Virus record (IMG/VR): IMGVR_UViG_3300042673_000371
Coordinates: 1 to 25,780 of that record
DNA length: 25,780 nucleotides
Origin: a virus
Strand: one strand, 5' to 3'
A program made the translations under genes and the position numbers. Below the pieces are notes generated by a model that searched no databases, was not told the DNA's origin, and worked only from the letters and a program-made list of their open reading frames with translations. Shown piece after piece: positions 1 to 25,780 of the stretch (positions are counted from its first letter, which is position 1; each line of letters opens with the position of its first letter).

Positions 1-49
1 GAGCGCTTTTATAGATGGCATCGTAATCTTTCTGACGGCCAAACCCCAT
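1..49 (-). CDS. Possible start of a leftward gene that runs off the window
   Basis: An ATG at 49 opens a frame with no stop to the window edge, beginning MGFGRQKDYDAIYKSA. It lies just downstream of two tandem consensus leftward promoters, with a G-rich stretch before the ATG. Only 16 codons are visible, and the segment includes one copy of the repeated AAGATTACGA element, so it could instead be leader sequence. No function can be assigned. Confidence 0.3.
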   Translation of the reverse strand, partial: MGFGRQKDYDAIYKSA

Positions 50-293
50 ATCCCCAAACCTTGTATCCCCCTTATACCACATATGAATAATATTGTCAAA
101 CCTTTGTATGCATGGTTTGGGCATTATATACCAAACCTTTGTATTTGTCAAGCCCATTTTATGCCAAAACCTCATATAAAATTTGTCCGAATTTGCTCAG
201 AAAATAAAGAAAACCTTTATAAAAATATATAAAGGTTTGGAAAAGTTTTAAAAATCAGGAAATAATTTATAGTGGTTTGTTATGGTGTATTTA
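50..293. other. Non-coding left-end control region
   Basis: I see no convincing gene here apart from the possible start at 49. The stretch is AT-rich and contains the tandem promoters at 71-151 and many short copies of GGTTTG or its complement CAAACC, in both orientations (near 35, 55, 97, 115, 132, 226 and 272). They are probably operator-type repeats. Confidence 0.5.
71..151 (-). promoter_or_regulatory. Two tandem consensus leftward promoters
   Basis: On the minus strand, TTGACA (151-146) is followed 17 nt later by TATAAT (128-123). A second TTGACA (99-94) is followed 17 nt later by TATAAG (76-71). Each has an A/T-rich spacer, and the element CAAACCTTTGTAT (plus strand, 97-109 and 132-144) overlaps the -35 and spacer of each. 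This looks like a strong, repressible promoter pair driving something to the left of the window. Confidence 0.65.
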
Positions 294-554
294 CTATAGG
301 GGATTGTGGGTATCATCTTGATCCCCTGGCAAAATCGCCTGGTACGGGGAAGAATTTTGCTCCATCGTAATCTTTTTTTCAGAAAGATCTTCCGCCGAAT
401 TTAGGCGGGGAGGGAAGAATGCCTTGAGAGTAACAACACTATACAACATACCACATAGAGCACCTACTGCTTCATTAAACATAACAGAGTCAGAAGTAGA
501 ATCATGTCTACGAGATTTGTTTTCATACATCTTTGCAAAGTGATGTGGGGCCAT
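294..554 (-). CDS. Small hypothetical protein, leaderless
   Basis: This 86-residue frame begins MAPHHFAK. I place the start at ATG 554 rather than the upstream GTG 569 because a canonical promoter (TTGTCA, 17 nt, TATAAT at 566-561) ends six bases before this ATG, so the upstream codons would be promoter. That geometry predicts a leaderless mRNA. The C-terminal part overlaps a copy of the AAGATTACGA / TTCCCC repeat found in non-coding DNA nearby, so the coding status is not certain. No domain is recognised. Confidence 0.5.
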   Translation of the reverse strand: MAPHHFAKMYENKSRRHDSTSDSVMFNEAVGALCGMLYSVVTLKAFFPPRLNSAEDLSEKKITMEQNSSPYQAILPGDQDDTHNPL

Positions 555-560
555 GTCTTT

Positions 561-589
561 ATTATACACCTGATATGAAGGTTTGACAA
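561..589 (-). promoter_or_regulatory. Canonical leaderless promoter
   Basis: Minus strand TTGTCA (589-584), 17 nt spacer, TATAAT (566-561), then six bases to ATG 554. Its -35 overlaps that of an oppositely directed promoter at 583-611. Confidence 0.6.
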
Positions 590-611
590 ATAAAGGTTTG
601 TATGGTATAAG
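583..611 (+). promoter_or_regulatory. Rightward promoter-like sequence sharing a -35 with the leftward one
   Basis: Plus strand TTGACA (583-588), 17 nt, TATAAG (606-611). The spacer contains AAAGGTTTG, as in the left-end promoter at 123-151. No rightward gene follows, so it may make an antisense RNA or may be a by-product of the repeated operator. Confidence 0.35.
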
Positions 612-742
612 GTTTGGTACGGGGAAAAGAAATCGTCCTTCGTAATCTTATTCTGGGGAAAATAAATGGCTGATCGTAATCTTATTCTAGAGAAGGTTTT
701 GCACCATATGTCTGGTTTGATATGATTTCCTCGGGGAAAATC
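612..742. repeat. Tandem TTACGA / TTTTCCCC elements
   Basis: Read on the minus strand, AAGATTACGA followed some 13-20 nt later by TTTTCCCC or TTCCCC occurs at about 683-654 and 649-621, again inside 374-346, and in related form (CTTTACGATAG...TTTTCCCC) at about 4026-4000 and 3992-3966. A lone AAGATTACGA lies at 30-21. The copies lie outside or at the edges of operons. Their function is unknown. Confidence 0.55.
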
Positions 743-1048
743 TCAGGGCAGGGATTGCTCCCCTGGATTTTTCTTAGCATAGGCAAACTCTAGGACAGTA
801 GTTAGATTAATCTCTTCCAAACCATCAACCTCTGCTTCAGTGATCTCTAATAGTTTAAACATCATATCAATGCTTTCCTCTACATACTGTTCACCAAGCG
901 GCGTAAGGCTGGTAACCAAACCTTCTGCCAAGTAATACGCCATTGGCACACCAATGTCGTTGTAATCCATAAAGGCACTAAAGTTATCATCATCACGGAA
1001 ATCAATCCATAGTTGACCTAGTATGCCTGTCTTATCTGCGAAGTCCAT
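743..1048 (-). CDS. Hypothetical acidic protein
   Basis: The protein has 101 residues and starts MDFADKTG. It is acidic and mostly helical by composition, with no recognised motif. It overlaps the end of the preceding gene (1032..1271) by 17 bases and has an AAAGGA Shine-Dalgarno inside it, so the two are probably translationally coupled. It is the last gene of its unit. Its end runs into a C/G-rich stretch with CCCCGAGG that resembles the element after other operons. Confidence 0.7.
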   Translation of the reverse strand: MDFADKTGILGQLWIDFRDDDNFSAFMDYNDIGVPMAYYLAEGLVTSLTPLGEQYVEESIDMMFKLLEITEAEVDGLEEINLTTVLEFAYAKKNPGEQSLP

Positions 1049-1271
1049 TTGCGGGTCCTTTCATCTCTAACATAAGTTTATCATACTCTTCCATAGATGT
1101 CAAACTCAAAACCTCTAGTCTGTGGTAATTTATTAGTGGTAGGTTTCTTACTACATAGTATCCTACTCTTTCTAAATCTACCGCAAAATCTTGGGTAAGG
1201 AGTCTGCCTAACTGTTCTGCCATTTTTGTTTCTTTATTATGGGTTGCCGTTCGTCTTATTGAATAAGCCAT
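1032..1271 (-). CDS. Hypothetical protein
   Basis: The protein has 79 residues and starts MAYSIRRTATHN. A clear Shine-Dalgarno (AGAGGAG) lies six bases before ATG 1271. No family is recognised. It is separated from the upstream operon by a hairpin followed by a T-run and may have its own promoter (TACAAT just upstream), so it and 743..1048 form a two-gene unit. Confidence 0.65.
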   Translation of the reverse strand: MAYSIRRTATHNKETKMAEQLGRLLTQDFAVDLERVGYYVVRNLPLINYHRLEVLSLTSMEEYDKLMLEMKGPANGLRR

Positions 1272-1297
1272 AGTTGTCTCCTCTATTCCATTGTATC

Positions 1298-1343
1298 AAA
1301 AAAGTAGGGGGAGCGCAAGCCTACGAAAACCTACGCTCCACCC
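1298..1343 (-). terminator. Intrinsic terminator
   Basis: On the minus strand GGAGCG (1339-1334) pairs with CGCTCC (1315-1310). The stem is followed by CCCTAC and a run of six T (1303-1298). It ends the long operon that starts at 3925. Confidence 0.6.
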
Positions 1344-1367
1344 TTATTAATCTAAGGGACCCATTCC

Positions 1368-1733
1368 TTAGATCTGCTCAGCCAAAACTGGTAGGTATGC
1401 TGCAATAAATTTATCCCAGTCAACCACTACCGTGGAGCCCACGTGATTGATAGTTTCTTTAGCAATGTCGATTACGACAGTGGTCTCGCCTAAATCAAAG
1501 TTGGTACCAGTAACAGCATAAATACCAAACCCTGTTTCATCCAAGATAGAGTCTTGCATTAAATAACTAATCATCATACGGTTGAAGTAGGCATAGTCTT
1601 TCCACCTAGGCTTTGAATGCTGCAGGGCCATTGCTAGGTCCCGTTGCCATTCCGTCTCACCCCAGTGACTATAGAGCACCACGTGAGCCTCATCCTCAAC
1701 ATCTTTAAAAACAAAATTAATTCGTGCTCCCAT
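1368..1733 (-). CDS. Conserved actinophage protein of unknown function
   Basis: The 121-residue protein begins MGARINFVFKD and contains VVLYSHWG. As I remember it, this arrangement recurs in small proteins of Streptomyces and other actinophages, whose function is unknown. I use ATG 1733, which overlaps the upstream stop as TAATG; the longer frame would run back into the previous gene. Charged and aromatic residues dominate, and no catalytic motif is visible. Confidence 0.75.
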   Translation of the reverse strand: MGARINFVFKDVEDEAHVVLYSHWGETEWQRDLAMALQHSKPRWKDYAYFNRMMISYLMQDSILDETGFGIYAVTGTNFDLGETTVVIDIAKETINHVGSTVVVDWDKFIAAYLPVLAEQI

Positions 1734-1879
1734 TACTCTTCTTCCTTCCAAGATACAATTGATAGTTGATTTAAAATTTCATTGCAGAGGTCCGCTTCAT
1801 TATCTGATTCAGCCTCATATGTAAAAGTCATATAGTCACCAGTAGGTTCAAAGATGATCTCTACCTTATACTCATTCAT
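1733..1879 (-). CDS. Small hypothetical protein
   Basis: The protein has 48 residues and starts MNEYKVEIIFEPTG. Two adjacent ATGs (1882, 1879) follow an AGGAGG sequence that lies within the Glu-rich tail of the upstream gene; 1879 has the better spacing (six bases). It is predicted to be mostly beta-strand followed by a helix, resembling the small unknowns at 10170..10313. Function unknown. Confidence 0.65.
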   Translation of the reverse strand: MNEYKVEIIFEPTGDYMTFTYEAESDNEADLCNEILNQLSIVSWKEEE

Positions 1880-2012
1880 CATCTTCCTCCTCTTCTTCCT
1901 CGCAGTTAGGGCAAGGGTCATAGCCAATCTCAATGTCGCAAATAGGGCAAACGAGAGCAATAAACATAGGGTCTGACAAATCTTCTTCTGTGTATTTAGA
2001 TTTATCTAACAT
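1872..2012 (-). CDS. Zinc-ribbon microprotein with acidic tail
   Basis: This 46-residue protein has the pairs CPIC (22-25) and CPNC (34-37) nine residues apart, followed by a run of Glu/Asp to the end. The four cysteines suggest a small zinc knuckle. It starts at ATG 2012, overlapping the end of 2006..2443, and ends overlapping the next start. Its first half contains TTTGTCAGACCC, which matches the promoter motif found elsewhere, but no good -10 follows, so I take it as coding. Role unknown. Confidence 0.65.
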   Translation of the reverse strand: MLDKSKYTEEDLSDPMFIALVCPICDIEIGYDPCPNCEEEEEEDDE

Positions 2013-2443
2013 TTTGTATCCAATCCTACTAGGGTCATTTCTTCAAGTGTAGCACATTGTGGGCATTTATACAAATCGTGCTCATCAAAGGCATCTCTGA
2101 TAGTATTATCAGGGTCCTCAAACTCAGCACCGCAGCCCTCACAGTAAAACCAGTTATAACTAACTCTGACTTGAATGTCAGTATTTTCAGGGAATGGAAG
2201 TTCAGTGATGAAGTATCCCAGTCTATTTACAAATCCCCATCCAGCCCATATATAGGACCCACCGTCGTCCCCATCACCATACATCCATATATGATTAGGG
2301 TGAGCCTTCTTTACAAATTCAACCTCTGCTCCATAGGTCTCAAACATCATACCGTCAAAGGATGCATCTTTATCTATATTGTTAGGAATAGGTTTGTAAG
2401 TCTCAACCCACTCTTCATACTCCATTTCAATAAAGTTATTCAT
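2006..2443 (-). CDS. Hypothetical protein with C-terminal zinc ribbon
   Basis: The protein has 145 residues. The N-terminal 100 residues are rich in Trp, Tyr and acidic residues. The C-terminal part has two Cys pairs, CEGC and CPQC, about 26 residues apart, a typical zinc-ribbon arrangement. The start ATG 2443 overlaps the previous gene by eight bases. It is coupled in the long operon 1368-3925. No enzymatic motif is seen; it may bind nucleic acid or protein. Confidence 0.7.
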   Translation of the reverse strand: MNNFIEMEYEEWVETYKPIPNNIDKDASFDGMMFETYGAEVEFVKKAHPNHIWMYGDGDDGGSYIWAGWGFVNRLGYFITELPFPENTDIQVRVSYNWFYCEGCGAEFEDPDNTIRDAFDEHDLYKCPQCATLEEMTLVGLDTKC

Positions 2444-2714
2444 TGTTCTTTATCCTGTCACTGATAGCAAAGGCCAGTTGGTATGTAAGGGCATAGACCT
2501 CCACGAGAGCGTCCATTCTTCCTTCTGCTCTTGTGCGTTCCATAGAGAGCATTGCGTCTGAGTAGCCACCTTCCCGCTCTTCAGTCTCAATCTCAATATA
2601 ATCGTTCTCTGCTTCTAGCATTAGGTTTTTAAGTTCACCGTGTAGGATGTCAGTTCCTGACTCTCCCATATCAACTAGTTTCTGTAGTCGTGGGTCTAGT
2701 GTTGTATTCATCAT
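2436..2714 (-). CDS. Hypothetical helical protein
   Basis: The protein has 92 residues and starts MMNTTLDPRLQ. It is rich in Glu, Leu and Arg and is probably all helical. The start overlaps the previous stop (TAATG). The next gene starts within its last codons. Function not recognised. Confidence 0.65.
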   Translation of the reverse strand: MMNTTLDPRLQKLVDMGESGTDILHGELKNLMLEAENDYIEIETEEREGGYSDAMLSMERTRAEGRMDALVEVYALTYQLAFAISDRIKNNE

Positions 2715-2923
2715 TAGTCTATTGTAGCCTCTAGCACTGACAAAAAGTGGTAGCAGGCAAGAATCTGCCCATTGGTGGAGATATCTTCTATTTCTAACTC
2801 ACGATACTCATCGTCCTCATAGTTAGAATAGTTATCCATTTTGGCTTGTAGTTCCTCAGAGTCTTGCTCCAAGGATAGCAGGTGTAGTCTTACATATTGC
2901 TCAAATGTTTTTAAGTCATCCAT
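2714..2923 (-). CDS. Small acidic helical protein
   Basis: The protein has 69 residues, starts MDDLKTFEQYV and has a strongly acidic middle. It is likely a helical hairpin. It lies four bases after 2928..3158 in the same operon. No family recognised. Confidence 0.6.
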   Translation of the reverse strand: MDDLKTFEQYVRLHLLSLEQDSEELQAKMDNYSNYEDDEYRELEIEDISTNGQILACYHFLSVLEATID

Positions 2924-2927
2924 AGTA

Positions 2928-3158
2928 TTAATTATACGGGTTCGTGTTGATTTTTACAACTTCACGGGGTGTGACCTTGCTCACATCTGTAATGATAGGC
3001 TCCCAAGCATCTTCAATACTAATATAAGCCATCTTCCTACCACAAGGGCATCTCATCTCTACAGATCCATTAGGGAATCCATAGCCATCCCTGGCGGTAA
3101 ATTGAATGAGAGCATCACACTCATCAGGATCACAAACAAATGTATACTTACTCCACAT
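2928..3158 (-). CDS. Putative small zinc-binding protein
   Basis: The protein has 76 residues and starts MWSKYTFVCDPDEC. Cys9 and Cys14 plus the CPCG pair (38-41) could form one zinc site. The overlap TAATG with the upstream gene indicates coupling. Small Cys-pair proteins of this kind are common across the window. Function unknown. Confidence 0.6.
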   Translation of the reverse strand: MWSKYTFVCDPDECDALIQFTARDGYGFPNGSVEMRCPCGRKMAYISIEDAWEPIITDVSKVTPREVVKINTNPYN

Positions 3159-3319
3159 TAGAAGTACCCCTCAGCCATTAGTCCTTCAAGGAAGTCTTTG
3201 GTTTTCCACAGGGTATTGTAAAGCCAAGGGTCATCATCAGAGTTAATAGTAGTCATAACAGACTGAACTCCTAAGATCATATCTAAAGCATCTACTTCTT
3301 CATATCCTACTAATGGCAT
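3158..3319 (-). CDS. Small hypothetical protein
   Basis: The protein has 53 residues and starts MPLVGYEEVDAL. Both ends overlap neighbours as TAATG, which fills the gap between 2928..3158 and 3319..3471 with no spare base. That packing and the reading frame are the main support. No domain recognised. Confidence 0.6.
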   Translation of the reverse strand: MPLVGYEEVDALDMILGVQSVMTTINSDDDPWLYNTLWKTKDFLEGLMAEGYF

Positions 3320-3471
3320 TATCCTACCTCAATTCCTGCGTAATGTGCGATAGTATTAAGAGTGGTGTGGATGTGGCAGTCGCAAGCCTCTCCACCCATA
3401 TTTTCCTCAAACTCTAAGTGAGAGTAATTGCTTTCATATATTTCATTGATTAGGTCGTCAATGGTATTCAC
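3319..3471 (-). CDS. Small hypothetical protein, GTG start
   Basis: The protein has 50 residues, begins VNTIDDLINEIY and includes a CDCHIH stretch that could bind metal. GTG 3471 overlaps the TGA of the preceding gene as GTGA. The next gene starts at its stop (TAATG). Function unknown. Confidence 0.55.
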   Translation of the reverse strand: MNTIDDLINEIYESNYSHLEFEENMGGEACDCHIHTTLNTIAHYAGIEVG

Positions 3472-3710
3472 TTTGTATGCCACTCACCTAACTCAGGTAG
3501 AAATACATTTTCTTCTATATCCCATTGAGCGTCATCCCAACTAAGTTCATCAGTCATTATCTTACCAATCTCATCTATGAAGGTTTGCATAACGGCTTCT
3601 GCGTGGTGTGCATTCTTAGCCTTGATATTTGTGATAGAGATAGCAAGGTCGCAAGAATAGTAGTCTGCATACATTTCAGGGTTTTCTGTGATTTCTGTTT
3701 CTAAGGTCAT
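3468..3710 (-). CDS. Small hypothetical protein
   Basis: The protein has 80 residues and starts MTLETEITENPEMY. Alternating strands and an acidic helix give a small alpha/beta protein, similar in character to 5444..5863. ATG 3710 overlaps the TGA of 3707..3925 by four bases. No family named. Confidence 0.65.
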   Translation of the reverse strand: MTLETEITENPEMYADYYSCDLAISITNIKAKNAHHAEAVMQTFIDEIGKIMTDELSWDDAQWDIEENVFLPELGEWHTK

Positions 3711-3925
3711 ACATATTCCTTTTCGTAGGCTGGGAGTGATGTTACTACTAATTCTAGCATTTCGTCAGGGTGTCTGTCAAGTACCCAATTAAGGGCCTCT
3801 CCAGCAGTTTTAAAATCAGAGGCAGTGGTGCTCTCGCCATAGCCTTGAATGGTTGCTTCCCAACAGTCAATGCCACCAGGAGAGCAGGAGTAGTTCATTT
3901 CATATATTGCCACTTGTTTCGTCAT
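3707..3925 (-). CDS. Small hypothetical protein, first gene of long operon, leaderless
   Basis: The protein has 72 residues and starts MTKQVAIYEMNYSC. TATAAT lies six bases upstream of ATG 3925, so the transcript should start at or next to the start codon without a Shine-Dalgarno. It heads a run of eleven closely spaced genes ending near 1368. Function unknown. Confidence 0.65.
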   Translation of the reverse strand: MTKQVAIYEMNYSCSPGGIDCWEATIQGYGESTTASDFKTAGEALNWVLDRHPDEMLELVVTSLPAYEKEYV

Positions 3926-3931
3926 ATATTA

Positions 3932-3954
3932 ATTATAGCCTAGGGGTCTGACAA
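3932..3954 (-). promoter_or_regulatory. TGTCAG-type leftward promoter
   Basis: TTGTCA (3954-3949) followed by GACCCC, with exactly 11 nt to TATAAT (3937-3932), then six nt to ATG 3925. It is one of nine promoters sharing this architecture. Confidence 0.7.
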
Positions 3955-3965
3955 ATGGAAGGTTT

Positions 3966-4030
3966 GGGGAAAAAATCAACCCTATCGTAAAGATTTTTTG
4001 GGGAAAATATATGCACTATCGTAAAGTTAT
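3966..4030 (-). repeat. Two direct repeats CTTTACGATAG ... TTTTCCCC
   Basis: CTTTACGATAG occurs twice on the minus strand (3993-3983 and 4027-4017), each followed by TTTTCCCC. It is the same family as the left-end AAGATTACGA elements. They sit between the tRNA and the promoter of the 3925 operon. Confidence 0.5.
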
Positions 4031-4046
4031 TTTAGCAGAAATGTTG

Positions 4047-4062
4047 TGTGACACAAATCACA
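4047..4062. promoter_or_regulatory. CRP/GlxR-type operator, perfect
   Basis: TGTGA-CACAAA-TCACA exactly matches the TGTGA-N6-TCACA consensus. It is intergenic, upstream of the 3925 operon. Confidence 0.7.
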
Positions 4063-4088
4063 TTCCCTCGGGGCCCCATTTACGCTTG

Positions 4089-4162
4089 CGATTCCAACGG
4101 GACTTGAACCCGTAGCCTCTACCGTGACAGGGTAGCGATCTAACCAATTGATCTATGGAACC
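4089..4162 (-). tRNA. tRNA-Asp (anticodon GTC)
   Basis: On the minus strand the acceptor arm GGTTCCA (4162-4156) pairs with TGGAATC (4096-4090) with one G-T wobble, and the discriminator base is G at 4089. The D arm uses GATC/GATC. The anticodon arm CTACC/GGTAG encloses loop CTGTCAC, giving anticodon GTC (4128-4126). The T arm ACGGG-TTCAAGT-CCCGT is complete. The 3' CCA is not encoded. G at the discriminator fits an Asp tRNA. It stands alone between the DUF932 gene and the 3925 operon. Confidence 0.93.
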
Positions 4163-4166
4163 TTGC

Positions 4167-4190
4167 GAGCAGTTTTAATTCTTGCTCAGG
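4167..4190 (-). terminator. GAGCA...TGCTCAGG hairpin after a stop codon
   Basis: GAGCA (4167-4171) can pair with TGCTC (4183-4187). The element starts about 11 nt after the stop of the gene ending at 4201. Similar sequences follow other leftward genes at 5401, 5939, 6127, 6656 and 11271. A 3'-end or termination role is inferred. Confidence 0.45.
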
Positions 4191-4200
4191 AATTTTTTTG

Positions 4201-5217
4201 TTATGTCAGCGACATTACATTTTGTACAACTTTTAGCAAACGATTTTTTTCTGCGTTAATAGCAGGGTCAAATCCGCTTGCGCTTGCGAGAATGGATTCG
4301 TTAGAACCACCACGAGCAGAACGATACCAATCAAGGCGTTCAGTTAAACCATTGAAAGCACCCCAAGCGGTGTTAGCAATCATTCCGTTAAACTCACCTG
4401 TATAGATGTCGTTAATGGTATCAACTTTATTTTCCCATTTCTTGAAAGCACCCTTAGAATCCTTTTCAGGCTTAGGATAAGCAGCAAGAATGATTTTGTG
4501 AAAATCAGTAGCAGTGACTTCTTTTTCAATCATAGCCTTAGCCATAATATCAAATTCGTCCATATACTTATTAGCCATTCCAAGAGTTTCACGAGCAATC
4601 GCAACCTTACCGCTTGCGGTCTGTGTGTGACGAATCTTGAATGATTGCTTGATACCATTCTTTTTCTTGATTGAACCAAGAGCAAGGTTAAGAGTATTAG
4701 CGCACACTACACGAACAGGTGTAATACTTGCTTGAATAGCGATTGAGCCATCGTGTGATGTGTTGATGAGCAAATAAGTTTTTACCTTATCAGCAACACC
4801 AGTAGGGTCAAGAATTGTTTCACGCTCTAATGCTAACGCACCAAATACAACACGACCACCCTTAATTGAGCCAGCCGTTTCCCAACGACCACCACCATCT
4901 AGAATATGGTCACCAAATGAAAACAAATCTTCATTCTGTAATGGAACATAACGCTCACCAACGACACCAAGAATGTCTGTCTGTGAATTGTCTGTTGGGT
5001 TAGTACGCAAAACATATTGGTATGCCTTGTCGCTTGTTAGGTGTGTTGGTGTTTCTAAATCTTCAAGGCGAACATTCCACCCATTGAGATTAGCAGCAGA
5101 TAACATTTCTGTTGTTGTTTTTTCTTCTGTGAATACAGTTCCTAATCCGTGCCAAGCAGGTTCTCTGAATGAGGCGAATGAGGTCTTGCCATTTTGTGTT
5201 TCTAGTTCGTGAGCCAC
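4201..5217 (-). CDS. DUF932 / TIGR03299 phage-plasmid protein
   Basis: This is the largest gene of the leftward region at 338 residues. The N-terminus (PAWHGLGTVF, residues 20-29), the LGVVGERYVPLQN stretch and the VRVVCANTLNLAL region are hallmarks of the DUF932 or phage/plasmid-like TIGR03299 family, whose biochemical role is not established. The start is GTG 5217, preceded by GAAGGAAAT as Shine-Dalgarno. Length is normal for the family and the gene looks intact. A TGTCAG-type promoter lies about 31 nt upstream of the start, and a partial CRP-like site and a DnaA box lie further upstream. The tRNA-Asp gene follows in the same orientation. Confidence 0.88.
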   Translation of the reverse strand: MAHELETQNGKTSFASFREPAWHGLGTVFTEEKTTTEMLSAANLNGWNVRLEDLETPTHLTSDKAYQYVLRTNPTDNSQTDILGVVGERYVPLQNEDLFSFGDHILDGGGRWETAGSIKGGRVVFGALALERETILDPTGVADKVKTYLLINTSHDGSIAIQASITPVRVVCANTLNLALGSIKKKNGIKQSFKIRHTQTASGKVAIARETLGMANKYMDEFDIMAKAMIEKEVTATDFHKIILAAYPKPEKDSKGAFKKWENKVDTINDIYTGEFNGMIANTAWGAFNGLTERLDWYRSARGGSNESILASASGFDPAINAEKNRLLKVVQNVMSLT

Positions 5218-5247
5218 GATTTCCTTCTTTCTGTTGTTGATAGTCTA

Positions 5248-5270
5248 ATCATACACCCACCCACTGACAA
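5248..5270 (-). promoter_or_regulatory. TGTCAG-type leftward promoter
   Basis: TTGTCA (5270-5265), 11 nt, TATGAT (5253-5248). It drives the DUF932 gene. Confidence 0.65.
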
Positions 5271-5310
5271 AAGTCAAATCGTATAGGCAGACATAGGGCA
5301 ATTCGGACAT

Positions 5311-5326
5311 TGTGGTAAAGATCACC
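5311..5326. promoter_or_regulatory. Degenerate CRP-like site
   Basis: TGTGG-TAAAGA-TCACC has two mismatches to TGTGA-N6-TCACA. Its position relative to the DUF932 promoter, about 75 bases upstream of the inferred start site, matches better sites elsewhere. Confidence 0.35.
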
Positions 5327-5357
5327 CCTTCGTAACGGCGTGTCGATTTGACAAAAG

Positions 5358-5366
5358 TTATCCACA
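5358..5366 (+). promoter_or_regulatory. DnaA box TTATCCACA
   Basis: Perfect match to the DnaA consensus TTATCCACA. It lies in the intergenic cassette next to GGCGTGTC (5337-5344) and CCTCGGGG. Confidence 0.55.
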
Positions 5367-5400
5367 GGCCCCTCGGGGAAAATCTTGAGGGAATTTAAAG

Positions 5401-5447
5401 TGAGCAGTTTTTAAACTTGCTCAGGTTTATTAGTAGCCCCCTACTAA
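5401..5447 (-). terminator. Two hairpins at the end of 5444..5863
   Basis: TTAGTAG/CTACTAA (5430-5447) forms a stem with a four-base loop right at the stop codon. TGAGCA/TGCTCA (5401-5423) follows, being a copy of the recurring 3' element. Confidence 0.5.
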
Positions 5448-5863
5448 ACATTCACCCTATCAACACTAGATGATAAGTAAGTTACTTCCTCACCATACTG
5501 TACAGTGTCAAAATCAATTTCGTGAATTGAGTTGATTGCTTCTTCTTCATTACGTGCATTTACTGTAATAGAGTAATTAACTTCAACTTCCAATTCAAAT
5601 TCTTTTGAAAGTTCAAATCCGCAAATGTCTGCAATTTCTTGGCCCTCTGATTCATTCAAGGTACCACAGTTAATTGCTTCAAGCGTCCACTCTTGCATTG
5701 CTTCAACCATACGATTCTTATCTGCAGAATCTGCATATGAGCGCTGCGTTACTTTTTGGATGTGCTCTTCTAATTGTGCTACACGCAATGTTGCTTTTGC
5801 AAGCGAATCACGAAGAAACTCTTCTGTTGCGTTTACTACTTTGTCTCCTGTTGTTTGGTCCAT
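5444..5863 (-). CDS. Conserved actinophage protein of unknown function
   Basis: The protein has 139 residues. The N-terminal half is a predicted coiled coil (LAKATLRVAQLEEHIQKVTQ). The C-terminal half is a small alpha/beta module (EVEVNYSITVNARNEEEA followed by an acidic loop) that I recognise from many actinophage unknowns. It has a Shine-Dalgarno AGAGG before ATG 5863. It is a single-gene unit with its own TGTCAG-type promoter containing a palindrome. Function not established. Confidence 0.75.
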   Translation of the reverse strand: MDQTTGDKVVNATEEFLRDSLAKATLRVAQLEEHIQKVTQRSYADSADKNRMVEAMQEWTLEAINCGTLNESEGQEIADICGFELSKEFELEVEVNYSITVNARNEEEAINSIHEIDFDTVQYGEEVTYLSSSVDRVNV

Positions 5864-5895
5864 TGGGGGCCTCTTTCTGTTTGTTGGTTAATTTA

Positions 5896-5926
5896 AGTAT
5901 ACTACTGGCCACTGACAATTGTCAAG
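5896..5926 (-). promoter_or_regulatory. TGTCAG-type promoter with palindromic operator
   Basis: TTGTCA (5918-5913) lies 11 nt from TATACT (5901-5896). The TTGTCA is half of a perfect palindrome TTGACAATTGTCAA (5912-5925), so a classical TTGACA -35 is also present 18 nt from the -10. This overlap of promoter and palindrome suggests a dimeric regulator. Confidence 0.65.
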
Positions 5927-5938
5927 GACCCTTGCGGG

Positions 5939-6112
5939 GAGCAGTTTTGATACTTACTCAGGTAGTTACACTTCTTGCAGTTGGTGTGAACTGGCTCTAT
6001 AGTATTTCTGTGATCGCCCTAATCAGCCTGGCGAATTGAGAGAGGCTCTGAGCCCCTTGCCTCAACTATAAAGGGAGTAGGCACCTAGGTTAGTTTGAAA
6101 CCCACTCCCAAT
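5939..6112 (-). ncRNA. Candidate structured non-coding RNA
   Basis: No open frame with a start fits this 300-base gap. On the minus strand a TATAAT (6124-6119) is followed by a series of possible stems: GGGAGT/ACTCCC (6109-6073), GAGGC/GCCTC (6063-6042), CGCC/GGCG (6033-6015) and CAGTT/AACTG (5993-5978). It ends at a copy of the GAGCA...CTCAGG element (5939-5961) that otherwise follows stop codons. It does not fold as a tRNA. The sequence suggests an independent RNA of about 170 nt; the function is unknown. Confidence 0.4.
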
Positions 6113-6118
6113 TATTTA

Positions 6119-6124
6119 ATTATA
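6119..6124 (-). promoter_or_regulatory. -10 element for the candidate RNA
   Basis: A TATAAT on the minus strand just downstream of the 6127-6149 element. No convincing -35 is visible, so this is tentative. Confidence 0.35.
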
Positions 6125-6126
6125 GT

Positions 6127-6150
6127 GAGCAGTTTATACACTTACTCAGG
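6127..6150 (-). terminator. GAGCA...CTCAGG element after 6167..6589
   Basis: A copy of the recurring element 17 nt after the stop at 6167. Here the second arm is TACTC, so the stem has a mismatch although the sequence is conserved. Confidence 0.35.
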
Positions 6151-6166
6151 TGATTTCATTATCTAA

Positions 6167-6589
6167 TTATAGATACTGTGCGATTGCGTTGTATGTTGAT
6201 GTGGAAACTGTTTCCTCATCTGTCATCTTTAGCAGACGAATTGCGTTTGAGATTTCTTTCTTTGACTCACGATAAGTGCTAGAGTGAATTGTCTCAAAAT
6301 CTTTTTCAGGTTCAGCAGGGAAAGTGCCTTCCTTAGTAACAATGTCAAAATCAACATTGAGTGTGTTGTTCCAAGAACGATAGTTGGTGCGTAGGTTTTC
6401 AGCCTTTGAGAAGTTGGCAATAGCCCACTCACCAATTTCCTTTTTCCAAGCCTCATAAGCAAGGGTGTGCTTTGCTTCTTTTGCGTTTTGTGTTGCGTAG
6501 TCTGCTTCTAGGGTAGCGAGTGCTTCCTCTAGTCCTGCGATTACACGAACTGTTGGGATTTTTACATTTATTGCTTTTGCTCTAGCCAT
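6167..6589 (-). CDS. Conserved actinophage protein of unknown function
   Basis: The 140-residue protein begins MARAKAINVKIPTVRVI. It has a long helix (residues 18-60, EEALATLEADYATQNAKEAK) followed by a mixed C-terminal part. This pattern recurs in small actinophage proteins of unknown role. It is a single-gene unit downstream of a TGTCAG-type promoter, about 37 nt from the -10 to the ATG, and is followed by the GAGCA element. Confidence 0.72.
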   Translation of the reverse strand: MARAKAINVKIPTVRVIAGLEEALATLEADYATQNAKEAKHTLAYEAWKKEIGEWAIANFSKAENLRTNYRSWNNTLNVDFDIVTKEGTFPAEPEKDFETIHSSTYRESKKEISNAIRLLKMTDEETVSTSTYNAIAQYL

Positions 6590-6625
6590 TGGGTTTTCTC
6601 TTTTCTTTGTTGTGGGTTAGTTTCT

Positions 6626-6648
6626 ATTATAGCGTGGGGGTCTGACAT
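6626..6648 (-). promoter_or_regulatory. TGTCAG-type leftward promoter
   Basis: ATGTCA (6648-6643) followed by GACCCCC, with 11 nt to TATAAT (6631-6626). Confidence 0.7.
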
Positions 6649-6655
6649 TGTTGGT

Positions 6656-6722
6656 GAGCCTTTTAGTATCTTGCTCAGGATAGTTCCTGCCACTTATTTA
6701 GAGTCGCTGTACATTGGCGACT
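6656..6722 (-). terminator. Hairpin plus GAGC...CTCAGG element
   Basis: AGTCGC/GCGACT with a nine-base loop (6702-6722) lies just after the stop of 6734..6901. It is followed on the minus strand by a copy of the recurring 3' element (6656-6679). Confidence 0.5.
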
Positions 6723-6733
6723 TAGTCGTTAGA

Positions 6734-6901
6734 CTACTTTGCTGTCCAAGTTGTCCAGCGTGTGTTTCCATTTACATCTAACTTAACACGAACTGCGTCG
6801 CCTGTCTTGTTAGGTGCGATTTCCAAGATTGTTCCTGTCACCTTTGACTTCTGTGAAGTGTATAGGTCGCCTACCTTGTATGTTGCGGTTGCTACTGTCA
6901 T
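6734..6901 (-). CDS. Small conserved actinophage protein
   Basis: This 55-residue protein reads MTVATATYKVGDLYTSQ and ends NTRWTTWTAK. It looks like a small beta-barrel of KOW or SH3-like character (VGDLY... KVTGTILEI... VRVKLDV). Similar short proteins occur in other actinophages as I recall. It has its own canonical promoter (TTGTTA, 17 nt, TATACT at 6952-6947) and a CRP-like site upstream. Role unknown. Confidence 0.72.
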   Translation of the reverse strand: MTVATATYKVGDLYTSQKSKVTGTILEIAPNKTGDAVRVKLDVNGNTRWTTWTAK

Positions 6902-6946
6902 TTTTTTCTCTTTTCTGTTTGTTGGGCTGGTTTGCCTTATGTATTA

Positions 6947-6975
6947 AGTATAGCAAAAAATCTAAGAAATAACAA
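6947..6975 (-). promoter_or_regulatory. Canonical leftward promoter with extended -10
   Basis: TTGTTA (6975-6970), 17 nt, TGC-TATACT (6952-6947). A diverged copy of the same stretch lies at about 7048-7080 (TTGTAT, 17 nt, TAAAAT), indicating a local duplication. Confidence 0.6.
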
Positions 6976-7015
6976 ATCCATTTCCAAATAATCTCAAAAT
7001 GTGAGACATTTTCTA

Positions 7016-7031
7016 TGTGATTTGCGTCACT
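7016..7031. promoter_or_regulatory. CRP/GlxR-type operator, one mismatch
   Basis: TGTGA-TTTGCG-TCACT, centred about 83 bases upstream of the inferred start site of the 6901 unit. Confidence 0.6.
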
Positions 7032-7101
7032 AGGTTTCCTGCTTATAATACAATTTTAGCAGAAAAATCTCAAAAATACAAATCCTGCCTCAAAATCTGG
7101 G

Positions 7102-7117
7102 GGTGAGAAACATCACA
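7102..7117. promoter_or_regulatory. CRP/GlxR-type operator, one mismatch
   Basis: GGTGA-GAAACA-TCACA, in the same gap as 7016-7031 and next to a TCGTAA element (7118). Confidence 0.5.
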
Positions 7118-7172
7118 TCGTAAACCTGCGTGTTGGATTTGACAAATGACCAGTCTTGCCCCCCGAGGAAAA

Positions 7173-7190
7173 TTCAGGGATTAACCTGAA
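7173..7190 (-). terminator. Hairpin overlapping the stop of 7181..7249
   Basis: TTCAGG (minus strand, 7190-7185) pairs with CCTGAA (7178-7173) across a six-base loop holding the TAA stop. TTTT follows the stem. It is a compact intrinsic terminator. Confidence 0.6.
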
Positions 7191-7249
7191 CCTCCTAGAA
7201 TGCTAACCATTACAATTAAAATCATTGCAAGGTATAACCATGCACTCAT
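7181..7249 (-). CDS. 22-residue membrane micropeptide
   Basis: MSAWLYLAMILIVMV and a short GGSG tail: essentially one transmembrane segment. Its ATG directly follows the TAA of the gp88-like gene, and its stop lies inside the terminator loop, which explains every base between gene and terminator. Tiny membrane peptides also end the units at 11312 and 12352. Function unknown. Confidence 0.5.
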   Translation of the reverse strand: MSAWLYLAMILIVMVSILGGSG

Positions 7250-7990
7250 TTATTTTTTACTCGCACTGAATATGATATCACTCTTAGAGTATACACAAAG
7301 TGAACAAGAAACGCAAGCGCTACCATTTGTTGAGATAAGTGGAATTTGTTTATTATTCTCAGGACACTTAGCAGCAGGACGGCCAGTCATTTCTTTTACA
7401 TCTGCTTGACCTATAGCAAAATTCTTAGCAAGGTATGCCATACGGACCCCACTATTAATTTTTAGATCAACGGCAGTTTTAACATTCTCACTATCAGCAG
7501 AGAAGTACAATGATAGATTAGATACATCCTTAAGTATAAGGGCAGCAGCCTTTACACGTGTATACACCCAGAATTGAATATCAGGATTGATAGTGATTAC
7601 ATTCTTCCAGGCATTGGTATACTCATCGTTAAAGAAGTCACCGTCCCAATGAATGCGGAATAGCATAGGTGCGTCTTTCTTTACACAGTCTGCCTTGAAG
7701 TCATTAATCATATCAGTTAGCAATGTCTCCATAGTTAATTGATTAGCGTCTTTGAGCAAGGCCCAATTGTGTAATAGGTTAGCCCTTACACCCTTGAAGA
7801 GTTTTTCAAGTTTTCCTGCGTAGCATACGCTTTCACAAACACTAGTGGCACCAGGGCACGAGAAAGCCTTTCCAGCAGGTAGACCAAAAGTGTTTGCGAT
7901 TGCTGCTTGCTTTCCATTTTTTGTGACAAGATTAGCCACCTTTCTATCGTTAGATCTTTTTAGTTTAAGTGTATTAGTAGTCAAGACCAA
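7250..7990 (-). CDS. gp88-like phage protein
   Basis: The 246-residue protein contains CPGATSVCESVCYAGK (residues 45-60) and a C-terminal cluster CVSCSLCVYSKSD, which together mark the mycobacteriophage Gene Product 88 family. The Cys clusters are compatible with a metal or Fe-S site, but the function is not known. The start is a TTG (7990 or 7984); the earlier one overlaps the previous gene by 17 bases, and no ATG is available before the conserved region. Length is about normal. It is co-transcribed with two small genes upstream. Confidence 0.82.
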   Translation of the reverse strand: MVLTTNTLKLKRSNDRKVANLVTKNGKQAAIANTFGLPAGKAFSCPGATSVCESVCYAGKLEKLFKGVRANLLHNWALLKDANQLTMETLLTDMINDFKADCVKKDAPMLFRIHWDGDFFNDEYTNAWKNVITINPDIQFWVYTRVKAAALILKDVSNLSLYFSADSENVKTAVDLKINSGVRMAYLAKNFAIGQADVKEMTGRPAAKCPENNKQIPLISTNGSACVSCSLCVYSKSDIIFSASKK

Positions 7991-8150
7991 GGCTCATTTC
8001 TAGAGCAATGTCTTCGTTATAGGTTGCGGACATTTCTTCTAGCAAGCAATGAGTACATTTATCTTCATATGCGTCAACGGCATTTTCTTTACAAGAGGGG
8101 CATACGGTTGCGTAGTACTCATCTAGTATTTCATCGTTTTCGTAGGTCAT
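7974..8150 (-). CDS. Zinc-ribbon small protein
   Basis: The protein has 58 residues starting MTYENDEILDEYY, with CPSC and CTHC 14 residues apart, a plausible zinc ribbon. The start is ATG 8150, because AAAGGAG lies eight bases upstream and it overlaps the previous TGA as ATGA. A longer frame upstream would run into another gene. It precedes the gp88-like gene and overlaps its TTG start. Confidence 0.68.
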   Translation of the reverse strand: MTYENDEILDEYYATVCPSCKENAVDAYEDKCTHCLLEEMSATYNEDIALEMSLGLDY

Positions 8151-8296
8151 AGAGGGTCTCCTTTGTATTTCTTTAATTGTAGCATTTGGGTCTGACATTT
8201 TTTGCGGTTGTAAGCCTTCTTTGAGGGTACGGCAGAGGCAGCATTAGAACGCCTTAGTTCCATAAGCCTGCGTAATTCCTCATTTGTTTTCTTCAT
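8147..8296 (-). CDS. Small basic protein, leaderless
   Basis: The protein has 49 residues beginning MKKTNEELRRLMELRRSN, rich in Arg and Lys. A promoter TTGACA, 18 nt, TAGTAT ends six bases before ATG 8296, predicting a leaderless start. The ATGA overlap couples it to 7974..8150. A TGTCAG-type promoter lies inside its coding sequence. It may bind nucleic acid, judged from charge alone. Confidence 0.55.
   Translation of the reverse strand: MKKTNEELRRLMELRRSNAASAVPSKKAYNRKKCQTQMLQLKKYKGDPL
8176..8198 (-). promoter_or_regulatory. TGTCAG-type promoter, internal to a small gene
   Basis: ATGTCA (8198-8193), GACCC, 11 nt to TGC-TACAAT (8181-8176). It lies within 8147..8296 and would transcribe the zinc-ribbon and gp88-like genes. 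Confidence 0.55.
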
Positions 8297-8302
8297 ATAG
8301 CA

Positions 8303-8332
8303 ATACTAACACACATCTGATAAAAATGTCAA
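8303..8332 (-). promoter_or_regulatory. Leaderless leftward promoter
   Basis: TTGACA (8332-8327), 18 nt, TAGTAT (8308-8303), six nt to ATG 8296. Confidence 0.55.
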
Positions 8333-8342
8333 ATCTGAATCG

Positions 8343-8358
8343 TGTGATTAAAATCACA
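8343..8358. promoter_or_regulatory. CRP/GlxR-type operator, perfect
   Basis: TGTGATTAAAATCACA, centred about 55 bases upstream of ATG 8296, where the leaderless transcript should start. Confidence 0.72.
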
Positions 8359-8434
8359 AAAATTTTTCCCCGCCCAAAACCTGGGGAAAAGAAAAATGAT
8401 CTTCTTAAAGATATTTTATATAGGTTACTGGTGA

Positions 8435-8465
8435 GTATCCACAAGTTATCCACAAGTTATCCACA
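8435..8465 (+). promoter_or_regulatory. Three DnaA boxes spaced by 11 bp
   Basis: GTATCCACA (8435-8443), TTATCCACA (8446-8454) and TTATCCACA (8457-8465) recur every 11 bp, one helical turn. A very AT-rich stretch (8401-8425) is adjacent, with a GACACGCC (8466-8473) on the other side. It is the best candidate in the window for a DnaA-dependent site or origin. Confidence 0.6.
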
Positions 8466-8481
8466 GACACGCCCATCAGCG

Positions 8482-8494
8482 CCGAGTCCCTCGG
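8482..8494 (-). terminator. CCGAG hairpin
   Basis: CCGAG/CTCGG with a three-base loop, downstream of the operon ending at 8533. There is no U-run after the stem, so a termination role is uncertain; this may be another protein-binding element. Confidence 0.35.
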
Positions 8495-8532
8495 GAAAAA
8501 TCGCAGTTTTTATTCTGCGACCTTTCTTTTAT

Positions 8533-8676
8533 TTATTCAACAGGTAAAACTTCAAACGCATTAAATTTTTCTAATTCGTTTTCGCTAAGTTTAGCAAAAA
8601 CTTTATTTAAATTAAAAACTGCTTGAAGATCTGTATCTGCTTCAGTTACGAAACTAATTAAAACATTTTTCTTCAT
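8533..8676 (-). CDS. Small hypothetical protein
   Basis: The protein has 47 residues, MKKNVLISFVTEADTD, with a beta strand followed by helices. ATG 8676 abuts the TAA of the previous gene. It is the last gene of the six-gene unit that begins at 9444. Function unknown. Confidence 0.6.
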   Translation of the reverse strand: MKKNVLISFVTEADTDLQAVFNLNKVFAKLSENELEKFNAFEVLPVE

Positions 8677-8769
8677 TTATTTATTCTCCTCAATCTCATC
8701 TAGTAGTTCCCAAAGAATTGGCTCTAACGCTTTTGCGCTTTCATCTAATTTTTCTTGAAGTGTTTTCAT
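8677..8769 (-). CDS. 30-residue acidic helical protein
   Basis: MKTLQEKLDESAKALEPIL and a Glu-rich tail; a single amphipathic helix by appearance. It starts directly after the previous stop (TAAATG). An AGAAAGG Shine-Dalgarno is upstream. Function unknown. Confidence 0.5.
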   Translation of the reverse strand: MKTLQEKLDESAKALEPILWELLDEIEENK

Positions 8770-8934
8770 TTACTTACCTTTCTTGTACAAGAAATCCCAC
8801 GCCTTACGGCATAAGATGATTGACTTACAGTTATCGCAACAGATAACTCCGTGAGGGTTTAGGTCAAGGTCATAGATGTCTATGCTAGTGCTAACCGCAC
8901 CGCATACTGATTTGATTGGAACATAGGTACTCAT
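8770..8934 (-). CDS. Small Cys-rich protein
   Basis: The protein has 54 residues, MSTYVPIKSVCGAVSTS, with Cys11, the CCDNC cluster (32-36) and Cys42, enough for one zinc site. The start overlaps the preceding TGA as ATGA. Unknown function. Confidence 0.58.
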   Translation of the reverse strand: MSTYVPIKSVCGAVSTSIDIYDLDLNPHGVICCDNCKSIILCRKAWDFLYKKGK

Positions 8935-9083
8935 TTATTACTCTCCATTACTTTTACGATTATGTCTAAATCTTTTTCTGTAAGTAGTACGCTGGCACTA
9001 CCCCATAGGGCTGAGAGATAATTCTCTCCATAGTATTCTTTAGCAAGTTTTATTGCTAAGTCTTTTTTTTCATCTCTTATCAT
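8931..9083 (-). CDS. Small hypothetical protein
   Basis: The protein has 50 residues, MIRDEKKDLAIKLAKEYYG, helical and charged. It overlaps both neighbours by four bases (ATGA). No recognised family. Confidence 0.58.
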   Translation of the reverse strand: MIRDEKKDLAIKLAKEYYGENYLSALWGSASVLLTEKDLDIIVKVMESNK

Positions 9084-9190
9084 TTTGTATAAGATCCTTT
9101 CTTTATAATTTCATCTAGCATTTTTGCTAGTGGGTCTATCTGCTCGTCTGCTAGATAGTTTTCTAATTCTAATTTTTGAATTTTATCCAT
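9080..9190 (-). CDS. 36-residue hypothetical protein
   Basis: MDKIQKLELENYLADEQ, acidic and helical. It is preceded by GGGAG in the end of 9196..9444 and overlaps the next ATG. Unknown function. Confidence 0.5.
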   Translation of the reverse strand: MDKIQKLELENYLADEQIDPLAKMLDEIIKKGSYTK

Positions 9191-9195
9191 TGAGA

Positions 9196-9444
9196 TTAAC
9201 GCTCCCAACTTCTAGTAGTAGCATACACTACGCTATTGCGTGGAGTGTATTCAATTTCTTCTAGATTAGTTTCTAGAATTGTGCCTCTAAGGGCTAAGAG
9301 GTCTAAGTATTCGTTAGCCTCAATTTCTGAATTGAAGATAATTCCTAGACAGGTACTAAACTCTTTACCTAGAGGATAGCGTGGGTTAGTATCTAACTCC
9401 ATACGATAGGATAACTTGTATCCTTTTACTTTTAGTGAATTCAT
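9196..9444 (-). CDS. Hypothetical protein, first gene of unit
   Basis: The protein has 82 residues, MNSLKVKGYKLSYRMELD, with alternating beta strands and a helix (EIEANEYLDLLALR). A Shine-Dalgarno AAAGGA precedes ATG 9444. It is driven by the TGTCAG-type promoter at 9498-9520, with a CRP-like site and a DnaA box behind it. Unknown function. Confidence 0.65.
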   Translation of the reverse strand: MNSLKVKGYKLSYRMELDTNPRYPLGKEFSTCLGIIFNSEIEANEYLDLLALRGTILETNLEEIEYTPRNSVVYATTRSWER

Positions 9445-9497
9445 TTTGAATTCCTTTCTTTAAGAGATTTACTTATTGTTCAATCTTTATACTAGTA

Positions 9498-9520
9498 AGT
9501 ATAGCAGAGGGTACTGACAT
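9498..9520 (-). promoter_or_regulatory. TGTCAG-type leftward promoter
   Basis: ATGTCA (9520-9515), 11 nt, TGC-TATACT (9503-9498). GGCGTGTC (9537-9544) and a CRP-like palindrome lie upstream. Confidence 0.7.
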
Positions 9521-9557
9521 TTTGACCTGTTTTACGGGCGTGTCGTGAAACTATTTT

Positions 9558-9573
9558 TGTGATAAACCTCACA
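9558..9573. promoter_or_regulatory. CRP/GlxR-type operator, perfect
   Basis: TGTGA-TAAACC-TCACA, centred roughly 74 bases upstream of the inferred start site of the 9444 unit. Confidence 0.72.
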
Positions 9574-9577
9574 TAAG

Positions 9578-9586
9578 TTATCCACA
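9578..9586 (+). promoter_or_regulatory. DnaA box TTATCCACA
   Basis: Perfect DnaA consensus, four bases from the CRP-like palindrome. Confidence 0.55.
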
Positions 9587-9593
9587 GCCTGTG

Positions 9594-9619
9594 GAAAACC
9601 CCCGAGGATTTTCTCGGGG
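9594..9619 (-). terminator. Intrinsic terminator with CCCCGAG stem
   Basis: On the minus strand CCCCGAG (9619-9613) pairs with CTCGGGG (9606-9600) and TTTT follows at 9597-9594. It ends the 11008-9633 unit. Confidence 0.65.
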
Positions 9620-9632
9620 CCCCAAAAATTAA

Positions 9633-9881
9633 TTAATCATCATCATCGTCATCAATAAAAACATACAACGGAATTGAATCAGTGTAACCATACTGCGTTA
9701 CTTCTCTTTCACCAAATTCATTTTCTGTTTGTACATCATAGTTATCACCAGTGGAATCACTTTCAATAAAAAGAATTTCAACAATGTCATCACCAATCTT
9801 GATTAAATCACCAAGCATTAATTGATCTGGCTGTAAGTTATCAGCGTGTATAAGTTTCATCTCCGTCATTGTATCAGACAT
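9633..9881 (-). CDS. Small acidic protein
   Basis: The protein has 82 residues, MSDTMTEMKLIHADN, ending in a run of Asp. The middle (LMLGDLIKIGDDIVEILFIE) resembles a small beta-barrel. I chose ATG 9881 because GGAG precedes it and the upstream gene ends two bases before; longer frames overlap that gene. Last gene of its unit. Confidence 0.65.
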   Translation of the reverse strand: MSDTMTEMKLIHADNLQPDQLMLGDLIKIGDDIVEILFIESDSTGDNYDVQTENEFGEREVTQYGYTDSIPLYVFIDDDDDD

Positions 9882-9882
9882 T

Positions 9883-10170
9883 TTATTCTCCATCTTCATA
9901 TTCATCTACTGGGTCAATAAACCAAGATAAGTGGTGTTGGTCTACAATAGCGTGGGCAGGTGCGTGGCTCATTCCCTTATAGAATACGCCTTCAGGCATA
10001 GCAATAAATCTATTGTAGTCCTCATCATAGTAAGCGTCAATAGCGTCAATACAAGGCTGAACCATAGATAGTGGGACAGGTGGGTAGTGATTACCCTGTA
10101 AGTGATAGGCTAATTGTGTTTCTAAGTCTAGGACGCTATCTGCTAATCCAATTGCTGTTACTGATCCCAT
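9883..10170 (-). CDS. Hypothetical protein
   Basis: The protein has 95 residues, MGSVTAIGLADSVLDLET, with several His residues (GMSHAPAHAIVDQHHLSW) that might bind metal. ATG 10170 overlaps the previous TAA. No family recognised. Confidence 0.65.
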   Translation of the reverse strand: MGSVTAIGLADSVLDLETQLAYHLQGNHYPPVPLSMVQPCIDAIDAYYDEDYNRFIAMPEGVFYKGMSHAPAHAIVDQHHLSWFIDPVDEYEDGE

Positions 10171-10313
10171 TATATTTTCTCCTCTATATCTGCGACATAG
10201 ACATCGCTTCGTCTAATCATTCCATATTTTAGGTTGCTATCAAACATATCAACGGCATCCTCTTCATTATCTGCCTCAACATTTATGAAACAAGTAAATT
10301 CATATAGTGCCAT
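10170..10313 (-). CDS. Small hypothetical protein
   Basis: The protein has 47 residues, MALYEFTCFINVEADNEED, strand followed by an acidic helix, similar in pattern to the C-terminal module of 5444..5863. TAATG overlaps on both sides support it. Confidence 0.6.
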   Translation of the reverse strand: MALYEFTCFINVEADNEEDAVDMFDSNLKYGMIRRSDVYVADIEEKI

Positions 10314-10531
10314 TACTTACTTACCACCATTCCTGTTGTGTAGAAAGTTTTTGTGTGTAACTTACCTGAAGGTTCAGATAAATTAACTACTCTGTATTCT
10401 TTAGCGTCACCATAGTCAATAAAACTATTAAAGACATTTACTGCGTCAAGGGCATTAGAGTAACGACCAACCCAAAGTGTATTGGTATCACTATCATTAG
10501 TGCTAGTTACTGAGTATAGGTATTCGTTCAT
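10313..10531 (-). CDS. Hypothetical protein
   Basis: The protein has 72 residues, MNEYLYSVTSTNDSDT. A helix with ALDAVNVFNSF sits between beta strands, a small alpha/beta protein. It overlaps the neighbouring stops as TAATG. Unknown. Confidence 0.62.
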   Translation of the reverse strand: MNEYLYSVTSTNDSDTNTLWVGRYSNALDAVNVFNSFIDYGDAKEYRVVNLSEPSGKLHTKTFYTTGMVVSK

Positions 10532-10683
10532 TAGTTATTCTCCTTAGTGATAAATAATTGGTGTGGGTTACAATCGCAAGACTCTGTATCATAGTCTAAA
10601 CTATTTCCAAAGTGTAGCCACCCTGTTCCATAGCATAATTCGCAAGTAGTTATTTCTAAGTGTAATTCTTTCATTACTCCCAT
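10531..10683 (-). CDS. Zinc-binding microprotein (CELC/CDC)
   Basis: The protein has 50 residues, MGVMKELHLEITTCELCYG. CELCYGTG (14-21) followed by CDCNPH (37-42) resembles half of a DnaJ-type zinc centre. A second in-frame ATG at 10674 is possible. Coupled in the 11008-9633 unit. Function unknown. Confidence 0.62.
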   Translation of the reverse strand: MGVMKELHLEITTCELCYGTGWLHFGNSLDYDTESCDCNPHQLFITKENN

Positions 10684-10805
10684 TAGATAGCCCCTTCCTG
10701 AAATAGTCCAATTTCCAAATCAAGTAATTCTTGGTCTGTTGCCTTAGACAAGTCTATCCAACCTGCCCCTTCATTGTCAATTCTAAAAATCTCTATGTAT
10801 CCCAT
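10683..10805 (-). CDS. 40-residue hypothetical protein
   Basis: MGYIEIFRIDNEGAGWIDL and an acidic helical end. TAATG overlaps both neighbours, leaving no gap. No family recognised. Confidence 0.58.
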   Translation of the reverse strand: MGYIEIFRIDNEGAGWIDLSKATDQELLDLEIGLFQEGAI

Positions 10806-11008
10806 TAGTTTTCTACCTTTACTGCTACTGTACGACATACGACTTTTCCAAAATTACTAGGGCGTACTTCCACTAGATAACTTTCGCAACCCTGATACCA
10901 AACTGCTTTAGGGTGTATCTCTGCTGAGATAATTTCGCCTGTTAAAGTGCGTGAGCGATAAGGTGTTCCTACTAGTAGGCTTTCTATTGTATAGACATTT
11001 GCTGACAT
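10805..11008 (-). CDS. Hypothetical protein, first gene of unit
   Basis: The protein has 67 residues, MSANVYTIESLLVGTPYR, mostly beta, possibly a small barrel similar to 6734..6901. GAGG lies before ATG 11008. The TGTCAG-type promoter is at 11041-11063. It heads a seven-gene operon to 9633. Confidence 0.65.
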   Translation of the reverse strand: MSANVYTIESLLVGTPYRSRTLTGEIISAEIHPKAVWYQGCESYLVEVRPSNFGKVVCRTVAVKVEN

Positions 11009-11040
11009 TTGCCAACCTCTTTCTTTTTGTTGATAATTCT

Positions 11041-11063
11041 ATCCTACCATAGGGGTCTGACAT
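11041..11063 (-). promoter_or_regulatory. TGTCAG-type leftward promoter
   Basis: ATGTCA (11063-11058), GACCCC, 11 nt to TGG-TAGGAT (11046-11041). GACACGCC (11072-11079) follows. Confidence 0.65.
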
Positions 11064-11186
11064 TTCTGCTAGACACGCCCAAAGTAAATAGACTTTCTTT
11101 TTTTACTTACTATGTAAGTTTAGCCTATTAGACACAAAATATCAAGTTACTAGCCAGTAAGTCCATATAGTAAGACGCTCAACCTA

Positions 11187-11202
11187 TGTGATAAATCTCA
11201 CA
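11187..11202. promoter_or_regulatory. CRP/GlxR-type operator, perfect
   Basis: TGTGA-TAAATC-TCACA, in the gap between the 11008 unit and the end of the 12092 unit. Confidence 0.72.
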
Positions 11203-11212
11203 CAAATAGGCC

Positions 11213-11221
11213 TGTGGATAA
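11213..11221 (-). promoter_or_regulatory. DnaA box TTATCCACA
   Basis: Perfect consensus on the minus strand, next to the CRP-like palindrome and a GACACGCC (11231-11238). Confidence 0.55.
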
Positions 11222-11245
11222 CCTGTGTACGACACGCCGTCTGCG

Positions 11246-11295
11246 CCGAGGAAATCTCGGGGCAAAATTTGAGCAGTTTTAAATCTTGCTCAGGA
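11246..11295 (-). terminator. GAGCA hairpin followed by CCGAG hairpin
   Basis: GAGCA/TGCTC (11271-11291) starts 17 nt after the stop at 11312. CCGAG/CTCGG (11246-11260) follows. Together they end the unit that starts at 12092. Confidence 0.5.
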
Positions 11296-11311
11296 TTTTT
11301 TTTATTTTATT

Positions 11312-11470
11312 TTAGAAGTCGTTCAGTTTTCTAAAAGTTCGCAAAGAAACTTGAAGTCTGCGAATTTCTTTTTCTAATTTAACATTGCGTTGCCAAAACG
11401 CAATCATCATTCCAACAGATCCAGCAAGCGCAATTGTAATTGCGATTAGTGTTCCAGTATCTAAAATCAT
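11312..11470 (-). CDS. Small single-pass membrane protein
   Basis: The protein has 52 residues. MILDTGTLIAITIALAG and the next residues to about 24 form one transmembrane segment, followed by a basic amphipathic helix (residues 27-52). It overlaps the previous TGA as ATGA. Last gene of its unit. It could be a holin- or spanin-sized membrane effector, but there is no specific evidence. Confidence 0.6.
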   Translation of the reverse strand: MILDTGTLIAITIALAGSVGMMIAFWQRNVKLEKEIRRLQVSLRTFRKLNDF

Positions 11471-11667
11471 TTAGCCATCTCCAATTTTTCATAGCAAGCA
11501 ATAGCAAATTTAGTTGCGTCAAATCTTGGATTATCTGTTTCAAACATTAGAGAAAAATCATCCACTAAATCAGCGAATAGCATTTCTCCTTGCTCATCAA
11601 AAACAGAGGTAGCAAAGTAATTGCTAAGAATTTCAGCAGTTGCCACATAGTCTTTTCGTGTCATCAT
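11467..11667 (-). CDS. Hypothetical helical protein
   Basis: The protein has 66 residues, MMTRKDYVATAEILSNYF, all-helical in appearance. Proteins with an N-terminus of the form RKDYVATAEILS are frequent in actinophages, as I recall, without a known function. TAATG overlap with the upstream gene. Confidence 0.68.
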   Translation of the reverse strand: MMTRKDYVATAEILSNYFATSVFDEQGEMLFADLVDDFSLMFETDNPRFDATKFAIACYEKLEMAK

Positions 11668-11873
11668 TATTCTGCCACCTTAAGAATTGCGTAAGTGCCT
11701 CTCTCATTGATTTCATCAATTACTGGCTTTAGTTTTGGAGTTAGTAAATCCTTTAGCATTGACTCTAAAAGATGAATTTGAGAAACTTCATCAAGGCGCA
11801 AGAATTCTTGTGCTACTGGATGAGTTTCATCAAACTCTGTTACGAAACGAAGTGCGTGTTCTACTTTTACCAT
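11667..11873 (-). CDS. Hypothetical helical protein
   Basis: The protein has 68 residues, MVKVEHALRFVTEFDETH, helical and acidic. It is the middle gene of the 12092-11312 unit. No strong Shine-Dalgarno is visible. Unknown function. Confidence 0.6.
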   Translation of the reverse strand: MVKVEHALRFVTEFDETHPVAQEFLRLDEVSQIHLLESMLKDLLTPKLKPVIDEINERGTYAILKVAE

Positions 11874-11894
11874 TTTTTATTTATTTCCTATTCT

Positions 11895-12092
11895 TTAGTT
11901 TGATTGTGAGGGTGTAAGAGTGCCACGAAGTGTGCCACTAATTCCTAGGGTGTCGCAAGCGACTTTTACAGATACGCCAACAGGTAATTGTGTTGGGTAG
12001 GTTGAGATGAATTGAGCCACTGCGCCCTTAGAAGGCATAGCGATTTTTTTGGTAGAACCATTAAAGGTTTCTAGTGTTATAGTGTAAGTCAT
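11895..12092 (-). CDS. Small hypothetical protein
   Basis: The protein has 65 residues, MTYTITLETFNGSTKK, with strands followed by a helix and basic residues. I use ATG 12092 because AAAGGAAG lies upstream; the longer frame would extend into the promoter. It heads the unit. Confidence 0.65.
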   Translation of the reverse strand: MTYTITLETFNGSTKKIAMPSKGAVAQFISTYPTQLPVGVSVKVACDTLGISGTLRGTLTPSQSN

Positions 12093-12126
12093 TTTTAGAC
12101 TTCCTTTCGTTTTTAGTGATAAGACT

Positions 12127-12149
12127 ATCTTACCATTAGGGGCTGACAT
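12127..12149 (-). promoter_or_regulatory. TGTCAG-type leftward promoter
   Basis: ATGTCA (12149-12144), 11 nt, TGG-TAAGAT (12132-12127), in front of the 12092 unit. Confidence 0.65.
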
Positions 12150-12158
12150 TTTGGCTAC

Positions 12159-12210
12159 TTATTTGCTAAGGCTCACTGTGATACTGGTCACATTTATTTG
12201 CTTAGGCTCA
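12159..12210 (-). repeat. Two copies of the leader element TGAGCCTAGCAAATAA
   Basis: On the minus strand TGAGCCTAAGCAAATAA (12210-12194) and TGAGCCTTAGCAAATAA (12175-12159). They lie between the promoter at 12253 and the first gene at 12092. Four related copies occur in the rightward leader at 13444-13668, in the matching orientation relative to transcription. Confidence 0.7.
12177..12192. promoter_or_regulatory. CRP/GlxR-type operator, perfect
   Basis: TGTGA-TACTGG-TCACA, between the two leader repeats and about 64 bases upstream of the start site inferred for the 12127 promoter. Confidence 0.7.
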
Positions 12211-12252
12211 TTAGCCAATTTGTCCTTTATTTAATTTTTTTCTATACCTAGA

Positions 12253-12281
12253 AGTATAGCAGACCAAGCCCCAAAAGTCAA
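12253..12281 (-). promoter_or_regulatory. PL-like leftward promoter
   Basis: TTGACT (12281-12276), 17 nt, TGC-TATACT (12258-12253). The stretch TTGACTTTTGGGG is nearly identical to the rightward promoter at 13378. Confidence 0.62.
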
Positions 12282-12312
12282 ATTTAGACACGCACAAAAC
12301 GGACATTTTGAC

Positions 12313-12328
12313 TATGATTTACATCACA
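12313..12328. promoter_or_regulatory. CRP/GlxR-type operator, one mismatch
   Basis: TATGA-TTTACA-TCACA, centred about 75 bases upstream of the start inferred for the 12253 promoter. Confidence 0.6.
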
Positions 12329-12331
12329 TCG

Positions 12332-12353
12332 CCCCGAGGGGCTCGGGGTTTTT
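12332..12353. terminator. CCCCGAG hairpin at the end of 12352..12453
   Basis: CCCCGAG/CTCGGGG (12332-12348) with a three-base loop. A five-T run follows on the plus strand only (12349-12353), so as an intrinsic terminator it points rightward, although the adjacent gene is leftward. Confidence 0.45.
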
Positions 12354-12453
12354 ATTCACTTTTTACAGATAAATAAAAACCGCTAATTAAACAGATCATA
12401 GAAAACCAAAACAATGCGTTTCCACTTTCAAAAAAGTTTTGATAAAAACTCAT
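12352..12453 (-). CDS. 33-residue membrane micropeptide
   Basis: MSFYQNFFESGNALFWFSM then ICLISGFYLSV: one hydrophobic segment with short polar ends. The start overlaps the preceding TGA as ATGA and the stop abuts the CCCCGAG hairpin. Last gene of the 13029 unit. Function unknown. Confidence 0.5.
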   Translation of the reverse strand: MSFYQNFFESGNALFWFSMICLISGFYLSVKSE

Positions 12454-12590
12454 TTTTTATAAACCTTCTTTCCGTAGTATTCATCAAATTCAGTTATAGT
12501 CATTAGACCTTTATACTCATTACAGAAACCGCAAAATAGCGTTCCCTTGGAATAAGTGTTTTCACAAAAGCAACAAATTAGAGTACTCAT
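12450..12590 (-). CDS. Zinc-ribbon microprotein
   Basis: The protein has 46 residues, MSTLICCFCENTYSKGTLF, with CxxC pairs CCFC and CGFC about ten residues apart, a small zinc ribbon. ATG overlaps the stop of 12590..12769 (TAATG). Unknown role. Confidence 0.65.
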   Translation of the reverse strand: MSTLICCFCENTYSKGTLFCGFCNEYKGLMTITEFDEYYGKKVYKK

Positions 12591-12769
12591 TATTTAGACA
12601 CTTTCCAATCTGTCCACATAGGTAGACGCTCAGGGTCAGTATCGTTATACCAACGCTCTATGTTTTGTTCACAATCTTGGCAGAAAGTGAATTGCTCATC
12701 TCCTACATTTGAGATAGCAGATTTCATTGGATTGTGCTCTACGCACTTTTTATTTTCTAGTGTTATCAT
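12590..12769 (-). CDS. Small zinc-binding protein
   Basis: The protein has 59 residues, MITLENKKCVEHNPMKS, with Cys9-x2-His12 and a CQDC pair (30-33), plausibly a zinc site. I prefer ATG 12769 over TTG 12778 because AAAGG is correctly spaced from the ATG. Unknown role. Confidence 0.62.
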   Translation of the reverse strand: MITLENKKCVEHNPMKSAISNVGDEQFTFCQDCEQNIERWYNDTDPERLPMWTDWKVSK

Positions 12770-12834
12770 TTTTGACAACCTTTCTTTTTTTTATTAGTTA
12801 ATTTTTATTTTATTAAGTTTTTTTATTTATCTAA

Positions 12835-13029
12835 TTACTTAGATGATGGAAGTGAACGACCACAGCGACTATGGTAGCATTTTGTACCATACTTGTCACC
12901 TTCTGGTGTACACATTTCGTGAATTGTAGCAGGTGCTAAAACAACCTGACCACATTGGCAGGTATTCATTAAACCTGCTGGGTAATCGCTAACTGTAGCG
13001 AACCCTTGACCAAAAATACTATTTGACAT
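12835..13029 (-). CDS. Small Cys/His-rich protein, first gene of unit
   Basis: The protein has 64 residues, MSNSIFGQGFATVSDYP, with CQCG (24-27), a downstream Cys-Thr-Pro and KCYHSRCGRS (51-60), likely one zinc site. AAAGGAC precedes ATG 13029. It is driven by the TGTCAG promoter at 13081-13103. Confidence 0.65.
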   Translation of the reverse strand: MSNSIFGQGFATVSDYPAGLMNTCQCGQVVLAPATIHEMCTPEGDKYGTKCYHSRCGRSLPSSK

Positions 13030-13080
13030 TTTATTGTCCTTTCTAGTTTGAGAACCTTTCTCAACTTTCTTTATACTGTA

Positions 13081-13103
13081 AGTATAGCAGGGGGGTCTGA
13101 CAT
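13081..13103 (-). promoter_or_regulatory. TGTCAG-type leftward promoter
   Basis: ATGTCA (13103-13098), GACCCCCC, 11 nt to TGC-TATACT (13086-13081). Confidence 0.7.
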
Positions 13104-13135
13104 TTAGGGGGGTATAAAACGGACATTTGGTACAT

Positions 13136-13167
13136 TGTGAGGTAGGTCACATATGATGTACATCACA
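13136..13167. promoter_or_regulatory. Two adjacent CRP/GlxR-type operators
   Basis: TGTGA-GGTAGG-TCACA (13136-13151, perfect) and TATGA-TGTACA-TCACA (13152-13167, one mismatch) abut with no gap. They are centred about 70 and 86 bases upstream of the start site inferred for the 13081 promoter. Confidence 0.7.
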
Positions 13168-13181
13168 TTTTTACCGAGGCT

Positions 13182-13255
13182 CTATATAGGGGGTACCTGT
13201 ACAGGGGGGGTGCTATATGGGGGTACCTGTATATAGGGGGGGTATATATAGGGGG
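13182..13255 (+). repeat. G-tract array, possible G-quadruplex
   Basis: Five G runs of 5, 7, 5, 7 and 5 bases (13189, 13204, 13219, 13236, 13251) are separated by 8-12 bases. Two units share CTATAT, GGGGTACCTGTA and a later seven-G run, so this is a direct repeat of about 30 bp plus a partial third. Such G runs are striking in this AT-rich sequence. Confidence 0.6.
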
Positions 13256-13340
13256 CCTATATAGGCAGGGTATACAGAGGGTACCCTATATGACTAGTCC
13301 TATGCACACCCACCTATGTATGGTCATTTTCTCGGGGCCC

Positions 13341-13356
13341 TGTGATAGAGATCACA
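13341..13356. promoter_or_regulatory. CRP/GlxR-type operator, perfect
   Basis: TGTGA-TAGAGA-TCACA, about 64 bases upstream of the start inferred for the rightward promoter at 13378. Confidence 0.72.
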
Positions 13357-13377
13357 CACGACACGCCGTATTAGGAC

Positions 13378-13416
13378 TTGACTTTTAGGGGTAGATGTGT
13401 TATTATACTAGTATAA
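13378..13416 (+). promoter_or_regulatory. PR-like rightward promoter with operator palindrome
   Basis: TTGACT (13378-13383), 17 nt, TATTAT (13401-13406). A perfect 14-bp palindrome TTATACTAGTATAA (13403-13416) covers the -10 and likely start site. The -35 region TTGACTTTTAGGGG matches the leftward promoter at 12253. Confidence 0.62.
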
Positions 13417-13491
13417 GAAAAATTAAATAGAGATAAAAGGTTATGAGCCTAGCAAATAAGATAACGAATTGTTATATGAGCCTAGCGAATA

Positions 13492-13507
13492 AGTGACCTA
13501 AATCACA
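13492..13507. promoter_or_regulatory. CRP/GlxR-type operator, one mismatch
   Basis: AGTGA-CCTAAA-TCACA, about 84 bases upstream of the start inferred for the second rightward promoter. Confidence 0.55.
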
Positions 13508-13547
13508 TAGTACACGCTCCACATAGTGAGACTACTAGTGAGTATAC

Positions 13548-13576
13548 TAGACAGTATGACATTTATCTGTTACACT
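13548..13576 (+). promoter_or_regulatory. Second rightward promoter
   Basis: TAGACA (13548-13553), 17 nt, TACACT (13571-13576). The downstream leader AAGAAAAATTAAATAAGG repeats that of the first promoter. Confidence 0.5.
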
Positions 13577-13737
13577 TACATAGTAAGAAAAATTAAATAA
13601 GGATAAATCCTAGTTGAGCCTCTGAGCCTACCAAATAAACCTAGCAATAGGGTGAGCGTAGCAAATAAGAGCAAATAACACTAGGCAAGGAAAGAGATTA
13701 GAAAGTCTAATCAAATTAAAAGAAAGGTGGTCTATAA

Positions 13738-13941
13738 ATGACTACATTAAGTAACTACTCTAACATTGAGGTAGGAGATACCATTACTCTACCTAATTGT
13801 ATGAACCTTGTTAAATCAGGGGTAATTGTAAAAATTAGAAAATGGAATGGTAGCGCAATGCGTGTTATCTGTTCTAATGGTGCTATTTTTGAGTTAAATA
13901 AGCATAAGCGTGATTTTGTCCTCACTAGAGAGGATAACTAA
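13738..13941 (+). CDS. Small hypothetical protein, possible KOW/SH3-like
   Basis: The protein has 67 residues, MTTLSNYSNIEVGDTITLP. The pattern VGDTITL ... SGVIVKIRKWNGSAMRVI looks like a small beta-barrel of the kind found in nucleic-acid-binding proteins. AGAAAGGTGG is a strong Shine-Dalgarno seven bases before ATG. It is the first rightward gene and follows a long repeat-bearing leader. Confidence 0.7.
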   Translation: MTTLSNYSNIEVGDTITLPNCMNLVKSGVIVKIRKWNGSAMRVICSNGAIFELNKHKRDFVLTREDN

Positions 13942-13943
13942 TT

Positions 13944-14033
13944 ATGAGCCTGCCCCTTATTGTCCTAGCCTTGTCAGTGCTATGCGCTATAATTGTACTA
14001 ATCCCTACTATGTTAGATAAGAGTGAATACTAA
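13944..14033 (+). CDS. 29-residue membrane micropeptide
   Basis: MSLPLIVLALSVLCAIIVL, then a short polar tail. One transmembrane segment. It starts two bases after the previous stop and overlaps the next gene as TAATG. Function unknown. Confidence 0.55.
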   Translation: MSLPLIVLALSVLCAIIVLIPTMLDKSEY

Positions 14034-14137
14034 TGCACTTATACCTATGCTCATCTTGCAACACCCTTGCAATCGTTACAAAAAACAATAAACAAATAAC
14101 AATCAACCCCTGCTTATGCACAACAGAAAAGAGATAA
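14033..14137 (+). CDS. 34-residue Cys-rich microprotein
   Basis: MHLYLCSSCNTLAIVTKNN, with CSSC (6-9) and CLC (27-29), able to form one zinc site. It starts on the stop of the preceding gene. Unknown role. Confidence 0.55.
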   Translation: MHLYLCSSCNTLAIVTKNNKQITINPCLCTTEKR

Positions 14138-14141
14138 ATAA

Positions 14142-14351
14142 ATGAACACAATGACCTGCCAAGTAATTAACTGTGACTCAACAGAATTAGTCTATAGTGG
14201 AACAGATGCCTTTATGCTAGGCATTAACACAGAAACCTATTGCTATAAGTGCGCTAATGCTTACGCACAAATAGATAGAGTTATGTCTAAGGTGCGCCAA
14301 GAATACCTTGACTCACTTACCCCTGCATCATCCCTTACTACATCTGACTAA
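14142..14351 (+). CDS. Small zinc-ribbon protein
   Basis: The protein has 69 residues, MNTMTCQVINCDSTELVYS, with Cys6/Cys11 and CYKC (34-37) as likely zinc ligands, then a helical C-terminus. The gene follows four bases after 14137. Unknown function. Confidence 0.63.
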   Translation: MNTMTCQVINCDSTELVYSGTDAFMLGINTETYCYKCANAYAQIDRVMSKVRQEYLDSLTPASSLTTSD

Positions 14352-14359
14352 GGAGTTTC

Positions 14360-14650
14360 ATGTTTGATTTTATTTCTGCACCATTTGATTGGTTTGCTAA
14401 CATAGTCCAATACTCACTTATCTTTATGGCTATTATTATTCTAGTGCTAACAATAGGCGCAGTAGTTGCTATTCCTGTAGGGTTAAAACTTTTAGGTGTT
14501 GCATTTGCTAAAACTATTGTAGTAGAAACTAGCAAGGTAGTTAGAGATTTAGGTATCACTAGCATTGACCTCAAGCAAGCAAAAGACACTGAAAAAATGA
14601 AGGCTTGGGTAGATCGCAAAGTGGTGCCTATACTAAGTAAATCTAGTTAG
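14360..14650 (+). CDS. Membrane protein with cytoplasmic tail
   Basis: The protein has 96 residues. Residues 17-50 are strongly hydrophobic (IVQYSLIFMAIIILVLTIG and on), giving one or two transmembrane segments, followed by a basic helical tail. AAGGAG lies six bases before ATG. It ends the rightward unit just before a double hairpin. Function unknown. Confidence 0.68.
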   Translation: MFDFISAPFDWFANIVQYSLIFMAIIILVLTIGAVVAIPVGLKLLGVAFAKTIVVETSKVVRDLGITSIDLKQAKDTEKMKAWVDRKVVPILSKSS

Positions 14651-14707
14651 CACCACCTAGTGATATTTATTAGGTAGGTGCCAGTAGTTAAATAAATTGC
14701 TGGTGCC
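14651..14707 (+). terminator. Overlapping hairpins after 14650
   Basis: CACCACCTA/TAGGTAGGTG (14651-14680) and GGTGCCAG/CTGGTGCC (14677-14707, two wobble pairs) are mutually exclusive stems directly after the stop. No T-run is present, so termination is likely but not certain. Confidence 0.5.
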
Positions 14708-14899
14708 TCCTACTAAATTAAATTAAAATAAAAAAAATTAACAAAACAAATAACCATTAAAATTTTGGCCCGAGGATGTGCTCACTATATTTTTACCCCA
14801 CACCTTTTAAAACCCTGCATCATACATCTGGATAAAATATTCAGATTTTAGGCTATTTGGGGTTTACAAAATTTTTCAGATTTGTGCTATAATGGCTTC
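14708..14899 (+). promoter_or_regulatory. Intergenic region with leaderless promoter
   Basis: An AT-rich stretch with a CCCGAGG motif (14769). TGC-TATAAT (extended -10; hexamer 14888-14893) ends six bases before ATG 14900. A weak -35 (TTTACA, 14863-14868) is 19 nt away. No gene is seen in this gap. Confidence 0.55.
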
Positions 14900-14992
14900 A
14901 TGAGCGAAACCACAGAAGCAGGCAATCCAGAGCAATGCTGCCTAGGATGCATCTGCACAAACATTCACAAGTCAGCACCAGTAGAGGAATAA
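14900..14992 (+). CDS. 30-residue Cys-rich microprotein, leaderless
   Basis: MSETTEAGNPEQCCLGCIC and an eleven-residue tail. The CCxxCxC motif (13-19) recurs in the next protein (14994..15185). The extended -10 promoter six bases upstream fits leaderless expression. Could be a metal-binding or Fe-S-like peptide; unknown. Confidence 0.6.
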   Translation: MSETTEAGNPEQCCLGCICTNIHKSAPVEE

Positions 14993-14993
14993 T

Positions 14994-15185
14994 ATGGGTA
15001 TCCTAGACAATTTCGAAAATGCCTGGGATATAGATTTCCAAACTGAATCAAAGCCTATGTCAGAAACAGACAACATGGGTAGAGAGAAGTTTTGGGAAGA
15101 TCTAGGTAGACCAGAAGAGCCTAACTTGGCTGTAAAATTATTTTCAGAAACCTGCTGCACAGATTGTAGTTGTAAAAATGGATAG
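14994..15185 (+). CDS. Small protein with C-terminal CCxxCxC
   Basis: The protein has 63 residues, MGILDNFENAWDIDFQTES. It is acidic and ends CCTDCSCKNG, the same CCxxCxC arrangement as the neighbour upstream. One base separates the two genes. The pair may act together. Function unknown. Confidence 0.65.
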   Translation: MGILDNFENAWDIDFQTESKPMSETDNMGREKFWEDLGRPEEPNLAVKLFSETCCTDCSCKNG

Positions 15186-15348
15186 CGATCATCAGAAATT
15201 AACTCCTGAGCAAGCACAGGCAATTTTATTATTTCAGATTGAGCAAAAACTAAGGTTTGCTATTGCAAAACAAGTTGAGAATAAATTTCACGGTATGTAT
15301 CATAATGCATCACACGACATAGCACAATTTATAAGACACAGTGCTTAA
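15178..15348 (+). CDS. 56-residue hypothetical protein
   Basis: MDSDHQKLTPEQAQAILLF, helical, with several His residues near the C-terminus (HGMYHNASHDIAQF). It overlaps the preceding gene by eight bases and ends on a TTAA shared with the stop of the opposing gene. Unknown role. Confidence 0.58.
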   Translation: MDSDHQKLTPEQAQAILLFQIEQKLRFAIAKQVENKFHGMYHNASHDIAQFIRHSA

Positions 15349-15959
15349 GGGTAATTAGATCCATCTGATTGCTCTACATCGCCAAACAACTCTTGATTTA
15401 ATATAACTGGTTTGTCGACGGTACCTCTAACGAACGAAGTAGAAAAATACCTATAATCATTACTTGTAACCTTAGTAGTTCCATGTAGGATATTCCCACC
15501 ATGTAAGATTAATGATCTAGCCTTCGGTTTGTGAACAAGATTAATATCGGGGTACTTAATGGCACCACCTTCATACTCATCATTAAAATATACAACTACG
15601 CCATACCTAACATGAGTATCTAATGCTTTATTCCAGTAGTCTCTATGAGGCTCCATAAAGTTTCCACTTGGGTGTCTTTGTAACGAAAGTTTATCAATAT
15701 AGTGTAAATCGGAAAAAAGGTTTTCAAGGTTTGCATTTATTGAGTTAAACTCTTTTGGCTTAGGTCCTAATTTTTGCTTTCCATAAAAGAAACCTTTTTT
15801 ATATTGTTCGGAATCGCTATCTGTCCAACCAAAATCTTCTGATTTCCACCATTCGGACTCGTCTAAAGATTTACAATAATCTAAGATAGCGGTTTGTTCG
15901 TCAAGTGAAACAAAATCTTCTATCTCATAAATATCGGGGGATAGAAGGTTAACCTTCAC
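15345..15959 (-). CDS. 2OG-Fe(II) oxygenase, prolyl-4-hydroxylase type
   Basis: The protein has 204 residues counted from GTG 15959, chosen because the longer frame runs antiparallel to no signal and only extends into the upstream gene. The facial triad is visible: His105-Arg-Asp107 (EPHRDYW) and His159 (ILHGT), with Arg170 eleven residues later to hold 2-oxoglutarate. The core VVVYFNDEYEGGAIKYP matches the P4Hc fold. Such enzymes hydroxylate Pro, Lys or other residues using Fe(II) and O2. It is the last gene of the 17838 operon. A second enzyme of this family is at 24016. Substrate unknown. Confidence 0.88.
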   Translation of the reverse strand: MKVNLLSPDIYEIEDFVSLDEQTAILDYCKSLDESEWWKSEDFGWTDSDSEQYKKGFFYGKQKLGPKPKEFNSINANLENLFSDLHYIDKLSLQRHPSGNFMEPHRDYWNKALDTHVRYGVVVYFNDEYEGGAIKYPDINLVHKPKARSLILHGGNILHGTTKVTSNDYRYFSTSFVRGTVDKPVILNQELFGDVEQSDGSNYP

Positions 15960-16149
15960 TGGCCAATTCCCACATACGAATATCAACAAACCCATATCTA
16001 GATAGATCAGCCAATTCCTCAGTATCTGCTTCAATGACAAGTCTCACATTTGACTCAATATCAAACCCTGGTTCGTAATCCTTCTGAGCATTGGTCAGAT
16101 ATGCTTCTTGAATCTTTTCTAAAATTGGTTTGTAATAAAACTTAGGCAA
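15949..16149 (-). CDS. Small hypothetical protein, TTG start
   Basis: The protein has 66 residues, reading LPKFYYKPILEKIQEAYL (TTG as Met). It overlaps the methyltransferase-like gene by eight bases and the oxygenase gene by eleven. CAGGTGG provides a Shine-Dalgarno. It is acidic with an alpha/beta pattern. No family recognised. Confidence 0.6.
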   Translation of the reverse strand: MPKFYYKPILEKIQEAYLTNAQKDYEPGFDIESNVRLVIEADTEELADLSRYGFVDIRMWELASEG

Positions 16150-16327
16150 TTACGCCACCTGCTTGTAACTTATCATAGATATTTGACATCATAAAACCAA
16201 GGCTTGGCTGGCTTTGCTCAATTTGGCTTTTTAGTTGTTCTTCATCTATTCCAGCCTGAAGACCTAATGCAAGATTATCTGCGTTGATGCTTTCCATCAT
16301 AATTGATACTGCTTCTTCTTTTGTCAT
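16142..16327 (-). CDS. Possible nested in-frame gene within the methyltransferase-like gene
   Basis: ATG 16327 (residue 251 of the larger protein) has AAAAGGAG five bases upstream, the best Shine-Dalgarno in this operon. It would give a 61-residue protein starting MTKEEAVSIMMESINADN, helical throughout. It follows a Thr-rich linker (NTTTTIEKG), which looks like a domain boundary. Either a fusion domain, a separately translated subunit, or both. Confidence 0.5.
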   Translation of the reverse strand: MTKEEAVSIMMESINADNLALGLQAGIDEEQLKSQIEQSQPSLGFMMSNIYDKLQAGGVIA

Positions 16328-17077
16328 ACCCACTCCTTTTTCTATTGTTGTTGTAGTATTCTGACTATATCCTATTATATCATCAATCCGTTTTTTTGCA
16401 ACTTTTATCTGTTCCGTCGAAGAGTCGTTATAGATTGTTTTTCTGTTATTTTTTAATGCTGATATAGCGACAGTGCCCGTCCCTGCAAGAATGTCTGCAA
16501 CGACATCTCCCTCTTTTGAAAATGTAAGCACTAGCAAATCAGACAGGTTTTGAGGCAAAGCATCATTTATAAATGCAATATCCCCATATTTATCTTGATC
16601 TTCAGGTGAAGCCCCAAACCCCTCTTTTATAATAAAACTTTTGAAACCTTTTATACGCCAAAGAAGGTTCTCAGAATAGGTTATATGAAATATTAGATTT
16701 GTTCCCATACCAGAAGCATCTTTTTCCCCACTTATTTCTTGTGCCCACTCTTCAAAATCCCAAGTAATAGCCCTACTAGGACATAATTTTGTTTCTTTGA
16801 TTATATCTGCAATAATCCTAAACGTTCTAGGTCCATTAGGTAAAATTAGAATTATGCTACCACTATCCTTTAAGGCGTAGTCCATGTGCTTTATAACCTT
16901 TAGCACTGATTCAAGAAATTCTTCAGTATCCTGTGCATTTTGTAATTGTAAGGACGGATCTCCACCATATGCAATAAAATTTCTTTGATAAAATGGGAAA
17001 TGAGATATAAAAAGATCTACGCTGTTAGGAGACAGGAATGTTTCTCTGGCATCTTTATTAAAAAATTCTATTTCCAC
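16142..17077 (-). CDS. DNA methyltransferase-like protein with altered motifs
   Basis: The 311-residue protein follows the order of beta-class N4/N6 amino-methyltransferases: a motif IV-like region first (DLFISHFPFY, 21-30), then motif I (DILAGTGTVAISALKNN, 195-211) and the conserved helix with NDSSTEQIKVAKKR. Canonical enzymes have (S/D/N)PP(Y/F) and DPFxGxG; here they read SHFPF and DILAGTG, so catalysis or specificity may differ. GTG 17077 is preceded by CAGGAG. The last 61 residues could also be made separately from an internal start. It is co-transcribed with the DHH-like and oxygenase genes. Confidence 0.7.
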   Translation of the reverse strand: MEIEFFNKDARETFLSPNSVDLFISHFPFYQRNFIAYGGDPSLQLQNAQDTEEFLESVLKVIKHMDYALKDSGSIILILPNGPRTFRIIADIIKETKLCPSRAITWDFEEWAQEISGEKDASGMGTNLIFHITYSENLLWRIKGFKSFIIKEGFGASPEDQDKYGDIAFINDALPQNLSDLLVLTFSKEGDVVADILAGTGTVAISALKNNRKTIYNDSSTEQIKVAKKRIDDIIGYSQNTTTTIEKGVGMTKEEAVSIMMESINADNLALGLQAGIDEEQLKSQIEQSQPSLGFMMSNIYDKLQAGGVIA

Positions 17078-17838
17078 GCTATCTCCTGATCGTAAGTTAC
17101 GGAGTACTCTCCTGTAAATATCTCTGCATAAGAGATGATATCTCTATTGTACCTTATAACGGTGTTGATGCCTACTTTGTCTGATACATACTTCATACCC
17201 TGGACTAATGGCTCAAAAGCCATCTCCTGGTCTGCTAGGGCCTTATTAAGGGTATCCAGGTATCTTTCCTTGCCGTACCTTTTAGATACAAATGCTTGGT
17301 CTACATAATCAAACCTTGCTTGTGCATCATTTCTTCTTGCAATGTCCGAATTGTCTATTATGTACCTTGTTGCAAAATGATCCATCCGTGTAGACCAGTT
17401 TCGCATGTTATCGCTGTACTTCTCCATGTTCTTTAGAGTTGAGTCAGCGAAAGCCATGCGTATAAGGTCTTGTTCGGAGAGATCAACCTCTGTTGCGAAC
17501 GAAATCAAAAAAGCGGTTGCATAGGGGAACTTGTCGCTATATGTCTCCACGTCGAAGTGCACATTAGGATTAAAGGATTTACTCGACATACCGTCTCGAA
17601 TTAAACGCATATGATTTCCGAGCGAAACAAACTCTTCTCGATTCATATCGCAATCGACGAACAAACATTCTTCGGCATTGACTCCATCGGCGAGACATAA
17701 AATATTTTTATCATATGAACCCACTATTTTCGAACCGTTAAAACGCTCCAATAATTTTGCGGTCATAAAACCATCCATGTCGGGAGATATAATCAAATTC
17801 TTAGAATGCTCAAGTGTTTTGAGGATGGCTGTTTTCAT
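17068..17838 (-). CDS. DHH-like phosphoesterase candidate
   Basis: The protein has 256 residues. SPDMDGFMTAKLL (19-31) resembles DHH motif I (DxDG), VDCD (61-64) resembles motif II, and GNHM (74-77) stands where DHH or related His motifs lie. YSDKFPYATAFL is a possible motif IV. DHH proteins include RecJ exonuclease and nanoRNases acting on phosphodiester bonds. The DHH signature itself is not intact, so the assignment is weak. It is the first gene of the leftward operon and overlaps the methyltransferase-like gene by ten bases. Confidence 0.42.
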   Translation of the reverse strand: MKTAILKTLEHSKNLIISPDMDGFMTAKLLERFNGSKIVGSYDKNILCLADGVNAEECLFVDCDMNREEFVSLGNHMRLIRDGMSSKSFNPNVHFDVETYSDKFPYATAFLISFATEVDLSEQDLIRMAFADSTLKNMEKYSDNMRNWSTRMDHFATRYIIDNSDIARRNDAQARFDYVDQAFVSKRYGKERYLDTLNKALADQEMAFEPLVQGMKYVSDKVGINTVIRYNRDIISYAEIFTGEYSVTYDQEIAWK

Positions 17839-17870
17839 TTTTGTAAAATACCCCTTATAATAATCTAGTT
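17839..17870. promoter_or_regulatory. Divergent promoter region
   Basis: Only 32 bases separate the divergent genes. TATAAT (17856-17861) lies nine bases before ATG 17871 and suits a short-leader rightward transcript. The leftward gene has AAGGGG as a distant Shine-Dalgarno. Confidence 0.45.
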
Positions 17871-18140
17871 ATGACAATCCAAGACTGGGCTTCCCTTATA
17901 GTAGCCATCCTTACAATTGTATCATCAATAGCCTTTGCTATCAAGTGGATGGTAAAACATTATCTCAGCGAACTTAAGCCGAATTCTGGATCAAGTTTAA
18001 AAGACCAGGTTTCAAGATTAGAAAGTGCTTTGGACGAACAAAGAGTAGACTCTATAGTGTCACGAGATAGACAAGAGAAAAAACTTGACGAAATGTATAA
18101 GATTTTAATCGACCATATTGCTAAATTTGATAAGAAGTAA
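17871..18140 (+). CDS. Small membrane protein with coiled coil, holin-like
   Basis: The protein has 89 residues. Residues 5-29 (DWASLIVAILTIVSSIAFAI and on) form one transmembrane segment, followed by a predicted coiled coil (LKDQVSRLESALDEQ) to the end. The size and layout match the small class of single-span phage holins and similar membrane proteins. It is the first rightward gene of the late region and stands apart from the lysin at the other end, so lysis function is only a possibility. Confidence 0.6.
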   Translation: MTIQDWASLIVAILTIVSSIAFAIKWMVKHYLSELKPNSGSSLKDQVSRLESALDEQRVDSIVSRDRQEKKLDEMYKILIDHIAKFDKK

Positions 18141-18341
18141 TTCTCCTATATACTATATATAAGATATCTTGTAAATACAAACCTTAAAGATAGTTCTTTT
18201 TTCTTATATATTTTAAGTATACACTATCCGACATCCTGACTATTAAGACTTATTATGACAAAACGGACATTACCTATTATAACAATTTGATAACTTTAAA
18301 TATCACTGTCCAAATTGTACTGATATGATATACTTTAATCT
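18141..18341. other. Intergenic AT-rich region
   Basis: No gene is seen. It contains AAAACGGACATT (18257-18268), also present near 12297 and 13117, and a TATACT (18329-18334) just before the 18342 hairpin. Confidence 0.5.
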
Positions 18342-18397
18342 GACTAGTACTCTGGTTTGTCTCTCATACCCACCAGCCTGAGTACTAGTCTTTTTTT
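18342..18397 (+). terminator. Strong intrinsic terminator
   Basis: GACTAGTACTC (18342-18352) pairs perfectly with GAGTACTAGTC (18380-18390), followed by seven T. CTGGT/ACCAG can form an inner stem. A TATACT ends about seven bases upstream, so a transcript could start on the hairpin itself. Confidence 0.8.
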
Positions 18398-18401
18398 ATG
18401 G

Positions 18402-18407
18402 TATAAT
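18402..18407 (+). promoter_or_regulatory. Extended -10 promoter for tail genes
   Basis: TGG-TATAAT directly after the terminator T-run, nine bases before ATG 18417. The same TGGTATAAT precedes 19643 and 21116. Confidence 0.6.
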
Positions 18408-18416
18408 CTAGATATT

Positions 18417-18797
18417 ATGAATCTATGTTCACCTGAGATATTTGGAGCAGATCCAGCCAGAATTAAATGGCAGATCGTTAGAGGAGATACCTCTCCGCTT
18501 CGTGTTGAATTTTTAGAAGATGACGAAACCACATATTTTGATACCTCTGAATGGACATATCAGGCTACTTCTTATGATCCTCAATCTGATATTTTAGATG
18601 CTCTTACAGTTACCCCTGGTGCTGGTTATGTAGATATTCTAGCCCCTGCAATTTTGACCGCTAACTGGGGTGTTGGTTATAAATCAGTTGTTACTGAATT
18701 AACTTTTGATCTTCAAGTAACCATTGATGTAAATACAATCTGGACACCTTTGATTGGAACCATATCAGTCATTGGTGATATTACAGGAAGTCTATAA
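18417..18797 (+). CDS. Tail or baseplate protein, BppU-like domain
   Basis: The 126-residue protein begins MNLCSPEIFGADPARIKW. The core (VRGDTSPLRVEFLEDDETTYFD and the following strands) resembles the N-terminal domain of phage baseplate upper proteins and of tail fibres, as in 19643..20512. It is beta-rich with no enzymatic motif. The start is set by the promoter and the ATG, the longer frame running back into the terminator. It leads the fibre gene cluster. Confidence 0.65.
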   Translation: MNLCSPEIFGADPARIKWQIVRGDTSPLRVEFLEDDETTYFDTSEWTYQATSYDPQSDILDALTVTPGAGYVDILAPAILTANWGVGYKSVVTELTFDLQVTIDVNTIWTPLIGTISVIGDITGSL

Positions 18798-18883
18798 TGG
18801 CAGTCGTAAAAGTAACTTCTCCTAGACCTGAGTTACCTCCAGTAATCAGAATTAAAAACAAAACCTTCAAAGTAAATAAATAA
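18797..18883 (+). CDS. 28-residue basic microprotein
   Basis: MAVVKVTSPRPELPPVIRI and a Lys-rich end. It begins on the stop of the previous gene (TAATG). Pro-rich N-terminus, basic C-terminus. Small, but the frame fills the space before the next promoter. Unknown. Confidence 0.45.
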   Translation: MAVVKVTSPRPELPPVIRIKNKTFKVNK

Positions 18884-18891
18884 TATTGTGA

Positions 18892-18897
18892 GATAAT
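18892..18897 (+). promoter_or_regulatory. Leaderless promoter for the collagen-like gene
   Basis: GATAAT six bases before ATG 18904, preceded by a TGTGA stretch. -35 unclear. Confidence 0.45.
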
Positions 18898-18903
18898 GTC
18901 TAT

Positions 18904-19635
18904 ATGGCTGCCTCTAAATCTATGGACTTCCCTAATGCAAAAAAATCTAGTTATGCTGCACAAGTAGAACAGGTTCAAGCATCTCCAACTCAAGAAAGTT
19001 CAATATCTTTTCTTCCAGTCCCTGGACCAGTTGGACCACAAGGACCAGCAGGTAGAGATGGAAAAGATGGATTGCCAGGGCCCCAAGGACCAGAAGGACC
19101 AAAGGGACAAAAGGGAGAAAAGGGACTAACTGGACAAAACGGATTAAGTTCTTTATCTTCTTCAGGTCAACAAGCAGGGTGGGCTTCATACACAAATGTT
19201 TTTGACAAACCAATAAAACTTGGTATATCTCAAGGAGACGATGGTTGGGTAACTCTTCTACTTGACACTAAGGATAAAAACCAAAACGAAAAGTACCTTC
19301 CAAAAGATTGCACAAGTCTTTGGAATAGCCACCAGAGAGCCTTAAACTTTCACGGTATAAAGGAAGGATCCCAGGTATTCATAACATATAACTTTGAACT
19401 AACTACCTATACGTCTAACACTGAGGTTTGGCTAAGAACATATTTTGCAAGCAAGGGTAGGGAATTCGCTCAGTTGGTAGGATCTTTAAAATACCAGAAC
19501 ACCTACAACCTTTCTGTTACTCAACAAATATTTATTGAAGACCAGAGTATGTGGGGTAGCGGAGCAGTTCCTCAGATTAGAACGGACTTTGATGCTTCTG
19601 TAATTTTCAATTCTGTATATGTCAGCGTGGTATAA
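18904..19635 (+). CDS. Collagen-like tail fibre protein
   Basis: The protein has 243 residues. Residues 41-80 are an uninterrupted Gly-X-Y run of 13 triplets (GPV-GPQ-GPA-GRD and on, several Pro in X and Y) that would form a collagen triple helix. A short helical N-terminus precedes it. A 160-residue globular beta-rich C-terminal domain follows, likely a trimeric receptor-binding head. Collagen stalks are known in phage tail fibres. It is followed eight bases later by the next fibre gene. Y-position prolines are potential 4-hydroxyproline sites; prolyl-hydroxylase-like genes lie at 15345 and 24016. Confidence 0.85.
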   Translation: MAASKSMDFPNAKKSSYAAQVEQVQASPTQESSISFLPVPGPVGPQGPAGRDGKDGLPGPQGPEGPKGQKGEKGLTGQNGLSSLSSSGQQAGWASYTNVFDKPIKLGISQGDDGWVTLLLDTKDKNQNEKYLPKDCTSLWNSHQRALNFHGIKEGSQVFITYNFELTTYTSNTEVWLRTYFASKGREFAQLVGSLKYQNTYNLSVTQQIFIEDQSMWGSGAVPQIRTDFDASVIFNSVYVSVV

Positions 19636-19636
19636 T
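19631..19636 (+). promoter_or_regulatory. Extended -10 promoter across a stop codon
   Basis: TGG-TATAAT overlaps the GTG-GTA-TAA end of the previous gene and ends six bases before ATG 19643. Confidence 0.55.
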
Positions 19637-19642
19637 AAAACT

Positions 19643-20512
19643 ATGGCATTTCCAGGAGAACTCAATATAAACTACTACAAGGGTGATACCCATGAGTTTA
19701 AAGTATACCCTCAAAAAACAGATGGGTCAATCTTTTATCTAACGGACTATGGAAACGCTACTTTTACAATTGCTGAGACACGTGGGGTGGCAGGGGTAGA
19801 TCTAGGACAGATCAGAGCAAGTGCGATAATCTCAAACGATAACACATACATCACCTGTGCCATCACTCCAGACAATGCAAAACTTATGGATGCAGCAAAG
19901 ACTTATGTATATGATATTCAAGTCTATGCTCAAGGACCAAATACATACGACAAAGTTTTTACTCTTTTGACAGGATCTATTTCTGTAACAGATGATGTAA
20001 CACAAGATATTGGAACCCCTAATAAAGCAATTCCAACCTATAGAGTTATTTATCATAATATAAATGCAACAAGTGGAGCAATTCCAGTAGATACAAATGG
20101 ATACCTTCCAAATCAAAATGTTGTCGTTGCAAACAACGGAACTCTTGCAAGATTAGGATACACTTTTGCTGGTTGGACAAAGTTTGCAGATGGTACAGGA
20201 ACTGTATATTCAGCAGGATCAACAATTCCTCTTGCTAACGCAGATATAAAACTTTATCCTAAGTGGAATGCTCCAACAGTTACATATGATAACCAGAGTG
20301 CAACAACAAGTCAAGTTGGAGGATCAACATCTTATATTCCGCAATCGGCAATTGCGTCAATTCCAACAACAGCACCAATTAGAACAGGACATACTTTTGG
20401 CGGATGGTTTACTGGTCCTGCAGGATCGGGAACACAGGTAACAAATAATTCTTATACTCCAGAATCTCCATACAATCCAGTTATACTTTATGCAAAGTGG
20501 ACTGTAGCATGA
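19643..20512 (+). CDS. Tail protein with InlB B-repeat domains
   Basis: The protein has 289 residues. The start is ATG 19643 (MAFPGELNINYYKGD), placed just after a TATAAT. Residues 1-120 resemble the BppU-like N-terminal domain (YYKGDTHEFKVYPQKTDG). Two InlB B-repeat (Listeria-Bacteroides repeat) domains follow: one ends LGYTFAGWTKFADGTG ... LYPKWN, the second ends GHTFGGWFTGPAGSG ... LYAKWT. These repeats are common in surface adhesins. It likely forms part of the host-binding tip. It overlaps the next gene by four bases (ATGA). Confidence 0.82.
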   Translation: MAFPGELNINYYKGDTHEFKVYPQKTDGSIFYLTDYGNATFTIAETRGVAGVDLGQIRASAIISNDNTYITCAITPDNAKLMDAAKTYVYDIQVYAQGPNTYDKVFTLLTGSISVTDDVTQDIGTPNKAIPTYRVIYHNINATSGAIPVDTNGYLPNQNVVVANNGTLARLGYTFAGWTKFADGTGTVYSAGSTIPLANADIKLYPKWNAPTVTYDNQSATTSQVGGSTSYIPQSAIASIPTTAPIRTGHTFGGWFTGPAGSGTQVTNNSYTPESPYNPVILYAKWTVA

Positions 20513-21096
20513 CAGAGGTATTTGTATCAACTGACGATGTAAAAGTTATTGGTGGTACAGCCAATGTAAATGTTGAGGTTGACTTTGGCTCTCAAGGAGA
20601 AAGAGGAAATCTTTTTCTTTTTGGATATGGACATCCAGATGACCAAACAAATCCAGAAAATGTACAAGTCTTAGATATCTATATAAACATATTAACAACA
20701 GACTCTAAATACTTGATGATCTACCAGTTAATGCAGGTCAATGATGTTCTAACCTGGGTTGAAATAAGCAAACTTATGGTAGACAAATATAGTGCTAATA
20801 AAAACGTATCATTTACTAACGGGGTAGCCACAGAAAGCATAGACTTTAAGATTTCTAACATAGTCCCAACTAGTCTTATAAGTGGGCTAACTGCTTCACA
20901 GTTTAACATTCAATGTACCTTCTCAAATCCAACAAAACCCGTTGCCCACTCAATAGTAGTAAAGCCAATTACAATAGAGTCAGCAACAGGGGACATCATA
21001 TTACCAGTAGGTATTAACGCTGCTGAGTTTTCAGGAAGTGCTTGGACAGGGCTTAGCGGAACACACGTAGTCCATTTCCTAATTACGGTGGTATAA
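20509..21096 (+). CDS. Virion or tail protein of unknown type
   Basis: The 195-residue protein starts at ATG 20509 (MTEVFVSTDDVKVIGG), overlapping the previous TGA. It is beta-rich and has a short GSQGERGN stretch (residues 29-36) often seen before collagen-like or coiled parts of phage fibres. Its last codons, GTG-GTA-TAA, form part of the promoter of the next gene. It is probably a tail appendage protein on position and composition. Confidence 0.6.
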   Translation: MTEVFVSTDDVKVIGGTANVNVEVDFGSQGERGNLFLFGYGHPDDQTNPENVQVLDIYINILTTDSKYLMIYQLMQVNDVLTWVEISKLMVDKYSANKNVSFTNGVATESIDFKISNIVPTSLISGLTASQFNIQCTFSNPTKPVAHSIVVKPITIESATGDIILPVGINAAEFSGSAWTGLSGTHVVHFLITVV

Positions 21097-21115
21097 TCTA
21101 AGATGGTGATATGTA
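21092..21115 (+). promoter_or_regulatory. Extended -10 promoter and Shine-Dalgarno for the PASTA gene
   Basis: TGG-TATAAT (hexamer 21092-21097) overlaps the previous stop. GGTGAT (21105-21110) matches the 16S 3' end and lies five bases before ATG 21116. A tiny frame MVICNGC starts at 21103, five bases after the -10, and overlaps the start. Confidence 0.5.
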
Positions 21116-23746
21116 ATGGCTGCTGAATATATTGATGACACAGAAACTGGCAACGGTCAATACCCCACCCTAATTCCTGGATATGACCAGTCTGCTGATA
21201 TTCAAGAAGCCTTAAGACTATATCATTATGGATCAGTATCTCCAACAGGTCAAGCGGTAATTCCAGCAAACTCTGCAGCAATTAACCCAAAATCAATTGC
21301 AGGATACCTAGATGCTTTAGATACAAAAATTGATAACTCTGTTGTAGATCAAGCCACACTTGCGGGTGTTGGTATTGACTGGAATGCCGTAACTACACAG
21401 TTTGACATTGACTCTACAGTTGCTACAAAATCTTATGTTGCAAACTCAACATCCGTAGTCACTAAGGGTTCAAGTTTTACATTAACTTTAGCAGATGCTA
21501 GCAAGACTATTCTTCTTTCTACTACTACTCCAATGACTTTGACTATCCCGTCAAATTCTTCAGTTGCTATTCCAATTGGATATCAATATAACCTTGTTGA
21601 AATTGGAACAGGAAAAACAACTCTATCTGCAAGTTCTGGAGTTATCATAGGAAGCAAAAATTCACAACTATTTTTAGATGGACAGTACAGCAAAGGAACG
21701 CTATTAAAGATCGATACAGATACTTGGATTTTTTATGGCGATGTTTACGAAGGTGCAGTTATTGCTCCTGTTACTCCAGCAGTTACACCTGCAGTTACAC
21801 CAGTAACACCAGTAACACCAGTTACTCCTGTAACTCCTGTAACTCCTGTAACACCTGTAACTCCAGTAACACCAGTAACTCCTGTAACGCCACCAGTAAC
21901 TCCTGTAACGCCACCAGTTACACCCGTAGTAATGAGAACAGTTCCAAATGTTGTGGGCTTAACACAGGCAGCAGCAACAAGTGCAATTGATGCAGCAGGA
22001 TTATCAGTAGGAGGTTTTGCAACGGGATCAACCACATATGATTCTGCAAATGCTGAAAAAGTTCAAAGCCAATCTCCTACAGCAGGAACATCGGTTCAAT
22101 CAGGATCAAGTGTTAACCTTACAATGTGGAATTATGTTGCATCAGTAACACCAGCCATCCAGCCAAGTATCAGTATCATAGAGGAGTCTAGCGACTGTAC
22201 TTCAATTAGTATTAATTGGATAGGAACTGGAGCATCATGGGCTGTTACAAATAGTACAGGCTGGACTGCTACTCAATCTGGAGAAGGAAGCGGTGGATAT
22301 TGGACTGCATCATTACCTTGCGGAACAACAAAAACATCAACTCTAAGAATGTACTCTGGTCCAAATCAAACTGGAAGCCAGGAAACTCAGGCATTTACAA
22401 TATCAACAACTTCATGTACAACATGTAATCAGCAGGTTACACCAGTAACAACTCAAACATATTACGCTTGTTGTACTGATAGCCCAGGGGTTAGTGGACA
22501 ATATTCTAGTTCATCAGCAGCAACAACTGGTTTAAATGCACTCTGTGCAGCCACACCAGGAAGCACAATAGATCCACAAGGAGTCTCAACAACTGCACTA
22601 AATTGTACTTCTGTCACACCAGCAGTCACCCCTGCAACAGGTCCTAACACTTACACCTATACATACTATGACGGTAAGTGTAACTATCAAGTTAAGAACT
22701 CAAATGGAACTTATCTAAGAGACTACTCAACAAACCTTTGTACAAACTCAGGAACAGATGAGTCAGGGGCAACACTTCCAAACTGTAATCAATCAGGATG
22801 TACACCAGCATCAGTCACCCCTGCAGTTACACCTGCATCAGTTACATACTATATTGGATACTCTTCATGTAATAACAATTCTGGAATTTATGGAACTGGA
22901 AGCCCATCGGTTAGTGGCCCATTCACAGCAGCATCGATGCCAGCAGATGTTGTTACTGGGCCATCATCAGCAAGAGAAGTATTAAGATATAGATCAACTT
23001 CTGCAGAAGCATTGTCAGCAGCAGCACAAGCAGGATGTTTCCAAGCAGTAACACCTGCGGTCACACCAGCAGTAACACCAGCAGTAACACCTGCAGTAAC
23101 ACCTGCAGTAACACCTGCAACATCACAATGGTATTGCACTACTAACGAGCAAGGATTATTGTATCAATATACAACTACCACTAACGATAGTGGATGCGTT
23201 ACTGGAGTTGCTAATACAACATGTGTTTATGGACCAGCAGGAACATCCTACCCATCTGCACCTGCTTTCCCATGTGGTTCTGTAACACCTGCGGTTACAC
23301 CAGCAGTAACACCTGCAGTAACACCTGCGGTCACACCAGCAGTAACACCTGCGGTCACACCAGCAGTAACACCAGTTGACTGTACTTCATGTTCACCAAC
23401 ACAAAGTTATAACAGTACAAGGGCTGTATCAACAAGCGTCTGTGCTTCTGGAATAATGAACACATATGTTTGCTATACCCCAGGTACTTGCCCTAACATA
23501 ACAACAGACACAGGTTGCCAACCTGCATCAGTAACCCCAGCCGTTACCCCAGCAGTAACACCTGCTGTTACACCTGCAGTAACACCTGCAGTAACACCTG
23601 CAGTAACACCTGCGGTCACACCAGCAGTAACACCTGCTGTTACCCCAGCCGTAACTCCTTCTGTTACCCCATCGAACTGTACTTGCTATCTTGATTACAT
23701 CTGGCAGAATTGCCCAACATGTTGTAACGGTCAATGCGCTTACTAG
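21116..23746 (+). CDS. Large PASTA- and VTP-repeat adhesin / tail fibre
   Basis: The protein has 876 residues. Residues 1-110 are a tail-fibre-type N-terminal region; 115-212 form a beta domain common in phage fibres ([17 protein letters not shown] and on to TWIFYGDV). Residues 218-271 are V-T-P repeats. Residues 274-337 are a PASTA domain ([20 protein letters not shown]), a fold that binds peptidoglycan. Beta and Cys-rich modules are then interrupted by arrays of P-A-V-T at 22615, 22803, 23044, 23278 and 23524. It ends in a Cys-rich knot (SNCTCYLDY ... [11 protein letters not shown]). It should be the host-wall-binding virion protein. The repeats may be rigid linkers and targets of hydroxylation or glycosylation. 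Confidence 0.85.
21767..21929 (+). repeat. V-T-P 9-bp tandem repeat array
   Basis: About 16 tandem units encoding V-T-P or T-P-V, with silent third-position differences. In-frame gain or loss of units would alter linker length without frameshift. Confidence 0.8.
23044..23127 (+). repeat. P-A-V-T 12-bp repeat array 1
   Basis: Six V-T-P-A units joining two Cys-containing modules of the PASTA protein. Confidence 0.75.
23278..23380 (+). repeat. P-A-V-T 12-bp repeat array 2
   Basis: Eight V-T-P units spaced by Ala, close copies of the units at 23044. Confidence 0.75.
23524..23672 (+). repeat. P-A-V-T 12-bp repeat array 3
   Basis: Twelve units, the longest array, directly before the C-terminal Cys knot. 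Confidence 0.75.
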
Positions 23747-23779
23747 TCATTATGATATACTAGTAAGAGGAGGATATTT
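23739..23779 (+). promoter_or_regulatory. Inverted repeat and Shine-Dalgarno before 23780
   Basis: CTTACTAGT (23739-23747) pairs with ACTAGTAAG (23759-23767). TATACT (23756-23761) may be a -10. AAGAGGAGG (23765-23773) lies six bases before ATG. The stem reaches into the start of the Shine-Dalgarno, so translation could be modulated. Confidence 0.5.
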
Positions 23780-24016
23780 ATGGACAAAGAATTGTCAGCG
23801 TGGGAAAAATATAAGGAAAGTCTTGGAGAATCAAGACCTTGGCACTTGCTAGATAAAGAAAATTATGTAGAAGATGAAGTAGCAAAAGAAAGATTTTCTA
23901 TATGCAAAGGATGCCCAGAATTGATTAAATTAACAACACAGTGTAAAAAGTGTGGGTGTTTTATGGCAGCAAAGACTAAACTTAAGATGGCTTCATGTCC
24001 AATAGGAAAATGGTAA
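23780..24016 (+). CDS. Cys-rich zinc protein, DUF6171-like
   Basis: The protein has 78 residues. The C-terminal half reads SICKGCPELIKLT, CKKCGCFM and ASCPIGKW, an arrangement of paired cysteines that I recognise from small phage proteins of the DUF6171 type, common in T4-like and cyanophages near structural genes. Five to six Cys suggest one zinc site. A strong Shine-Dalgarno precedes it. It overlaps the oxygenase start at the stop codon (TAATG). Confidence 0.7.
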   Translation: MDKELSAWEKYKESLGESRPWHLLDKENYVEDEVAKERFSICKGCPELIKLTTQCKKCGCFMAAKTKLKMASCPIGKW

Positions 24017-24612
24017 TGAAAAAAAGACAGTTAGCACCAGGGATAGTCGTATACTCTGACGTTCTTGAAAATTATGATACTTTAGTTCAAGACATTGAAG
24101 AGGGACTTTCTACTTCTGGACAGCAGTGGATGCAATCTTCAATACAAAAAGATGACAAGATACAGGTAGACACAAATTACAGAGACACAATGCTTATTAG
24201 TGTAAATTATAAAGATTTTATAAATGAAGATTTTATAAATTTACAAGACGCTTTTAATTCAAGTTTATCAAATATGTTTTTAACTGGTTTTGGTCCTTTA
24301 GAATCAGACTACAAACAAGATCATCAACTAGACACTACATCTCACGAAGAATATAGCATATTAAAATATGGCGAGGGACAAAAGTTTACAAACCATATTG
24401 ACGATCATAAAGATCATCATAGAAGAATGTCCTGGGTCTACTATATTAATGATGACTATACTGGAGGAGAGATTTCTTTTCCAAGATTTAATTTAACATA
24501 TAAACCAGTAGCAAATGAGTTTATAGTATTTCCATCAAACTATATTTACAACCACTCAGTTCTTCCAGTAATAGAAGGAACGAGATACGCAGTTGTTAGT
24601 TGGCTAAAATAA
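24016..24612 (+). CDS. 2OG-Fe(II) oxygenase, prolyl-4-hydroxylase type
   Basis: The protein has 198 residues from ATG 24016 (an ATG at 24010 is also in frame). His127-Ile-Asp129 (FTNHIDD) and His180 (YNHSVLP) form the Fe(II) triad, with Arg190 to bind 2-oxoglutarate. The core SWVYYINDDYTGGEISFPRF is typical of P4Hc. It sits directly downstream of the collagen-like and V-T-P fibre genes, which makes fibre prolines a natural candidate substrate. The enzyme at 15345 shares the core (VVYFNDEYEGGAIKYP) but is only distantly similar elsewhere. Confidence 0.88.
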   Translation: MKKRQLAPGIVVYSDVLENYDTLVQDIEEGLSTSGQQWMQSSIQKDDKIQVDTNYRDTMLISVNYKDFINEDFINLQDAFNSSLSNMFLTGFGPLESDYKQDHQLDTTSHEEYSILKYGEGQKFTNHIDDHKDHHRRMSWVYYINDDYTGGEISFPRFNLTYKPVANEFIVFPSNYIYNHSVLPVIEGTRYAVVSWLK

Positions 24613-25184
24613 TGATAGACATGGCTTTAGTTGAGCAGGCAAGGTTAGAAAACAGAATCCATATATTTAAAAATGTTTTTACAAATTTGCCATCATTAGA
24701 TACAATTATGTCAATGGTTTCTAAGTATGTTGATGAGGATTTGACTGCTTTCCCAGACAGGTCATATCTTTTAAATGATTTTGTTGAAGGCGAATCTTCT
24801 GACATGAGATTAAAATGTAGGTTTTGGTCAAGAATGGCTTTTCAACTTTATGATACCAACGACCTATACATGTCTATAATCCCAGAGTTGGGTCCAGTAA
24901 CTGAGTGGGGTCTTTCACATTATCCAGCAGATATTTATACTGGTAATTTTTGCTTAGTATCTTTAATGAAAAACAGGGGAGTTGTAGGAAGTAAACATAG
25001 AGACTATGTTGATCAATTCCAATGGGTAATTAAAGGTGAGATGATCTGGCGCACAGGAGAGAATTTAGAGAATGAGCATCATCTTGTAGAAGGCGACTTT
25101 GTTTTTATCCCTAAAAATCTTGCTCACGAGGTTGAAACACTAGTAGCCCCACGAGTAGCAATTAATTTAATATTAAGAAACTAA
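24612..25184 (+). CDS. Cupin / JmjC-like putative oxygenase
   Basis: The protein has 190 residues. The C-terminal part has His129-Arg-Asp131 (SKHRDYVDQF), GEMIWRTGE, then GDFVFIPKNLAHEVET with His172 and Arg181, which matches the HxD...H layout of cupin-type 2OG oxygenases (JmjC and relatives) better than P4H. It starts on the stop of the oxygenase gene (TAATG) and is the last rightward gene before the terminator, so the two are co-translated. Substrate unknown; a fibre or small protein is possible. It may also be a non-catalytic cupin. Confidence 0.72.
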   Translation: MIDMALVEQARLENRIHIFKNVFTNLPSLDTIMSMVSKYVDEDLTAFPDRSYLLNDFVEGESSDMRLKCRFWSRMAFQLYDTNDLYMSIIPELGPVTEWGLSHYPADIYTGNFCLVSLMKNRGVVGSKHRDYVDQFQWVIKGEMIWRTGENLENEHHLVEGDFVFIPKNLAHEVETLVAPRVAINLILRN

Positions 25185-25187
25185 AAA

Positions 25188-25215
25188 GCACCCACAGGTT
25201 TTACCCTACAGGTGC
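25188..25215. terminator. Bidirectional terminator
   Basis: GCACC (25188-25192) pairs with GGTGC (25211-25215) and the stem extends to 11 pairs with wobbles. A five-base A run (25183-25187) gives a U-run leftward, and CTTTAG with later T's is on the other side. It lies between convergent genes. Confidence 0.7.
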
Positions 25216-25231
25216 CTTTAGTTATTATATT

Positions 25232-25780
25232 TTACTTGGGAAATTTACTCATCCAAAATTTGGTTCTTGGAGTAATGCCCTTCCATGAGGACCAATCATC
25301 TCCACCGTTTGTCATGTAGTATGCAATCTCTGCATTCTTGACGGGATTGAATAGTTCAGCGTTAGAGTCAAGATCAAACTTGGTTCTACGATCAGGACCA
25401 AGGGCATCAATCATATTAATTTGGAACATACCATAAGACGAGTCACCAGTCTTGTGATTGCCGTTAAAAGCCAATGGTCGCCCATTAGACTCTTTTTTAG
25501 CAACTGCCCAAGCAACTACAAGGTCTTGACCCTTGAAGCCTACCAGAGAAAGCAGTTCCTTTAATTCTAAATCAGTTAGAGAAACCTTATTCTCAAAACT
25601 CTCTAGTTTTTTTGCCTTAGAAACCAAAAAAACCTCTTTCGAGGCGGGTTCCGATGTCTGAGCCTGTTCAAGGCTAAGATTGTTCTTAGTATCAAGACCT
25701 GAATCAGCATTTGCTCCGTTCGACAAAACAGTTACTAATGCTACGATACTGAGTGTGCTAATGATCTCTTTGTTTCTTTC
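25232..25780 (-). CDS. Secreted lysozyme/transglycosylase-type lysin, 5' partial
   Basis: The frame continues without a stop to the window edge, so the start lies outside; an internal TTG at 25726 is not the true start. The visible N-terminus KEIISTLSIVALVTVL then SNGANA-DSG is a Sec signal peptide with a likely cleavage after ANA. A charged linker and helical segment follow. The catalytic domain reads AKKESNGRPLAFNGNHKTGD then SSYGMFQINM and DWSSWKG, the pattern of lytic transglycosylase/lysozyme-like muramidases; Glu in KESNG is the likely catalytic acid. It should cut peptidoglycan during lysis, exported by the host Sec system. Confidence 0.82.
   Translation of the reverse strand, partial: ERNKEIISTLSIVALVTVLSNGANADSGLDTKNNLSLEQAQTSEPASKEVFLVSKAKKLESFENKVSLTDLELKELLSLVGFKGQDLVVAWAVAKKESNGRPLAFNGNHKTGDSSYGMFQINMIDALGPDRRTKFDLDSNAELFNPVKNAEIAYYMTNGGDDWSSWKGITPRTKFWMSKFPK

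Follow-up and report, generated by a model that had tools for sequence, protein, structure and literature searches.

The window, i.e., the whole stretch of 25,780 nucleotides analysed here, is a virus fragment of a freshwater phage group with genomes of about 105-119 kb, and its gaps between genes carry DnaA boxes in the company of CRP-type palindromes and other short words. The features around the box triplet at 8435, together with the related sites elsewhere in the window, are the following:

1-260: left end of the record; the origin-like element of relatives starts 77 nt left of base 1
5358-5366, plus strand: single perfect DnaA box, upstream of the DUF932 gene (4201-5217)
7250-7990, minus strand: GP88 (PF17338) gene, downstream of the cassette
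8303-8332, minus strand: conserved promoter TTGACA-18-TAGTAT, assigned to the operon leading into GP88
8343-8358: CRP-type palindrome TGTGATTAAAATCACA, 77 bp from the triplet, at a position more widely conserved than the boxes
8410-8425: AT-rich stretch, 5' of the boxes
8426-8437: operator-like palindrome TACT-N4-AGTA, overlapping box 1
8435-8443, plus strand: DnaA box 1, GTATCCACA, single mismatch
8446-8454, plus strand: DnaA box 2, TTATCCACA, no mismatch
8457-8465, plus strand: DnaA box 3, TTATCCACA, no mismatch
8466-8473, plus strand: GACACGCC motif, abutting box 3
9578-9586, plus strand: perfect DnaA box, with a CRP palindrome (9558-9573) at 4 bp
11213-11221, minus strand: perfect DnaA box, flanked by a CRP palindrome (11187-11202) and GACACGCC (11231-11238)

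A preliminary description of this DNA had reported three boxes every 11 bp beside an AT-rich stretch, and its coordinates proved exact: the three boxes all lie on the plus strand, 11 bp start to start, and form a DnaA box cluster of several 9-mers matching TTWTNCACA in register, with the AT-rich DNA on their 5' side and GC-rich DNA on their 3' side. The single perfect boxes it had placed in three other gaps are present as well, at 5358, 9578 and 11213, and the proximity it had seen to CRP-like palindromes or GACACGCC is true at all four places, within about 20 bp at the three single boxes, the word taking the form GGCGTGTC (5337-5344) at 13 bp from box 5358. Box 9578 is part of a GGGCGTGTC-CRP-box composite which is met again in relatives, where it often has two boxes in tandem, and box 11213 has a degenerate partner box at 11 bp. 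The triplet and the boxes at 5358, 9578 and 11213 are all intergenic; a plus-strand ORF (8284-8547) spanning the triplet overlaps the conserved promoter and is taken to be spurious. The -35 element of a second promoter-like match falls on box 1.

Other repeated elements populate the same region of the window. The GACACGCC/GGCGTGTC word adjoins most cassettes (5337, 8466, 9537, 11067, 11231 and 13360), and many intergenic CRP/GlxR-type palindromes, TGTGA-N6-TCACA, lie in the control region (4047, 8343, 9558, 11187, 12177, 13136 and 13341), the one upstream of the GP88 operon being much more widely kept among relatives than the DnaA boxes. Small genes are closely preceded by a promoter-like TTTGTCAG-N10-TATAAT/TATACT element (3917-3953, 5893-5920, 6611-6647, 8161-8197, 9495-9522, 11026-11062 and 13066-13105), with a further copy on the plus strand at 13971-13993; its -35 spacing is abnormal and it is perhaps read by a phage factor or a WhiB-type factor. 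Terminator-like hairpins, GAGCAGTTTT..CTTGCTCAGG, mark gene ends (4167, 5402, 5939, 6127, 6655 and 11271), the point of divergent transcription (13180-13255 and 13442-13669) holds TATATAGGGGG repeats and four TATGAGCCTAGCAAATAAG-type 19-mers, and an 876-aa protein encoded at 21116-23746 has a PASTA domain and long VTPAVTP repeats. The only Rfam match in the window was the tRNA.

GP88 and DUF932 proteins each have more than 470 relatives in viral contigs, in records of up to 119 kb, and their homologues in cultured phages are chiefly those of Mycobacterium and Streptomyces phages. A 109-kb relative (G001) and Jay2Jay (Stanwilliamsviridae) have in common the portal, protease, capsid, DnaB-type helicase, primase and SSB, and also Pol III alpha, UvsX, Holliday-junction resolvases and TerL (53% identity), and the order and strand of GP88 and DUF932 in the window are those of the Jay2Jay terminal repeat. 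By core genes and gene order, the phage is thus assigned as a relative of the Stanwilliamsviridae, the likeness extending to a box cluster near the terminal repeat; unlike the window phage, Jay2Jay is devoid of TGTGA-N6-TCACA palindromes, has its box cluster otherwise spaced and grows on Streptomyces. Nucleotide comparison returned no phage record near to the window. From the relatives and a weak WhiB match we infer an actinobacterial host. Genome contigs related to the phage were found in one actinobacterial MAG and one cyanobacterial bin, which is a weak pointer to the host; a 110-kb contig of the phage group in cyanobacterial MAG bin CAINGU010000031.1 (L197) is probably mis-binned. The candidate host family was defined as the genomes grouped with the actinobacterial MAG that holds a related contig, and its dnaA loci carry the identical box TTATCCACA, often in pairs with 2-3 bp spacers, a CRP-type regulator being present in 32 of its 41 genomes. 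In the two MAGs holding related contigs the tandem-box pattern with a 2-bp spacer is absent, and one of them has a perfect box pair three bases apart at its dnaA locus. As for the phage itself, six large records all encode a DnaB-type helicase, and no DnaA domain was found in any of the six.

Among 15 close relatives, the gap corresponding to that of the triplet contains one to three boxes beside GACAC(G/A)CC, in changing number and spacing. The cassette there adjoins TACT-N4-AGTA, the arms of which are retained in most close relatives with a variable or inverted middle, and lies upstream of the conserved CRP palindrome and the TTGACA-18-TAGTAT promoter. In less close relatives, the cassette is swapped for other sequence and the CRP palindrome is mostly retained. 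As such, the triplet site is lineage-specific, confined to close relatives, and individual gap sites, that at 8435 included, turn over fast.

Across the group, 130 distinct tandem pairs fall into 65 of an origin type and 64 of a gap type, with one intermediate. Every origin-type pair (65/65) has TTACTGAT right after the second box and AGTGGAG farther downstream, against none of the 64 gap-type pairs with either word. The longest trio-like run averages 6.6 in origin-type sites vs 3.28 after shuffling, an excess partly built in since the set was first picked with TTACTGAT, which favours some trio-like triplets, even if AGTGGAG as selector gives the same sequences; in gap-type sites it averages 2.38 vs 2.72 after shuffling. 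The origin-like element so delineated is composed of tandem perfect boxes 2-3 bp apart, trio-like triplets from 2-5 nt on, and GTGGAG decamer repeats. As a rule, the unwinding module of bacterial oriC comprises tandem DnaA boxes, a short spacer and at least three DnaA-trios (PMC8287927), and all three are found in the origin-like element of relatives, in a set itself found with TTACTGAT; unlike bacterial oriC, the element is borne by a phage without a dnaA gene and runs on into the GTGGAG repeats. The window triplet, assigned to the gap type by its surroundings (no DnaA-trio tract and no GTGGAG repeats), differs from bacterial oriC in its want of a trio tract, as judged from the gap-type class means and the GC-rich 3' side.

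Of 15 large records, 12 have the origin-type pattern, each as a single copy, and the window lacks it. A relaxed version of the pattern had no match in the three large records without the strict one, two of which display the GTGGAG core without perfect boxes, the sequence of the third stopping short of the expected place. Since base 1 of the window aligns, in three relatives, 77 nt past the second box of the element, the phage's own copy was presumably cut off by the record end. The reading we favour, with a probability of roughly 0.55, is that the triplet is a host-DnaA tandem cassette of a regulatory or titrating kind and not the main origin, for which the single-copy element seen in relatives, presumably just left of base 1 here, is the better candidate.

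That conserved element may instead be chiefly a genome-end or packaging boundary, its boxes being there for another reason, which we hold to be unlikely while granting it the largest share among the alternatives. In all 12 of the Streptomyces phages examined, there is an invariant intergenic box cluster, GTTATCCACA plus inverted TGTGGATAA, interrupted in Paradiddles by an insertion inside the inverted box; it is unannotated and, as measured in Jay2Jay, is separated from the right terminal repeat by about 50-90 bp on the outer side, a position suggestive of such a boundary. The loci concerned are L200-L202 (Jay2Jay), near record positions 121990-122094, and L232-L242. Likewise in keeping with a boundary, the TTACTG/GTGGAG core persists longer than the boxes: it stands without an adjoining perfect box in at least four divergent lineages (L141, L096, L107 and L108, with near copy L102), a degenerate TTGTTCACA being retained in L108. 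Hence the boxes may serve as accessories to a factor reading this core. GC skew, proposed in the preliminary description as a check for an origin, lends no support to a bidirectional origin at the conserved element, where no skew switch was found; it tracks gene orientation and reaches its extremum 4-9 kb off, where transcription converges. As a test for an origin, GC skew was set aside as uninformative because it follows gene direction and, if anything, it speaks against an origin at this place. What nonetheless tells against a packaging boundary is that box number, spacing and trio-like tract fit a DnaA unwinding module and that the boxes are retained in 65 distinct sequences.

Returning to the favoured reading, i.e., a host-DnaA cassette, the behaviour of the boxes across relatives bears on which protein would bind them. 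In the fetched relatives, 531 distinct contexts contain the word TTATCCACA vs 13-51 for scrambled words, and a CRP core lies within 150 bp of 174 of 362 non-origin boxes vs 10 of 140 for scrambled words, counts which serve as guides in that the compared sequences share descent and p-values overstate their independence. Box-CRP distances peak at 17 and 28 bp, i.e., 11 bp apart. Boxes precede predicted promoters and lie close to CRP sites, and in six large genomes (about 113 kb) 46 of 54 perfect boxes are inside one 22 kb control region making up around a fifth of the genome. Of 39 tandem partners with one mismatch, 21 have it at position 5 vs 4.3 expected, and the change there nearly always gives TTATACACA. 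Position 5 is degenerate in the DnaA consensus TTWTNCACA. Recognition of the boxes by host DnaA is well supported by the sequences because the box is exactly of host type, the tandem spacing is of host type and the variation concentrates at position 5. For the repeats to be operators of a phage-encoded protein rather than DnaA sites appears improbable: the same gaps do hold many repeated operator-like words (GACACGCC, TTTGTCAG-N10-TATAAT and TACT-N4-AGTA), and a flank preference, aG-box-GG, extends past the 9-mer, but the candidate host family has exactly this word as its DnaA box, in the same tandem spacing, and variants of the word cluster at the very position that is degenerate in the DnaA consensus.

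The preliminary description had left the choice between a replication origin recruiting host DnaA and a DnaA-responsive regulatory set; for these coordinates the latter fits better than the former, the site being lineage-specific and without trios or GTGGAG repeats. That host DnaA would open the AT-rich stretch and make the triplet itself an origin, be it the only one or one among several, is a shade less probable still than phage operators. Three in-register boxes do adjoin AT-rich DNA, and tandem boxes next to an unwinding region are the commonest published arrangement of the module (PMC8287927). Set against this, the AT-rich DNA is 5' of the boxes and the 3' side, where the trios are in origin-type sites, is GC-rich; gap-type tandem sites have no trio tract; and the triplet is found in close relatives only, the other element being single-copy and far more conserved. 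The AT-rich stretch left of the triplet was accordingly rejected as an unwinding element, since origin-type sites have their trio-like tract on the other side of the boxes. With no trio tract, an AT-rich side opposite to that of origin-type trios and a lineage-specific distribution, a regulatory or titrating cassette is therefore preferred over an origin. Chance similarity has a negligible probability and was statistically refuted, given that boxes with at most one mismatch anywhere in the window are ordinary in number (11 vs 10 expected) but that, in 400 simulations of the window under a first-order Markov model, perfect boxes averaged 0.36 vs 5 observed (maximum 3; 5 reached in 0/400), an 11-bp tandem pair never arose (0/400), and the boxes recur in many relatives.

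Put together, a large freshwater actinophage would have several cassettes scattered over its leftward early-control region, the triplet being one of them, and host DnaA would bind their boxes in a row. With early promoters about 90-190 bp downstream of them and, mostly, CRP sites alongside, the gap cassettes may tune early transcription and could, once present at phage copy number, pull DnaA off the host origin. At the origin-like element, strand opening by host DnaA would let in the helicase, primase and polymerase that the phage itself encodes. More broadly, and only tentatively, a widespread group of lytic-type actinophages that encode a polymerase, a helicase and a primase might have dispensed with an initiator and borrow host DnaA at an oriC-like unwinding element and, through CRP-DnaA composites over the early genes, have replication, early transcription and host-origin shut-off all read one protein.

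A few classic phages, e.g., lambda and P1, are known to make use of host DnaA. In phage lambda, the promoter pR is modulated by host DnaA, and the likeness is that of host DnaA acting at phage control regions, as predicted here; unlike the case at pR, the present boxes match perfectly, stand in tandem, occupy several gaps, mostly precede promoters and are CRP-linked. In phage P1 oriR and iteron plasmids, DnaA boxes, an AT-rich tract and short direct repeats come together, and adjacency of these three is likewise seen here with respect to P1 oriR, the repeats of the phage group (about 10 bp) being shorter than typical iterons. The origin-like element is alike to the basal unwinding system of bacterial oriC in its tandem boxes 2-3 bp apart and its trio-like run. 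Titration sites of the datA type are likewise DnaA-box clusters off the origin (PMC4585315), and DnaA titration at phage copy number is plausible by analogy. Host DnaA is also known as a transcription regulator (PMC8203912). In the part of the literature covered, no title or abstract pointed to a description of sites like these in the phage group.

If the interpretation is true, the recurrence of the host's exact DnaA box, tandemly spaced as in the host, across a very abundant freshwater phage group would explain how phages with a full replisome and no recognised initiator begin DNA copying. With the invariant cluster in cultured Streptomyces phages, the idea is testable in laboratory Streptomyces, and it gives a pointer to how phages of uncultured acI actinobacteria could halt host replication.
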